This document shows positions 1-64,000 of a stretch of DNA of 64,000 nt, piece by piece (position 1 is the stretch's first letter; each line of letters opens with the position of its first letter). The notes below the pieces were generated by a model. That model was not told the DNA's origin, searched no databases, and saw nothing but the letters and a program-made list of their open reading frames with translations. The position numbers were made by a program, and so were the translations under genes. The stretch is taken from assembly GCF_000423465.1 (NCBI RefSeq), contig NZ_KE384020.1, positions 327,409 to 391,408 on the forward strand, in the 5' to 3' direction. This DNA comes from Propionicicella superfundia DSM 22317 (lineage in GTDB: Bacteria > Actinomycetota > Actinomycetes > Propionibacteriales > Propionibacteriaceae).

Positions 1-281
1 TCATCCTCGACGAGGCTCAGAACACGACGATGGAGCAGATGAAGATGTTCCTGACCCGACTGGGCTTCGGGTCGAAGGTCGTCGTGACCGGCGACGTGAC
101 CCAGATCGACCTTCCCGGGAGCACACGCTCGGGGCTGCGCGAGGTCACCGGGGTGCTCGACGGCGTCGACGACATCGCGTTCTGCACGCTCACCGGGGCG
201 GACGTCGTCCGGCACCGCCTCGTCGGCCGCATCGTGGCCGCCTACGACCGTTACGAAGCCGCGGAGGGTTTCCGCCGATGA
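1..281 (+). CDS. PhoH-like ATPase, C-terminal end (5' truncated)
   Basis: Only the last 93 codons are present; reading frame begins at base 3. The sequence opens with the Walker B region ILDEAQNTT followed by a sensor-like [12 protein letters not shown] segment, both diagnostic of the PhoH/YlaK ATPase family (P-loop ATPases linked to RNA metabolism and phosphate starvation). The Walker A motif lies upstream of the window. The stop codon overlaps the ATG of ybeY by four bases, the usual phoH-ybeY coupling in bacteria, so the two are probably co-translated. Function in detail is unknown for the family. Confidence 0.92.
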
Positions 282-754
282 TCGACGTCAACAACGAGTC
301 CGGCCGCGAGGCCGACGAACTGGGTCTCATCGCCCTCGCACGGTTCGCGATGGACGAGTTGCGGATCCACCCGCAGGCCGAGCTGTCGATCCTGCTCGTC
401 GACGAGGAGGCGATGACCGGCTACCACGAGAAGTACATGGGCGAGCCCGGACCCACCGACGTCCTGTCGTTCCCGATGGACGAGTTGCGTCCGCCGCGCG
501 ACGGCGAGGAGCCCGCCCCCGGGGTCCTGGGCGACATCGTCCTGTGCCCGGCCGTCACAGCCCGGCAGGCGGCCGAGAACGGACGCACGCCGCGGGCCGA
601 AGAGGAGTACCTGCTCGTCCACGGGCTGTTGCACCTGCTCGGGTACGACCATGCCGAACCCGCCGAGAAAGCGGAGATGTTCGGCCTCAACGACACGATC
701 ATCGCGCGCTGGAGCGAGTCGGGTCGCTCCGCTGCGCCCACCCTCCGATCATGA
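278..754 (+). CDS. ybeY: Endoribonuclease YbeY (16S rRNA maturation factor)
   Basis: A 158-residue protein of normal family length. The zinc-binding signature [11 protein letters not shown] is complete, with His115, His119 and His125 as metal ligands. YbeY is a single-strand-specific metallo-endoribonuclease acting in 16S rRNA 3' end processing and 70S quality control. The ATG overlaps the phoH stop (ATGA). It lies in the conserved order phoH-ybeY-corC-era, so it belongs to a ribosome-maturation operon. The start is fixed by the coupling. Confidence 0.95.
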
Positions 755-788
755 GTGGCGGCAGACCCCGGCGAGAGCGCGGGGGATC

Positions 789-2132
789 GTGACCGAGACG
801 GACTGGCTGCTGCTCGCGCTGGCCTTGGCGGGCGTCCTCGTGGCGGGCCTGCTCGCTCTCGTCGAGGCCGCGCTGCAGACGGTGTCGAAGAGCCGCGCCC
901 GGCGGTTGGCCGAGGAGGGACGACGAGGGGCAGCGCGGCTGCTCACCATGACGCAGGATCCTGCGCCCTACCTCAACACCGTGTACTTCACGCGCGGACT
1001 CTGCGAGGTGACGGCCGTCGTCCTCGTGAGCACCGTCGTGTTCTCGCACGTCAGCGAGCTGTGGCTTCGGCTGCTCATCCCGATCGCGGCGATGTTCGTG
1101 GTGTCCTTCATCGGCCTGGGCGTGGCGCCTCGCACGCTCGGCCGCCAGAACGCCGAGCGCGTCGCCCTCGCCGGGTCCGGGCCGGTGAACGCCCTCAACA
1201 CGGTGCTCGGGCCGATCCCGCAACTGATGATCCTCATCGGAAACGTCCTCACGCCGGGGAGGGGGTTCAGCGACGGGCCGTTCTCCTCGGAGGCCGAGCT
1301 GCGCGAGCTCGTCGACATGGCCGAGGCGTCGTCGGTGATCGAGGCCGGCGAGCGCCGGATGATCCATTCCGTGTTCGACCTCGGCGACACCATCGTCAAG
1401 GAGGTCATGGTCCCGCGCACCGAGATGGTCTACATCGAGTCGCACAAGACCCTGCGGCAGGCCGTGTCGCTGGCACTGCGATCCGGTTTCAGCCGGATCC
1501 CGGTGATCGGCGAGGATCTCGACGACATCGCGGGGGTCCTGTACCTGAAGGACGTCATCCGCCGCGTCTACGACAACGCGCAGGCTCAGTCCTACGAGAC
1601 GGTCGACTCCGTCATGCGGCCGGCGATCTTCTGCCCCGACAGCAAACCCGTCGACGACCTGCTGCGTGAGATGCAGCGCACCCGCAGCCATGTCGTCCTC
1701 GTCGTGGACGAGTTCGGCGGCACGGCGGGCCTGGCCACCATCGAGGACATCCTGGAGGAGATCGTGGGCGAGATCGTCGATGAGTACGACGAGGAGATCC
1801 CGCCCTATGTCGAACTGGGCGACGGCCGTTTCCGGGTGTCGGCGCGCCTCGGCATCGACGATCTCGGGGAGCTGTTCGGCCGCAAGCTCGACGACGACGA
1901 CGTCGACACCGTCCTCGGGCTGATGGCCAAGGAGCTGAACCTCGTGCCGATCCCCGGCTCGATTGTGCAGTGGGAGGGCCTGGAACTCACCGCCGAGCGC
2001 GCCTCCGGACGCCGGCACACGATCGAGACCGTCCTCGTGCGGGAGTGCGACGACCACGCCGACGCCGACGGCGATCCCGGGATCGCCGCCGCCACCCAAC
2101 TGGCCGTCGACGCCGCGGAGCGTGCGTCGTGA
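789..2132 (+). CDS. CNNM/CorC-family membrane protein with CBS pair
   Basis: From GTG 789 the protein is 447 residues and begins directly with a hydrophobic helix (TETDWLLLALALAGVL). An N-terminal DUF21/CNNM transmembrane domain (about 1-190) is followed by a CBS pair (about 205-330, with GFSRIPVIGEDLDDIAGVLYLKDV) and a C-terminal CorC/HlyC domain (about 340-430). The family is associated with Mg2+/Co2+ efflux or tolerance, and the older label hemolysin is not supported. An open frame extends upstream into ybeY, but that extension is arginine-rich and unlike the family, so GTG 789 is preferred. The stop overlaps the era start. The transported ion is inferred from the family only. Confidence 0.88.
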   Translation: MTETDWLLLALALAGVLVAGLLALVEAALQTVSKSRARRLAEEGRRGAARLLTMTQDPAPYLNTVYFTRGLCEVTAVVLVSTVVFSHVSELWLRLLIPIAAMFVVSFIGLGVAPRTLGRQNAERVALAGSGPVNALNTVLGPIPQLMILIGNVLTPGRGFSDGPFSSEAELRELVDMAEASSVIEAGERRMIHSVFDLGDTIVKEVMVPRTEMVYIESHKTLRQAVSLALRSGFSRIPVIGEDLDDIAGVLYLKDVIRRVYDNAQAQSYETVDSVMRPAIFCPDSKPVDDLLREMQRTRSHVVLVVDEFGGTAGLATIEDILEEIVGEIVDEYDEEIPPYVELGDGRFRVSARLGIDDLGELFGRKLDDDDVDTVLGLMAKELNLVPIPGSIVQWEGLELTAERASGRRHTIETVLVRECDDHADADGDPGIAAATQLAVDAAERAS

Positions 2133-3052
2133 GCGCCGGGTTCCGGTCGGGATTCGCGTGTTTCGTGGGGCGTCCCAACGCGGGCAAGTCGACCCTCACG
2201 AACGCGATCGTCGGGCAGAAGGTCGCCATCGCGTCGTCCAAGCCGCAGACCACGCGGCACGCGATCCGCGGAATCCTCACCCGGCCCGACGCCCAGCTCG
2301 TCCTCATCGACACCCCCGGTCTGCACCGTCCGCGCACCCTGCTCGGCGAGCGACTCAACGACCTCGTCCGTGAGACGTGGAGCGAGGTGGACGTCGTCGG
2401 CGTCTGCCTGCCCTGCGACCAGCGGGTGGGCCCCGGCGACCGCTATCTGATCTCTGAGCTGGCCGCCCTGCCGAATCGTCCCGCGCTGGTCGCCGTCGCG
2501 ACGAAATCCGATCTCGTGCCCCCGCCACGGGTCGCCGAGCACCTGCTGAGCATCCAGGCGCTCGAGGCCGAGCTGGGCGTGATCTGGCGCGAGATCGTCC
2601 CGGTGTCGGCGCTCACCGCCGAACAGGTGGACCTGCTCGCAGACCTGCTCGTCGGCCTGCTGCCCGAGGGACCCGTCTTCTACCCGGACGGGGAGGCGAC
2701 CGACGAGCCGGAGGAGACGCTCGTCGCCGAGCTCATCCGCGAGGCGGTGCTGGAGGGCGTGCGAGACGAGCTGCCCCACTCCATCGCGGTGACGGTCGAA
2801 GAGATGGGCCTTCGCCCCGGCCGGCCCGAGGACAAGCCGCTGCTGGACGTCTACGCATCCCTCGTCGTCGAGCGGGATTCCCAGAAGGGCATCGTCATCG
2901 GACACAAGGGGGAGCGGTTGCGCGAGGTCGGCAGGGCGGCGCGGGAGCAGATCTCGCGGCTCCTCGGGACGCCGGTGTACCTCGATCTGCGCGTCAAGGT
3001 CCTGAAGGACTGGCAGCGCGACCCCAAGCATCTCAACCGGCTGGGCTTCTGA
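2129..3052 (+). CDS. era: GTPase Era
   Basis: A 307-residue GTPase with P-loop GRPNAGKST, switch and G3 region DTPGL, TKSD as G4, and a C-terminal KH domain (GIVIGHKGERLREVGRAARE) that binds the 3' end of 16S rRNA. Era is an essential 30S assembly factor, consistent with ybeY upstream. GTG 2129 overlaps the stop of the corC-like gene by four bases, which fixes the start over upstream in-frame options. It is the last gene of the phoH-ybeY-corC-era unit. Confidence 0.96.
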   Translation: MSAGFRSGFACFVGRPNAGKSTLTNAIVGQKVAIASSKPQTTRHAIRGILTRPDAQLVLIDTPGLHRPRTLLGERLNDLVRETWSEVDVVGVCLPCDQRVGPGDRYLISELAALPNRPALVAVATKSDLVPPPRVAEHLLSIQALEAELGVIWREIVPVSALTAEQVDLLADLLVGLLPEGPVFYPDGEATDEPEETLVAELIREAVLEGVRDELPHSIAVTVEEMGLRPGRPEDKPLLDVYASLVVERDSQKGIVIGHKGERLREVGRAAREQISRLLGTPVYLDLRVKVLKDWQRDPKHLNRLGF

Positions 3053-3228
3053 GGGCGGCCGGCTCGGCGGCCGGCGGCACAGTCGCCGGAACCCGCTACC
3101 GGGTTCATCCGCCACCAGGCGGAACTCTGAGCGCGTGCAGCCGTCCGCGGCGGGTCGACGTCGGTCCGTGAGCGGACCCCTCCTCCACGAGGGACGCCGC
3201 GCTCCTCGCGGCGAGTTGTCGCCGGGGT

Positions 3229-3259
3229 TTGCCTTGGAGCCGGGTACTGGGGTTAAGGT
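3229..3259 (+). promoter_or_regulatory. Candidate promoter of the leuA leader transcript
   Basis: TTGCCT (3229-3234) and TAAGGT (3254-3259) are separated by 19 bases. The -10 ends six bases before the ATG of the leader peptide at 3266, so transcription would start at or next to that ATG and the leader peptide would be read from a leaderless mRNA. This is inference from spacing, not mapped. The gap 3053-3228 otherwise holds only short GC hairpins, for example GAACCCG-CTAC-CGGGTTC near 3090-3107. Confidence 0.45.
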
Positions 3260-3265
3260 GTACCC

Positions 3266-3310
3266 ATGCGTCAGGCGAGCCTGCTCCTTCGCCGCCGCAG
3301 CGAGGTCTGA
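3266..3310 (+). CDS. leuA leader peptide (MRQASLLLRRRSEV)
   Basis: A 14-codon reading frame 78 bases before leuA, with three consecutive Leu codons (CTG CTC CTT) followed by three Arg codons. Leu-rich leader peptides before leuA are a known class of attenuator in Actinobacteria. The 3' part of the frame (3295-3305, CCGCAGCGAGG) pairs perfectly over 11 bp with 3327-3337, so the position of a ribosome stalled on the Leu codons would control that hairpin. No Shine-Dalgarno sequence is visible, fitting leaderless translation. Too short for normal gene finders. Confidence 0.82.
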   Translation: MRQASLLLRRRSEV

Positions 3311-3337
3311 TCCTCTTTCCAGGCCTCCTCGCTGCGG
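3295..3337 (+). promoter_or_regulatory. leuA attenuator hairpin
   Basis: CCGCAGCGAGG (3295-3305) and CCTCGCTGCGG (3327-3337) form an 11-bp perfect stem with a 21-base loop. The upstream arm lies inside the leader peptide, directly after the Leu codons. There is no U-run after the stem, so control of elongation through a downstream structure or of leuA translation are both possible. Confidence 0.7.
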
Positions 3338-3345
3338 AGTCTTGA

Positions 3346-5163
<1,818 letters not shown>

Positions 5164-5376
5164 CCGTTCGGTCTCCGGTCGCCGGCCCGCCGGGCGAGAC
5201 CCGCCCGACGGCTCCGGCCGGCCGGCTGCCCACCGTGCCGCGCGGATTTCCTGCCGCGCGGCGCGGTGTGGCATCATGGGGGGCTGTTGCGCCGTGCTCC
5301 TGCCACAGGGGGTAAGCCGGCCGGCCGTCCTGAACAACGAGCATCGAAGTGACCTGTGGCACTGGCGAGGAACGAC

Positions 5377-5727
5377 ATGAACGACCTGGTTGCCGCTGTC
5401 GCGGCAGACGCCCTCAAGACCGATCTCCCGACCTTCCGCCCAGGCGACTCCGTGCGTGTGCACGTGCGCGTCATCGAGGGCAACCGCTCCCGCATCCAGG
5501 TGTTCGCCGGCGTGGTCATCGCTCGCACGGGGGCAGGTGTGCAGGAAGCCTTCACCGTGCGCAAGGTGAGCTTCGGCGTCGGCGTCGAGCGGACGTTCCC
5601 GCTGCATTCCCCGATCATCGAGAAGATCGAGGTCGAGCGCCGCGGCGATGTCCGGCGCGCCAAGCTGTACTACCTGCGTGGTCTGCGCGGCAAGGCCGCG
5701 AAGATCAAGGAGAAGCGCGACAACTGA
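5377..5727 (+). CDS. rplS: 50S ribosomal protein L19
   Basis: A 116-residue protein with the L19 core [20 protein letters not shown] and [20 protein letters not shown]-type C-terminus. ATG 5377 is preceded by AGGA seven bases upstream. A GTG 21 bases earlier is in frame but would add residues absent from the family. L19 sits at the 30S-50S interface. lepB and rnhB follow, the usual actinobacterial order. Confidence 0.96.
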
Positions 5728-5767
5728 GGCGGCCCGGCGGCCGACCCCACTCAGGAAAGAAGGAGAC

Positions 5768-6553
5768 GTGGCGGACGACGCGCACGATGAGTCCGGATCG
5801 GTCGCGTCCGCCCGCGGCGGTCGGAGCGGTTTCGGCGGCCTGCTGAAGGAACTGACGATCATCGTCGTCGGTGCGCTGGTGATCTCCACCGTCATCCGGG
5901 TCTTCGTGGCCCAGATGTTCATCATCCCCTCCGGGAGCATGGAGAACACGCTGCACGTCTCCGATCGCGTCCTGGTGCAGAAGGTCACCCATTTCGCGCG
6001 GGGCGACGTCGTCGTCTTCCAGGATCCGGGGGGCTGGCTGGCGGAGTCCTCGCCGGTCGACCGCGGGGTGGTCGGGGACGTCCTCGTGTTCGTGGGCCTG
6101 ATGCCCGACGAGAGCACGGGCCATCTCATCAAGCGTGTCATCGGCCTGCCCGGCGACACGGTCTCGTGCTGTGATGCGCAGGGGCGGATCACGGTCAACG
6201 GCCAGGCGATCGACGAGACGTCCTATCTGTATGCCGACGACTCCGGGCAGGTGGCCCCGAGCGACTTCGCGTTCACCGTCACGGTCCCGGCCGATCATGT
6301 CTTCGTGATGGGCGACCATCGCAACAACTCCCGCGACTCGCGGTGCCACCTGCGCGATCCCGCGGGCAACGGCGAGCCGATGGGCAGCGCCGCGTTCGTG
6401 CCGGTGTCGGACGTCGTCGGCACGGCGGTGTGGATCGTGTTCCCGTTCTCGCGTTGGGGCGGTCTGTCGCAGCCGGCGACCTTCACCGCCGTTCCCGATC
6501 CGCCAGCGGCCCCGGCCCAGGCGGTGATCACCGACTCCGGTCCGGGTTGCTGA
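5768..6553 (+). CDS. lepB: Signal peptidase I
   Basis: A 261-residue type I signal peptidase with one N-terminal transmembrane helix (about 28-48) after an acidic, Ser/Gly-rich cytosolic tail. Catalytic Ser57 lies in IPSGSMENTL and the general-base Lys in HLIKRVIGLPGD (about residue 122). Box E is GDHRNNSRDSR. It cleaves Sec and Tat signal peptides on the outer face of the membrane. GTG 5768 follows GGAGA. This classical Ser-Lys enzyme differs from the Ser-His SipW-type enzyme at 32094. The stop overlaps the rnhB start. Confidence 0.95.
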   Translation: MADDAHDESGSVASARGGRSGFGGLLKELTIIVVGALVISTVIRVFVAQMFIIPSGSMENTLHVSDRVLVQKVTHFARGDVVVFQDPGGWLAESSPVDRGVVGDVLVFVGLMPDESTGHLIKRVIGLPGDTVSCCDAQGRITVNGQAIDETSYLYADDSGQVAPSDFAFTVTVPADHVFVMGDHRNNSRDSRCHLRDPAGNGEPMGSAAFVPVSDVVGTAVWIVFPFSRWGGLSQPATFTAVPDPPAAPAQAVITDSGPGC

Positions 6554-7227
6554 TGGGACACACGATCCGCAGGGACGCCGGTCTTCACGGCTACGAGCGT
6601 GCCTTGCGCAGGGCGGGTTTCGACCTGGTCGCCGGGGCCGATGAAGCGGGCCGTGGCGCATGCGCCGGTCCGCTCGTGGCGGGGGCGGTCATCCTTCCGG
6701 CGCGCGTGCACCCCTCGCTGACCGGCCTGGCCGACTCGAAGCTCCTCACCCCCCGCCGCAGGGACGCGCTCTACGACGCCATCACGGCGCATGCCGTGGC
6801 GTGGGCGACGGCGAGCCTGTCGCCGGCCGAGTGCGACCGGCTGGGGATGCACGAGGCGAACCTGCAGGCTCTGCGCCGGGCCGTCCTGCGCCTGCGGCCC
6901 GCCGCGGACTTCGTCCTCACCGACGGGTTCCCCGTTCCCGGTCTCGGGGCGGAGACCCTGGCGGTGTGGAAGGGGGATCGCGTCGCGGCGTGCGTCGCGG
7001 CTGCGTCGATCATCGCGAAGGTCACGCGCGACAGGGTGATGGTCGAGGCCCACCGCCTGTATCCCGACTACGATTTCGACGTTCACAAGGGATACTGCAC
7101 GGCACAGCATCAAGCGGCGCTGGACAGGCACGGGCCGTGCGGGATCCATCGCCTGAGCTACGACAACGTCGCCAGGACCGCCGGACCGCGGCCGGTGGAG
7201 GGGAGCGCTAGGGTGGAGGCGTCATGA
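6553..7227 (+). CDS. rnhB: Ribonuclease HII
   Basis: A 224-residue protein with the RNase HII motif GADEAGRGACAGPLV (catalytic Asp and Glu), the second Asp in VLTDGF, and the conserved GYCTAQHQAAL region. It removes RNA from RNA-DNA hybrids and single ribonucleotides in DNA. ATG 6553 overlaps the lepB stop by one base (TGATG), and its own stop overlaps the start of the next gene by four bases. The run is therefore tightly coupled. Confidence 0.94.
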   Translation: MGHTIRRDAGLHGYERALRRAGFDLVAGADEAGRGACAGPLVAGAVILPARVHPSLTGLADSKLLTPRRRDALYDAITAHAVAWATASLSPAECDRLGMHEANLQALRRAVLRLRPAADFVLTDGFPVPGLGAETLAVWKGDRVAACVAAASIIAKVTRDRVMVEAHRLYPDYDFDVHKGYCTAQHQAALDRHGPCGIHRLSYDNVARTAGPRPVEGSARVEAS

Positions 7228-7535
7228 GCACCGAAGACCTCGAGCAGTACGAGAGCGATCTCGAACTCGCGTTGTACCGCGAGTACAAGGATGTCGTGGG
7301 CATCTTCACCTACGCCGTCGAGACCGAGCGCCGCTTCTACCTCTGCAACGCGGTGGACCTGAAGGTGCGTACCGAGGGCGGCGACGTGTACTACGAGGTG
7401 TCGATGGGCGACGCCTGGGTGTGGGACATGTTCCGGCCCGCTCGCTTCGTGAAGAGCGCGAAGGTCCTGACGTTCCGCGATGTGTCGATCGAGGAGATCG
7501 CGCACAGCGAACTGGAAGTCCCCGAGAGCCGCTGA
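7224..7535 (+). CDS. DUF2469 conserved actinobacterial protein
   Basis: A 103-residue acidic protein starting MSTEDLEQYESDLELALYREYKDVV, with the conserved tail of the DUF2469 family (FYLCNAVDL, VSMGDAWVWDMFRPARFV). The family is almost restricted to Actinomycetota and usually follows rnhB; its function is unknown. GGAGG lies just upstream of the ATG inside the end of rnhB. TAGGGT at 7209-7214 could give an internal promoter. Confidence 0.9.
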   Translation: MSTEDLEQYESDLELALYREYKDVVGIFTYAVETERRFYLCNAVDLKVRTEGGDVYYEVSMGDAWVWDMFRPARFVKSAKVLTFRDVSIEEIAHSELEVPESR

Positions 7536-7651
7536 GCCCGCGTCCTCGCTGCTCGTCGACGCGGCGCCCCTGAATGTGCTGACAAAAGGTTGACGGTTCT
7601 CGGTGTCGTCCGTACGCTCGCGGTGCGTGATGCTCGGATCGGAGGCCGATG

Positions 7652-8428
7652 ATGACCGGATACCGTCTGGCCGCCAGCGCTGAGATGATCCACCTGGAAC
7701 TGCCGTTCATGGAACGCGTGCGCCGCATCCACGAGCGCGGCCTCCTCGTGGAGATCTGGGACTGGTCGGGCAAGGACGTCGCTGCGCTCGCGGCGAGCGG
7801 GGCGCGGGTCGTGTCCATGACGGGCTATCTCCGAGGAGACCTTACCGACCCCGACGGCATCGAGGAGTTCCTGTCGACCGCCGAGCAGTCTCTCGCCGTC
7901 GCGGATCGGCTGGACTGCCCGAGTCTCAACGTCCACGGGACAGGGCTGGGGACGGACGGCCTTCCCGTGAGACCGTGCCAGGTCGTCACGCCGGCGATGT
8001 GGCTGACGGCGGCCGACACTCTGGCGAGGCTGGCCCTGCTGGGCGAGCGGGAGGGGCGGGTCTTCACCCTGGAGAATCTGAACGTCGCCGTCGACCACCC
8101 CGGGACGCCCTTCGCCGCGGCGGCGGACACCCGGGCGCTGGTCGCCGCCGTGGATTCGCCGTTCCTGCGGATGAACCTGGATCTGTACCACGCGCAGATC
8201 GGCGAGGGGAACCTCGTCGAGCTGGTCCGGGAGTCGATGCCGTGGGTGGGGGAGATCCAGGTGGCCGACGTCCCGGGGCGATGTGAACCCGGCACGGGGG
8301 AGATCCACTACCCGGCCGTCGCCGCCGCGCTGAAGGAGTCGGGCTACGACGGCGTCGTGGCGCTGGAGGCGTTCGCCAGGTCCGACGCGGACGCGGCCCT
8401 GGACGCGTTCTGCGCGGCCTTCGCCTGA
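7652..8428 (+). CDS. Hydroxypyruvate isomerase-like TIM-barrel protein
   Basis: A 258-residue protein of the xylose isomerase-like/AP-endonuclease-2 TIM-barrel superfamily. Metal-ligand-type positions are visible: TLENLN (Glu), MNLDLYHAQI (Asp, His), IQVADVPGRCEPGTGEIHY and ALEAF at the C-terminal end of the barrel. The pattern DVPGR.EPGTGEI resembles hydroxypyruvate isomerase (Hyi) and OtnI. The substrate cannot be assigned with confidence. ATG 7652 has GGAGG six bases upstream; the adjacent ATG 7649 is an alternative. The gene stands alone. Confidence 0.75.
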   Translation: MTGYRLAASAEMIHLELPFMERVRRIHERGLLVEIWDWSGKDVAALAASGARVVSMTGYLRGDLTDPDGIEEFLSTAEQSLAVADRLDCPSLNVHGTGLGTDGLPVRPCQVVTPAMWLTAADTLARLALLGEREGRVFTLENLNVAVDHPGTPFAAAADTRALVAAVDSPFLRMNLDLYHAQIGEGNLVELVRESMPWVGEIQVADVPGRCEPGTGEIHYPAVAAALKESGYDGVVALEAFARSDADAALDAFCAAFA

Positions 8429-8519
8429 TCGGGACGGATCCGCGGGGTCGGTTCGCGTGCGGCTCGATTCTGCCGGACGCCCGGCCGGGGGGAACCGCCC
8501 GTGGTGGTTCACTGTGACC

Positions 8520-8912
8520 ATGGACTGTCTGTTCTGCAAGATCGTGTCCGGCGACATCGGCTCTCGGCAGGTGTACGCCGACGACGTCGCGATCGCGTTT
8601 CTCGACATCGCTCCCTGGCATCCCGGGCACACACTCGTGATCCCCCGGCGCCATGTCTCCGACCTCACCGCTCCCGACGCGCTGTCGGAGATCGCCGCGT
8701 CGGTCGAGGCCACGGCCGCCCTGCTGCGCGAGAGACTGCGGCCCGACGGTATGAACCTGCTCGTCAACCAGGGTGCCGTCGCGGGGCAGGAGGTTTTCCA
8801 CTTCCACGTCCATCTCGTCCCGCGCTACGAGCGGAACCCGGGGATGCGCAATCTCATGACCAAGGAGCCCGGCATCGACGTGGACGAGGTGCACCGCAGG
8901 ATCACGGGGTGA
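8520..8912 (+). CDS. HIT-family hydrolase
   Basis: A 130-residue histidine triad protein with the catalytic motif HFHVHLVPR and the N-terminal CLFCKIVSGDI start typical of the Hint/PKCI branch. HIT enzymes hydrolyse nucleotide phosphoramidates or similar nucleotidyl substrates; the cellular substrate here is unknown. ATG 8520 begins exactly at the family start. No Shine-Dalgarno sequence is visible. Confidence 0.9.
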   Translation: MDCLFCKIVSGDIGSRQVYADDVAIAFLDIAPWHPGHTLVIPRRHVSDLTAPDALSEIAASVEATAALLRERLRPDGMNLLVNQGAVAGQEVFHFHVHLVPRYERNPGMRNLMTKEPGIDVDEVHRRITG

Positions 8913-9207
8913 CCCCGCCGCGTGGGGTGTAGGACGAGTCGCGTCGTGGCACGGGCACCGTGGGCTCGCGGCCGGGGCAGGCCCAGGCTCGTAGGACGAC
9001 GTCAGCGCGGACTCCGCATTCGGCCATACGTGCCGCCTCCACCTGCCCCGGAGCATTGAGCCGCGTGTCTGTTACGTTGTCGGCCTTCGCCGCATCGCCG
9101 GGGCGGCCTGATCAATGAGGAGGACGTGCTCGGCGTGAAGGACTGCATCAGTCTCATGACTGGCAAGGACTGACTGGTCTCCGAACCTAGCGAAAGGAAC
9201 GCCTGCT

Positions 9208-9591
9208 ATGGGAGGACACGTCACCTTCGGTGATATCGGTTGGTCGCTGGTGAGCATGCTTGCGTTGGTGGCCGGCGTCTACGTGCTGCTGGTCTTCATC
9301 ATGGGCAGAATCAGGCTGACCGACTGGCTGGGCTACATCGTCGGGGTGGGCGCCGTGGTGAGGGCGATCTGGGCGCTCACCGATACTTCAGTGTGGGCCG
9401 TTGTCGTTGGCGTACCGTTGGCTTTCATTCCGGCTTTCCTGTGGGCTCGTGCCACGGTCAAGGCCTACCGGGAGAATCCTGACATGGTGCTCACAGGCCT
9501 CTTCACGGTTGGCCGTCCTCCGGAGCGCGTGAAGAACTGGCCGGATCAGTCTCGGTCTGGCAGGAACAAGCCCCACTCGGCCGGGGAATGA
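9208..9591 (+). CDS. Small integral membrane protein, unknown function
   Basis: A 127-residue protein not recognised from any family. Three hydrophobic segments are visible (about 11-32, 40-58, 62-80), followed by a hydrophilic, basic C-terminal tail ending in RSGRNKPHSAGE. ATG 9208 has AAAGGAAC upstream, so translation is credible. Its base composition is slightly lower in GC than its neighbours. It stands alone between the HIT gene and the ilvB leader. The 295-base gap before it (8913-9207) shows a GTAGGACGA direct repeat and little else. Confidence 0.6.
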   Translation: MGGHVTFGDIGWSLVSMLALVAGVYVLLVFIMGRIRLTDWLGYIVGVGAVVRAIWALTDTSVWAVVVGVPLAFIPAFLWARATVKAYRENPDMVLTGLFTVGRPPERVKNWPDQSRSGRNKPHSAGE

Positions 9592-9648
9592 CGTGAAGCG
9601 TTCGGCCTCCTGGCGCCGTGGCCAGCACTGACCGACGATCCTTGAGGC

Positions 9649-9689
9649 AGGCGGCATGTTCCACGCTCAGCATGTGGGACATGCCGCCT
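9649..9689 (+). terminator. 16-bp hairpin between membrane-protein gene and ilvB leader
   Basis: Arms 9649-9664 and 9674-9689 form 16 base pairs (one G-T) around a 9-base loop, followed by CGGGGTTTGAC. It may terminate the upstream gene; the T-run is short. A TTGACA at 9696-9701 directly after it is a good -35 candidate for the ilvB transcript. Confidence 0.6.
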
Positions 9690-9695
9690 CGGGGT

Positions 9696-9701
9696 TTGAC
9701 A
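9696..9701 (+). promoter_or_regulatory. Candidate -35 of the ilvBNC promoter
   Basis: A perfect TTGACA sits 36 bases before the GTG of the leader peptide. No clear -10 is seen at the right distance (GAAAGG at 9719), so the promoter is tentative. Confidence 0.3.
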
Positions 9702-9731
9702 CGCCCGGGAGGGGTGGGGAAAGGTGATCCC

Positions 9732-9776
9732 GTGCTCTGGACCATTCTCGTAGCAAGTCGCGTGTCCGCCGGGTAA
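9732..9776 (+). CDS. ilvBNC leader peptide ([14 protein letters not shown])
   Basis: A 14-codon frame from GTG 9732 with an AAGGTGA Shine-Dalgarno sequence (9721-9727) at proper spacing. Five of its codons are branched-chain (Leu, Ile, Leu, Val, Val). It is followed by a terminator immediately before ilvB. Leader peptides rich in Ile/Leu/Val before ilvB are a known attenuation class in Actinobacteria. The 3' half of the frame (GCGTGTC...CGGGT) pairs with ACCCG...GACACGC downstream, a likely pause hairpin. Confidence 0.85.
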
Positions 9777-9795
9777 CGTCACCCGACCGACACGC

Positions 9796-9828
9796 TCCCT
9801 CGCCTGCCCACGCAGCGGGGGTTTTTTT
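9796..9828 (+). terminator. ilvB attenuator terminator
   Basis: CCCTCGCCTGC and GCAGCGGGGG pair with one bulged C around the loop CCAC, followed by seven T residues. The upstream arm can compete with the leader hairpin, giving the expected pause, antiterminator and terminator layout. It lies about 45 bases before ilvB. Confidence 0.8.
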
Positions 9829-9870
9829 CTGCGATCAGACAGCCAGGCACCTCGACGGAAGGAGACACAG

Positions 9871-11610
9871 ATGGCTGAGGAGAAGATCCTCACCGGAGCC
9901 CAGATGCTGGTCGAATCCCTGGAACGAGTCGGCGTCGAAGTTGTGTTCGGGATTCCCGGTGGGGCGATCCTTCCCGCCTACGACCCGCTGTTCGACTCCG
10001 AACTCGTCCGGCACATCCTCGTTCGCCACGAGCAGGGAGCCGGGCACGCCGCCGAGGGCTACGCGCTCGCCACCGGCAAGGTCGGCGTGTGCATGGCCAC
10101 ATCGGGGCCCGGAGCGACCAACCTGGTCACGCCCCTCGCCAACGCCTACATGGACTCGGTGCCCATCGTCGCGATCACGGGCCAGGTGGGCAGCGCCTCG
10201 ATCGGCACCGACGCGTTCCAGGAGGCCGATATCCGCGGCATCACGATGCCGATCACCAAACACAGCTTCCTCGTCACCGAGCCCCGGCTGATCCCCGGCG
10301 CGATCGCCGCCGCGTTCCGGCTCGCCGCGAGCGGACGTCCTGGCCCGGTCCTGGTCGACATCTCCAAGGACGCGCTCGCCGGAACGGGACGCTTCCAGTG
10401 GCCCGACGCGGTGGAACTGCCCGGGTATCATCCCGTGACCAAGCCTCACAGCAAGCAATTGCGCGAAGCCGTCCGGCTGATCGGCGAGGCCAAGCGGCCG
10501 GTCCTGTACGTGGGCGGCGGTGTCATCAAGGCGCAGGCGGCCGACGCGCTCGCCGACCTGGTCAAGAACACCGGCATCCCGGTCGTGACGACGCTCATGG
10601 CCCGCGGCGCCCTGCCGGACAGCGATCCGCTCAACTTCGGCATGCCCGGCATGCACGGCACGGTCGCGGCCGTCGGCGCCCTGCAGCGGTCCGACCTCCT
10701 CATCGCGCTCGGCACCCGGTTCGACGACCGCGTCACGGGCAAGCTGTCGAGCTTCGCCCCCGATGCGCTGGTGATCCACGCCGACATCGACCCCGCCGAG
10801 ATCTCGAAGAACCGGGTGGCCGACGTCCCGATCGTGGGCGACCTGCGCGCGGTGCTCGACGAGCTCAACGAACTGCTCCGCGGCTCCGACCTGCCCGACC
10901 TCGGCCCGTGGGTGACGTACCTGACGAGCCTGCGCACCAAGTACGCGATCGAGACCGAGCCGACGAAGGAGGGCCGGCTGTCGCCGCAGTACGTCATCAA
11001 GCGGATCGGCGAGATCGCCGGGCCCGACGCGATGTACGTCTCCGGCGTCGGACAGCACCAGATGTGGGCCGCGCACCTGCTGCCCTTCGAACGGCCGGGT
11101 CGCTGGATGAACTCCGGCGGCGCGGGGACGATGGGCTACTGCGTGCCCGCCGCCATGGGCGTCAAGGTCGGGGCGCCCGACGACGTCGTGTGGGGCATCG
11201 ACGGCGACGGCTGCTTCCAGATGACCAACCAGGAGCTCGTCACCTGCGCGCTGGAAGGGATCCCGATCAAGATCGCCGTCATCAACAACGAGTCGCTGGG
11301 CATGGTGCGCCAATGGCAGACCCTGTTCTACGGCGAGCGGTACTCGAACACCGACCTCAAGTCGCTGCGGGTGCCCGACTTCCCGAAGCTGGCCGAGGCC
11401 ATGGGGTGCGTCGGCCTGCGAGCCGAGACGGTCGAGGAGGTCGACACCGTCCTCGCCGAGGCGATGGCCGTGACCGACCGCCCCGTCGTGGTCGAGTTCG
11501 TGGTCCACAAGGATGCGATGGTGTGGCCGATGGTGGCCGCCGGAACGAGCAATGACGACATCATGATCGCCAAGGGGCTCGCCCCGGCGTGGGACGAGGA
11601 GGAACTGTGA
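9871..11610 (+). CDS. ilvB: Acetolactate synthase, catalytic subunit
   Basis: A 579-residue thiamine-diphosphate enzyme of normal length. The N-terminal PYR domain has the catalytic Glu in [13 protein letters not shown], and the C-terminal PP domain has the ThDP motif [12 protein letters not shown] ending in NNESLGM. It joins two pyruvates to acetolactate (Val/Leu) or pyruvate with 2-oxobutyrate (Ile). ATG 9871 follows GGAAGGAG. The stop overlaps the ilvN start, so subunits are translationally coupled. Expression is probably controlled by the leader attenuator. Confidence 0.97.
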
Positions 11611-12137
11611 ACACGCACACGCTGAGCGTTCTCGTCGAGGACAAGTCGGGCGTCCTGGCGCGCATCGCCGGTCTCTTCGCGCGCCGCGGGTACAACATCG
11701 AGTCGCTGGCCGTCGGCCCGACCGAGGTCGTCGGCGTCTCCCGGATCACCGTCCAGGTGTCCGTCGAGAGCCAGCTCGTCCTGGAGCAGATCACCAAGCA
11801 GCTCAACAAGCTGATCGAGGTGCTGAAGGTCGTCGAGCTCGACCCGCAGACGTCGGTGAGCCGCGAGCTCATGCTCATCAAGCTGCGCGCAGACCCCGCG
11901 ACCCGGAGCCAGATCATCGAGATCGTCCAGCTCTTCCGCGGCAAGACGGTCGACGTCCACAACGAGTCCATGACGATCGAGGCGACGGGCAGCCCCGATA
12001 AGCTCGATGCGTTGCTCGAAATGCTCAAGCCGTACGGAGTGCGCGAACTGGTCCAGTCCGGCCTCGTCGCGCTCGGTCGAGGAAGCCGCTCGCTGACCGA
12101 GCGGCCGAAGCAGGATCGAACCCGCCGCTCCAACTGA
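11607..12137 (+). CDS. ilvN: Acetolactate synthase, small regulatory subunit
   Basis: A 176-residue protein with an N-terminal ACT domain ([31 protein letters not shown]) that binds valine for feedback control, and the C-terminal ALS_ss_C domain. GTG 11607 overlaps the ilvB stop by four bases (GTGA), with GGAGGA upstream. It precedes ilvC by 22 bases. Confidence 0.96.
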
Positions 12138-12159
12138 AACGCAAAGGAAGTCACCAGCA

Positions 12160-13188
<1,029 letters not shown>

Positions 13189-13211
13189 GCCGTCCGTCTC
13201 CTGCCGCACCG

Positions 13212-13243
13212 CCGTCCCCGTCCCGATTCCGGGGCGGGGACGG
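13212..13243 (+). terminator. Hairpin after ilvC
   Basis: A 13-bp stem (13212-13224 with 13231-13243, one T-G pair) around GATTCC. No U-run follows, as is common for actinobacterial terminators. It separates ilvBNC from the P-type ATPase gene. Confidence 0.65.
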
Positions 13244-13282
13244 TCGTGTCCGGCGATGTGGCATTCTGAAGAGGTGCCCGCC

Positions 13283-15646
13283 GTGCCTCGTCTGACCGGT
13301 CTCACGGCCGAGGAGGTGGCTGAGCGGTTCGCCGACGGACGCCACAACAAGCTGCCGCCCCGCAGCGGACGCAGCGTGCGGGACATCGTCCGGGCCAACG
13401 TCTTCACGCGGATCAACGCGCTGCTGGCCGTGCTGCTCGTGTTCGTCCTGTCCACGGGGTCGTGGATCAACGCGGCGTTCGGGCTGCTCATCATCGTCAA
13501 CTCGGCCGTCGGCATCGTCCAGGAAGTGCGCGCGAAGCGGACGCTCGACAGCCTGGCCGTGGTGGGAGAGGCCAAGCCGCGCATCCGTCGTGCGGAGGGG
13601 ACGGCCGACCTGCCGCGGGACAGGCTCGTGCTGGACGATCTCGTCGAGATCGGCCCGGGCGACCAGATCGTGGTCGACGGCGAGGTCGTCGAGGAGTCGT
13701 ACCTGGAGATCGACGAGTCCCTGCTCACCGGGGAGTCGGACCCGGTCGCCAAGGATGTCGGCGACATGGTTCAGTCCGGCAGCTTCGTGGTTTCCGGGTC
13801 GGGCGCCTACCGGGCCACGCGGGTCGGGGCCGAGTCGTACGCGGCCCGGCTGGCCGCCGAGGCGTCCCGGTTCACCCTCGTGCACTCCGAGCTGCGGCAG
13901 GGAATCAACCAGATCCTGCGGATCATCACCTGGCTCATCGTGCCGGTCGGTCTCGGCATCATCTGGACGCAACTGGCCCATCACCGTGACTGGCGCTCGG
14001 CGGTCCTGGGCATGGCGGGTGCGATCGTCCCGATGGTCCCCGAGGGGCTCGTGCTGCTCACCTCGGTGGCGTTCGCGATCGGGGTCGTCAGGCTCGGCCG
14101 GCGCAACTGCCTGGTCCAGGAGCTCCCGGCCATCGAGGGGCTCGCCCGCGTGGACGTCGTGTGCGCCGACAAGACCGGGACTCTCACGGCGGCGGGCATG
14201 GACCTGGCCGACGTACGGCCGGTCGGCGCGACCGAGGAGGCGACGTTGCGGGCGGCCCTGGCCAACCTGTATGTCGCGGACCCGACCCCCAACGCCAGCC
14301 TGCGGGCGATCGGGGACAGCATCGGAGCGCCCGCCGTCCCGTGGCCGGTGCTGGCCCGGGCGCCGTTCACGTCGGCCCGGAAGTGGTCCGGCGTCACGTT
14401 CGCCGGGCAGGGCGACTGGGTTCTCGGCGCGCCGGAGGTGCTGGCCGAGGGGACACCCGCGGCAACGACCGCGACCGAGCTCGCGGAGCAGGGGCTGCGC
14501 GTCCTCCTGCTGGGCACCTCGAGCCTCCCGATGGACGACCCGGCCGCGCCGGGCGCGGTCGCACCGCAGGGACTCGTCGTGCTCGCCCAGCGCGTCCGCC
14601 CCGACGCCCGCGACACCCTGCAGTTCTTCGCCGATCAGGGAATCCGGATCATGGTGATCTCGGGCGACGCGGCACCCTCGGTCGCCGCGGTCGCCCGGTC
14701 CGTCGGCGTCGCCGGGTCGGCCGTGGACGCGCGCGCCCTGCCCGTGGAGGCGGGGCCCGGCCTGGGCGTCGCCGTCGAGGAGCATCGGGTCTTCGGCCGC
14801 GTCACACCGCAGCAGAAGCGTGCCATGGTGTCGTCCCTCCAGGAGGCGGGCCACACGGTGGCGATGACCGGAGACGGCGTCAACGATGTCCTGGCCCTGA
14901 AGGACGCCGACCTCGGCGTCGCAATGGGATCGGGATCCGCGGCGAGCCGATCGGTCGCTCAGATCGTCCTGCTCGACGACCGGTTCGCGACCCTCCCGCA
15001 CGTCGTCGCCGAGGGGCGCCGGGTGATCGGCAACATCGAGCGAGTCGCGAACCTGTTCCTGACGAAGACCATCTACTCGGTGCTGCTGGCCCTGTTCGTG
15101 ATCGCGGCGCAGATGCAGCATCCGTTCCAGCCGATCCACGTGACGATCACCGGCTGGTTCACGATCGGGATCCCCGCCTTCGTCCTCTCCCTGGCCCCCA
15201 CCGCCGAACGCGCCCGCCCGGGCTTCGTCGGACGCGTGCTACGCCTCGCACTGCCGGCCGGGGTGATCATCGCGATCGCGGCGATGTCCACGTACCTCGC
15301 GACGTCCCGACTCCTCGCAGAGACGGCGCCGCGGACGAGCACCGCGGCGCTGGCCTCCCTCATCATCGCCGCGTCGTGGCTGCTGTGCGTGGTCGCCCGC
15401 CCGCTGCGGCCATGGAAGGTGGCCCTGCTGGTCGCGTCCGTGGCGATGTACGTCCTGATCTTCACGCTGCCCCTGGCGCAACGGGTGTTCCTGCTGGACA
15501 CCTCCCACCCGCAGGCCATGCTCATCGGAACCCTCGTCGGGGTCGCTGCGGCCGTGCTCATCGAGGTCACCTGGTGGGTCACCGGGCGTGTCCACGGGAT
15601 CCGGCGACGTGTGTGGAGCCGGCACGACGAGGAGCCGGCGGATTGA
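13283..15646 (+). CDS. ctpE: P-type ATPase, CtpE-like (probable Ca2+ transporter)
   Basis: An integral membrane P-type ATPase of about 787 residues. The actuator motif is LLTGESDPV, the phosphorylation site CADKTGTLT (Asp296 from this start), and the hinge [24 protein letters not shown]. The segment [24 protein letters not shown] before the phosphorylation domain is characteristic of mycobacterial CtpE, a Ca2+ pump. No heavy-metal CxxC domain is present. GTG 13283 has AGAGG eight bases upstream; ATG 13256 in frame is an alternative. The ion is inferred from resemblance. Confidence 0.82.
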
Positions 15647-15714
15647 GACCGGCGCACTAGGATTCCCGTGGAGCGTGCGGTTCAGGCGAAGCACACGGAC
15701 GGCGGGAGAGCGGG

Positions 15715-17475
15715 ATGTCGGGCTCGGGGCACCGGGATCCGGCGGGCAGCGGGGGGGCAGGAGGCCCCCGCGTGCACCGCACGGAGGTCGATGGCGTGCC
15801 CGCGTTCTGGAGCGACTCCGGCCTGCCCGGCGTGACCGCCTCGCTGCGGTTCCGCAGCGGCATCGCCGACGAGGCACTGCCTCGGCTCGGCTGGACACGC
15901 CTCGCAGCAGAGGCGGTGGTGCGGTCGGCGGAGCTACCGGGCCTGGACATCACCGGGTCGCTCACCGCCCTGTGGACCTCGTTCGACATCACCGGTCCCG
16001 CCGAGGCGGTGGTCGCCGGGCTGTCGCGGATCTCCGACGTCCTGCGCGACCCCGGCGACGGCGCGTCGCAGATCGCGGAGCGGATCGTCGCCGAGGCGAC
16101 GCAACGGCCGTCCGCCGACGCCTTCGGGCTGGCGCTCCGCTGGATCTTCGGCGCCGGCGGGTTCGGGCTCGTCGGGTTTCCCGAGTTCGGCCTCGCGACG
16201 GTCACCCCGGCCGATCTCCGGGCCCTCGCCGCATCGCGGTTCGGCGCGTCCGACGCGGTGCTGTGCATCGAGGGGACACCGCCTGCCGGGCTTCGCCTCG
16301 GCCTTCCCCCGGGGCAGGGGCGGTCCCAGATCCCCGCAGCCGTTCCCGTCACGCCCGCCGGTGCCTTCGTCGGCGACCAGGCCGAGGTGCTGGGAGCGGC
16401 CGTCCTGCCCGACTCGATCCCGACCCGGCAGATGATGCGACTCCTGGCCGCCGGGGTGGAACGGGCCGTCCCGACCGACTCGTGGACGGCCTACGACACC
16501 CGGCCGCTGCTGGAGCCCCTGGGAGCCGACGTGCTCGTCGGTGTCTCGGTCACCGCTCCGGGCCCGTTCGCGGTTCCGGCCGCCCACGCGCTCCTCTCCG
16601 CGCTCGACGAGCTCTGCGACGGGCCGGTCCTCCCCGGCGACCACGGCGCGCAGGAGGAACTCCGGCCGGCCGGCCGCGCCTGGGCCGCCGCGGAGCGGCA
16701 TGTCCTGGGCGCGGGACGTCCCCTCAGGCCGCCCCCGCCCGACGTCCGGGCCGCAGCCCGCGCGTTCCGGGACGGGCTGTACCTGGGAATGCCCGGCGAC
16801 GCCGACCTGCGGGCGGTGCCGGTGCCGTTCGCCGCGGAGCCGGCGGAGCCCGCGGTGGTGGGGGATCGGCTGCTGCGAGCCTTCGGCTGCGGCGATCAGT
16901 ACGACACCCGCATCCTCGCCGGGGACGCCGGGATCACCGTCGCCGACCGCACGACCCGTCAGACATTCGCCTGGGCGGATGTCGCCGGCTGCCTCGTGGG
17001 CGATGGCGATGTGCGTGTCCTGGTGCGTCGCGACGGCCGGACCGCGGACGTCGACGGCACCCAGTGGCGACGAGGGCGGAACCTGGTCGGCAGGATCGAC
17101 CGCCACGTCGGGCCCGATCTGCAGATTCCGTGGCCGGTACGGAGAGCGGTGGCGCCGCGCGGGTTCTTCGAACGGCTGGCCCGGGAGGCGCGCTGGCCGC
17201 GTTCGGTACCGAGCCATGTGGCGATCCATGCCGGGCTCGTCCTCGGGACGCTGGTGGGCAGCTTCGCTCTCATCGGCGGGAACATCGCGTTGACGGGCGG
17301 GACGGGGCCGCTGAACGCCCTCTTCGCCGTGGCCCTCGGGGCGCTGCTGTGCGTCGTCCTCATCCACTCGGTCCTGGCCGCATGGGGACTGCTGGACTAT
17401 CTCCTGCGGCGTTACCGCGGTCGGACCGGCCGGCGACGGACGACGGCCGTCGTGCGTGAGCGGCGGGCGCGCTGA
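15715..17475 (+). CDS. Degenerate M16-like (insulinase-fold) membrane protein
   Basis: A 586-residue protein. Residues about 20-340 read like an M16 peptidase lobe (HRTEVDGVPAFWSDSGLPGV, SLRFRSGIADEALPRLGWTRLAAEAV), but the zinc motif HxxEH is absent: LGWTRLAAEA stands at its place. A compact beta-rich segment (about 395-470, TFAWADVAGCLVGDGDVRVLVRRDG) resembles a PH-like domain. Two transmembrane helices follow (about 503-525 and 530-560), then a basic tail. I infer a non-catalytic membrane scaffold; no function can be named. It is alone, convergent with leuB (6-base gap). GGGAG precedes ATG 15715. Confidence 0.5.
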   Translation: MSGSGHRDPAGSGGAGGPRVHRTEVDGVPAFWSDSGLPGVTASLRFRSGIADEALPRLGWTRLAAEAVVRSAELPGLDITGSLTALWTSFDITGPAEAVVAGLSRISDVLRDPGDGASQIAERIVAEATQRPSADAFGLALRWIFGAGGFGLVGFPEFGLATVTPADLRALAASRFGASDAVLCIEGTPPAGLRLGLPPGQGRSQIPAAVPVTPAGAFVGDQAEVLGAAVLPDSIPTRQMMRLLAAGVERAVPTDSWTAYDTRPLLEPLGADVLVGVSVTAPGPFAVPAAHALLSALDELCDGPVLPGDHGAQEELRPAGRAWAAAERHVLGAGRPLRPPPPDVRAAARAFRDGLYLGMPGDADLRAVPVPFAAEPAEPAVVGDRLLRAFGCGDQYDTRILAGDAGITVADRTTRQTFAWADVAGCLVGDGDVRVLVRRDGRTADVDGTQWRRGRNLVGRIDRHVGPDLQIPWPVRRAVAPRGFFERLAREARWPRSVPSHVAIHAGLVLGTLVGSFALIGGNIALTGGTGPLNALFAVALGALLCVVLIHSVLAAWGLLDYLLRRYRGRTGRRRTTAVVRERRAR

Positions 17476-17481
17476 GCGGGC

Positions 17482-18540
17482 TCAGGCCAGGCGCGCGGCG
17501 ATGGCGTCGCCCACCGCCGCCGTGCTGCGGCGACCGGTCCGCTCGGCGATGTCGACCGACACGGCGTCGCGGATGCGGGCCGCGGCCGCCGGCTCTCCCC
17601 AGTGGTCCAGCAGCATCGCCGTGGACAGGATCGCGGCCGTCGGGTCCGCGAGCTGCCTGCCCGCGATGTCCGGGGCCGATCCGTGGACGGGCTCGAACAT
17701 CGACGGGTAGGCCCGTTCGGGATTGATGTTCGCGCTCGCGGCGAGGCCGATTCCTCCCGTCACGGCGGCGGCGAGGTCGGTGAGGATGTCGCCGAACAGG
17801 TTGTCGGTGACGAGGACGTCGAAGCGCTGCGGATCCTGCACGAAGGCGATGGTGGCGGCGTCCACGTGAAGGTAGTCGGTCTCGACCTGCGGGTATGCCT
17901 CGCCGATCCGGGCGAACTGGCGTCGCCACAGACTGCCGGCACTGGTGAGGACGTTGTGCTTGTGCACAAGAGTCAGCCGGCCGCGACGGGCCGCGGCCCG
18001 TTCGTAGGCGTCCGCGACGACCCGCGCGACGCCGTGGGCAGTGTTGACCGACACCTCGGTCGCGATCTCGTGCGGGGTGTCCACGCGGACGGCCCCGCCG
18101 ACACCGCAGTAGAGGCCCTCGGTACCCTCGCGCACCACGACGAAGTCGATCGGGCCCGCCCCGGTGACCTCGGCGGACAGCGGCGTCGCCGTGCCGGGGT
18201 AGTACACGGACGGGCGCAGGTTCACGTAGTGGTCGAAGGCGAATCGCAGCTTGAGCAGCAGTCCGCGCTCCAACAGGCCGGAGGGGATCTGCGTGCTGCC
18301 GGGGGCGGCGCCGACGGCGCCGAGCAGGATCGCGTCGGCGGCGGCCAGCTCCTCCAGGACGCTGTCGGGCAGCACCTCGCCGGTGCGCAGCCAACGCTCG
18401 GCGCCGAGGTCGTAGGACACCTCGGTGAAGCCCTCGCCGAGGACCGTCCGGAGCACTTTCACGGCTTCGGCTGTGACCTCGGGGCCGATTCCGTCACCAG
18501 GGACGACGGCAAGGACGGGGGACTTGGCTGCGGCAGACAC
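17482..18540 (-). CDS. leuB: 3-isopropylmalate dehydrogenase
   Basis: A 352-residue member of the isocitrate/isopropylmalate dehydrogenase family, beginning [22 protein letters not shown]. Conserved [10 protein letters not shown], the catalytic Lys in [10 protein letters not shown] and the metal-binding Asp region [29 protein letters not shown] are present; [14 protein letters not shown] ends the active site. It oxidises and decarboxylates 3-isopropylmalate with NAD+. GTG 18540 is the start. It diverges from ilvE across 92 bases that contain a palindrome. Confidence 0.96.
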
Positions 18541-18568
18541 GCGGGCACCCTATCGAGCGGAGCGAGAA

Positions 18569-18584
18569 TGAGACGCCCGTCTCA
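18569..18584. promoter_or_regulatory. Palindrome between leuB and ilvE (candidate operator)
   Basis: TGAGACGCCCGTCTCA is a perfect 7-2-7 inverted repeat in the intergenic region of two divergent branched-chain amino acid genes. The position suits an operator acting on both. The regulator is unknown; the IclR protein at 33641-34366 is one candidate. Confidence 0.5.
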
Positions 18585-18619
18585 CGGCGAAACGCCCAGG
18601 CCCGCCGGGCTTCGCGCGG

Positions 18620-18625
18620 TAACGT
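18620..18625 (+). promoter_or_regulatory. -10 of a likely leaderless ilvE transcript
   Basis: TAACGT ends seven bases before the ilvE ATG at 18633, and no Shine-Dalgarno sequence is present, so the mRNA probably starts at the start codon. Confidence 0.45.
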
Positions 18626-18632
18626 TCGGCTC

Positions 18633-19724
18633 ATGGCCTTCGACTTCGCGCTCACCCGTAATCCCGCCCCGGCGACTCCTGCACGGCTGCAGGAGATCCT
18701 CGCCGATCCGGGGTTCGGCGTTCACTTCACCGACCACATGGTCACGGCCGAGTGGACGCACGACGCGGGCTGGCAGGACGCCGTCGTGGAGCCCTACGGG
18801 CCCGTGACGCTCCAGCCGCACGCCGCCGTCCTGCACTACGGGCAGGAGATCTTCGAGGGGCTCAAGGCGTACCGGCACGAGGACGGCTCGGTGTGGCTGT
18901 TCCGGCCCGAGAAGAACGCCGAGCGGTTCGAGCGATCCGCGGCCAGACTGATGCTCCCGATCCTGCCTGCCGCCGACTTCGTCTCCTCGGTGACCGCGCT
19001 CGTCGAGATCGACGAGCGCTGGGTCCCGTCGGCCGCCGCCGGCGAGTACAGCCTCTACCTGCGCCCGTTCATGTACGCCTCCGAGGCGTTCCTCGGCGTC
19101 CATCCCGCCCAGGAGGTCACCTATCGCGTCATCGCGTCGCCGGTCGGCCCGTACTTCGCCACCGGTGCCGTCGAGCCTGTCGACATCTGGGTGACCACGA
19201 CGTACTCCAGGGCCGGTGCCGGCGGCACCGGTGCGGCGAAGTGCGGCGGCAACTACGCTTCGGGCCTCATCGCGCAGCAGGAGGGATATGCCCACGGGTG
19301 CAGCCAGGTGCTGTTCGCGGACGCCGCGAGCGGTTCGCTGCTGGAAGAACTGGGCGGCATGAACCTCTTCCTGGTCACCGCCGACGGGCAGTTGCTGACC
19401 CCCGAGTTGTCGGGCTCGATCCTGGAGGGCGTGACGCGCGACTCGATCCTCGTGGCGGCGACGGAACTCGGGCTGACCCCCGTCGAGCGGAAGATCGAAC
19501 TCGCCGAGTTGTTCGACGGGCTCGCGAGCGGACACATCGTGGAGACCTTCGCCTGCGGCACCGCCGCGGTGCTGACACCGATCGGGAGCTTCCGCGACGA
19601 GGAGCACACCTGGGCGGTGGGGACCGGCTCGATCGACCACACACTCGCCATTCGCACCTACCTGACCGACGTGCAGTACGGGCGGCGTCCCGACACCCAC
19701 GGCTGGCTCACCAAGGTCGTCTGA
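18633..19724 (+). CDS. ilvE: Branched-chain amino acid aminotransferase
   Basis: A 363-residue fold-type IV PLP enzyme. The PLP lysine is in GTGAAKCGGNYASGL (about Lys203), and the type II BCAT pattern is clear (YGQEIFEGLKAYRHEDGSVWLFRP, LEELGGMNLFLV, ETFACGTAAVLTPIG). It transfers amino groups between Val/Leu/Ile and 2-oxoglutarate, the last step of their synthesis. A strong 11-bp hairpin follows, then cimA. The start lacks a ribosome binding site and looks leaderless. Confidence 0.96.
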   Translation: MAFDFALTRNPAPATPARLQEILADPGFGVHFTDHMVTAEWTHDAGWQDAVVEPYGPVTLQPHAAVLHYGQEIFEGLKAYRHEDGSVWLFRPEKNAERFERSAARLMLPILPAADFVSSVTALVEIDERWVPSAAAGEYSLYLRPFMYASEAFLGVHPAQEVTYRVIASPVGPYFATGAVEPVDIWVTTTYSRAGAGGTGAAKCGGNYASGLIAQQEGYAHGCSQVLFADAASGSLLEELGGMNLFLVTADGQLLTPELSGSILEGVTRDSILVAATELGLTPVERKIELAELFDGLASGHIVETFACGTAAVLTPIGSFRDEEHTWAVGTGSIDHTLAIRTYLTDVQYGRRPDTHGWLTKVV

Positions 19725-19735
19725 GCGTTCCTCGG

Positions 19736-19770
19736 CTCATGGTGCGGGACTGTTGGTCTCGCACCATGAG
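19736..19770 (+). terminator. Hairpin between ilvE and cimA
   Basis: CTCATGGTGCG (19736-19746) and CGCACCATGAG (19760-19770) form a perfect 11-bp stem with a 13-base loop. There is no T-run. It may end the ilvE transcript or act as a control element before cimA. Confidence 0.6.
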
Positions 19771-19835
19771 AAGCTTGCGTCCCGGGATGGTCGCCGGGCA
19801 GACTGCCCAGGTCACATTCCCAGACAGGTAGGCCA

Positions 19836-21419
19836 ATGAACGCTCAACCCGTTGCTCCTGACAGCTTCCAGGTCTTCGACACCACTCTGCGCGACGGTGC
19901 GCAGCAGGAGGGTCTGCGGCTCACCGTGGCGGACAAGCTCCGAATCGCCGGGCTCCTCGACGAACTGGGCGTCGGATTCATCGAGGGGGGCTGGCCGGGG
20001 GCCAATCCGAACGACACAGCCTTCTTCGCCGCCGCGGCGGCCGGGGACCTCAGGCTGGACAACGCGACCCTCGTCGCGTTCGGGGCGACGCGCAAGGCGG
20101 GTGGCAGCGCGGCTTCCGATCCCCTGGTCCGCGCACTGCTGGACGCCCGGACGAGCACCGTGTGCCTCGTCGCGAAGAGCCACGACGAGCACGTGTTCCG
20201 CGCGCTCCAGACGACGCTGGCCGAGAACATCGAGATGGTCCGGGACACGGTGTCGTTCCTCGTGGCCGAGGGGCGCCGGGTGTTCGTCGACTGCGAACAC
20301 TTCTTCGACGGGTACAAGGCCAATGCCGCCTATGCGCTGGAGGTTGTCCGCACCGCCGCGGAGGCCGGCGCGGAGGTCGTGGTCCTGTGCGACACGAACG
20401 GTGGGATGCTGCCGGGCAGGATGGGTGACATCGTGTCGGCGGCGGGATCGATCGGCGTCGAGCTCGGCGTCCATTGCCACAACGACACCGGCTGCGCGGT
20501 GGCCAACACCCTCGCCGCCGTCGAGGCCGGTGTGACGCATGTGCAGGGCACCGTGAACGGCCACGGCGAGCGCACCGGCAACGCCGACATCATCCAGATC
20601 ATGGCCAACCTGCAACTGAAGCTGGGCTGGGACGTCGTCGCCCCGGAGCGGCTCGCGGAGGCCACCCGCATCGCCAACGCCATCGCGGCCGTCACGAACA
20701 TCCCGATCAGCGCCCGTGCCCCGTACGTCGGGCATTCGGCCTTCGCCCACAAGGCGGGCCTGCACGCGTCGGCGATCAAGGTGGACGCGAACCTGTATCA
20801 GCACACCGACCCGCAGTCCGTCGGCAACGACATGAGGATGCTCGTCTCGGACATGGCCGGCCGGGCGAACATCCAGCTCAAGGGCGGCGAACTCGGCTAC
20901 GACCTGTCGGACCGGACGCTCGCCGCCGAGGTGACCGATCTGGTCAAGCAGCGCGAGATGGACGGGTACTCGTACGAATCCGCCGACGCGAGCTTCGAAC
21001 TCCTGTTGCGCGAGCATCTCGGTCTGGCGAAGCCGGATTTCGAGGTCGAGCAGTGGCGGGTGCTCACACAGCACGCGCCGTCGGCCGACGGCGACAACTC
21101 CGAGGCGACACTCAAGGTGCGCGCGGGCGACAGTGTCACCAAGCTCGTCGGCGAGGGCAACGGGCCGCTGAACGCTCTCGACGTGGCGTTGCGCTCATCG
21201 CTGGCGGCCACGTTCCCGCAGGTCAACGACTTCGAGCTCATCGACTACCGGGTGCGCATCCTGGAGTCGTCCCACGGGACGGGGGCCATCGTCCGGACGC
21301 TCATCGACACCACCGACGGCAACCGCACCTGGACGACCGTCGGCGTCGGCACCAATGTCATCGAGGCATCGTGCGAGGCTCTGTTCGACGCGTACACCTG
21401 GGGTCTGCTCGAGCGCTGA
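19836..21419 (+). CDS. cimA: (R)-citramalate synthase
   Basis: A 527-residue LeuA-like acyltransferase. FQVFDTTLRDGAQQEGLRLTVADKLRIA, VGFIEGGWPGANPND and GVHCHNDTGCAVAN are the CimA-type signatures, followed by [11 protein letters not shown] and the C-terminal LeuA dimer/allosteric domain (about 380-520). It makes citramalate from pyruvate and acetyl-CoA, the threonine-independent route to 2-oxobutyrate for isoleucine. LeuCD and LeuB process its product, which fits their presence in the window. It is distinct from leuA at 3388 (FDTTLRDGAQQEG versus DLRDGNQAL). AGGTAGG precedes ATG 19836. Confidence 0.9.
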   Translation: MNAQPVAPDSFQVFDTTLRDGAQQEGLRLTVADKLRIAGLLDELGVGFIEGGWPGANPNDTAFFAAAAAGDLRLDNATLVAFGATRKAGGSAASDPLVRALLDARTSTVCLVAKSHDEHVFRALQTTLAENIEMVRDTVSFLVAEGRRVFVDCEHFFDGYKANAAYALEVVRTAAEAGAEVVVLCDTNGGMLPGRMGDIVSAAGSIGVELGVHCHNDTGCAVANTLAAVEAGVTHVQGTVNGHGERTGNADIIQIMANLQLKLGWDVVAPERLAEATRIANAIAAVTNIPISARAPYVGHSAFAHKAGLHASAIKVDANLYQHTDPQSVGNDMRMLVSDMAGRANIQLKGGELGYDLSDRTLAAEVTDLVKQREMDGYSYESADASFELLLREHLGLAKPDFEVEQWRVLTQHAPSADGDNSEATLKVRAGDSVTKLVGEGNGPLNALDVALRSSLAATFPQVNDFELIDYRVRILESSHGTGAIVRTLIDTTDGNRTWTTVGVGTNVIEASCEALFDAYTWGLLER

Positions 21420-21475
21420 CCCTTCGGATCGCCCAGCTCCACTGGTCCTGTGGCCCGGGGGTCCCTGCTGCGCGG

Positions 21476-21547
21476 TCAGGTTCTGTGGTCGGGTCTGGTT
21501 CGGTCCTGTGGTCAGGTTCTGTGGTCCGGTCTGGTTCGGTCCTGTGG
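21476..21547. repeat. Tandem repeat, 2 x 36 bases
   Basis: Copies 21476-21511 and 21512-21547 differ at one base (G/C at position 16); a partial third copy may follow. Each unit contains two related half-units around GGTTCTGTGGTC and GGTTCGGTCCTGTGG. There is no spacer between copies, so this is not a CRISPR array. Confidence 0.9.
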
Positions 21548-21587
21548 TCCGGGGAACGGTGCCGTTCGCAACCACCCGCCTCGCAAG

Positions 21588-21695
21588 CTCGGCGGGGGCC
21601 AGTCCCGTCCACGCTCACGGCACCGACCTCCCGGACCACAGGACCACAGGTGCGGCTCGGCGGGGGCTGGTCCTGTCCGCGCTCGCGGCATCGAC
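21588..21695. repeat. Two imperfect 40-base direct repeats
   Basis: Copies 21588-21627 and 21656-21695 match at 34 of 40 positions, and all six differences are transitions. Both begin CTCGGCGGGGGC and end CGAC. The spacer contains CTCCCGGACCACAGG, which recurs at 21803-21817. Confidence 0.85.
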
Positions 21696-21752
21696 AGCCT
21701 CCCCAGCCTCCGCACGACCACCGACGAGACACCTAGCTAGACTGCCCGCAAC

Positions 21753-21796
21753 CGTTCACTTTTCGAGCGCCGAAAGCGTTCAGAGTTCGAGCGCCG
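21753..21796. repeat. Two 20-base direct repeats, 24-base period
   Basis: CGTTCA-N3-TTCGAGCGCCG occurs at 21753-21772 and 21777-21796. The four-base spacer is AAAG. This may be a protein-binding pair or part of the surrounding decayed repeats. Confidence 0.8.
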
Positions 21797-21896
21797 CCGA
21801 CACTCCCGGACCACAGGGCCACGGGACCCACTGTGCCGGTGCTGCGTGGTCGGCCCGCGCCGCTCGCTTGCTGCTCTCCGTGCCACAGGGTGCCGC

Positions 21897-22067
21897 GCTG
21901 ACCGCCAGGTTGTGAGGCATTCCGGCCCGGTGACCTGACCGGTGGGAGGTGGCCGCCACCTTGTGAGGCATACCACGCCGATCGGGGGCCGCATAGCCCG
22001 TGCAACCTGGCGGTCAGCCCGCGCCGCTGCGACGACCCGGCCTCGTAGGCCTCGCAACCTGGCGGTC
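21897..22067. repeat. Inverted-repeat cluster, MITE-like
   Basis: GACCGCCAGGTTGTGAGGC at 21900-21918 and its reverse complement with one mismatch at 22049-22067 border a 168-base segment like terminal inverted repeats. Inside are a degenerate direct copy (21951-21971) and another inverted copy (22003-22018), the latter pairing over 16 bases with 21897-21912. No target-site duplication is evident. Confidence 0.6.
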
Positions 22068-22224
22068 GGCGTGGACCGCGCCGTCGATCCGAGCGGTGGT
22101 GCGACCGGAGCGTGGACCGGCCGACTCACCTACCGCGGCGAGACGCGTGCTCGCGGTCGCGGGTCAGGACTCGGCGATCCGAAGCGTCCGGCGGCCGGAC
22201 GGAGCGCGTTCCGCGACGAACCGG

Positions 22225-23499
22225 TCAGGAGATCCGGTCGAGGATGAGAGGCCGTCGAGTCCCCGTGCCGCCGATCGTGATGGCCCGCCTGGCCGCCTCT
22301 TCGCCGCGGGCCATGCGGTCCGGCGTGTCGGTGTGCAGCGTGAGCAGCGGCTGCCCGGCGCGGACGGTGTCACCGACCGACACGTGCAGTTCCACGCCCG
22401 CGGCCGCCTGCACCGGATCCTCCTTGCGGGCGCGTCCGGCACCCAGACGCCAGGCGGCCAGGCCGACCTCCCAGGCGTCGATGCGGGTGATCGTCCCCTT
22501 CGACGTCGCGGTGAGCACCTGCTGGTGACGCGCCACAGGAAGCGGGGCCGCAGGATCGCCGCCCTGCGCGGCGATCATCCGCCGCCAGGCGTCCATCGCC
22601 CGGCCCGACGCCAGGACGTCGGCGGGATCGGCGTCGACACCCGCGGCCTGCACCATCTCGCGGGCCAGGGCGAGGGTGAGCTCGACGACGTCGGCGGGGC
22701 CGCCCCCCGCGAGCACCTCGACGGCTTCGCCGACCTCGAGCGCATTGCCGGCCGTGCGGCCGAGCGGGGTGTCCATGTCGGTGAGCAGCGCCACCGTGGT
22801 CACCCCGGCGGCGGTGCCGAGACGAACCATCGTCTCGGCGAGCCTGCGGGCCGACTCCTCCTCCTTCATGAACGCTCCCGAACCGGTCTTCACATCGAGG
22901 ACCAGGGCCCCGGTGCCCTCGGCGATCTTCTTGCCCATGATCGACGAGGCGATGAGCGGGATCGACTCGACCGTGCCCGTCACATCGCGCAGGGCGTACA
23001 GCTTCTTGTCGGCGGGCGCGAGCCCCGAGCCCGCCGCGCAGATCACCGCACCCACCGATTCGAGCTGGGCGTACATCTCGGCATTGGTGAGGGACGCCCG
23101 CCAGCCGGGGATCGACTCCAGTTTGTCCAGCGTGCCGCCGGTGTGGCCGAGGCCGCGACCGGAAAGCTGAGGGACGGCGACGCCGCACGCCGCGACGAGC
23201 GGTGCCAGCGGCAGGGTGATCTTGTCGCCGACCCCTCCGGTGGAGTGCTTGTCGGCGGTGGGCCGGCCGAGTCGCGAGAAGTCCAGTCGCTCGCCGGAGT
23301 CGATGATCGCCTGGGTCCACGCGGCCAGTTCCTCATCGGCCATGCCGGTGAAGAAGACGGCCATCGCGAGGGCCGACATCTGCTCGTCCGCGATCTCGCC
23401 GGTCGTGTACGCGGCGATGAGCCAGCGTGCCTGATCGGCGGTGAACCTGCCCCCGTCGCGTTTGAGGCGGATCAGCTCGACGGTGTCGTAGGCATGCAC
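22225..23499 (-). CDS. deoA: Thymidine/pyrimidine-nucleoside phosphorylase
   Basis: A 424-residue nucleoside phosphorylase II family enzyme. The phosphate-binding signature KHSTGGVGDK and SGRGLGHTGGTLDKLESIPG are intact, and the C-terminal PYNP domain (about 340-410, RKEDPVQAAAGVELHVSVGDTVRAGQPLLTLH) is present. It splits thymidine or related nucleosides to base and deoxyribose-1-phosphate for salvage. GTG 23499 is the start; CATACT (23511-23506 on the minus strand) ends six bases before it, again suggesting a leaderless mRNA. It diverges from the HAD gene. Confidence 0.93.
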   Translation of the reverse strand: MHAYDTVELIRLKRDGGRFTADQARWLIAAYTTGEIADEQMSALAMAVFFTGMADEELAAWTQAIIDSGERLDFSRLGRPTADKHSTGGVGDKITLPLAPLVAACGVAVPQLSGRGLGHTGGTLDKLESIPGWRASLTNAEMYAQLESVGAVICAAGSGLAPADKKLYALRDVTGTVESIPLIASSIMGKKIAEGTGALVLDVKTGSGAFMKEEESARRLAETMVRLGTAAGVTTVALLTDMDTPLGRTAGNALEVGEAVEVLAGGGPADVVELTLALAREMVQAAGVDADPADVLASGRAMDAWRRMIAAQGGDPAAPLPVARHQQVLTATSKGTITRIDAWEVGLAAWRLGAGRARKEDPVQAAAGVELHVSVGDTVRAGQPLLTLHTDTPDRMARGEEAARRAITIGGTGTRRPLILDRIS

Positions 23500-23548
23500 G
23501 TTCGGAGTATGTCATCGGCACGAGGAACTGACCAGCGCCTCCGCGCTT

Positions 23549-23554
23549 AGGCTT
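23549..23554 (+). promoter_or_regulatory. -10 of a likely leaderless HAD-gene transcript
   Basis: TAGGCT ends six bases before ATG 23561, and no Shine-Dalgarno sequence is present. Confidence 0.4.
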
Positions 23555-23560
23555 GGCACC

Positions 23561-24235
23561 ATGGGTACACCGCGCTGGCCGACCGTCGTCTTCGACCTCG
23601 ACGGGACGCTCCTGGACAGCGTGGACCTCATCATCGACTCCTACCAGCACACCTTCCGCGAGATCCTCGGGCATCCGTGGGACGACGTGACGGAGGTCCG
23701 GAGCTGGATCGGAACAGGGCTGCGGATCGTCTTCGGCCGTATCCTCCCCGGGCGCGCCGACGAGATGGTCGACGTGTACACACGCTGGAACATCGCCAAC
23801 ACCGCTCGGTATGTGCGGGCCTACCCGGGAATCCTCGGAATGCTCGCCGACCTGTCCGCGGCCGGGGTCCGCACCGGAGTGGCGACGTCCAAGAGGCGAC
23901 CGGCCGCCGAGTTGGGCATGGCCTGCGCCGGTCTGGCCGAGCGCGTCCCGTTGCTCGTCACCGGCGACGACGTGACGTCCTTCAAACCCGAGCCCGAGCC
24001 GCTGTGGAAGGCGGTGGCGGCCCTCGGCGGCGACACCGCCGCCGCCGCATATGTGGGGGACGCCGTGGTGGACGTCCGCGCGGCGCGCAACGCCGGGATG
24101 GCTGCGGTCGCGGTGGCCTGGGGCGCCGGTGAGGACGCCGACCTCGCCGCCGAGCACCCGGGGCACGTGGTCGCGACAGCGACCGACCTGACGGCGCTCG
24201 TGCTGGGTCCGCGCGGCTCCGCTGCGGAGGCCTAG
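23561..24235 (+). CDS. HAD-family phosphatase (phosphoglycolate phosphatase/PpaX-like)
   Basis: A 224-residue HAD hydrolase with motif I VVFDLDGTLLDS, motif II VATSKR, motif III lysine in TSFKPEPEPLW and motif IV YVGDAVVDVRAA. A small alpha-helical cap lies between motifs I and II. Overall it resembles Gph/PpaX enzymes acting on small phosphate esters, but the substrate is not determined by sequence. It is transcribed divergently from deoA and lies upstream of the glycine riboswitch. Confidence 0.85.
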   Translation: MGTPRWPTVVFDLDGTLLDSVDLIIDSYQHTFREILGHPWDDVTEVRSWIGTGLRIVFGRILPGRADEMVDVYTRWNIANTARYVRAYPGILGMLADLSAAGVRTGVATSKRRPAAELGMACAGLAERVPLLVTGDDVTSFKPEPEPLWKAVAALGGDTAAAAYVGDAVVDVRAARNAGMAAVAVAWGAGEDADLAAEHPGHVVATATDLTALVLGPRGSAAEA

Positions 24236-24339
24236 CCACGTCCGCAGGCGCGGTGCGCTCGTGCCCGCGGCACGCCGATGCGGACAGCGGGGCCTCGCCG
24301 CGCGTACGATGGGGCCCACAATCGAACATCGGGCCACAC

Positions 24340-24535
24340 GCCATGCGGGAGAGCCGGTACACCGAACCGGCACCGACGGAGCAAGCCTCCCCGCCAAACT
24401 CTCAGGTCACCACACCGCACCGGCCAGGCCGCTCTGGAAAGCAGTCGGTGCGACCGGCTCGCCCACGGTGAAAGCGAGGCCCGCACGAGGGCGGCGTGAA
24501 TCTCTCAGGCACCGATGACAGAGGGGGAGAGACCG
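24340..24535 (+). promoter_or_regulatory. Tandem glycine riboswitch
   Basis: Aptamer 1 (about 24343-24415) shows GGGAGAG, CCGACGGAGCAA, CCCCGCCAAACTCTCAGG. Aptamer 2 (about 24425-24535) shows CACGGTGAAAGCGAGGCCC, GAATCTCTCAGGCACCGATGACAGAGGGG. These are the conserved glycine-aptamer core strings in tandem order. It precedes gcvT and should turn on the glycine cleavage operon when glycine is high. A weak promoter (TACGAT, 24305-24310) lies upstream. Confidence 0.93.
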
Positions 24536-24577
24536 CACCGAACGCACCTTGCGTGCGCACGAAAGAAGGACTCTCTG

Positions 24578-25744
24578 ATGGCGACCGTCACCTCTGCCGA
24601 CGATGGGACACCGGCCCTGTCCCGCACCCCGCTGTACGACGAGCACGTCGCTCTGGGCGCCACGATGGTGCCCTTCGCGGGGTGGTCGATGCCCGTGAAG
24701 TACACCTCCGATCTGGTCGAGCACCATGCCGTCCGGAGGGCGGCCGGGCTGTTCGACATCTCGCACATGGCCGAGATCGACGTCACCGGACCCGACGCGG
24801 CCGCCTTCTGCGATCGTGCGCTGGCGGGGCGGCTGAGCGCCCTGGCGCCGCTGCAGTCGAAATACACGATGATCCTCGCCGAGGCCGGAGGGATCATCGA
24901 CGACCTCATCGTCACGGCGGTCCCCGATGCGGCCGGGCCGCATTTCGCCATCGTCGCGAATGCGTCCAACCGGGCGCCGGTCGTCGCGGCTCTGGCCGAG
25001 CGCGCGACGGCCTTCGACGGTGACGTGGAGGTGCGTGACGCGTCCGACGAGTATGCGCTCATCGCCGTGCAGGGCCCGCGGGCGCGAGACGTCCTCGAGG
25101 CGATGCCGGCCCTGACCGTCGAGTCCGGCGCGCCGGAGTTCGGCGACACGAAGTACTACCGCAACACCCTCGCCCGCTTCGGGGACGTGCCGGTCCGCGT
25201 CGCACGCTCCGGATACACGGGCGAGGACGGCTTCGAACTCCTCGTCCCCGCCGGCGCCGCAGTCGAGCTGTGGAGGACGCTGCGGGCGACGGGCGCACCG
25301 CACGGCCTCGTGCCCGCGGGCCTGGCCGCGCGCGACACTCTGCGGCTGGAGGCGGGGATGCCGCTGTACGGTCACGAGCTCAGCCTGGACGTCCTCCCCG
25401 CCCAGGCCGGGCTCGGCCGGGTCGTCGCGATCGACAAGGACGATTTCGTGGGCAGGGATGCCGTCCTCGCCGGTCCTGCCGCCGGCGCTCCCGTCCTCGT
25501 CGGTCTCGCCGCCGAGGGTCGCCGCGCCGGACGGGCCGGCTACGCCGTGCTGGACGCCACCGGCCGGCCGGTCGGCGAGATCACGTCCGGCGTGCTGTCG
25601 CCGACACTCGGACACCCCGTCGCGATGGCCTACGTGAGCCCCGCCGTCGCCGAGCCCGGAACGGTCCTCGCGTTCGACGTGCGGGGCACCGCGATCCCCG
25701 CCACCGTGACCACTCTGCCCTTCTACCGGCGCCCACGCGCCTGA
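24578..25744 (+). CDS. gcvT: Glycine cleavage system T protein (aminomethyltransferase)
   Basis: A 388-residue GcvT-family protein: [41 protein letters not shown] and DLIVTAV typical of T protein; the C-terminal barrel domain follows. It transfers the methylene group from the H-protein lipoyl arm to tetrahydrofolate, releasing ammonia. ATG 24578 has GAAGGA upstream; an earlier in-frame start would lie inside the riboswitch. It heads gcvT-gcvH-gcvP; the L protein (lpd) is not in the window. Confidence 0.96.
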
Positions 25745-25777
25745 CCGATCGATCCGCCCGATGCACAGGAGGAAACC

Positions 25778-26148
25778 GTGACCGACATTCCCGAGGACCT
25801 GAGCTACACCGACCAGCACGAATGGGTGCGCATCGACGGGGAGACCGCCACCGTCGGCATCACCGAGTACGCCGTGACCCAGTTGGGCGACGTCGTCTAC
25901 GTGGAACTTCCCGAGATCGGCACGGCGCTGGCCGCCGGCGACGTGATCGGCGAGATCGAGTCGACGAAGTCCGTGAGCGAGATCTACGCTCCGCTGGCCG
26001 GCACGGTCGAGCATGTCAACTCCGAGCTGACCGATGCGCCCGAACTGGTCAACGCCGAGCCGTACGGCAGGGGCTGGATCGTCAAGCTGGCAGCGACCGG
26101 GTCCGAAGGGCTGCTGTCCCCGGCCGAGTACGCGGAGCTGGTGGCCGA

Positions 26149-26152
<4 letters not shown>
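25778..26152 (+). CDS. gcvH: Glycine cleavage system H protein
   Basis: A 124-residue lipoyl carrier with the lipoylation site Lys64 in [15 protein letters not shown] and the N-terminal [12 protein letters not shown]. It shuttles the aminomethyl group between P, T and L proteins. GTG 25778 follows AGGAGGAAA. Its stop overlaps the gcvP start by four bases, so both are coupled. Confidence 0.96.
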
Positions 26153-28953
<2,801 letters not shown>

Positions 28954-28971
28954 CGCCGCGTGCGTTGCGTG

Positions 28972-29002
28972 GGGGTTCGTGCCGGTGACCGGCACGAACC
29001 CC
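28972..29002. terminator. Perfect 14-bp hairpin after gcvP
   Basis: GGGGTTCGTGCCGG and CCGGCACGAACCCC flank a TGA loop. There is no T-run, but the stem is strong and located 18 bases after the gcvP stop. Confidence 0.7.
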
Positions 29003-29126
29003 TCATGCTGTGGGGACCGGCGAGGCCGATGGCGACTGCTCGATCGGGATGTGCTGGAATCGGACAGTGTGGCGTGGCTCCGGAGAGCCGGACGGTGCGC
29101 CGAGCGAGGGAGAGGACGGGCAACAG

Positions 29127-29933
29127 ATGAGGGTGGCGCGATATGCGGCGGCGGGAGCGGATCCCGCGTTCGGGCTGGTCGAGCTGGCGGATGACCACGG
29201 CGAGCATCCCGACACGATCGCTCGGCTGACCGGCGACCCGCTGGCCGGGCCGGTCGAGCTCACCGGCGAGCGGGTGCTGCTGTCGGACGTGCGGCTGGTC
29301 GCGCCCGTTCTGCCGCGCAGCAAGATCATCGGCGTCGGGAAGAACTACGCCGATCACATCGCGGAGATGAGGACGCCGGCGCCGGAGGGCATCCTGACGT
29401 TCTTCAAGCCGAACACGTCGGTGATCGGCCCCGAGGACGCCATCGTGCATCCGGCCGCGAGCTCGGAGGTGTCCTACGAGGGGGAGCTCGCCGTCGTGAT
29501 CGGCCGGATCTGCAAGCAGGTGCCGATCGAGCGGGTGCGCGAGGTGATCTTCGGGTACACCGTCGCCAACGACGTGACCGCGCGCGACTGGCAGCGCGGC
29601 GACGGGCAGTGGACTCGCGCGAAGGGCGCCGACACGTTCTGTCCGCTCGGTCCGTGGATCGCCACCCACCTGACCATCGAGGAGGCGTCCGACCTCGCCC
29701 TCACGACCACCGTGGACGGGAGCCTGCGGCAGGACGGGGTGACGTCCCGGATGATCCACGGAATCGCGGAGCTCGTCGCCTTCTGCAGTTCGTTCGCGAC
29801 GCTGCTGCCGGGCGACGTGATCCTCACCGGCACGCCGGCCGGGGTCGGGACGGTCACACCGGGGCAGCGGGTGGAGGTCACCATCGACCGGATCGGGTCG
29901 CTGTCGAACCCTGTCATCGCCGAGGAGGGCTAG
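29127..29933 (+). CDS. Fumarylacetoacetate hydrolase-family protein
   Basis: A 268-residue FAH-fold protein. The core FAH motifs are present: IIGVGKNYADHIAEM, SEVSYEGELAVVIGR (metal-binding Glu pair), GYTVANDVTARDWQR and LTGTPAGVG. Family members hydrolyse or decarboxylate acylpyruvates and oxaloacetate; the substrate here is open. An earlier in-frame start exists, but ATG 29127 with GAGAGGA upstream gives the usual family N-terminus. It overlaps the CPBP gene by one base. Confidence 0.88.
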   Translation: MRVARYAAAGADPAFGLVELADDHGEHPDTIARLTGDPLAGPVELTGERVLLSDVRLVAPVLPRSKIIGVGKNYADHIAEMRTPAPEGILTFFKPNTSVIGPEDAIVHPAASSEVSYEGELAVVIGRICKQVPIERVREVIFGYTVANDVTARDWQRGDGQWTRAKGADTFCPLGPWIATHLTIEEASDLALTTTVDGSLRQDGVTSRMIHGIAELVAFCSSFATLLPGDVILTGTPAGVGTVTPGQRVEVTIDRIGSLSNPVIAEEG

Positions 29934-30859
29934 TGGCGGGGTTCGCGGGCCTGCAGCAGGCCCCGCCGGGCGTCGGCTATCACCGTGTGCTGGCCGGTCC
30001 GCAGTCGACCGTCGTGCGCTCGATGACGGGCGTCCTGGCGGCGATCGTGGTGTTCGTCGTGCTCGTCCCGCTCGCGACGCAGGGATTCATCTGGATCGCG
30101 TGGCTGCTGGCGGGGTCGCCCGGCGACTTCACGTCCTTCTACACGGCCGGGACGGCGTTCGAGACGCCCGGCGGGATGACCGGCGTTCACCTCGGCATCG
30201 CCCTGCTGGCCGTGATCGCGGCACTGTCGGTGGCCCTGGTCCACCAGACGTCGCCGCGGTGGCTGATCTCGGTCGAGCCCGGGGTGCGCTGGCGGTACCT
30301 GCTGATCGTGACCGTCGTGGCGATCATCGTCCTCAACGGCGTGTTGTGGCTCTCGCGCTGGAACCAGCCGTGGGATCCCCACAGCCGGCCGGACATGTGG
30401 GCGTTCCTCGTCGTCATCGTCCTCACCTCGCCGCTGCAGGCGCTGGGGGAGGAGGTCTTCTTCCGCGGCTACCTGCTGCAGGCGTTCGGGTCGCTCGTAC
30501 GGACGCCCTGGTTCGCGATCACGACCTCGGCGCTGGTGTTCGCTCTCTTCCATGGGACGCAGAATCTGCCGCTGTTTCTCGACCGGTTCGCGTTCGGCAT
30601 GCTGGCGGGGGTCCTCACCGTGGCCACGGGAGGACTGGAGGCTGCGGTCGCGGCGCACGTCGTGAACAACCTGTTCGCCTTCGGGTACGCGGCCGTGGAG
30701 TCCTCCGTCGCGCAGGTGAAGGCCGTCCAGCAGATCGGCTGGGTGGACGCCGCGTTCGACGTCGGAGGGTTCGCCGTGTACGCCCTCGTGGCTCTGGTGA
30801 TCGCCCGTCGGCTCACGGTGTCGACGCGGACACCGTCCGCCGCGGCGCGGCCGGTTTGA
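29933..30859 (+). CDS. CPBP-family intramembrane protease (Abi/CAAX-like)
   Basis: A 308-residue polytopic membrane protein with about eight helices. The catalytic motifs of the CPBP family are visible: GEEVFFRGYLLQ (EExxxR, about residue 180), FALFHGTQ (second motif with His) and HVVNNLFAF (HxxxN-type). These glutamic proteases work in the membrane; substrates are unknown. GTG 29933 overlaps the upstream stop codon by one base, so it is co-translated with the FAH gene. Confidence 0.87.
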   Translation: MAGFAGLQQAPPGVGYHRVLAGPQSTVVRSMTGVLAAIVVFVVLVPLATQGFIWIAWLLAGSPGDFTSFYTAGTAFETPGGMTGVHLGIALLAVIAALSVALVHQTSPRWLISVEPGVRWRYLLIVTVVAIIVLNGVLWLSRWNQPWDPHSRPDMWAFLVVIVLTSPLQALGEEVFFRGYLLQAFGSLVRTPWFAITTSALVFALFHGTQNLPLFLDRFAFGMLAGVLTVATGGLEAAVAAHVVNNLFAFGYAAVESSVAQVKAVQQIGWVDAAFDVGGFAVYALVALVIARRLTVSTRTPSAAARPV

Positions 30860-30968
30860 GGGTGGGCGGTCGGTTCCGGTAGTGTTGTCTCTCGCTGGTC
30901 ACGAGCCAGTGCGTGAGGGCTGGAGTCGATTCGCGCGACCCGCGGAGCGGCTGACGTTCTCACGATCT

Positions 30969-31040
30969 TGGGGTATGGGGTAATTGGCAGCCCGACGGAT
31001 TCTGGCTCCGTTAGTTCAGGTTCGAGTCCTGGTACCCCAG
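30969..31040 (+). tRNA. tRNA-Gln (CTG)
   Basis: A 72-base cloverleaf: acceptor TGGGGTA/TACCCCA with discriminator G, anticodon stem ACGGA/TCCGT around the loop TTCTGGC with anticodon CTG, and T arm CAGGTTCGAGTCCTG. CCA is not encoded. Confidence 0.95.
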
Positions 31041-31104
31041 CGGCCGAAGGGATACCGGTTCGCTGGAAGGCTCAGCGTGGGGTAGGCTCTTGGGCTGGCT
31101 AGGA

Positions 31105-31177
31105 GGCCCCGTTGTGTAGCGGCCTAGCACGCCGCCCTCTCAAGGCGGTAGCGCGGGTTCGAATCCCGTCGGGGCTG
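31105..31177 (+). tRNA. tRNA-Glu (CTC)
   Basis: A 73-base cloverleaf: acceptor GGCCCCG/CGGGGCT (first pair G-T), anticodon stem CCGCC/GGCGG with loop CTCTCAA and anticodon CTC, and T arm GCGGGTTCGAATCCCGT. CCA is not encoded. It is followed by a strong terminator and an AT-richer stretch. Confidence 0.95.
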
Positions 31178-31202
31178 CAAAGGACATCCTCGGATGTCGC
31201 GG

Positions 31203-31243
31203 ATGCCCGGATCCACACCTGGTGGATCCGGGCATCTTTTTCG
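31203..31243 (+). terminator. Intrinsic terminator after tRNA-Glu
   Basis: ATGCCCGGATCCAC (31203-31216) and GTGGATCCGGGCAT (31222-31235) form a perfect 14-bp stem with loop ACCTG, followed by CTTTTTC. This is the best classical terminator in the window. Confidence 0.93.
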
Positions 31244-31474
31244 TTTGTGGATTATTACTCTTCGGGAAACCAAGTGACCGCTCTGTGACCAGGGCATTGC
31301 TATTACATTGATCTTGACTCTCCAGTAGGTTGTGAATGGCCTTGTCAGGAGAATGAATGACACGTATTTGGTCCATCCGGTCTTTAAACGACAATGGAAT
31401 CCAGTAAGCTACCCGATATCAGGGTTTGAGGGGCAATGCCGCCCTCCGTCACGTTATTAATTAGGAGTGAATAC
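31244..31474. other. AT-richer intergenic stretch before SipW-type operon
   Basis: No gene is seen. Base composition is clearly lower in GC than the rest of the window. It contains TTGACT near 31314 and ATTAATTAGGAG just before the first operon gene. It probably holds the operon promoter; no convincing -35/-10 pair can be fixed. Position beside tRNA-Glu is compatible with acquired DNA. Confidence 0.5.
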
Positions 31475-32020
31475 GTGTATAAAATCACCCGAGAGGCGCA
31501 TCGGGGGCGCCGCTCGCTGGTCATCCGTTCGTCGCTGGCCGCCCTTGCTTTTCTGGGCATCGGCCTCGGCGTCACCACGGCGGTCTGGACCGACGACGTC
31601 TGGTTCAGCTCCGGCGTGACGACGAAGACGTTCAATCTGCAGGGGTCGGCGACCAGCGCGACGGCAGGCTTCGAGGAGAGCGGCACCGAGGGTTCGATCT
31701 CCCTCGCGATCCCAACCGGCGTGTGGGCCGGGATGGAGCCCGGCGACTCCGTCACCACCTCGGTGTGGCTCAAGAACGCCGGCACGGCGCCGGCTGTGAT
31801 GACGACTCCCGTCTTCACGCTCAACAATGCGTCGAACGGACTGACGATCACCGGCACGGGCACGGGGCTCAGCGTGACGGCGAGCGGCATCGACACGGGT
31901 GACGTCCTGAATGCCGGGGCTGTGCGGAAGGTCGACGTCACGATCACCGCAGGCGGCGACCTCGTCCAGGGCGCGAGCGGAACGCTGCGCATGCAGATTC
32001 ACGGAGAAAGCCAGGCCTGA
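31475..32020 (+). CDS. SipW-dependent-type exported protein (TasA/CalY-like)
   Basis: A 181-residue protein from GTG 31475 (AGGAG eight bases upstream). A basic N-region (KITREAHRGRRSLVIRS) and hydrophobic core (20-36) are followed by TAVWTDDVW and a beta-rich, Thr/Gly-rich secreted domain without cysteines. The pattern hydrophobic core then W/F-[ST]-D is that of alternate signal peptides cleaved by SipW-type signal peptidases. The mature part (TSVWLKNAGTAPAVM, TNNASNG-like turns) resembles TasA-type fibre or surface proteins. A matching peptidase gene follows, so I infer it is the substrate. An ATG 39 bases earlier is less well placed. Confidence 0.7.
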   Translation: MYKITREAHRGRRSLVIRSSLAALAFLGIGLGVTTAVWTDDVWFSSGVTTKTFNLQGSATSATAGFEESGTEGSISLAIPTGVWAGMEPGDSVTTSVWLKNAGTAPAVMTTPVFTLNNASNGLTITGTGTGLSVTASGIDTGDVLNAGAVRKVDVTITAGGDLVQGASGTLRMQIHGESQA

Positions 32021-32093
32021 TCCGTCCGGCGGGTCTCCCGAATGGCGATCCTCGCCTCCGGGTTTCCCGCCGCGGGTCGGCTTTCCGACGGCT

Positions 32094-32663
32094 ATGCGAT
32101 TTCTGCATCTTGCCGCCAACGTCGTCGTGACGTTGGCCGCCGTGATCGGAGTGATCTCCTTCGGTGTCTGGGTCGCGACCGTGACCGGCCGGATCCAGCC
32201 CTTGGTGGTCGTGTCGGGGTCCATGAGGCCGCAGTACGAGATCGGGGACCTCATCATCGCCACGCCGCGGCCCGCGTCGGAGGTGAGTGTCGGCGAGGCG
32301 GTCACCGTGCCGGATCCGGAGCAGAACGGCACCCTCGTCACCCACCGCGTCGTCTCGGTCGGGCGGACGGGCGACGACACCTGGACCTTCGTCCTCAAGG
32401 GCGACGACAACGCCGCGTCCGACCCGAGGCCCTACGTCGTGTCCGGAGATGTGCTGCAGCCCGCGCTGGACGTGCCGTTCCTGGGGGCCGTCGTCGACCG
32501 GCTCCGTTCGCCGAGGGCGGCCGCCCCGCTGGGGATCGGGCTCGTCGCGTGCCTCGGGCTGACGGTGCTGCAGCCGGCCGCCGGATGCGCTCTCGGCGCG
32601 TCCGAGCCGGCGGGGACGCGCCGCATCGCGCGCCCGCGACGGGCCGTCACGGGCGCGCCGTAG
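32094..32663 (+). CDS. SipW-type (ER-type) signal peptidase I
   Basis: A 189-residue membrane peptidase with an N-terminal helix (5-30) and a C-terminal helix (about 148-168). Catalytic Ser43 in VVSGSMRPQYEIGDLI and His84 in GTLVTHRVVSV form the Ser-His arrangement of SipW/eukaryotic-type enzymes, and the conserved acidic residues lie in KGDDNAASD. The lysine used by the housekeeping LepB at 5768 is replaced by histidine. It lies between two genes with alternate signal peptides and likely matures them. No strong ribosome binding site is seen at ATG 32094. Confidence 0.85.
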   Translation: MRFLHLAANVVVTLAAVIGVISFGVWVATVTGRIQPLVVVSGSMRPQYEIGDLIIATPRPASEVSVGEAVTVPDPEQNGTLVTHRVVSVGRTGDDTWTFVLKGDDNAASDPRPYVVSGDVLQPALDVPFLGAVVDRLRSPRAAAPLGIGLVACLGLTVLQPAAGCALGASEPAGTRRIARPRRAVTGAP

Positions 32664-32682
32664 ATCAGGGAGAGGAGCCTCG

Positions 32683-33624
32683 ATGCGCACGAGTCCGAGG
32701 GGAAGCGAGGGTCCGGTCCGGCCCCTCGCGGGCTCGCGCGCGAGGCTCCTCCTCCCGATCGTCTCCGCCGTTCGCGCGGCGCGGCGGCACAGCACACGTT
32801 CCCTGTTCGCGGCGGTCCTCGGCGTCTTCGTGGCCGGCTCGGTCGTGCTGGGTGCGGGAACCGCACGCTCCACGTCATCGGTGTGGTCCGACGACGTCTG
32901 GATCGGCGCGCGGGTGACGACCGTCGCAGGAGCCGCGACCGCCGCGGGCGGGCTCAGCCCGGGCGCGGGCACGGTGTTCCCGGACGGGACGCCCGCGTGG
33001 ACCCTCAACAAGGTTCGCCAGGCCTGCGTGCGTGTCGGCGTGACGACCACGAGTGACACGCCGATCGTCTGGTCGGTGCGGCTGGACACGAGCGCGCAAC
33101 CGTGGAACGGCGCCACCTCCGGTTACAACCTGGACTACGGCTACGCCTTCTCGGGGGGCCTGACGGGCGGTCGGTACCTCACGATCGTGGGCCGGTCGGA
33201 CTCCTCGCCCGCGACGAGCACGGTCATGGCCGGTCAGACGCGCACCTTCGACCTGTGCAACTGGTCCGCGGGCACGCCGCCGATCGGGGACGCCACCTGG
33301 GCCACCGTGAGCGTGTCGAAGGCCACGACGGTGGATCCGGGAAAGGTCTGCAAGACCATCACGGCGACGTCCCTGGAGCGGACGCCGTTCTGGTTCGCGT
33401 GGACGGCGACCGTCGCGACCGCCGACATGTTCGCCGCCATGGGAACCAGGAACAGCTACTGGTGGGAATACAGCGACTGGAACGTCGTGCGCGCTCCGAC
33501 GACGCCGTCGACCGACCCGGCGCAGCCGTCCACGGTGACGTTCACCTCGGCGACCAACGACACGACGAGTCTCCTGGCGGACGGGAAGTCCTACGTCTAC
33601 ACCCTCTGCCTGCGCGGCTCATGA
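32683..33624 (+). CDS. Second SipW-dependent-type exported protein
   Basis: A 313-residue secreted protein. After a long basic N-region, a hydrophobic core (41-60) leads to TSSVWSDDVWIGARVTT, nearly the same junction as in the protein at 31475 (VW[ST]DDVW-x4-VTT). The mature part is rich in Thr, Ser, Trp and Tyr and has four cysteines (QACVRV, DLCNW, KVCKTI, LCLRG), suggesting disulfide bonds outside the cell. No known domain is recognised. GGGAGAGGAG precedes ATG 32683. It closes the three-gene SipW unit. Confidence 0.65.
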   Translation: MRTSPRGSEGPVRPLAGSRARLLLPIVSAVRAARRHSTRSLFAAVLGVFVAGSVVLGAGTARSTSSVWSDDVWIGARVTTVAGAATAAGGLSPGAGTVFPDGTPAWTLNKVRQACVRVGVTTTSDTPIVWSVRLDTSAQPWNGATSGYNLDYGYAFSGGLTGGRYLTIVGRSDSSPATSTVMAGQTRTFDLCNWSAGTPPIGDATWATVSVSKATTVDPGKVCKTITATSLERTPFWFAWTATVATADMFAAMGTRNSYWWEYSDWNVVRAPTTPSTDPAQPSTVTFTSATNDTTSLLADGKSYVYTLCLRGS

Positions 33625-33640
33625 CGGGTGGGGCGGAGTC

Positions 33641-34366
33641 TCAGGACTCGCCGCCGGTGCGCCGCAGAACCTCGGAGAGGCGCTCGGCCGCCGCGATCAC
33701 GGCCGGGGCGTGGAGCCGTCCCGGCTGACGGGTGAGCCGCTCGATCGGCCCGGAGACGCTCACCGCGGCGATCACCTTGCCCGAGGGAGACCGGACGGGC
33801 GCCGACACCGATGCCACTCCCGGCTCGCGCTCGGCGACCGACTGGGCCCAGCCGCGGCGGCGGACGCTCGTCAGCGCCACGGCCGAGAAGGTCGCGTTCT
33901 GGAGCCCGCGCTGGATCCGCTCCGGGTCCTCCCACGCGAGGAGGACCTGCGCCGCCGATCCGGCGGACATCGTCAACTGGCTGCCGACGGGGATCGTGTC
34001 CCGCAGACCCGATGGACGCTCGGCCGCGGCGGCGCACACGCGCAGGTCTCCCTGGCGACGGAACAACTGGGCCGACTCACCGGTGATGTCGCGCAGCCGG
34101 GCGAGCACAGGCCCGGCCGTGGCCAGCAGCCTGTCCTCGCCGGCCGCCGAGGCCAGCTCGCTGAGTCGTGGCCCGAGGATGAACCGGCCCTGCAGATCGC
34201 GGCTGACGAGGCGGTGATGTTCGAGGGCGACCGCAAGCCGATGGGCCGTCGGACGAGCCAGGCCCGTCGCGGTCACCAGTCCGGCGAGAGTGGTCGGACC
34301 GGTCTCGAGAGCGCTGAGTACGAGAGCGGCCTTGTCCAGGACGCCAACTCCACTGGAATTGTCCAT
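33641..34366 (-). CDS. IclR-family regulator (LtbR/NdgR-like)
   Basis: A 241-residue IclR-type protein: winged helix-turn-helix (about 1-65, LDKAALVLSALETGPTTLAGLVTATGLARPTAHRLAVALE) and C-terminal effector domain ending in VIAAAERLSEVLRR. It is divergent from leuCD with 82 bases between starts, the same position as LtbR of Corynebacterium and NdgR of Streptomyces, which control leuCD/leuB and related amino acid genes. I infer that role. ATG 34366 starts at the family N-terminus (MDNSSGVGVLDKAALVL); an in-frame extension into leuC is spurious. Confidence 0.85.
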   Translation of the reverse strand: MDNSSGVGVLDKAALVLSALETGPTTLAGLVTATGLARPTAHRLAVALEHHRLVSRDLQGRFILGPRLSELASAAGEDRLLATAGPVLARLRDITGESAQLFRRQGDLRVCAAAAERPSGLRDTIPVGSQLTMSAGSAAQVLLAWEDPERIQRGLQNATFSAVALTSVRRRGWAQSVAEREPGVASVSAPVRSPSGKVIAAVSVSGPIERLTRQPGRLHAPAVIAAAERLSEVLRRTGGES

Positions 34367-34448
34367 AGGATGATACTGCCGTCTCGGATCATGATATGCA
34401 AGTGGTAGGATCCGCACGAACGCATGGCAGCGTGTCGAAAGGACCCCG
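34367..34448. promoter_or_regulatory. leuC/IclR divergent promoter region
   Basis: The 82 bases hold ATCATGAT (34388-34395), GATATGCA and a possible leuC -10 TAGGAT (34406-34411). GAAAGGA before leuC is its ribosome binding site. By analogy with LtbR/NdgR loci the regulator should bind here; the exact operator is not identifiable by eye. Confidence 0.45.
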
Positions 34449-35846
34449 ATGGGCAAGACGCTCAGCGACAAGATTTGGGACGCGCACGTCGTCCGTTCCG
34501 CAACCGGCGAGCCGGATCTGTTGTACATCGATCTCCACCTCGTACACGAGGTGACGAGCCCGCAGGCGTTCGACGGCCTGCGACTCGCCCAGCGTACCGT
34601 GCGTCGGCCGGACCTGACGATCGGCACCGAGGATCACAACACGCCGACCCTCGACATGACCCTGCCGATCGCCGACCCGGTGTCGAGGCTGCAGGTGGAC
34701 ACGCTGCGGAAGAACGCCGCCGAGTTCGGCATCCGCCTGCACTCCCTCGGGGACAGGGACCAGGGCGTCGTGCACATCATCGGCCCCTACCTCGGCCTCA
34801 CCCAGCCCGGCCTGACCATCGTGTGCGGCGACTCTCACACCGCGACGCACGGAGCCTTCGGCGCCCTGGCGTTCGGCATCGGGACATCCGAGGTCGAGCA
34901 CGTGCTCGCGACGCAGACCCTGCCGCAGGCGCGACCGAAGCGCATGGCCGTGAACATCGACGGCGAACTGCAGCCCGGCGTGACCCCGAAGGACGTCGTG
35001 CTCGCGCTCATCGCCAAGGTGGGCACGGGCGGCGGCCAGGGGTACGTCGTCGAGTACCGCGGCTCCACCATCGAGAACATGTCGATGGAGGGCCGCATGA
35101 CGATCTGCAACATGTCGATCGAGTGGGGGGCCCGTGCGGGGATGATCGCGCCCGACGAGACCACGTTCGCCTACCTGGCCGGACGTCCTCATGCCCCCCA
35201 GGGGGAGCAGTGGGCCGAGGCCATCGCCTCCTGGAGGACGCTGTACACCGATCCCGACGCGGTCTTCGACGCCGAGGTCGACCTGGACGTGTCCGAGCTC
35301 ACGCCGTTCGTGACATGGGGCACCAACCCGGGCCAGGGCGTCCCGCTGGCCGGCGAGGTCCCGACTCCCGCTGATTTCACCGATCCGGTGGAGCGGTCGG
35401 CGGCCGAGCGGGCCCTGCAGTACATGGGGCTGGCAGCCGGAACCAGGATGCGCGATATCCGCGTGGACACGGTCTTCCTCGGCTCGTGCACCAACGGGCG
35501 CATCGAGGATCTGCGGGCGGCCGCCGAGATTCTCAAGGGCCGCACCATCGCCGAGGGTGTGCGCATGCTCGTCGTGCCCGGGTCGGCGCGCGTCCGCCTC
35601 GACGCCGAGTACGAGGGGCTCGACAAGGTGTTCCTCGACGCGGGTGCCGAATGGCGAGGAGCCGGGTGCTCGATGTGCCTCGGCATGAACCCCGACCAGT
35701 TGTCGCCCGGCGAACGCAGCGCCTCGACGTCCAACCGGAACTTCGAGGGCCGGCAGGGCAAGGGCGGGAGGACGCATCTCGTGTCGCCCCCTGTGGCCGC
35801 CGCGACCGCCATCACCGGGCGTCTGGCGACGCCCGCGGATCTGTGA
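34449..35846 (+). CDS. leuC: 3-isopropylmalate dehydratase, large subunit
   Basis: A 465-residue aconitase-family protein of normal length. [21 protein letters not shown] and the iron-sulfur cysteines in [15 protein letters not shown] and [11 protein letters not shown] are present, so the 4Fe-4S cluster is intact. With LeuD it isomerises 2- to 3-isopropylmalate, and it can also isomerise citramalate from CimA. AAAGGA precedes ATG 34449. leuD follows after 10 bases. Confidence 0.97.
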
Positions 35847-35856
35847 AGGAGCAACC

Positions 35857-36462
35857 ATGGAGAAGTTCTCCCGCCACGAGGGCATCGGGGTCCCCCTGCA
35901 GCGCAGCAACGTGGACACCGACCAGATCATTCCCGCCGTCTATTTGAAGCGGGTAACAAGGACGGGCTTCGAGGACGGCCTCTTCGCCGCGTGGCGGCAG
36001 GACCCGGAGTTCGTGCTGAACCAGGACGCGTACAAGGCGGGATCCGTGCTCGTCGCCGGTCCCGACTTCGGAACGGGCTCGTCGCGCGAACACGCCGTAT
36101 GGGCGTTGCAGAACTACGGTTTCCGCGTCGTCATCGGTTCGCGCTTCGGTGACATCTTCCGCAACAACGCCGGTAAAGCGGGGCTGGTCGTCGCGCGTGT
36201 GCCGCAGGACGTCGTCGAGCGGCTGTGGGCCGTCCTGCTGGCGGAGCCCGGCCGGGAGATCGCGGTGGATCTCGAAGCGGTAACCATCGAGTGCGCTGGT
36301 CAGGCGTATCCGTTCGAGATCGACGACTACGCCCGGCACCGTCTGCTGGAGGGCCTGGACGACATCGCGCTCACGCTGCAGCAGGAGGCCCATATCGCCG
36401 CCTACGAGGCACGCCGCCCGCGCTTCCTGCCTCGGACGCTCCCGGCCAAAGTTCCCAACTGA
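35857..36462 (+). CDS. leuD: 3-isopropylmalate dehydratase, small subunit
   Basis: A 201-residue swivel-domain subunit with [20 protein letters not shown] near the start and [17 protein letters not shown] around residue 70. It forms the LeuCD heterodimer. AAGGAG precedes ATG 35857. An untranslated region with the hup promoter follows. Confidence 0.97.
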
Positions 36463-36480
36463 CCGTCAGACCGCCGGAAT

Positions 36481-36566
36481 TGAAGGGAATCTTGTCGTTT
36501 GTTCAGGGGGCTCCGCGTGGTGGAGCTTGACGATCTCCTTGCACCCGCGAGAATAATTTCCCTTCA
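36481..36566 (+). promoter_or_regulatory. hup promoter with flanking inverted repeat
   Basis: TTGACG (36527-36532) and AATAAT (36552-36557, 19-base spacer; AGAATA at 17 is an alternative) form a good promoter about 50 bases before hup. TGAAGGGAA (36481-36489) and its exact reverse complement TTCCCTTCA (36558-36566) flank it, the second touching the -10. This could be an operator pair. Confidence 0.55.
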
Positions 36567-36608
36567 GCAGCCCGCATTCACAGGGCGGGGTAACTTTGGG
36601 GAGGCAGA

Positions 36609-36911
36609 GTGAACAAGGCTGAACTCGTAGCGGAGTTGGCGAGCCATTTCGACGGTAACAAGGCTGAGGCCGCACGTGCCCTCAACGCCGTCATCGACAC
36701 GATCACAGACCTGACGGCGCGAGGCGAGAAGGTGTCCATCACCGGCTTCGGGGCCTTCGAGCGGGTGCATCGTGATGCACGGCTGGTTCGCAACCCGGCT
36801 ACCGGAGAGCGCAAGGCGGCCGCGGAGACCTACGTGCCGCGGTTCCGTGCGGGAACCGAGCTGAAGGCGAAGGTCGCGGCAGGGGCCACGCCGAAGAAGG
36901 GCAAGAAGTAG
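36609..36911 (+). CDS. hup: HU-family DNA-binding protein
   Basis: A 100-residue histone-like protein: NKAELVAELASHFDGNKAEAARALNAVID, then TGFGAFERVHRDARLVRNPATGERKAA (beta arm with the conserved RNP/ATGE) and a short Lys-rich tail (TPKKGKK). It bends and compacts DNA. The long Lys/Pro-rich tail of mycobacterial HupB is missing; this is the short form. GTG 36609 has GGGAGG upstream. Confidence 0.95.
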   Translation: MNKAELVAELASHFDGNKAEAARALNAVIDTITDLTARGEKVSITGFGAFERVHRDARLVRNPATGERKAAAETYVPRFRAGTELKAKVAAGATPKKGKK

Positions 36912-37097
36912 TACCCGCAGCACGTTGCTGACACGCACCCCGGGACGCCGCCGTGGCTTTCCGCGGTGCCCGTTCCGGGGTGCGTGCTCGTTCGTGGGTC
37001 TGTCGGCGAGACCCGACTGCGGCGATCCGGATCCCCGGCGGAGAGGGCCGGGCGAGCCGGACGCGGATCGGCGTGTCGGTCCGGGAGAGGGGGACCG

Positions 37098-37904
37098 ATG
37101 ACGTCGTCGTCCGCGCTGTCGAGGCGTGCCGATCGCGAACCGTCCGGCAGGCTTTTCCGTCTCGTCGGATGGCTGGGCGGCGGGTTGCTGCGTCTGACGA
37201 CCCGGCAGGACTGGCGTCCCGGCGGCGGCCTGCCGCGCACGGGCGGCGTCATCGTGGTGGTGAACCACGTCTCCAACTTCGATCCCGTGGCCCTCGGGCA
37301 CTTCCTGATCGGATCGGGCCGGTGGCCGCGGTACCTGGCCAAACGAGAGCTGTGGGACGTCCCGGTCCTCGGATGGCTCCTGCGGGAGCTGGAGCAGATC
37401 CCCGTGGCCCGGAACACGCAGCGGGCCTCCGACGCGCTCACGGCCGCGAGACAGGCCCTGGAGCGGGGTCGCTGCGTGGTCGTGTATCCGGAGGGGACCA
37501 TCACCGACGACCCCGAGGGCTGGCCGATGACCGGTCGACCGGGTGCGGCGATCCTCGCGTGTGAGACGGGATGCCCCGTCGTGCCGATCGGCCAGTGGGG
37601 GGCGCAGGAGGTCATGGGGTACCGACACCCGACCTTCCCGAGGCTGGTCCCGCGGAAGGTGATGCGCATGGCCGTGGGCGTGCCGTTCCCCGCCATGACA
37701 CCGGAGCCGGAGCCGAGTCCCGAGCGGGTCCGAGCGCTGACCATCGCCTACATGGACGCGGTGGCGGCCCTCGTCGGAAGCCTGCGGGGGCGCACCCCGC
37801 CGGCGGACCGGTACGACCCGCGGGTGGGAAAGCGCGTTCCTCGGCCGAAGCAGCCCTCCGAGGTCGATACGGTAGGTCCAGACGAAGGGAACCCAGATGC
37901 CTGA
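37098..37904 (+). CDS. Lysophospholipid acyltransferase, PlsC-like
   Basis: A 268-residue protein with the acyltransferase motif NHVSNFD (His57, Asp62) and the second motif VVYPEGTITDD. It probably makes phosphatidic acid from lysophosphatidic acid at the membrane. ATG 37098 follows GGGAGAGGGGGA; earlier frames are Arg-rich and unlikely. The stop region overlaps ddl by eight bases. Confidence 0.88.
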   Translation: MTSSSALSRRADREPSGRLFRLVGWLGGGLLRLTTRQDWRPGGGLPRTGGVIVVVNHVSNFDPVALGHFLIGSGRWPRYLAKRELWDVPVLGWLLRELEQIPVARNTQRASDALTAARQALERGRCVVVYPEGTITDDPEGWPMTGRPGAAILACETGCPVVPIGQWGAQEVMGYRHPTFPRLVPRKVMRMAVGVPFPAMTPEPEPSPERVRALTIAYMDAVAALVGSLRGRTPPADRYDPRVGKRVPRPKQPSEVDTVGPDEGNPDA

Positions 37905-39021
37905 TCCGACCGGCCGCACCCGGGTCGCCGTCATCTTCGGCGGCGTCAGTTCCGAGCACGAGGTCTCCTGCCTGACCGCCGGTGGCGTGACACGGGCCAT
38001 GGACCCCGACCGCTACGACGTCCTGGGCATCGGCATCACGCCCGACGGAACCTGGACGCAGCTCTCGCGGGACGGGCTGACGGCGATGGAGGTCGTCGAC
38101 GGCAGCCTGCCCCGGCTGAGCGACGACGTCGCTCCCGCCACGCTGCTGCGGCGGGCCGGGGGCGGCGGCCGGGTCGCGACCGTGGTGGGGGAGTCCCTGG
38201 TGGACGTCGCCGACTTCGATGTCGCGTTCGCGCTCCTGCATGGGCCGTTCGGCGAGGACGGGACGATCCAGGGCCTGTTCGAGATGTACGGCATCCCCTA
38301 CGTCGGAAGCGGCGTGGCCGGATCGGCGATCAGCATGGACAAGGACCTCATGAAGCGGGCGCTGCACACCCGGGGTCTGCCCGTCGGCCCCTGGGTCGCG
38401 ATCACGCCCGTGGAGTGGAGCGCCGATCCCGACGCCGCGCTGGCCCGGGTGCGAGAGTTCTCGCTGCCGGTGTTCGTGAAGCCGGCACGCGGCGGCTCCT
38501 CGGTGGGCATCACCCGCGTCACCTCCTACGACGACCTCCCGGCCGCGATCGCCGAGGCGCAGCGGTGGGACCCGAAGGTCATCGTGGAGCAGGGCTTCTG
38601 CGGGGTCCGGGAGGTCGAGTGCGCGGTCCTCGCGGCGGTCGGCGGGGGCACGCCCCACACGTCCCTGCCCGGCGAGATCGAGATGCACACCGACGACCGG
38701 TTCTACGACTTCACCGCCAAGTACCTGCCCGCCGACCAGGTGACGCTGCACGTGCCCGCCGACCTTCCGGACACGGTTCGCGCCGCGTGCCAGGACGTGG
38801 CGGCCCGGTCGTTCGACGCGCTGGCGGCCGAGGGCCTGGCGCGCGTCGACATGTTCGTCACCCGCGAGGGCGACGTGTACGTCAACGAGCTCAACACGCT
38901 CCCGGGCTTCACCCGGACCTCCATGTACCCGATGATGTGGGCGGCCAGCGGGATCGAGTACCCCGACCTGATCACGCGACTCCTCGACCTCGCGCTCGCG
39001 CGTCCCCTGGGGCTGCGGTGA
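37897..39021 (+). CDS. ddl: D-alanine--D-alanine ligase
   Basis: A 374-residue ATP-grasp enzyme. FGGVSSEHEVSCLTAGGV (N-domain), HGPFGEDGTIQGLFEMYGIPYVGSGV, VKPARGGSSVGITRV and the C-terminal metal-binding NELNTLPGFT are all present. It makes the D-Ala-D-Ala dipeptide for peptidoglycan. The start overlaps the preceding gene and the stop overlaps thiL, so the three are one unit. Confidence 0.96.
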   Translation: MPDPTGRTRVAVIFGGVSSEHEVSCLTAGGVTRAMDPDRYDVLGIGITPDGTWTQLSRDGLTAMEVVDGSLPRLSDDVAPATLLRRAGGGGRVATVVGESLVDVADFDVAFALLHGPFGEDGTIQGLFEMYGIPYVGSGVAGSAISMDKDLMKRALHTRGLPVGPWVAITPVEWSADPDAALARVREFSLPVFVKPARGGSSVGITRVTSYDDLPAAIAEAQRWDPKVIVEQGFCGVREVECAVLAAVGGGTPHTSLPGEIEMHTDDRFYDFTAKYLPADQVTLHVPADLPDTVRAACQDVAARSFDALAAEGLARVDMFVTREGDVYVNELNTLPGFTRTSMYPMMWAASGIEYPDLITRLLDLALARPLGLR

Positions 39022-39962
39022 GCGAGCCGACGGTCTCCTCGGTCGGGGAGTTCGGCCTCATCGACCTGGTCACCGCCGGCGTGGGGGAACGTTCCGAGGT
39101 GCCGGTCGGGGTCGGCGATGACGCGACCGTCTACACGCTGGGCGGGGCGGGCGTCTGCTCGACGGACGCGATGGTCGAGGGCGTGCACTTCCGGCGCGAC
39201 TGGTCGAGTGCGGCCGATGTCGGCCGGAAGGCGGTGGCCGAGGCGGCCGCCGACCTCGAGGCGATGGCCGCCGATCCCGTCCTGGCCGTGGTGAGCGCGT
39301 CGCTGCCGAAGGACCTGCCGCTGTCCTGGGCCGTGGAGTGCATGGCCGGTGCTCGCGCCGAATGCGAGCGGGCCGGACTCCTGCTGGCCGGAGGGGACAC
39401 GACGTCGGCGCGCGACGTCACCCTCGTCGTGACCGTCCTGGGGGATCTCCACGGCCGCGCGCCCGTGCTGCGTTCCGGTGCCCGCCCCGGAGATGTGGTC
39501 GCCTTCCACGGCCGGCTGGGCTGGGCCGCGGCCGGCCTGGCCGTCCTCTCACGCGGCTTCCGCTCGCCGCGAGCGGTCGTCGAGGCGCACCGCGTGCCGG
39601 AGATCCCGTACGGGCAGGGACGGGTGGCGGCGGAGGCCGGCGCGACGGCCATGCTGGACGTTTCCGACGGTCTGCTGGCCGATCTGAGGCACATCGCGGA
39701 CGCGTCCGGCGTGTGCATCGACGTCACGTCGGCCGCACTCCCGCTCCCCGAGCCGATCCGGACCGTCGGGACGGCGCTCGGCACCGACCCGCTGGGCTAC
39801 GTCCTCACCGGCGGCGAGGACCACGCCCTGGCGGCCTGCTTTCCGCCCGGTGCCGCTCCGGAGGGCTGGATCGAGATCGGCAGCGTGATGCAGGGAGATC
39901 CCGCCGTCGCGGTCGACGGCGTCGTGTGGGAGGGCTCGGGCGGCTGGAACCACTTCGCCTGA
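39018..39962 (+). CDS. thiL: Thiamine-monophosphate kinase
   Basis: A 314-residue AIR-synthase-fold kinase. VGVGDDATVYTL, STDAMVEGVHF, AGGDTTSA and MLDVSDGLLADLRHIA are ThiL motifs. It phosphorylates thiamine phosphate to thiamine diphosphate, the cofactor used by IlvB in this window. GTG 39018 overlaps the ddl stop. A 10-bp GC hairpin follows (39968-39997). Confidence 0.94.
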   Translation: MSEPTVSSVGEFGLIDLVTAGVGERSEVPVGVGDDATVYTLGGAGVCSTDAMVEGVHFRRDWSSAADVGRKAVAEAAADLEAMAADPVLAVVSASLPKDLPLSWAVECMAGARAECERAGLLLAGGDTTSARDVTLVVTVLGDLHGRAPVLRSGARPGDVVAFHGRLGWAAAGLAVLSRGFRSPRAVVEAHRVPEIPYGQGRVAAEAGATAMLDVSDGLLADLRHIADASGVCIDVTSAALPLPEPIRTVGTALGTDPLGYVLTGGEDHALAACFPPGAAPEGWIEIGSVMQGDPAVAVDGVVWEGSGGWNHFA

Positions 39963-39967
39963 GGGCG

Positions 39968-39997
39968 GCGCGCCCCGCGCTCGTGCCCGGGGCGCGC
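39968..39997 (+). terminator. Hairpin after thiL
   Basis: GCGCGCCCCG and CGGGGCGCGC form a perfect 10-bp stem with a 10-base loop, five bases after the thiL stop. No T-run. Confidence 0.65.
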
Positions 39998-40062
39998 GGA
40001 TTGGTGCCGCACCCGCGGCGCCGATGCGGTGTGGGTTCCCGCGCATTCCGGCGCCGGTGCCG

Positions 40063-40068
40063 TAGGGT
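40063..40068 (+). promoter_or_regulatory. -10 of a likely leaderless ftsK transcript
   Basis: TAGGGT ends seven bases before ATG 40076; no Shine-Dalgarno sequence is seen. Confidence 0.45.
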
Positions 40069-40075
40069 GCGAACC

Positions 40076-42505
40076 ATGGCGACCCGCACGACTTCCCCCG
40101 CGCGGACCCGCTCCAGCGGTTCCCGGCAGGCGCCGAGGAAGAAGAAGTCAACGTCCCGTTCGCGGTCATCGGCGAAGGGGACGTCCTTCGGCGCGCTCGT
40201 CGCGGGCGGCTTCCTCGGAATCGGCAAGGCCCTGGCGGCGTTGTGGCGCGGCCTGGCCTATCTCGTGGGCAGCGCGGCACGTGCCGTCGGCACGTCCGCC
40301 CGCGACGTCGATCCGGCGGTACGCCGCGACGGCGCCGGGCTCGTCGTCCTCGGCGCGGCGATCGTCGTCGCCGCCGCGTTCTGGTTCCAGCTCCCGGGGC
40401 AGGTCGGCGAAGGCATCCGCGTCGGCGTGGCCACCGTGCTGGGCTCCTTCAGCTACGCACTGCCGTTGTTCCTCGCGGCCGCTTCCTGGCGGACGCTGCG
40501 GCACCCCGACCGAAACGGTCCGGCCGGGCGCCAGGCGGTGGGCTGGACCTTCCTGTTGTTCGGACTCCTCGGCCTGGTCAACATCGCGGCGGGACTGCCG
40601 CGCCCCGACGCGCCCGAGCGGCTCCGGTCCGCCGGGGGAATCCTCGGCTTCCTGTCGTCCAGTCTGCTGGCCGATCTGCTGACCGTGTGGGTCGCGGTGC
40701 CGTTGCTGGTCCTGCTGCTGCTGTTCGGCCTTCTCGTCGTCATCGGGACGCCGCTCCACGAACTGGCCGACGGAGCGGTCGCGCTCTGGCGGCGGTTCCG
40801 TGGGCGGACGTCCCGCCCGCAGATCGAGTACGGGGTCGACCAGGCCTATGACACGCCGCTGGTCACCGAGCCCGACGACATCGAAGGGGAGGCCGCCGAG
40901 GCGGCCGAGGTCCCCCCCGAGCCCGAGCCGGCACCGGCCGGGTCGCGCCGGCGCGGCGCCAAGCCCGCCGAGCCCGCTGAACTGGAGCCTCCCGCGCACA
41001 CGCCCATCCCGCAGCGGATGGAGCAGCTCACGCTCTCCGGCGACGTCACGTACCTGCTGCCCGACGCGCATCTGCTCAAGACCGGCACGGTGCCGCGGGC
41101 GCGGACCGAGGCCAGCGATGCGGTCGTCGGCCGCCTCACCGAGGTACTGCGGCAGTTCGAGATCGACGCCGCCGTGTCCGGGTACACGCGCGGCCCGACC
41201 GTGACGCGCTACGAGGTCGAGCTCGGGACGGCCGTGAAGGTCGAGAAGGTCACGGCCCTGGCGAAGAACATCGCCTACGCCGTCGCCTCGGCCGACGTGC
41301 GGATCCTCTCGCCGATCCCCGGCAAGTCCGCCATCGGCATCGAGATCCCGAACCAGGACAAGGAGATCGTCTCCCTCGGGGACGTGCTGCGCTCGTCCAA
41401 GGCCCGCAACGACCACCACCCGATGACCGTCGGCCTCGGCAAGGACGTCGAGGGCGGCTTCGTGATCGCGAACATGGCCAAGATGCCGCATCTCCTGGTC
41501 GCCGGCGCGACCGGGTCCGGCAAGTCGAGCTTCGTGAACTCGATGATCACCTCGATCCTCGTACGGGCCACCCCCGACGAGGTCCGGCTGCTGCTGGTGG
41601 ACCCGAAGCGCGTGGAGCTCACGCACTACGAGGGCATCCCGCACCTCGTCACGCCGATCATCACGAGCCCGAAGAAGGCATCCGAGGCGCTGCAGTGGGT
41701 CGTGCGCGAGATGGACCAGCGCTACGACGACCTGGCGGCCTTCGGGTTCCGCCACGTGGACGACTTCAACAAGGCCGTCCGCGCGGGGCAGGTGCAGCCG
41801 CTGCCCGGTTCGGAACGGGAGCTCGCGCCGTATCCGTACCTGCTGGTGATCGTCGACGAGCTCGCCGATCTGATGATGGTCGCGCCGCGCGACGTCGAGG
41901 ACGCGATCGTCCGGATCACGCAGCTTGCACGTGCGGCGGGCATCCACCTCGTGCTCGCCACGCAGCGCCCGTCCACCGATGTCGTGACCGGCCTCATCAA
42001 GGCCAACGTCCCGTCGAGGCTGGCCTTCTCGACGAGCTCGATGACGGACTCCCGGGTCATCCTCGACCAGCCGGGTGCCGAGAAGCTCGTCGGGCAGGGC
42101 GACGGACTCTTCCTCCCGATGGGCCAGAGCAAGCCGATCCGCGTCCAGGGCGCCTGGGTGGGTGAGGCCGAGATCCGCTCGGTGGTGGCCCACGTCCGCG
42201 AGCAGTTGCAGCCGCAGTACCGCGAGGACGTCGCGGCGCCGGCCGAGCAGAAGACGGTCGCCGAGGACATCGGGGACGACCTGGAGCTCGTCCTGGAGGC
42301 CGCGCAACTCGTCGTCACGCTGCAACTCGGCTCGACATCGATGCTGCAGCGCAAGCTCCGCGTCGGTTTCGCCAAGGCGGGGCGGCTGATGGACATTCTG
42401 GAGACGCGGGGCGTCGTCGGCCCCTCGGAGGGGTCCAAGCCTCGCGAGGTCCTGGTGAAGCCCGACGATCTCGACGAGGTCCTGGCGAAACTGCAGGAGG
42501 GGTGA
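40076..42505 (+). CDS. ftsK: DNA translocase FtsK
   Basis: An 809-residue FtsK/SpoIIIE protein. A basic, Ser/Arg-rich start is followed by about four transmembrane helices (about 85-230), an acidic Pro/Glu linker (about 255-310), the RecA-like motor with Walker A VAGATGSGKSSFVN (about 479-487) and Walker B LLVIVDELADLMM, and the C-terminal gamma domain (about 735-805). It pumps chromosome ends through the division septum and activates XerCD. The start is right after a -10 hexamer and begins the family-like N-terminus. The next gene overlaps its stop. Confidence 0.95.
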   Translation: MATRTTSPARTRSSGSRQAPRKKKSTSRSRSSAKGTSFGALVAGGFLGIGKALAALWRGLAYLVGSAARAVGTSARDVDPAVRRDGAGLVVLGAAIVVAAAFWFQLPGQVGEGIRVGVATVLGSFSYALPLFLAAASWRTLRHPDRNGPAGRQAVGWTFLLFGLLGLVNIAAGLPRPDAPERLRSAGGILGFLSSSLLADLLTVWVAVPLLVLLLLFGLLVVIGTPLHELADGAVALWRRFRGRTSRPQIEYGVDQAYDTPLVTEPDDIEGEAAEAAEVPPEPEPAPAGSRRRGAKPAEPAELEPPAHTPIPQRMEQLTLSGDVTYLLPDAHLLKTGTVPRARTEASDAVVGRLTEVLRQFEIDAAVSGYTRGPTVTRYEVELGTAVKVEKVTALAKNIAYAVASADVRILSPIPGKSAIGIEIPNQDKEIVSLGDVLRSSKARNDHHPMTVGLGKDVEGGFVIANMAKMPHLLVAGATGSGKSSFVNSMITSILVRATPDEVRLLLVDPKRVELTHYEGIPHLVTPIITSPKKASEALQWVVREMDQRYDDLAAFGFRHVDDFNKAVRAGQVQPLPGSERELAPYPYLLVIVDELADLMMVAPRDVEDAIVRITQLARAAGIHLVLATQRPSTDVVTGLIKANVPSRLAFSTSSMTDSRVILDQPGAEKLVGQGDGLFLPMGQSKPIRVQGAWVGEAEIRSVVAHVREQLQPQYREDVAAPAEQKTVAEDIGDDLELVLEAAQLVVTLQLGSTSMLQRKLRVGFAKAGRLMDILETRGVVGPSEGSKPREVLVKPDDLDEVLAKLQEG

Positions 42506-43320
42506 CGACGCCCTGGTGGCGGCGCGGCCGGACGGCCCGGGTCGCCCGTATCGCCACGCTGGACGCGGTGCCGCGCACGGAGCGCCCCGGCGATCTGGGC
42601 GAGCTGGGCGGGATCGACCTGCCGCCGGGGCGGATGGTGGTCCCCGACGACGACCTCGCTGCGACGGCCGATGCTCGTCCGGTCGCCTGGATCACGACCG
42701 GAGGCGACCTGCGCGCGCTGTGGCGACGCCTGGTCGCTGCGTTCCCACAGACGGGGCTGTGGCCGATCCTCGCGCAGGGGCTCGAGGGCGACGATGTTAC
42801 CCGGCCCTGGCTGGACGGTGAGCTGGAGGGCCGTCACGGCACGCCCGGCGACGTCCTGGAAGTCCTCCTGAGGGACGCGGGCGGCGGTCCTGACGGGGCC
42901 GCGCCGCGCGCCGGGATGTGGCCGTTGACCCGGCCCGCGGCGGCGATCGCGAACCTGCCTCCGGTCGAGGTCGTCCACCCCGGGCCGGTGCGTGCCCTGA
43001 TGCTGGTCGAGGCGGCGCGCCCGGCCGATGTGCCGTGGGCCCTCGGCTGGCTGGGAGCGTGCAACGCCGGCCTCACCGGAGCGGACCTCACCGCGGTGCT
43101 TCGTTCGTGGGAGGACCGGTTCGGCGCCGTGCTGGTGGGCCTCTCCTTCGACGCGATGCTGGTGAAGGCGGCGGCCGTCCCGTCCGATCCCGGGGAACTG
43201 GCCGCGCTGTGCGCCGAGCACTACGCCTTCTGCCCCGACAACGTCGACCAGGGCACGGACACCATGGAGGCGTACCTCCCCGCGCTGCGAAGCCGCGACT
43301 GGTACTTCTGGTGGGATTGA
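42502..43320 (+). CDS. DUF4253 domain protein
   Basis: A 272-residue protein whose C-terminal half carries the DUF4253 pattern: LVEAARPADVPWALGWLGACN, LTAVLRSWEDRFGAVLVGLSFD, AEHYAFCPDNVDQG and the terminal WYFWWD. The N-terminal half is variable. The domain's function is unknown; related proteins occur near toxins and in SMI1/SUKH-like immunity contexts, but no toxin is visible here. GTG 42502 overlaps the ftsK stop, so expression is coupled to ftsK. Confidence 0.8.
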   Translation: MTTPWWRRGRTARVARIATLDAVPRTERPGDLGELGGIDLPPGRMVVPDDDLAATADARPVAWITTGGDLRALWRRLVAAFPQTGLWPILAQGLEGDDVTRPWLDGELEGRHGTPGDVLEVLLRDAGGGPDGAAPRAGMWPLTRPAAAIANLPPVEVVHPGPVRALMLVEAARPADVPWALGWLGACNAGLTGADLTAVLRSWEDRFGAVLVGLSFDAMLVKAAAVPSDPGELAALCAEHYAFCPDNVDQGTDTMEAYLPALRSRDWYFWWD

Positions 43321-43417
43321 CCATGTGCCGGAGCGCCGAAACGCACGCTCGGGTGCGGGGCGGTGGTTCAGGTGACGCGCCGACGGGTATCGTCAGCGTG
43401 ACAAGAGGTCCAGCTCC

Positions 43418-44842
43418 ATGACGACCACGGCAGGGGGGAGCATGTCGGCTCCGGTCTCGCTCCACCTCCAGTCGCTGGGGTGCGCGCGCAACGACGTCGA
43501 CTCCGAGGAACTGGCCGGCCAGTTCGCCGCGGCCGGGTTCACGCTGGTCGCCGAGCCGGGTGCCGCCGATGTCATCGTCGTGAACACCTGCGGTTTCATC
43601 GAGGCGGCGAAGAAGGACTCCATCGACACGCTGCTGGCGGCGGCCGAGTACAAGCAGGCGGGCTCGGCGCGAGCCGTCGTGGCCGTCGGGTGCCTCGCCG
43701 AGCGCTACGGTGCCGAGCTCGGGCACGCGTTGCCCGAGGCCGACGCCGTGCTGGGATTCGACGCGTATCCCGGGCTGGCCGACCGGATCCGCGACATCCT
43801 CGCAGGCGTCCCTGTCGACTCCCATGTCCCGCAGGACCGGCGGCTGCGACTCGTCCCGGTCTCCGAACCCCGCGCGTGGCTGGAACCGCCTGCGCATGCG
43901 GGCCCCGCATCGGGTCCGCGCCCACCGCGTCGCCGCCTCGACGACAGCCCGTACGCCCCGCTCAAGATCGCCTCGGGCTGCGATCGGCGATGCAGCTTCT
44001 GCTCGATCCCGAGCTTTCGCGGCTCGTTCCGGTCGCGTGCCGGTGCCGACATCCTGGCCGAGGCACGCTGGCTGGTGTCCACGGGCGTCCGCGAGGTGAT
44101 GCTCGTCTCCGAGAACACCACCGCCTACGGCAAGGACGTCCGGAACATGCGAGCGCTGGAGGACCTGCTCCGCGCGCTCGGCGAGGTGGAGGGGCTGGAC
44201 CGGGTCCGGTTGTCCTACCTGCAGCCCGCCGAGATGCGCGACACGCTCCTGGCGGCGATGGCCGAGGCGCCGAACGTCGTCGGCTACCTGGACCTGTCGT
44301 TCCAGCACGCCGCACCGGCGGTGCTGCGGCGGATGAAGCGATACGGCTCGCCCGACATCTTCCTCGGCCTGCTGGAGCGCGGGCGTGCGGCGATGCCCGG
44401 AACCGGGGCGCGCAGCAATGTCATCGTCGGGTTTCCCGGGGAGACCGAGGCCGATGTCGCCGTTCTCAGGGATTTCCTCGTCGCCGCCGACCTGGACGCC
44501 GTGGGCGTCTTCGGCTACTCCGACGAGGAGGGGACCGCCGCCTACGATCTGCCCGGGCACCTGGACGCCGCCGAGATCGACGCCCGCGTCGCAGAGGTGT
44601 CGGCCCTGGCCGACGAGCTGATCGCCGCGAGGGCCGAGTCGCGCATCGGGTCGCGGGTGGAGGTGCTCGTCGAGCAGGCCGGTTCCGAGGTCGTCGGCCG
44701 AGCCGGGCACCAGGGCCCGGAGGTCGATGGGAACGCCGTGCTCACGGGGTGCGGGGTGTGTCGTGTCGGGGACATCGTTCCCGGTGTCGTCGTGGGATCG
44801 TCGGGCGCCGATCTCGTGGTGGAGGGAGAGCGCAGTGAGTGA
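43418..44842 (+). CDS. rimO: Ribosomal protein S12 methylthiotransferase RimO
   Basis: A 474-residue radical-SAM methylthiotransferase. The N-terminal UPF0004 domain has cluster cysteines Cys22, Cys58 and Cys92; the radical-SAM motif SGCDRRCSFC has Cys188, Cys192 and Cys195; a TRAM domain ends the protein. RimO adds a methylthio group to an Asp of ribosomal protein S12. MiaB at 53337 is its tRNA-acting relative; the CSIPSFRG after the cluster marks RimO. ATG 43418 has AGAGG nine bases upstream; ATG 43442 is an alternative. Confidence 0.93.
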   Translation: MTTTAGGSMSAPVSLHLQSLGCARNDVDSEELAGQFAAAGFTLVAEPGAADVIVVNTCGFIEAAKKDSIDTLLAAAEYKQAGSARAVVAVGCLAERYGAELGHALPEADAVLGFDAYPGLADRIRDILAGVPVDSHVPQDRRLRLVPVSEPRAWLEPPAHAGPASGPRPPRRRLDDSPYAPLKIASGCDRRCSFCSIPSFRGSFRSRAGADILAEARWLVSTGVREVMLVSENTTAYGKDVRNMRALEDLLRALGEVEGLDRVRLSYLQPAEMRDTLLAAMAEAPNVVGYLDLSFQHAAPAVLRRMKRYGSPDIFLGLLERGRAAMPGTGARSNVIVGFPGETEADVAVLRDFLVAADLDAVGVFGYSDEEGTAAYDLPGHLDAAEIDARVAEVSALADELIAARAESRIGSRVEVLVEQAGSEVVGRAGHQGPEVDGNAVLTGCGVCRVGDIVPGVVVGSSGADLVVEGERSE

Positions 44843-45437
44843 GCAGGGCGACGGGCAGAAGGTGCCGACGCTGAACGTCCCGAACGTGCTGACGGTGCTG
44901 CGCATCGTCATGGTGCCGCTGTTCGGCTGGATGCTGCTGTCCCACCCGACCGACCTGGGGTGGCGCCTGGCGACGACGGGCGTGTTCACGCTGGCGATCC
45001 TGACCGATCTGGCCGATGGGAGGATCGCCCGCAGGTACAACCTGGTCACCGACTTCGGCAAGCTGTGGGACCCGGCCGCCGACAAGGCGCTGACCGGGAT
45101 GGCCTTCGTCGGCCTCAGCATCCTGCACGAACTGCCGTGGTGGGTGACGATCGTCATCCTGGTGCGGGAGTGGGGGATCACCCTGTTGCGGGCCCTCATC
45201 AAGAAGTACGGCGTGATGGCCGCCAACCGTGGCGGCAAGCTCAAGACGCTCACCCAGTCGATCGCTTTGATCATGTACTTGCTGTACCTGCCCGCGATGC
45301 CGCTATGGTTCCAGTGGATCGCCTGGATCCTCATGGGTGCGGCGTTCCTGCTCACCGTCGTGACCGGCCTCGACTACCTGCGCGCGGCCGCGAGACTGCG
45401 GCGGGAGTACCTGCTGACCCACAAGGAGGCACAGTGA
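44835..45437 (+). CDS. pgsA: CDP-alcohol phosphatidyltransferase (PgsA)
   Basis: A 200-residue membrane protein with the catalytic motif DLADGRIARRYNLVTDFGKLWDPAADK (D-x2-DG-x2-AR-x8-G-x3-D-x3-D type) and about five helices. It makes phosphatidylglycerol phosphate from CDP-diacylglycerol and glycerol-3-phosphate. GTG 44835 overlaps the rimO stop, with GGAGGGAGAG upstream. The order pgsA-cinA-clgR is the same as around mycobacterial pgsA3. Confidence 0.93.
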   Translation: MSEQGDGQKVPTLNVPNVLTVLRIVMVPLFGWMLLSHPTDLGWRLATTGVFTLAILTDLADGRIARRYNLVTDFGKLWDPAADKALTGMAFVGLSILHELPWWVTIVILVREWGITLLRALIKKYGVMAANRGGKLKTLTQSIALIMYLLYLPAMPLWFQWIAWILMGAAFLLTVVTGLDYLRAAARLRREYLLTHKEAQ

Positions 45438-45934
45438 CCGACGTGACGGAGATTGCCGCACGGATCATCAAGACGTTCTCGACCCGGGGCCTCACCGTGG
45501 GTTCCGCCGAGTCGCTGACGGGCGGATTGCTGGGTGCGACGCTGACGTCCGTGCCGGGGTCGTCGTCGATCTACGCCGGCGGGGTCATCGTCTATTCGCG
45601 CGAGGCGAAGCAGAAGCTCGCGGATGTTCCCCGCGAGGTCCTGGACAAGTACTCGGTCGTCTCCGAACAGACGGCTGTCGACATGGCGCTGGGCGCCCAG
45701 GGGCGTCTCGGCGCCGACTGGGTGATCGCCGTGACGGGTGTGGCCGGTCCCGACCCGCAGGAGGGTCACGACCCCGGTGAGGTGTGGATCGCGATCGTCG
45801 GCCCGCGGGTGGGTGCTCTCGGGCAGACCATCCAGGCGCACCGGCATCAGTTCGGCGGTGACCGTCAGGCGATCCGCGAGGCCACCGTGAAAGAGGCTCT
45901 CGTCCTTCTGCAGTCGGTCCTGTCGCCCGTCTGA
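45434..45934 (+). CDS. CinA C-terminal domain protein (nicotinamide-nucleotide amidase)
   Basis: A 166-residue stand-alone CinA C-terminal domain (PncC-like): VGSAESLTGGLLGATLTSVPGSS, GGVIVYSREAKQKLADV, AVTGVAGPDPQ. It deamidates nicotinamide mononucleotide in NAD recycling. The N-terminal competence-type domain is absent, as in PncC. GTG 45434 overlaps the pgsA stop, with AAGGAGG upstream. Confidence 0.92.
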   Translation: MTDVTEIAARIIKTFSTRGLTVGSAESLTGGLLGATLTSVPGSSSIYAGGVIVYSREAKQKLADVPREVLDKYSVVSEQTAVDMALGAQGRLGADWVIAVTGVAGPDPQEGHDPGEVWIAIVGPRVGALGQTIQAHRHQFGGDRQAIREATVKEALVLLQSVLSPV

Positions 45935-45990
45935 GCGGGCGGGAATGAAGCCGGCGGCGTGGACGTTCTTCCAGGAGTCCCGGTCGTGGG

Positions 45991-45996
45991 TAGAGT
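45991..45996 (+). promoter_or_regulatory. Possible -10 for the clgR-like gene
   Basis: TAGAGT lies 10 bases before ATG 46006 and 25 bases before GTG 46021. A matching -35 is not clear. Confidence 0.3.
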
Positions 45997-46020
45997 GAAG
46001 AAGCCATGGGAGGTGCATCA

Positions 46021-46302
46021 GTGCTCTTGCGTACCGTTCTCGGAGAGTCGCTCCGTGAGATCCGTGTGGCCGAGGGCCGCACGCTCCGTGAGGTGTCCGG
46101 GGCGGCGCGGGTGAGCCTCGGGTACCTGTCAGAGGTCGAGCGAGGCCAGAAGGAGGCCTCCAGCGAACTCGTGCAGGCGATCTGCGACGCCCTCGACGTG
46201 TCGCTGTCGCAGGTGCTGCTGATGGTCAGCGAGAAGATGGAGGCCGCCGAGCTCGTGACGCGGCTGCCCGTCGTCCGCTCGCGCGCGGCGGCCGCCGCCT
46301 GA
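46021..46302 (+). CDS. clgR: ClgR-like XRE-family transcription regulator
   Basis: A 93-residue helix-turn-helix protein: [56 protein letters not shown], closely like mycobacterial and corynebacterial ClgR, which activates clp protease genes. The location after pgsA and cinA is the same as in mycobacteria (pgsA3-clgR). GTG 46021 has GGAGG seven bases upstream; ATG 46006 is an alternative five codons earlier. Confidence 0.85.
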
Positions 46303-46363
46303 TCGCTGGCGATCCAGGCGCATCGTGCCGAAATCGTCGTCGCCGCGTCGATCTATGCGGGAC

Positions 46364-47653
46364 TCAGCTCCAGTCGATGGCACCACCGTTGTAGTTGTTC
46401 TTCGTCGGCGACACCTTGCCCGTGTCGGTATCGATGCGTAGTGCCACTTCGGCGGACTGTGCCTTCCACTCTTCCTTCTGGCTGGAATCCTTGCTGTCGA
46501 CCCCCGATATGGCGGCGACGTAGGTGCCGTCGTCGTTCGCCACGGTGACCTTCGCGATCATGTTGCCCGCGCCGTCGACGGAGATCTCGGTCGAGGTGCG
46601 GGTCGGCTTCCAGGTCGACACCTTTCGGTTCGCATCGGGGAGCTGTAAGAAGTGCTCCTCCATGCCGCCTACATCGACTCTGGCCGAGCCGAAGTACATC
46701 TTGGCCTTCAGACTGGCGTCGAGGGCAGCCTTGGCATGATCGGATGCCATCTTCTCAAGGGCATCGGTTCCCGCGAAGGCGGGGGCGCCGGCGAACGGAT
46801 CGATCGTCTTCGGAGCCGTCACGTACTTCGTGGGCAACTTCGTCGCCAGAACGGTGACGGCGTAGGTTCCGGGCAGCAGCAGGGATTTGTCGTCATTGCC
46901 ATAGCCATAGCGGTAGACAAGGGAGATCTTCCGTTCGCCGATCTTGAAGTATCGATCGAGGGGTGTCACATCGGTGGTGACATGAGGGGTCACAAGGAGA
47001 CCGTTCAGATCGGCGGTCCAGCCATCACCGGAATTCTTCAACTCGATGCCCACACCGTCGACGGTCTTCTGGTTCGTGCTGGCAAAGGTGGCGTCCATCT
47101 GGACTGGCGCGGCCCATGGCGTGGGTCCGAACTCATCGGCGGTCAGGTCTTCTGCGCCGTCGGCGCTGAAATGAGGCTCGTACTCCTTCGCGTAGTCGTC
47201 ATAGCTGCCGCGGTAGGCTTTCGCCTCCCACTCGTCCTTCGTGATGGCCGGCGACAGTGTCGGCATCTCCATGTCGGCGACGTCGATCGGTTCATAGGCC
47301 AGGGTGATGGTGCCGGCGCCGGTGCCACGCCATGCCTGAACCGCGCCTTCGCCCTCCAGCCGGGTGGAGGTCGCGGTGGCGAGGCGCGTCTTCACCGCGT
47401 TCCAGTCACCGGTCTCGAGTGCGGTCTCAATCTTGTCGGCCTCCGCCTTCAGTCCGCCGTTGACGGCTGTGACGGCGGTGTTCTTCGCCTCGTTCCAGGC
47501 AGCCACCTTCGCGCTGACGACGGCGATCGCTGCCTTGTCCTTCTCGGCGATCGTGTCCGTGGGGCTGGAACAGCCGCTCAGTATCAGTGTTCCGGCCGCG
47601 AGGATCGCGGTGCCGAGCGTCACGCCGAGCGTGCGTTTCACGGAGACGGTCAT
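46364..47653 (-). CDS. Predicted lipoprotein, unknown function
   Basis: A 429-residue exported lipoprotein: signal peptide TVSVKRTLGVTLGTAILAAGTLILSGC with lipobox LSGC, then an Ala/Lys-rich helical part (about 40-110) and a beta-rich remainder. No family is recognised. ATG 47653 has AGGAG seven bases upstream, better than ATG 47668. Composition is lower in GC than the surrounding genes, with lysine- and asparagine-rich stretches, which may mark recent acquisition. It is transcribed alone, convergent with clgR. Confidence 0.65.
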   Translation of the reverse strand: MTVSVKRTLGVTLGTAILAAGTLILSGCSSPTDTIAEKDKAAIAVVSAKVAAWNEAKNTAVTAVNGGLKAEADKIETALETGDWNAVKTRLATATSTRLEGEGAVQAWRGTGAGTITLAYEPIDVADMEMPTLSPAITKDEWEAKAYRGSYDDYAKEYEPHFSADGAEDLTADEFGPTPWAAPVQMDATFASTNQKTVDGVGIELKNSGDGWTADLNGLLVTPHVTTDVTPLDRYFKIGERKISLVYRYGYGNDDKSLLLPGTYAVTVLATKLPTKYVTAPKTIDPFAGAPAFAGTDALEKMASDHAKAALDASLKAKMYFGSARVDVGGMEEHFLQLPDANRKVSTWKPTRTSTEISVDGAGNMIAKVTVANDDGTYVAAISGVDSKDSSQKEEWKAQSAEVALRIDTDTGKVSPTKNNYNGGAIDWS

Positions 47654-48307
47654 GGCGTGACTCCTCATGTGGGATGGGACTTCGGCGGCTCGTGCGTGGC
47701 GGGTGGCACGTAGTCCATGGGTTGACGGTCACGGTAACGAGACCGTGGTCCGGTGCCGGCCCTTTCCCTCATCGCCATTGCATTCGGGTCCCGCCTGCGG
47801 GGGACTGCGCGCGTGCGCGAGCTCAATGTCGCAGGAGGCGGCCCGGGCCGCGCGTCCGTGCCACGTACCTCCTGCGGGAGGGAGCCGACGGCTCGTCCCG
47901 CGTCACCGCTGCGGGGTGCAACTCGCCTCGCACGGTCGATGCCGGAGACCGGCCTCTCGCGGTTCCGAGGTTCACTGAGCCAGGCGGGAAGCCGGGTCGG
48001 CGCGTGCCGACTGTTCACGCCGCAGACACGCCTTCATGCTCGGCGAGCGGGTTCAGGTCTGGGACCCCGGACGGGTGGGGGCGGTGCCGGCGTAGCTCTC
48101 GTGGGGAAGGCTCCCGGGCCTGCCGCCTGCGGTTGCCGTCGCGGAACAGCGACTGCGTCGCCGAGGGCTGTGTCGTCGGCGGTGTCGGACGGCCTGGCCG
48201 CCGGTGTGGCGGGGCCCTTCACCCCGCCACCCGCGAGAGTCCCCGGGCGGCCTTCCCGCCCGTTCCGATCCCGCTCGTCCGGAAGGATCCCGGGGGAACC
48301 GTCGAGG
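47654..48307. other. Gap without recognisable gene (654 bases)
   Basis: Several open frames run through, but they are Arg/Gly/Pro-rich, lack ribosome binding sites and resemble no family. A hairpin TGGCGGGG (48207-48214) with CCCCGCCA (48222-48229) near the end is a plausible terminator of the gpsA-like gene read on the minus strand. The part next to 47654 should hold the lipoprotein promoter. Nothing else is seen. Confidence 0.5.
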
Positions 48308-49369
48308 CTACCGCGCGCCGCCGAAGAAGGCGTCCCAGGGGATGTCCAGGGGGACGTCCTTGCAGGTCACGTCGTACATGTGGCGCACGAGCGGGAAGTC
48401 GTCGGGCGTGAGCACGCCGCGCTCGGTGAGCCGCTCGATCGCGGCCCCCACGACGCGGATGCACGCGACGCCCTCCAGCGTGACCCCCTTCATGTGCACG
48501 TCACGAACCTCCGAGAACGGGATGCCCGCTCCGGCGTAGCGTCCAGCCTTGACGTTGCGGCCGCCCATCGACGTCACGTACATGTCGCCGACTCCGGCGA
48601 GGCCGTAGGTCGTGTCGGGGTCGGCACCGAGGAACCTCATCCACCGCACCATCTCGTAGGCGCCCTGCGCGAAGAGCGCCGCCGAGTAGTTGAACATGAC
48701 GTACCGGTCGTTGGTCTTGCCCTGGCTGTCGAGGATGCCCTGGGCGAAGCCTGCGCCGAAGGCGTACATGTTCTTGGTGGCCGCGCCGATCTCGGAGCCG
48801 AGCATGTCCGTCGACGTCCACACGTGGTAGTACGGCGTGCGGTAGAGCCCGGCGAGGACGTCGAGCGACGCCTGGTCCTCGCCGGCGAAGATGACGCTGG
48901 TGTGATGACGCACCGCGAGTTCGCCGGCGATGGACGGGCCGACGATGGCCGACCAGGTCACGGCATCCCGAAGGTCCGCCGGAACGTACTTCTTCAGCAC
49001 GTCCGGCAGGATGACGAGATTTCCGTCCTCGTCGGCCTGCAGGCCCTTGGTGATCGCCAGCACCTTCTGACCGGGCCGCAGCAGGCCGGCGAGATGCTCC
49101 CCGGCCCAGTCGACGCCGAAGGAGTTGACGCCGCTCATCACGATCTCCGCACCCTCGAAGGCCTCCGCGGCATCCTCCAACTGGTACGCGGTGACGGCGT
49201 CGGGGACCTTGAGGCCCAGGTTCGGGTGGATGCGCGTCTTCTGGATGGAGTCGACGATGTCCCGGTCGAGATGCGTCCCGACGAGGGCGACCTCGCCGCC
49301 GTTGTCGGTGAAGGGCCACGTCAGCGCGGTGGCCATGATGCCGGCTCCGAGAACAGCAATCTTCGTCAT
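48308..49369 (-). CDS. Glycerol-3-phosphate dehydrogenase-like (GpsA family)
   Basis: A 353-residue NAD(P)-dependent dehydrogenase: Rossmann start TKIAVLGAGIMATALTWPFTDNGGEVALVGTH, the ITKGLQ segment, GPSIAGELA, the catalytic-region lysine in GAATKNMYAFGAGFAQG and GLAGVGDMYVTS, all GpsA positions. It differs from housekeeping GpsA in the nucleotide loop (GIMATAL rather than GSWGTAL) and near the C-terminus (GGRNVKAGRYAG), so it may be a paralogue with another substrate. ATG 49369 starts the family N-terminus. No second gpsA is in the window. Confidence 0.72.
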   Translation of the reverse strand: MTKIAVLGAGIMATALTWPFTDNGGEVALVGTHLDRDIVDSIQKTRIHPNLGLKVPDAVTAYQLEDAAEAFEGAEIVMSGVNSFGVDWAGEHLAGLLRPGQKVLAITKGLQADEDGNLVILPDVLKKYVPADLRDAVTWSAIVGPSIAGELAVRHHTSVIFAGEDQASLDVLAGLYRTPYYHVWTSTDMLGSEIGAATKNMYAFGAGFAQGILDSQGKTNDRYVMFNYSAALFAQGAYEMVRWMRFLGADPDTTYGLAGVGDMYVTSMGGRNVKAGRYAGAGIPFSEVRDVHMKGVTLEGVACIRVVGAAIERLTERGVLTPDDFPLVRHMYDVTCKDVPLDIPWDAFFGGAR

Positions 49370-49539
49370 TGGTTCGCTTTCTGTCGGTTGCCGTCGGGGC
49401 GGACCGCCCGACGGCGCTGCCACTTCTTGTGATCGTACGGGCCGACGGCCGCACATGGCGGGTTTCGGGACGGGCGGGCCCGCCGAGCACCGCCGTGTGC
49501 GCGTTCGCGGCTCTGGCACAATCGCACCGAGGAGGACGG

Positions 49540-49734
49540 ATGCAGGAGACGGAGTTCTGGAGGCGGATGGACGCGCACCTCGGCGCGGCGTACGCGCGCA
49601 CGTGGGCCCAGTCGATCGTCCTGGCGGACCTGCGGGGCCGGACCGCGCGCGAGGCCCTCGACGCCGGGGTCCCCTGCAAGGACGTCTGGCGTGCGGTGTG
49701 GCGGATGCTGGAGCTGCCGGCGCGGGAGCGCTGA
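49540..49734 (+). CDS. DUF3046 protein
   Basis: A 64-residue protein, MQETEFWRRMDAHLGAAYA...ALDAGVPCKDVWRAVWRMLELP, matching the small DUF3046 family of Actinomycetota, which is nearly always found just upstream of recA (as Rv2738c in mycobacteria). Function unknown. GAGGAGGA precedes ATG 49540. Confidence 0.9.
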   Translation: MQETEFWRRMDAHLGAAYARTWAQSIVLADLRGRTAREALDAGVPCKDVWRAVWRMLELPARER

Positions 49735-49779
49735 GCCCCGGCGGCGGAGGCGTGACGCGCCCGCGCGTGTCGAATGGAT

Positions 49780-49795
49780 TCGAACAGGTGTTCGG
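49780..49795 (+). promoter_or_regulatory. LexA (SOS) box before recA
   Basis: TCGAACAGGTGTTCGG matches the actinobacterial SOS box TCGAAC-N4-GTTCGA at 11 of 12 defined positions. A possible -10 (TAAGCT, 49797-49802) follows directly, so LexA would block the promoter. Confidence 0.88.
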
Positions 49796-49923
49796 GTAAG
49801 CTGTGCAGCAGCGAATCACCCGAGGGCTTGTCCACAGGCCGGCGATCCCGGTCTCCATTTCGTCGGTGCCGGGCTCTACGGTGGAACGCGTTGAGAGCTT
49901 CACGACCTGCGGAAGGAACGGGT

Positions 49924-50990
<1,067 letters not shown>

Positions 50991-50994
<4 letters not shown>

Positions 50995-51542
50995 CCAGGC
51001 GCGCGCCCGAACCGCCGGACGGCCTCGAACCGGCCGGGCCGGGCGATCCGCTGAACGCGGCACGAGCGATCGCCTACCGGCTCCTGTCGGTGCGGGACAG
51101 AAGCCGCTCCGAACTGGGCGCCGCCATGGCCCGCAAAGATGTTCCCGACGAGGTCGCCCGCGTCGTCCTTGACGAGTTCGCCGAGCGCGGCTACCTCGAT
51201 GACGCCCGCCTCGCCGAAGGGGTGGTCGCCGGGGTGGCACATCGGCCGCGGTCGCGGTCGGCCCTGCAGCGGGAACTGACCGCGAGGGGCGTCGATACGG
51301 AGACCGCCCAACAGGCCACCGCGGCGATGGACCGGGAGGCGGAGGTCGGCGCGGCGCGTCGGCTGGCCGCCAAGCGTGCTCCGTCTCTGAGCAGGCTCGA
51401 CCACGCTGTCGCCTACCGGCGGCTGGCGGCGGCCTTGGCACGCCGCGGCTTCCCGGCAGACATCGTCCATCAGGTCACGTGCGAGACGGTGCAGGGCGAG
51501 CGAGACGGCGACGAAGGCGATTGGGCTACATTTGGGCACTAG
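50991..51542 (+). CDS. recX: RecX regulatory protein (probable CTG start)
   Basis: RecX inhibits RecA filaments. The conserved N-terminal part [21 protein letters not shown] lies upstream of the first in-frame ATG/GTG/TTG (GTG 51090), which would remove it. The frame is open back to 50982. CTG at 50991 overlaps the recA stop (CTGA), and GAGGTGA (50980-50986), seven bases complementary to 16S rRNA, lies four bases before it. I therefore take CTG 50991 as start (183 residues). The body ([51 protein letters not shown]) is typical RecX. Confidence 0.85.
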
Positions 51543-51695
51543 CCGGTGGGGATCGCCGGCCTGAGATATCGCGCATCATCGCCTTGAACGGGCACTCGTT
51601 CGTCGACCGGGCCGATCGGCTCGGGTTGCGTCGGAGTCGGCTTATCCCCGGCCTCGATGGGGGGCGTGGTCGTGTCCTGGCCACAGGAGGCAACC

Positions 51696-53324
51696 ATGAC
51701 TGGCTGGAACGTCACTGTCGTCGTCCTCGCCGCCGTGCTGTCCGTCGCCGTCGTGGCCATCGGCATCGGCATGGTGCGCCTGCTGCGGACGCAGAGCGTG
51801 CAACGAGAGCGTGCCGCGGACGAGGTGCGGCGCACCGTCGAGGCCGATCTGGCGCAGGCCCGGTCGGCCGCCGCCGGTGCTGCGGCCGAAGTGAGGGCTG
51901 AGGCGGACGCCTACCGGGAGCAGGCGCGTGCGCAGGCTGCGACCGTGCTGCAGGAGTCGGAGCGGCTCCGGCGCGACGGCGAAGCCGCCGTGAGCAAGCA
52001 GCGTGACGAGTTGCGCGAGCAGAGGACCGCGCTCGACAGGCGGGAGGCGAGGCTCAGCGAGCGAGAGGACCGCATCGATGCGGAGCAGCGCGTCATGGAG
52101 GCCCGGCAGTCCGTGGCCGAGGAGATCCGAAAAGACCTTCGGTTCCGCGCCAAGGAACTCGCGCGCGCCGAGCAGCACCAGCGCGACGAGTTGGCGCGGA
52201 TCGCGGGGATGACACCGGTCGAGGCGAAACAGGTGCTGTTGTCGTCGGTCGAGCACGAGGCGCGGCTCCAGGCGGCGGCGATCACGCGCGACATCGAGAA
52301 CGACGCGCGTCGCACCGGTGAGCAGCGCGCGCGGCAGATCCTCGTGACGGCCATGCAGCGGCTGGTCGCCGAGCAGACGAGCGAGTCCGTCGTGTCGACG
52401 GTGGCGCTCCCGGGCGATGAGATGAAGGGCCGGATCATCGGTCGCGAAGGGCGCAACATCCGTGCCTTCGAGCAGGTGACGGGCGTCAACGTGCTCATCG
52501 ACGACACGCCCGAGAGCGTGTTGCTGTCCTGTTTCGACCCGGTGCGCCGAGAGGTCGCCCGCCTCACCCTCACCGAGTTGGTGGCGGACGGCCGGATCCA
52601 TCCCGCGCGGATCGAAGAGGTCTTCGAGCGGTGTTCCGCACAGCTCGCCGAACAATCCCTCCGGGCGGCCGAGGACGCGGTCGCGGAGATGCGGATCACC
52701 GATCTGCATCCTGACCTGCTGCCGGTCCTCGGGTCGCTGCGGTTCCGGACATCCTACGGGCAGAACGTGCTCACCCACCTCGTCGAATGCGGGCACCTGG
52801 CCGCGATGATGGCCGCCGAACTCGGCGTCGATGCGGACGTCTGCCGCCGGGCGGCGTTCCTTCACGACATCGGGAAGGCCGTCAGCCACGAGACGGACGG
52901 CTCCCATGCGCAGCTCGGTGCCGACCTGGCGCGGCGCCACGGGGAGCATCCGGACGTCGTCCACGCGATCGAGGCGCACCACAACGAGATCGAGCCGCAG
53001 ACCGTCGAGGCGATCCTCACCCAGGTCGCCGACGCGGTCAGCGGATCGCGGCCCGGCGCGCGGCGGGAGAGCCTGGAGGCGTATGTCACCAGGTTGGAGA
53101 AGCTGGAGGAGATCGCCCAGGCGCACCCGGGGGTCGAGCGTGTGTTCGCCATGCACGCAGGCCGGGACGTCCGCGTCATGGTGGCCCCGTCCCAGGTCGA
53201 CGACGCCGGCGCGCAGGCGATCGCCCGTGACATCGCGCGTCAGATCTCGGAGGAACTGACCTATCCTGGCCAGATTCGCATCACCGTGGTGCGCGAGTCG
53301 CGCGCCATCAGCATCGCCCACTGA
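51696..53324 (+). CDS. rny: Ribonuclease Y
   Basis: A 542-residue membrane-anchored endoribonuclease. One N-terminal helix (about 4-27) is followed by a long charged coiled coil (about 30-180), a KH domain (about 230-290, GRIIGREGRNIRAFEQVTGV) and an HD domain with RAAFLHDIGKAVSHE. RNase Y starts mRNA decay at the membrane. AGGAGG precedes ATG 51696, nine codon-equivalents after an unlikely upstream start. The next gene is miaB. Confidence 0.95.
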   Translation: MTGWNVTVVVLAAVLSVAVVAIGIGMVRLLRTQSVQRERAADEVRRTVEADLAQARSAAAGAAAEVRAEADAYREQARAQAATVLQESERLRRDGEAAVSKQRDELREQRTALDRREARLSEREDRIDAEQRVMEARQSVAEEIRKDLRFRAKELARAEQHQRDELARIAGMTPVEAKQVLLSSVEHEARLQAAAITRDIENDARRTGEQRARQILVTAMQRLVAEQTSESVVSTVALPGDEMKGRIIGREGRNIRAFEQVTGVNVLIDDTPESVLLSCFDPVRREVARLTLTELVADGRIHPARIEEVFERCSAQLAEQSLRAAEDAVAEMRITDLHPDLLPVLGSLRFRTSYGQNVLTHLVECGHLAAMMAAELGVDADVCRRAAFLHDIGKAVSHETDGSHAQLGADLARRHGEHPDVVHAIEAHHNEIEPQTVEAILTQVADAVSGSRPGARRESLEAYVTRLEKLEEIAQAHPGVERVFAMHAGRDVRVMVAPSQVDDAGAQAIARDIARQISEELTYPGQIRITVVRESRAISIAH

Positions 53325-53336
53325 TCGGATCACACG

Positions 53337-54791
53337 TTGTTCAGCACCAGCACCCGCACGTACCAGGTCGTGACCTACGGCTGTCAGATGAACGTCCACG
53401 ACTCCGAGCGGATCAGCGGCGTCCTGGAGGAGGCAGGTTTCGTACGCGCCCCCGACGACGCGCAGGCCGACGTCGTGGTGTTCAACACGTGCGCCGTTCG
53501 CGAGAACGCCGACAACCGCCTCTACGGCAACCTCGGTCACCTCGCGCCCGTGAAGGCATCGCGCCCGGGGATGCAGATCGCGGTCGGCGGCTGCATGGCG
53601 CAGAAGGACCGGGACACCGTGGTGCAGAAGGCACCCTGGGTGGACGTCGTCTTCGGGACGCACAACCTCGGATCGCTCCCCGTCCTGCTGGAACGCGCTC
53701 GCGTCCAGGACGCTGCCCAGGTGGAGATCCTGGAGACGCTGGAGCGCTTCCCCTCGACGCTGCCGACGCGGCGAGAATCGGCCTACTCCGGGTGGGTGTC
53801 CATCTCGGTCGGCTGCAACAACACCTGCACCTTCTGCATCGTCCCGGCGCTGCGCGGGCGCGAGAACGACCGGCGCCCCGGCGACATCCTGGCCGAGATC
53901 GAGGCGCTGGTCGCCGACGGCGTGGAAGAGGTCACCCTGCTGGGCCAGAACGTCAACGCCTACGGCAGCGAGTTCGGCGATCGGCAGGCCTTCTCCAAGC
54001 TCCTGCGGGCCTGCGGCGAGATCCAGGGGCTGCGGCGCGTGCGCTTCACCTCGCCTCATCCGAAGGACTTCACCGCCGATGTCATCGCGGCGATGGCCGA
54101 GACGCCGAACGTGATGCCCTCCCTGCACATGCCTCTGCAATCGGGGTCGGACCGGGTGCTGCGCGCGATGCGGCGCTCGTACCGCAGCGCACGGTTCCTC
54201 GGCATTCTGGACGCGGTGCGGGAACGCCTGCCCGAGGCGGCGATCACGACCGACGTCATCGTCGGCTTCCCCGGCGAGACCGAGGAGGACTTCCAGGACA
54301 CGCTGCGGATCGTCGAGCGCGCGCGTTTCAGCGGCGCCTTCACCTTCCAGTATTCGATCCGCCCCGGCACCCCGGCCGCGACGATGCCCGATCAGGTGCC
54401 GAAGGAGCTGGTGCAGGACCGCTACGACCGCCTGGTCGACCTCGTGCAGGAGACCTCGTGGCAGGAGAACCGCGCGCTGATCGGGCATGAGGTGGAGGTG
54501 ATGTTCGCGGCGGGCGAGGGGCGCAAGGACGACCGGACCCACCGGGTGACCGGTCGCGCGCGCGACAACCGCCTCGTTCACGTGGCGGTGCCCGATGGGA
54601 CCGCTCAGCCGCGTCCGGGGGATGTCGGGCGCACGGTGGTCACGGCCGCGGCGCCGCATCATCTCATCGCCGACGCCGGCGTCACCGCGCTGGAGCGGAC
54701 ACGCGGCGGGGACGCCTGGGAACGGTGGACCGCTCCGGCGCAGCCCGCGGTCGTCGCCCTCGGCATGCCGCTGGCGCCATCCGTCTCCTGA
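53337..54791 (+). CDS. miaB: tRNA-2-methylthio-N6-dimethylallyladenosine synthase MiaB
   Basis: A 484-residue radical-SAM enzyme with N-terminal cluster cysteines Cys16, Cys52 and Cys86, radical-SAM cysteines Cys160, Cys164 and Cys167 ([12 protein letters not shown]), and a C-terminal TRAM domain (about 385-450). It adds the methylthio group to i6A37 made by MiaA (gene at 55251). The only start giving the full [13 protein letters not shown]-terminus is TTG 53337, with a weak ribosome binding site. It is 12 bases after rny. Confidence 0.95.
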
Positions 54792-54892
54792 GCGCCGACG
54801 GGTCGCTTCCGGCGCCGTGCGGACGTGGGACGGCGCGTGACGCCTCGCCGGAGACGTGATCGAGAGTCGGCCGTCCCCCCGCGGACATGGAA

Positions 54893-54916
54893 CGGGGACC
54901 GGTTGCCCGGTCCCCG
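54893..54916. terminator. Hairpin between miaB and the antitoxin-like gene
   Basis: CGGGGACCGG and CCGGTCCCCG form a perfect 10-bp stem with loop TTGC. It can serve as terminator for both convergent genes; GCCCTTAG follows on the plus strand. Confidence 0.75.
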
Positions 54917-54967
54917 CCCTTAGATCTCGCAAAACCAATGAGCCGAGGCGGCCCAGGATGCGCGTGA

Positions 54968-55147
54968 CTACGTGCCGTCTCCGGCCTTCGCCACCTGGTC
55001 CTTCAGGAACTCCTGCGCCTGGTCGACCTGCCCCTCGAACTGGCCGCCGGTCTTCTCATCGACGACGTCGCCGGCCTTGTCGATGGCGCTGTTGACCTGC
55101 TCAGGGTTGTCGCCAACGGCATCGGTGATTTTGTCCAAGATCCCCAC
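54968..55147 (-). CDS. MT0933-type antitoxin-like small protein
   Basis: A 59-residue acidic protein, MGILDKITDAVGDNPEQVNS...KAGDVVDEKTGGQFEGQVDQAQEFLKDQV. The pattern (D-K-A-G-D-x-V-D-E-K-T-G-G) matches the MT0933/Rv0909 antitoxin family of Actinobacteria. GTG 55147 has AAAGGAGGTG upstream, a near perfect Shine-Dalgarno sequence, so the gene is expressed well. No toxin gene is next to it: flanks are miaB and miaA. The family name is by homology; an orphan, stress or coiled-coil role is equally possible. Confidence 0.85.
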   Translation of the reverse strand: MGILDKITDAVGDNPEQVNSAIDKAGDVVDEKTGGQFEGQVDQAQEFLKDQVAKAGDGT

Positions 55148-55250
55148 TGGCCACCTCCTTTCTCTCGGCTGCGCCGGTTCTCCCGGCCTGGCCTATTGTT
55201 AACTCACACCGGGTTCATTGGGAAGGGGTTTTCCTTGTGAGTATCGCGTC

Positions 55251-56165
55251 ATGACGCCGCTGCTCGTCCTCGTGGGCCCCACCGCGAGCGGAAAGTCCGC
55301 CCTTGCCATCGACGTCGCACGGGCGCTGCGGGATCGTGGGCGCCCGGCCGAGATCGTCAATGCCGACTCGATGCTGGTCTACCGCGGGATGGACATCGGC
55401 ACCGCGAAGCCGACCCCGGCCGAGCGGGCCGAGACGCCGCACCACGTCGTGGACGTCCTCGACATCGCCGAGACGGCGACGGTGGCCGACTTCCAGCGCC
55501 TGGCCCGGGCGGCCATCGCCGACTGCCGGGCGCGGGATGTCGTGCCGATCCTCGTCGGCGGATCCGCGCTGTACCTCCGCGCGATCCTCGACGACTTCTC
55601 GTTCCCCGGCACCGACGCGCAGATCCGGGCCCGGTGGGAGGGAGAGTTGGAGCGCCTCGGATCCGCCGAACTGCACAGGATCCTGGCCGAGCGTGATCCG
55701 TCCAGCGCTGCGGCCATCCTGCCCGGCAACGGTCGCCGGATCGTTCGGGCGCTGGAGGTGATCGAGCTCACCGGCTCGTTCCGGGCGACGCTGCCGACGT
55801 GGACCTATCTGCTGCCCGACGTTCACCAGTTCGGCATCGACATCTCGCGGGAGGCCCTGGACCGGCGGATCGCCGAGCGGGTCGACCTGATGTGGGAGGC
55901 GGGTCTGGTCGATGAGGTGCGCCGGCTGGAGGCCGCCGGTCTCCGGACCGGGCTGACCGCTTCCCGTGCTCTTGGATACAGGCAGGTACTGTCTTATCTT
56001 GCGGACGAGATGACGCAGTCCGAGGCGCGTGCAGCGACCATAGTCGGCACACGGCGTTTCGCCCGCAAACAGCTTTCCTGGTTGCGTCGGGATCCGCGCA
56101 TCGTCTGGCTGGAGGCAGGGGCTCCGGCCAACCTGCGGAGAATCCTGGCCGTCACAGAGGATTGA
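55251..56165 (+). CDS. miaA: tRNA dimethylallyltransferase MiaA
   Basis: A 304-residue P-loop transferase: VGPTASGKSALAIDVA (about 8-15), NADSMLVYRGMDIGTAKPT, HHVVDVLD and SRALGYRQVL. It prenylates A37 of tRNAs that read U-starting codons, giving the substrate of MiaB upstream. ATG 55251 starts the family N-terminus; no clear Shine-Dalgarno sequence is seen. The stop region overlaps the ribosome binding site of dapF. Confidence 0.94.
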   Translation: MTPLLVLVGPTASGKSALAIDVARALRDRGRPAEIVNADSMLVYRGMDIGTAKPTPAERAETPHHVVDVLDIAETATVADFQRLARAAIADCRARDVVPILVGGSALYLRAILDDFSFPGTDAQIRARWEGELERLGSAELHRILAERDPSSAAAILPGNGRRIVRALEVIELTGSFRATLPTWTYLLPDVHQFGIDISREALDRRIAERVDLMWEAGLVDEVRRLEAAGLRTGLTASRALGYRQVLSYLADEMTQSEARAATIVGTRRFARKQLSWLRRDPRIVWLEAGAPANLRRILAVTED

Positions 56166-56185
56166 GAAAGGGGGGCCGCTCGCAG

Positions 56186-57016
56186 ATGCGGCAACTCAGC
56201 TTCGCAAAGGGACATGGTGCGAAGAACGACTTCGTGATCGTCCTCGACCGGCACGGGGTGTCCCCTCTGTCGGAGGAGGACGTTCGTTTTGTCTGCGACC
56301 GCCATGTGGGCGTCGGCGGGGACGGTCTGCTGCGGGTCATCAAGGCTGCCCATGTGTGCGGCTGGGACGGTGACCCGCACCTGTGGTTCATGGACTACCG
56401 CAACGCCGACGGCTCGCTCGCCGAGATGTGCGGCAACGGACTGCGGGTCTTCGCTCGGTTCCTCCAGGAGGAGGACCTGATCGCCGAGAACACGATCACC
56501 ATCGCGACCCGGGCGGGTGCACGTCAGGTCGTGCTGCGCGGAGACGGGCTGATCCAGGTCGAGATGGGACCGGCGCGGATCTCACCCGAGGAGGCGAGCG
56601 TGAGCGTGTCGGGCGAGACTCGCCCGGCCGTCGCGGTGAACGTGGGCAACCCCCACGCCGTCACGTTCGTGGACGGGGCGACACTGGCCGGTCTCGACTT
56701 GCGAAGCGCTCCCGGCGTGGGGCCCGCCGACCTGTTCCCGGACGGCACGAACGTCGAGTTCGTCCACGTGCTGGGGGAGCACGACATCGCCATGCGCGTC
56801 CACGAGCGCGGGGTCGGCGAGACCATGGCCTGCGGGACGGGCATGGTCGCGGCGGTGGCTGCTGTCGACGCCCGGAACGGGGCGGCCGGCGGCGCATACA
56901 CCGTGCGGGTTCCCGGCGGCGTTCTCACCGTCGAGCTCGGCAACGGGCTCGCGTGGCTCACCGGACCGGCCGTGATCGTCGCGCGCGGCGAGGTCACCCT
57001 CCCCGATCGCCGGTGA
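56186..57016 (+). CDS. dapF: Diaminopimelate epimerase
   Basis: A 276-residue cofactor-free epimerase with both catalytic cysteines: Cys82 in EMCGNGLR and Cys216 in ACGTGMVA, plus VGVGGDGLL and NVGNPHAV. It converts LL- to meso-diaminopimelate for lysine and the cell wall; it implies a DAP pathway but not which isomer the wall holds. ATG 56186 follows AAAGGGGGG. Confidence 0.95.
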   Translation: MRQLSFAKGHGAKNDFVIVLDRHGVSPLSEEDVRFVCDRHVGVGGDGLLRVIKAAHVCGWDGDPHLWFMDYRNADGSLAEMCGNGLRVFARFLQEEDLIAENTITIATRAGARQVVLRGDGLIQVEMGPARISPEEASVSVSGETRPAVAVNVGNPHAVTFVDGATLAGLDLRSAPGVGPADLFPDGTNVEFVHVLGEHDIAMRVHERGVGETMACGTGMVAAVAAVDARNGAAGGAYTVRVPGGVLTVELGNGLAWLTGPAVIVARGEVTLPDRR

Positions 57017-57079
57017 GGACGACGCCTCCGGCCGGTAAACGCGTGGCCATCGGCGGAGGAGTCTGCGAAGGTGGAACCG

Positions 57080-58522
57080 ATGACTGCTGACGACCACTTC
57101 GACATCGCCTTCTCGGACGACACCGATCCCGAGATCGCCCGCGACCCGGATCCCTCACCCGACGGCGAACAGCTCGACCTCGCCGATCGTCTCTCGTTGC
57201 GCCGCGTCGCCGGGCTGTCGACCGAACTCACCGACGTCACCGAGGTCGAGTACCGACGACTGCAGTTGGAGCGCGTCGTCCTCGTCGGCGTCTGGACGTC
57301 CGGGACACCGCAGGATGCCGAGAACTCGATGGTCGAGCTGGCGGCGCTGGCTGAGACCGCCGGGTCGCAGGTGCTCGACGCACTCATCCAGCGCCGGTCG
57401 CGACCCGATCCCGCCACCTTCATCGGTCGGGGCAAGGTGGACGAGCTGAGAGAGGTGGTGATCGCGTCCGGTGCCGACACGGTCATCGCCGACGGCGAAC
57501 TGGAGCCCGCGCAACTGCGCAACCTCGAGGACCGGGTGAAGGTGAAGGTGGTCGATCGGACGGTCCTGATCCTGGACATCTTCGCGGCGCATGCGAAGAG
57601 TGCGGAGGGCAAGGCACAGGTCGAACTGGCCCAGTTGCAGTATCTCAAGCAGCGGCTGCGCGGCTGGGGCGGCAACTTGTCCCGGCAGTCGGGCGGCCGG
57701 GCCGCCGGCGGCGTCGGGATCGGAGGTCGCGGGCCGGGTGAGACGAAGCTGGAGACCGATCGGCGCCGGCTCAACACGCGGATCGCCGTCCTGCGTCGCA
57801 AGCTGCGGGGGATGGACGAGGTGCGGCGCACCAAGCGGGCCGAGCGGGTTCGCCGCCGCGTCCCCGCCGTGGCCGTCGTCGGCTACACCAATGCCGGGAA
57901 GTCGTCGCTGGTGAACCGGCTCACCGGCGCGGGCGTCCTCGTGGACGACGCGCTGTTCGCCACGCTCGACCCGACGACACGGCGTTCCCAGACCGGTGAC
58001 CATCGGGTCTACACCCTGACCGACACGGTCGGCTTCGTCCGCCATCTGCCCCACGACCTGGTCGAGGCGTTCCGGTCGACGCTGGAGGAGACCGCGCTGG
58101 CCGATCTCCTGGTCCATGTCGTGGACGGCTCGGACCCCGATCCACTGGGTCAGGTCACCGCCGTGCGCCAGGTGCTGTCGGACATCGGTGCCGGGACGAC
58201 GCCCGAACTGCTCGTGGTGAACAAGATCGACACCGCATCCGACGAGAGCCTGACGATCCTCCGCGGGCATTTCCCCGACTCGGTGCCGGTCTCGTGCCGA
58301 ACGGGGGAGGGGCTCGACGAGCTGCGCCGCGCCATCGACGCGCGGCTCCCGCGCCCTCTGGTGGAGATCGACGCGCTCGTCCCCTATGAGCGGGGCGACC
58401 TGATCAATCGCATCCACCAGTCCGGCGAGCTCCTCACCCAGGACCATGGCGCCACAGGGACGCGGCTCACGGCCCGCGTCCACCCCGATCTGGCGGCGGA
58501 CCTCGAACCGTATGCGGTCTGA
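57080..58522 (+). CDS. hflX: GTPase HflX
   Basis: A 480-residue HflX-type GTPase. The N-terminal HflX domain (about 60-250) holds FIGRGKVDELR and GGVGIGGRGPGETKLETDRR; the G domain has P-loop GYTNAGKSSL, DTVGFVRHLPHDLVEAFRSTLEE as G3 and NKID as G4. It splits stalled or hibernating 70S ribosomes. AAGGTGGA precedes ATG 57080; GTG 57071 with GGAGGAG is an alternative. The next gene overlaps its stop. Confidence 0.95.
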   Translation: MTADDHFDIAFSDDTDPEIARDPDPSPDGEQLDLADRLSLRRVAGLSTELTDVTEVEYRRLQLERVVLVGVWTSGTPQDAENSMVELAALAETAGSQVLDALIQRRSRPDPATFIGRGKVDELREVVIASGADTVIADGELEPAQLRNLEDRVKVKVVDRTVLILDIFAAHAKSAEGKAQVELAQLQYLKQRLRGWGGNLSRQSGGRAAGGVGIGGRGPGETKLETDRRRLNTRIAVLRRKLRGMDEVRRTKRAERVRRRVPAVAVVGYTNAGKSSLVNRLTGAGVLVDDALFATLDPTTRRSQTGDHRVYTLTDTVGFVRHLPHDLVEAFRSTLEETALADLLVHVVDGSDPDPLGQVTAVRQVLSDIGAGTTPELLVVNKIDTASDESLTILRGHFPDSVPVSCRTGEGLDELRRAIDARLPRPLVEIDALVPYERGDLINRIHQSGELLTQDHGATGTRLTARVHPDLAADLEPYAV

Positions 58523-58887
58523 TGCCGTCGTGGGGCTCGGAGCGCGCCGAACTGGTCGCTGAGCACGTGCTGCGGGCCGTCGAGCAGATCCCGTCCGGTC
58601 GGGTGTGCGCGTACGGGGACATCGCGGCCATCGTGGGCTGCGGCGCCCGGCAGGTCGGATCGGTGATGCGCCGGCACGGGTCGGGGGTCTGCTGGTGGCG
58701 CGTCGTGGGCCACGACGGGAGCCTCGTGGTGTTCGCCGAGGCGCTGCCGCACTGGCAGGACGAGGGCATCGGGCTGACCGACGACGGCCGGTCCTGCCGC
58801 ATCGACGTGCATCGCGCCGATCTGGACCTGCTCGCGCGCGCGTACGAGCGCGCGGCCGCCGACCTCACCCCGCTGCGGGGAGCGTGA
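58522..58887 (+). CDS. Alkyltransferase-like (ATL) DNA-binding protein
   Basis: A 121-residue protein of the O6-alkylguanine alkyltransferase superfamily, with IPSGRVCAYGDIAAIVGCGARQVGSVMRRHG. In true alkyltransferases the active site is PCHR; here it reads CWWR (Cys57-Trp58-Trp59-Arg60), with Trp at the cysteine acceptor position. This marks an ATL protein, which binds O6-alkylguanine lesions and hands them to nucleotide excision repair rather than repairing them itself. ATG 58522 overlaps the hflX stop. Confidence 0.85.
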   Translation: MPSWGSERAELVAEHVLRAVEQIPSGRVCAYGDIAAIVGCGARQVGSVMRRHGSGVCWWRVVGHDGSLVVFAEALPHWQDEGIGLTDDGRSCRIDVHRADLDLLARAYERAAADLTPLRGA

Positions 58888-58940
58888 CGCGCCGTCCACA
58901 GGTCGTGTCGGCGTGCGGCCGGGAGGGGCGCCGCGCGGGA

Positions 58941-58946
58941 TAGGGT
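58941..58946 (+). promoter_or_regulatory. -10 of a likely leaderless dinG transcript
   Basis: TAGGGT ends six bases before GTG 58953. Confidence 0.4.
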
Positions 58947-58952
58947 GACGAG

Positions 58953-60977
58953 GTGACAGATTCCGAGACCGCCGAGGCGCTGGCACGGGCGGTCGAGGTG
59001 ATCGGCGGCATCCCCCGCGAGGGGCAGCAGCGAATGGCCGCGGCCGTCACGACGTCCCTGGAGTCCGGTCAGCATCTCCTCGTGCAGGCCGGCACGGGCA
59101 CGGGCAAGTCGCTGGGCTACCTCGTCCCCGCGCTGGTGCGGCTCGTCCGGCATCCGGGCGAGCGTGTTGTCGTCGCGACGGCGACCCTGGCGTTGCAGGC
59201 GCAGTTGGCCACCAAGGACATCCCGGTCGCGGTCGAGGCCGTGGAGGCGGTGACCGGCACGCGTCCGGCGTACTCGATCCTCAAGGGGCGCGGCAACTAC
59301 GCGTGCCTGTTGAAGGTGCGTGAGGGAGTCGGGGCGGAACAGGACTCGCTGCTCGGCGGCGAGGACGTCGTGACGGCGCTCCGGGCGAGGGGCGCCGATC
59401 CGGTCTCGGTGGTGGGAGCCGAGGTCGTCGCGCTACGCGAATGGGCCGAGGGGCAGGCCTCCGCGCGGGGCGTGGCCGACCGGGACGACGCGCCGACCCA
59501 CACCGCGGCGGCCTGGGCTCAGGTGTCCGTGCCGGCGCGGGAGTGCCTGGGGGTGCAGCGGTGTCCGTTCGGGTCGGTCTGCTTCGTCGAACGGGCGCGG
59601 GAGGAGGCGCGGGTCGTGAGCCTGGTCGTCACCAACCACTCGCTGCTGGCTGTCGACGCCATGCAGGAGGGTGCGGTGCTGCCGCCCCACGATGTCGTGA
59701 TCATCGACGAGGCGCACGAGCTGACCTCCCGCGTGACCAGCGCCGCGTCGCTCGAGCTCAGCCCGCAGCAGCTCGAACGCACCGCGCGACGTGCCCTCCC
59801 GTGGCTGTCCGATGAGCTCGGGCTGGAGTTCTTGGAGACTGCGGACCTGCTGCGCGGCGCGTTGGACGAGGCGCCTGTCGCCCGGGTCGAGGAGGGGTCG
59901 GCCACGCTGGAGGCCCTGGGGCGGATCAGGGACACCTGCCGGCACGTCGTATCGGCGCTGGGAGGCGGTGACGGCAAGGACGTCGACCGCGTGCAGTGCG
60001 CGGCGGCCGTCGCGGAACTGTTCGACGTGACGGCGGCCATGGCGGTCCACGGCGATCAGGACGTGTGCTGGGTGCTCGACCGGGAACGGTTCGGCCGCGA
60101 ACTGCGACAGGCGCCGTTGTCCGTCGCCGGTCTGATGCGGGCCCGGGTGCTGGCCGAGCGGCCGGTGGTGATGACCTCGGCGACGCTGACGGTCGGCGGC
60201 GACTTCGGCGTGAGCGCCCGCTCCGTCGGGCTGTCGGCCGGCGAGAGGGTGGAGCACCCCGGCGACCTGCTGCCACCGGGGGAGGAACCCGACGACCGGC
60301 TCGCGTGGGCCGGCATCGACGTCGGGTCGCCCTTCGACTACGGACGTCAGGGAATCCTGTACATCGCCCGCGACATGGCGCCCCCACGGCGGGAGGGGAT
60401 CTCGGGTGACGCGCTGGACGAGATCGCCCGTCTCGTGGAGGCCGCCGGTGGCCGGGCGCTGGGTCTGTTCGCCTCGCTGCGGGCGGCGGAGACGGCGGCG
60501 ACGCATGTCCGCGCGGCCTGTCCCGATCTCACCGTCCTGTGCCAGGGAGACGCCCAGTTGGCGGAACTCACCCGGCGGTTCGCGGCCGAGCCCGAGACGA
60601 GCCTGTTCGGCACCCTGTCGCTGTGGCAGGGGGTCGACGTCCCGGGCGAGACGTGCGAGCTGGTGATCATCGACAAGATCCCGTTCCCCCGCCCCGACGA
60701 CCCGCTGCACGTGGCCCGCCAGCAGGCCGTGTCGGCCGCGGGCGGCAACGGGTTCATGTCCATCGCCGCGGCACACGCGGGGCTGCTGCTCGCGCAGGGG
60801 GCCGGCCGTCTCATCCGGAGAAGCAGCGATCGGGGACTCGTCGCGGTGCTCGATCCCCGGCTTCTCACCGCCCGGTACGGCTCTTTCCTCCGGGCGTCAC
60901 TGCCCCCGTTCTGGACGACGACCGACTCGGCCGTGGCGATCTCGGCCCTGCAGCGACTGCGCGAGACGCGGCCCTGA
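58953..60977 (+). CDS. dinG: DinG-family ATP-dependent DNA helicase
   Basis: A 674-residue XPD/DinG-type superfamily 2 helicase. Walker A is GTGTGKS (47-53), the DEAH box is at 252-255, and four cysteines (118, 198, 204, 210) form the iron-sulfur cluster site between them. The C-terminal helicase motifs are intact (SLWQGVDVPGE, QGAGRLIRR). It unwinds 5' overhang DNA and R-loops. No LexA box is found before it. GTG 58953 lacks a Shine-Dalgarno sequence. It is convergent with lexA. Confidence 0.9.
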   Translation: MTDSETAEALARAVEVIGGIPREGQQRMAAAVTTSLESGQHLLVQAGTGTGKSLGYLVPALVRLVRHPGERVVVATATLALQAQLATKDIPVAVEAVEAVTGTRPAYSILKGRGNYACLLKVREGVGAEQDSLLGGEDVVTALRARGADPVSVVGAEVVALREWAEGQASARGVADRDDAPTHTAAAWAQVSVPARECLGVQRCPFGSVCFVERAREEARVVSLVVTNHSLLAVDAMQEGAVLPPHDVVIIDEAHELTSRVTSAASLELSPQQLERTARRALPWLSDELGLEFLETADLLRGALDEAPVARVEEGSATLEALGRIRDTCRHVVSALGGGDGKDVDRVQCAAAVAELFDVTAAMAVHGDQDVCWVLDRERFGRELRQAPLSVAGLMRARVLAERPVVMTSATLTVGGDFGVSARSVGLSAGERVEHPGDLLPPGEEPDDRLAWAGIDVGSPFDYGRQGILYIARDMAPPRREGISGDALDEIARLVEAAGGRALGLFASLRAAETAATHVRAACPDLTVLCQGDAQLAELTRRFAAEPETSLFGTLSLWQGVDVPGETCELVIIDKIPFPRPDDPLHVARQQAVSAAGGNGFMSIAAAHAGLLLAQGAGRLIRRSSDRGLVAVLDPRLLTARYGSFLRASLPPFWTTTDSAVAISALQRLRETRP

Positions 60978-61028
60978 GACGGGGCCGTCCCGGTGGCCGC
61001 CGCTGCCTCGCGGGCCTGGCGGGGACGG

Positions 61029-61823
61029 TCAGACGCGGCGTAGGACGGCCACGACCTTGCCGAGGATGGTCGCCTCGTTGCCGTCGATGGGGTCGTACGC
61101 CGGGTTGTGCGGGAGCAGCCACACCTGTCCGGGCTCGCGCTTGAAGGTCTTGACGGTGGCCTCGGTGTCGAGGAGCGCCGCGACGATGTCGCCGTTGTCG
61201 GCGGTCGGCTGCTGCCGGACCACCACCCAGTCGCCGTCGCAGATCGCCGCGTCGACCATCGAGTCTCCGCGCACCTGGAGCATGAACAGGGTGCCGCTGC
61301 CGACGAGTTGGCGGGGCAGCGGCATGACGTCGGTCTGATGCTCCTCGGCCAGGATCGGGTTGCCGGCGGCGATGGCGCCGACGACGGGCACGTTCACGGC
61401 ACTGGGAAAGGCGTCCCCGAAGCCGGTCGGATCGGCCTGCGCCGTGTCGGGTGCGGTCGGTGCGACCGGATTCGCGGGCGCGAGGGTGGCGGGGAGGCGG
61501 ACCTCGAGGGCGCGGGGGCGATGCGGATCGCGGCGCAGGAAGCCCTTCTGCTCGAGCATCCGCAACTGATGGGAGACCGAGGACGAACTGGCGAGCCCCA
61601 CGGCGTCGCCGAGCTCACGGATGCTGGGCGGGTAGCCGCGCTCGGCGACCGTGTCGCGGATGACCTCGAGAACGCGCCGCTGGCGTGGTGTCAGGTCGTC
61701 CAGGCCGGGAGGGCCGTCGGGGAGCGAGGAGAAGGACCCGCCGGCGCGGCTGAGCTCGGCGTCCACATCGGCCTTGCGTGGGCGTCCGCGCTTGCGTGCG
61801 GGGGGCTGCGACGGGTTCTGCAT
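61029..61823 (-). CDS. lexA: SOS repressor LexA
   Basis: A 264-residue LexA: winged helix-turn-helix (about 45-108, [33 protein letters not shown]), cleavage site Ala153-Gly154 in GAIAAGNPI, catalytic Ser188 in VRGDSMVDA and Lys225 in [10 protein letters not shown] Pro/Arg-rich N-tail and an Ala/Pro-rich hinge are longer than in E. coli. ATG 61823 follows TACATT by seven bases (leaderless); a TTG 27 bases earlier lies within the LexA box and is less likely. It represses recA, itself and the gene at 62030. Confidence 0.95.
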
Positions 61824-61846
61824 GTCAGGAAATGTATCCCAGTTAT

Positions 61847-61862
61847 TCAAACATCTGTTCGA
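61847..61862 (-). promoter_or_regulatory. LexA box before lexA
   Basis: TCGAACAGATGTTTGA on the minus strand matches TCGAAC-N4-GTTCGA with one mismatch. It covers the -35 position relative to TACATT (61836-61831), consistent with autorepression. Confidence 0.85.
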
Positions 61863-61958
61863 TCCACGCCCGGCGTGTGCGAAAACTGTCGGTGGCCCGG
61901 TGTGGAGTTGTCCGCATCGAGAGCCGGTACGCCGAATCGAACACGCGGGCGATTTTTC

Positions 61959-61987
61959 TTGGCGTCAGGGTCTCGGTCGAGTACAGT
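61959..61987 (+). promoter_or_regulatory. Promoter of the SOS small-protein gene
   Basis: TTGGCG (61959-61964) and TACAGT (61982-61987) with a 17-base spacer; the start point should fall in the LexA box that follows. Confidence 0.6.
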
Positions 61988-61993
61988 CGAGGT

Positions 61994-62009
61994 TCGAACA
62001 CACGTTCGA
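61994..62009 (+). promoter_or_regulatory. Perfect LexA box before the small membrane protein gene
   Basis: TCGAACACACGTTCGA is a perfect match to the actinobacterial SOS consensus and lies at the expected transcription start. Confidence 0.92.
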
Positions 62010-62029
62010 GTCGCAGCGAGGAGGGCATC

Positions 62030-62362
62030 ATGGCCACCTATGTCGAGACCCCCATCCGGACGTTTCCCGGCGGTCGGGGAACACACTCTCGCGGGCCCGT
62101 CGCGACGCCTCGTCGCCTGCCCGCCCCGGTGGGCAAGCCCGGTCCTGGGCCGGCCGTGCCGGTGGTCGGGGGATCGCCGGTCCACCGCGCGGGCGGGCTG
62201 CGGCTCACCGATCGCGCCATCGCGCTCATCGCGTTCGTGCTGATCGCCCAGTTCGTCGCGGCCGTCTGCCTGATCGTCGGCAGTTTCCTGTCGGTGAGCA
62301 ACGAGCCGCTTCCCGCGTCGGCGCCTGTGGCCGCCGCGGTGGGGGCTGCCGGGGCCCGGTGA
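62030..62362 (+). CDS. SOS-controlled small membrane protein (DivS/ChiZ position)
   Basis: A 110-residue protein: a Pro/Gly/Arg-rich cytosolic part (1-60), one transmembrane helix (about 63-86, AIALIAFVLIAQFVAAVCLIVGSFL) and a short Ala/Pro tail. It lies between lexA and nrdR, the same place as divS in Corynebacterium and chiZ (Rv2719c) in mycobacteria, which are SOS-induced cell division inhibitors. The C-terminal LysM domain of those proteins is missing here. With a perfect LexA box and GAGGAGG before ATG 62030, I infer an SOS division inhibitor; sequence likeness to known ones is weak. Confidence 0.7.
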   Translation: MATYVETPIRTFPGGRGTHSRGPVATPRRLPAPVGKPGPGPAVPVVGGSPVHRAGGLRLTDRAIALIAFVLIAQFVAAVCLIVGSFLSVSNEPLPASAPVAAAVGAAGAR

Positions 62363-62657
62363 CGAGAGGGGTCGCGTCATGCCTCAGGGCGTGACGCACG
62401 GCGCGGAGGTGCCGGTGGCGTTGTCCGATCCCTCGCCGACGAGTGACGGGATGGGGTAGGGTCCTGCCCGCCTCCCAGGGTTTCGCTGATGGCGTCGACG
62501 GGGCGACACGCGGTCCGGCGGTTGACGGTTGACTGGCGCGTTATCTGCGCCTAGGGTCTACATGTAGTAATCACAGCGATGTAGTTATCCCACGGGTAGT
62601 GTTTTCGAGATCTACCCGGGGTAGCCTTCAAATACCGTTCCGACGTGAGGAGTCGCC
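62363..62657. other. Intergenic region before nrdR
   Basis: No gene in 295 bases. It holds a GC-rich first half with no clear structure and, from 62529, the nrdRJ promoter and candidate NrdR sites. No cobalamin-riboswitch core strings are seen. Confidence 0.6.
62529..62589 (+). promoter_or_regulatory. nrdRJ promoter and candidate NrdR boxes
   Basis: TTGACT (62529-62534) and TAGGGT (62552-62557) have a 17-base spacer, the best promoter in the window. Directly after it are the palindrome CTACATGTAG (62558-62567) and two direct repeats ATGTAGT[AT]ATC (62562-62572 and 62579-62589). Their place and AT-rich palindromic form suit NrdR autoregulation, though they only partly match the published NrdR-box consensus. 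Confidence 0.6.
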
Positions 62658-63116
62658 ATGCACTGCCCGTTCTGTCGCAACAGCGACTCTCGGGTGCTGG
62701 ACTCCCGCGTGGCCGAGGACGGTACGAGCGTTCGGCGTCGTCGCCAGTGTCCGGCCTGCGAGCGGCGCTTCACCACGATCGAGCAGATGCAACTGGTCGT
62801 CGTGAAGCGGTGTGGCGTCGTCGAGCCGTTCAGCCGTGACAAGGTGATCGCCGGCGTCCGCAAGGCGTGCAAGGGGCGTCCCGTGACCGACAGCCAGCTC
62901 GCCCGCCTCGGACAGCAGGTCGAGGACAGCCTGCGAGCGTCCGGTGTCGCGGAGATCCCGTCCGAAGAGGTCGGACTCGCGATTCTCGGCCCGCTCAGCG
63001 AACTCGACTCCGTCGCCTACATGCGATTCGCGAGCGTCTACCGCGACTTCCAGTCGCTGACCGACTTCGAGGCCGAGATCACCGCGTTGCGCGGTGCCGC
63101 GGCCGCCCGTGCGTAG
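62658..63116 (+). CDS. nrdR: Transcriptional repressor NrdR
   Basis: A 152-residue repressor: N-terminal zinc ribbon [22 protein letters not shown]...[15 protein letters not shown] and a C-terminal ATP-cone ([24 protein letters not shown]). It senses ATP/dATP and represses ribonucleotide reductase genes. GAGGAG precedes ATG 62658. nrdJ follows after 60 bases. Confidence 0.96.
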
Positions 63117-63176
63117 CCCCCGGCCATCGCCCCAACCCCCAACACCCACGCAACTCGAGGAGCAGGAGACCCCGTC

Positions 63177-64000
63177 ATGACCGAGACAACCCGCACCAGC
63201 CGTCGCTCCGGCAAGGCGGCTTCCGGGCTCACGATCGCCCGCGTGTTCACCACGCCCGGCGTCCACCCGTACGACGAGGTGACGTGGGAGCGGCGCGACA
63301 TCACCCAGACGAACTGGAGGACCGGCGAGACGGTCTTCGAACAGCACGGTGCCGAGTTCCCCGACTTCTGGAGCGTGAACGCGGCCACCATCGTCACGAC
63401 GAAGTACTTCCGCGGAGCGCTCAACACTCCCACCCGCGAGACCAGCCTGCGGCAGATCATCGACCGGGTCGTCCAGAAGTACCGGGCCACCGGAGAGGCC
63501 GAGGGCTACTTCGCGACGTCCGACGACGCCGAGGTCTTCGAGCACGAGCTGACCTGGATGCTGCTGCATCAGTACTTCAGCTTCAACTCGCCCGTGTGGT
63601 TCAACGTCGGCACACAGGCCCCGCAGCAGGTGAGCGCGTGCTTCATCTTGTCGGTCGACGACTCGATGGACTCGATCCTGAACTGGTACCGCGAGGAGGG
63701 CTTCATCTTCAAGGGCGGTTCCGGGGCGGGTCTCAACCTGTCGCGCATCCGCTCGTCGAAGGAACTGCTCTCGTCCGGCGGAACCGCCTCCGGTCCGGTG
63801 TCGTTCATGCGGGGCGCCGACGCATCGGCAGGCACCATCAAGTCGGGCGGGGCGACCCGCCGGGCGGCGAAGATGGTCGTGCTCGACGTGGACCACCCCG
63901 ACATCGAAGAGTTCATCGAGACCAAGGCGCGCGAAGAGGACAAGATCCGGGCGCTACGGGACGCCGGCTTCGACATGGATCTCGGCGGCAAGGACATCGT
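63177..64000 (+). CDS. nrdJ: Class II (B12-dependent) ribonucleotide reductase, N-terminal part
   Basis: The first 274 codons; the window ends inside the gene. KAASGLTIARVFTTPGVHPYDEVTWERRD, FNSPVWFNVG, SACFILSVDDSMDSI and GGSGAGLNLSRIRSSKE are typical of the long actinobacterial NrdJ. The enzyme reduces ribonucleotides with an adenosylcobalamin radical and works with or without oxygen. AGCAGGAG precedes ATG 63177. Together with nrdR it forms nrdRJ, as in Streptomyces. Confidence 0.95.
   Translation, partial: MTETTRTSRRSGKAASGLTIARVFTTPGVHPYDEVTWERRDITQTNWRTGETVFEQHGAEFPDFWSVNAATIVTTKYFRGALNTPTRETSLRQIIDRVVQKYRATGEAEGYFATSDDAEVFEHELTWMLLHQYFSFNSPVWFNVGTQAPQQVSACFILSVDDSMDSILNWYREEGFIFKGGSGAGLNLSRIRSSKELLSSGGTASGPVSFMRGADASAGTIKSGGATRRAAKMVVLDVDHPDIEEFIETKAREEDKIRALRDAGFDMDLGGKDI

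Follow-up and report, generated by a model that had tools for sequence, protein, structure and literature searches.

In Bacillus subtilis, the signal peptidase gene sipW lies between the genes for its two substrates, in the order tapA-sipW-tasA. As described in the sections of PMC10269814 that are cited here, the TasA cut at A27/A28 puts F29 at P2′, aromatic residues at P2′ hinder LepB, TasA is cut by SipW, and the positions from P3 to P4′ matter in TasA processing. The cited sections of two further papers (PMC9674648, PMC10151520) describe residues 28-38, the first mature residues of TasA, as a donor strand inserted into the next subunit; the N-terminus of TapA resembles this strand, was modelled to complement TasA, and is thought to supply the first strand. 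In Bacillus cereus, the sipW-tasA region with CalY and CapP also encodes more than one exported matrix protein, a likeness to the two exported proteins of the unit described below; unlike that unit, the cited section of the B. cereus report has the N-domain of CapP modelled as a helical bundle and mentions no common junction motif (PMC13082335).

The window analysed here, a stretch of 64,000 nucleotides from the genome of Propionicicella superfundia DSM 22317 (3.62 Mb, 23 contigs), contains a comparable unit on the plus strand, which spans 31475-33624 by ORF calls and consists of gene A, a SipW-type peptidase gene and gene B. An earlier note on this DNA had read it as a three-gene unit of an exported protein, a Ser-His signal peptidase and a second exported protein, and this was confirmed by the open reading frames together with a TIGR02228 score of 69.7 bits for the middle product. 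As in tapA-sipW-tasA, the peptidase gene lies between two candidate substrates, of which A carries no Cys and B carries four, as the earlier note had stated; unlike tapA-sipW-tasA, the order is mirrored, with A first. The features of the unit and of its left flank are as follows.

30969-31041: tRNA-Gln, partner of tRNA-Glu (ARAGORN)
31105-31178, plus strand: tRNA-Glu, left flank of the putative insertion site (ARAGORN)
31201-31237, plus strand: strong terminator-like hairpin of 16 pairs with a T tail, between the tRNAs and the unit (inverted repeat)
31475-32020, plus strand: gene A, exported protein of 181 aa without Cys, candidate TasA-like fibre subunit (sequence, weak fold match)
31583-31624, plus strand: A junction VWTDDVWFSSGVTT, residues 37-50, predicted P1′-P14′, with the predicted cut at A36/V37 (by analogy with TasA A27/A28-F29)
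32094-32663, plus strand: SipW-type (archaeal/ER-type) signal peptidase of 189 aa (TIGR02228 above cut-off)
32220-32222, plus strand: codon of the predicted catalytic Ser43, in GSM (sequence)
32343-32345, plus strand: codon of the predicted catalytic His84, in THR, where LepB has Lys (sequence)
32403-32405, plus strand: codon of the predicted Asp104, in KGDDN (sequence)
32683-33624, plus strand: gene B, exported protein of 313 aa with Cys 115, 192, 223 and 309, in TapA-like position (sequence)
32881-32922, plus strand: B junction VWSDDVWIGARVTT, residues 67-80, predicted P1′-P14′, with the predicted cut at S66/V67 (sequence)

The gaps are 73 bases between A and the peptidase gene and 19 bases between the peptidase gene and B. 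Gene A was called from a GTG start, and an in-frame ATG is also present at 31436. On the other flank, an IclR-type regulator followed by leuC and leuD was read by eye from the ORF list; the neighbouring regulator is IclR-type and not SinR-type, a further difference from tapA-sipW-tasA. The IclR gene was present in 56 of the 57 family genomes searched. The same tRNA pair adjoined it at 10 of 29 relatives' loci, the other 19 being uninformative as no tRNA lay inside the sequence covered. The distance from tRNA-Glu to the IclR gene was 64 to 270 bases in eight of these 10 relatives and 682 and 1169 bases in the other two, against about 2.46 kb in the window; therefore, the unit has the appearance of an accessory element inserted at a conserved spot. 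A search for att-like repeats flanking the unit returned only the motif itself (see below) and short repeats of low identity, and a sigma-70 promoter scan found none.

The unit peptidase passed the TIGR02228 model of SipW-type/archaeal-type signal peptidase I (cut-off 51.85 bits) and, unlike SipW, fell far below the cut-off of the Bacillus SipW equivalog NF046067 (48.1 of 190 bits). It contains S43 in GSM, H84 in THR and D104 in KGDDN, which we take to be the catalytic residues of the Ser-His type; by residue position, the enzyme is predicted to be Ser-His(-Asp) and not Ser-Lys. The LepB encoded in the window (5648-6553) shows GSM and IKRV when read by eye, the Ser-Lys type, in agreement with the difference described in the earlier note. 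That note had deduced two specificities in the cell: the division between LepB and the Ser-His type stood, and the number did not, as the genome encodes three SipW-type peptidases besides LepB, on C1 (that of the window), C5 and C10. Several neighbours of the C5 peptidase carry [FY]TD junctions, and the C10 peptidase adjoins a protein that does pass TIGR04089 (76.5 bits against a cut-off of 60); the three enzymes fall into three separate parts of the peptidase tree. A TasA-like protein of the C5 locus generated no sequence match to solved structures at E ≤ 1. Peptidases related to that of the window matched in 75 of 198 family genomes at E ≤ 0.001. The predicted peptidase class and junction are well supported by sequence, and the earlier proposal that two adjacent substrates have a SipW-type peptidase of their own, distinct from LepB, is supported too.

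The pattern VW[ST]DDVW-x4-VTT is common to V37-T50 of A and V67-T80 of B, with 9 of 14 residues identical, and the stretch was the sole BLASTP match between the two proteins below E 0.1 (E 0.006), so that the common motif and the unrelated remainder reported earlier were both recovered. The motif had been placed just after the hydrophobic core; it is present in both proteins, but its site was corrected to the mature part, just past the predicted cut, so that its first residue is the predicted P1′ and its Trp the P2′ residue. An aromatic residue at the predicted P2′ (W38 in A, F29 in TasA) and Ala or Ser two residues before it are likenesses to TasA, and the resemblance between the mature N-termini of A and B is a likeness to TapA and TasA, as far as the cited sections describe these proteins. 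The junctions also resemble those of TIGR04088 and TIGR04089 proteins in having a hydrophobic core, Ala, a variable residue, an aromatic residue, mostly T/S/N and often D, and A and B likewise adjoin a TIGR02228 peptidase. Unlike members of these families, A scored below the TIGR04088 cut-off (13.6 bits vs 19; 17.0 bits in a six-frame search at the place of A), B had no TIGR04088 match, and neither A nor B matched TIGR04089 at E ≤ 1; the profile search advised in the earlier note thus placed neither protein in either family.

Nucleotide identity between A and B was 33/42 in the motif, 14/42 just upstream and 10/42 just downstream, and these sharp edges of the 14-residue match in the window speak for selection on that stretch. 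The 21-base core pattern occurred at exactly two places in the genome, both in the unit, and at no place with one or two mismatches; with three mismatches, 26 further places were found, compared with a total of 29 for the reversed control, and the motif was rejected as a genome-wide tag. One of the three-mismatch places, TTVWTDKLW of L068, which follows a hydrophobic stretch, was not counted because an apparent further membrane segment follows. Among the 394 class genomes searched, W[ST]DDVW-x4-VT was found in one, the source genome, twice. Thus, the motif is a local dialect and not a general SipW tag; the earlier note had suggested that it may be the recognition tag of this peptidase and had proposed the genome search, and the motif proved less general than that note took it to be and gained no support as a tag of this class of peptidase, orthologous units carrying other junctions.

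These orthologous units recur in other actinobacteria. A matched 11 of 198 family genomes, and a profile of four A proteins matched 25 of 394 class genomes, with the source genome counted in both cases. Related units were found in Tessaracoccus sp. SD287, Cellulosimicrobium cellulans DE0111, Microbacterium sp. Marseille-Q6965, G584 and G575, and more loosely in G562; in each, the peptidase gene has A upstream of it and, downstream, a further gene whose exported product has a W[TSV][DE] junction. The peptidases of the window and the six related units formed one set of seven (SH-aLRT 99). The unit is real and well delimited, and it is of a kind that recurs. The A and B junctions read AWTDNTFF and GWTDRVTI in Tessaracoccus, LWTDDAWF and AWTDDVHA in Cellulosimicrobium, and TWTDDAWF and GWTDGAVF in G575, while A of G562 has AVFNAN and no Trp junction. 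Across four aligned A proteins, including that of the window, W38, T39 and D40 were invariant and VTT was not conserved, and A and B of the other units had little in common beyond the core (pair scores 0, 7, 10 and 13). The B proteins of Tessaracoccus, G584, G575 and Cellulosimicrobium were alignable with one another; window B showed no detectable kinship with them (hhalign probability 0.3%). B of Cellulosimicrobium contains a frame change, and B of Microbacterium ends after about 57 residues. C-terminal tandem repeats are present in B of G575, as in the B. cereus accessory protein CapP according to the cited section of PMC13082335. The product of an extra gene between the peptidase gene and B in Cellulosimicrobium and G584 is exported and ends in LAATG, a membrane span and a basic tail; it resembles a sortase substrate and may be the wall anchor. 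A response-regulator gene downstream of the unit is common to Tessaracoccus, Microbacterium and G584. No description of the products of these actinobacterial units was found in searches of an open-licence library, which is not proof of absence.

Junction sharing was scored in 86 regions around peptidase loci, 78 of them with a peptidase by rule. These contained 116 substrates; five rows judged by eye to be shadow frames (L070, L098, L100, L167 and L122) were removed, leaving 111, among them a few of doubtful register or frame (L075, L086, L093 and L112). The junction finder required an aromatic residue; its misses were added by a named rule for B of the window and for B of L017, L050 and L052, and were not added for B of L160 and L162. 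The score covered residues +3 to +13 after the aromatic, and pairs were limited to those whose mature parts had no BLASTP match at E 0.1. The mean was +8.30 for within-locus pairs (n = 37), against −5.57 for pairs from different loci of one genome (n = 30) and −2.67 for pairs from different genomes (n = 5232); the within-locus mean was reached by none of 2000 permutations, which shuffle locus labels without modelling relatedness. Without the window pair, the within-locus mean was 7.64 (n = 36), and an earlier, smaller count had given 8.50 for 24 within-locus pairs against −2.17 for 2248 pairs, again with none of 2000 permutations reaching it. The A/B pair of the window scored 32, the top of the 37 within-locus pairs and a score reached by 11 of the 5232 pairs from different genomes. 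Partners differing at least 1.5-fold in mature length averaged 7.67 (n = 12), which 19 of 2000 permutations reached; three of these pairs (L050, L052 and L093) include a very short partner, with just 20-30 residues beyond the aromatic, and without them the average is 5.9 (n = 9). Contrary within-locus pairs were found in L174 (−18 and −19), L069 (−15), L118 (−7), L076 (−6) and L173 (−4). The residue two before the aromatic was Ala in 100 of the 111 substrates, Ser in 10 and Gly in 1, the Ala count leaning upward because the finder gives a small bonus to A/S at −2 (and to D/N at +2).

The within-locus excess was also present at −14 to −3 (10.51 vs 4.47 and 5.50) and at +14 to +21 (−0.89 vs −5.57 and −6.23), and part of it may therefore reflect undetected common ancestry of the partners. 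Within-locus sharing was seen at P1′ and at −5 as well, on or near the signal side. Compared with the sharp edges of the match in the window, sharing in the wider set is softer-edged on both sides. On the peptidase tree (n = 76), which is a quick one built from few columns, six junction classes required 15 changes, fewer than in any of 200 shuffles (mean 44.7), the classes being our own regular expressions made after viewing the junctions and leaving Cellulosimicrobium and G562 outside the class of the unit. Without the class 'other', the remaining five classes required 6 changes. Sequence comparison supports locus-specific junctions that track the peptidase tree as a general feature of the sampled SipW loci.

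The fold prediction advised in the earlier note gave a model for A and no usable one for B. The A model had a mean pLDDT of 65.9, with residues 1-37 and 47-49 below 50 and an average of 52 in the block 41-50; the B model had a pLDDT of 35.9 and was not usable. In a Foldseek search of the A model against 350,542 PDB chains, the TasA fibre 8aur occupied the first row (E 8.4e-3), practically tied with an unrelated PapD-like domain in the second (E 8.8e-3), and no match was obtained at E ≤ 0.001. VIA-align placed TasA at rank 48 (Z 5.6, rmsd 3.0, 111 aligned), below unrelated beta-sandwiches; the rows above it (MSP, PapD-like, AP2 ear) were taken to reflect the common beta-sandwich arrangement. 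Searched with the profile of four A proteins, the PDB sequences yielded no TasA at E ≤ 10, and a Pfam scan yielded no camelysin family. The modelled fold weakly suggests that A is TasA-like. For B, a pattern scan followed by tblastn found no homologue in genome_contigs, and the 198 family genomes returned only B itself; an internal duplication, suspected from the Cys spacing, was rejected because its local score was reached by 339 of 1000 shuffles. The lack of a sequence match of A to any solved TasA, and of B to any protein searched, is a further difference from tapA-sipW-tasA. B is described as TapA-like from its position, its Cys residues and its predicted junction.

We consider it slightly better than an even bet that we are dealing with the actinobacterial equivalent of tapA-sipW-tasA and that the shared stretch is a common donor strand of A and B; TasA/TapA, which the earlier note had named only as a contrast, now provide the parallel that best explains the unit. 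In this mechanism, A and B would be exported via Sec, with signal peptides ending at A36/V37-W and S66/V67-W. Because Trp at P2′ would hinder LepB, A and B would be poor substrates of the Ser-Lys enzyme and a second peptidase would be needed; homology and the published TasA work suggest that it is the Ser-His peptidase of the unit that cleaves off both signal peptides. The two mature N-termini would be near copies since they would fit the same groove. A subunits would be linked head to tail, the N-terminal strand of each being inserted into the next A; the first A would receive the same strand from B, a separate protein with Cys residues, which would thereby start or anchor the fibre. These roles of fibre subunit for A and starter or anchor for B are proposed because the shared stretch sits at the donor-strand place of TasA and TapA and because B bears Cys. 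A junction dialect of its own would mark every SipW locus, the other two in this genome among them, so that parallel systems need not mix.

A and B may instead be SipW-processed surface proteins that form no TasA-like fibre, for example an adhesin and a partner held separately at the wall. The weakness of the TasA fold match is in favour of this, as are other SipW loci that carry RCC1-like and further proteins with the same kind of junction, and so is the sortase-substrate-like LAATG protein between the peptidase gene and B in Cellulosimicrobium and G584, although a protein of the unit that is bound to the wall would be just as suitable as the anchor of a fibre. As it leaves the 14-residue likeness of the mature N-termini unexplained, we regard this alternative as unlikely. 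Of the surface layer or fibre suggested in the earlier note, the fibre fits the weak TasA fold match, and no specific support was found for a surface layer.

Ten or more residues into the mature chain is farther than a signal peptidase would be expected to read. The sharing in the window spans P1′-P14′ and stops sharply at both ends, a reach that exceeds such reading and that counts against a pure processing tag, read by the unit peptidase only and requiring no interaction between the mature proteins. The agreement of the junction classes with the peptidase tree (15 changes vs 44.7) would be expected of such a tag, and so would the sharing at P1′ and −5; the importance of P3 to P4′ in TasA processing, as given in the cited section of PMC10269814, also fits it. 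On balance, we hold the pure tag to be rather improbable. A job in the mature protein, as a donor strand, is at least as likely as the tag proposed in the earlier note, because the stretch of 14 residues lies wholly on the mature side and extends beyond what a signal peptidase is expected to read.

Least probable is common descent without present function, in which the signal region of B derives from that of A, or those of both derive from an older paralogue, leaving the likeness as a relic: 33 of 42 bases are identical in the motif, and many other within-locus pairs may be diverged paralogues missed by BLASTP, with an excess that spans the signal peptide to +21, but identity in the window is limited to 14 codons between fully diverged signal peptides and mature parts, where a relic would fade evenly, and some partners of very different length also have like junctions. 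The tag, the donor strand and shared ancestry are not separable with certainty by the present data.

A wider form of the donor-strand reading, which we put forward as a doubtful extension, is that each SipW locus of the Actinomycetes has a private N-terminal code that serves both as a pass for its peptidase and as a strand for subunit recognition, so that one cell could build several donor-strand fibres that do not mix. Under such a code, no dialect would be clearer than that of the unit in the window, whose two proteins are otherwise unrelated but carry the same 14-residue stretch. Donor-strand fibres of the TasA type have already been worked out in Bacillus, and actinobacterial relatives of the window peptidase are common. 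Provided that the junction common to A and B acts as a donor strand, such dialects would predict, from sequence alone, which exported proteins assemble together and which peptidase serves them.

The window's unit appears to be inserted between tRNA-Glu and the gene for an IclR regulator, with leuCD adjoining the regulator (31105-33641), and this site was empty or almost empty in eight of the ten relatives in which the tRNA pair was visible.

Related units, likewise built of an exported protein (A), the SipW-type peptidase and a second exported protein (B), carry the following features (coordinates local to each region).

L050:5516-6055, extra gene between the peptidase gene and B, Cellulosimicrobium cellulans
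About L160:4316-4843, extra gene between the peptidase gene and B, genome G584
L050:6160-6633, B with a frame change, C. cellulans
L161:2957-3150, 27-base repeat in B, about seven copies, genome G575

The extra protein of the C. cellulans and G584 units has a signal peptide of ordinary appearance and ends in LAATG, a membrane span and a basic tail, an ending like that of a sortase substrate. The apparent frame change in the C. cellulans B, shortly past the junction around the predicted signal-peptide cut, is either a real break or a low-coverage assembly error. The G575 repeat encodes SAPAEEP(Q/G)D and gives B a stalk-like tail. Downstream of B, the units of Tessaracoccus sp. SD287 (L017), Microbacterium sp. 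Marseille-Q6965 (L052) and G584 have in common a related gene for a response regulator (V[VI]EDE[PA]DIR); none was seen adjoining the window's unit.

Three further loci were recorded.

L174 (G516:C1:787500-794500), two dissimilar proteins with a common special junction
L019:2433-6616 (contig C10), third SipW locus of the P. superfundia genome
L018:5660-10824 (contig C5), second SipW locus of the same genome

The L174 partners, with junctions AAWTDTEWV and AAWTDEEWV, differ greatly in length past the aromatic residue (195 versus 499 aa). A member of TIGR04089 is encoded at the C10 locus, as is a long surface protein that has DWVGTAPIHGATVTAG as its N-terminal part. At the C5 locus are several proteins of TasA size with [FYI]T[DR] junctions and, with family names assigned by eye, an RCC1-like protein with GYVDTTH and a LuxR-type regulator. 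One C5 protein, ending in LAFTG, a membrane span and a basic tail, looks from its sequence like a sortase substrate and is a possible wall anchor.
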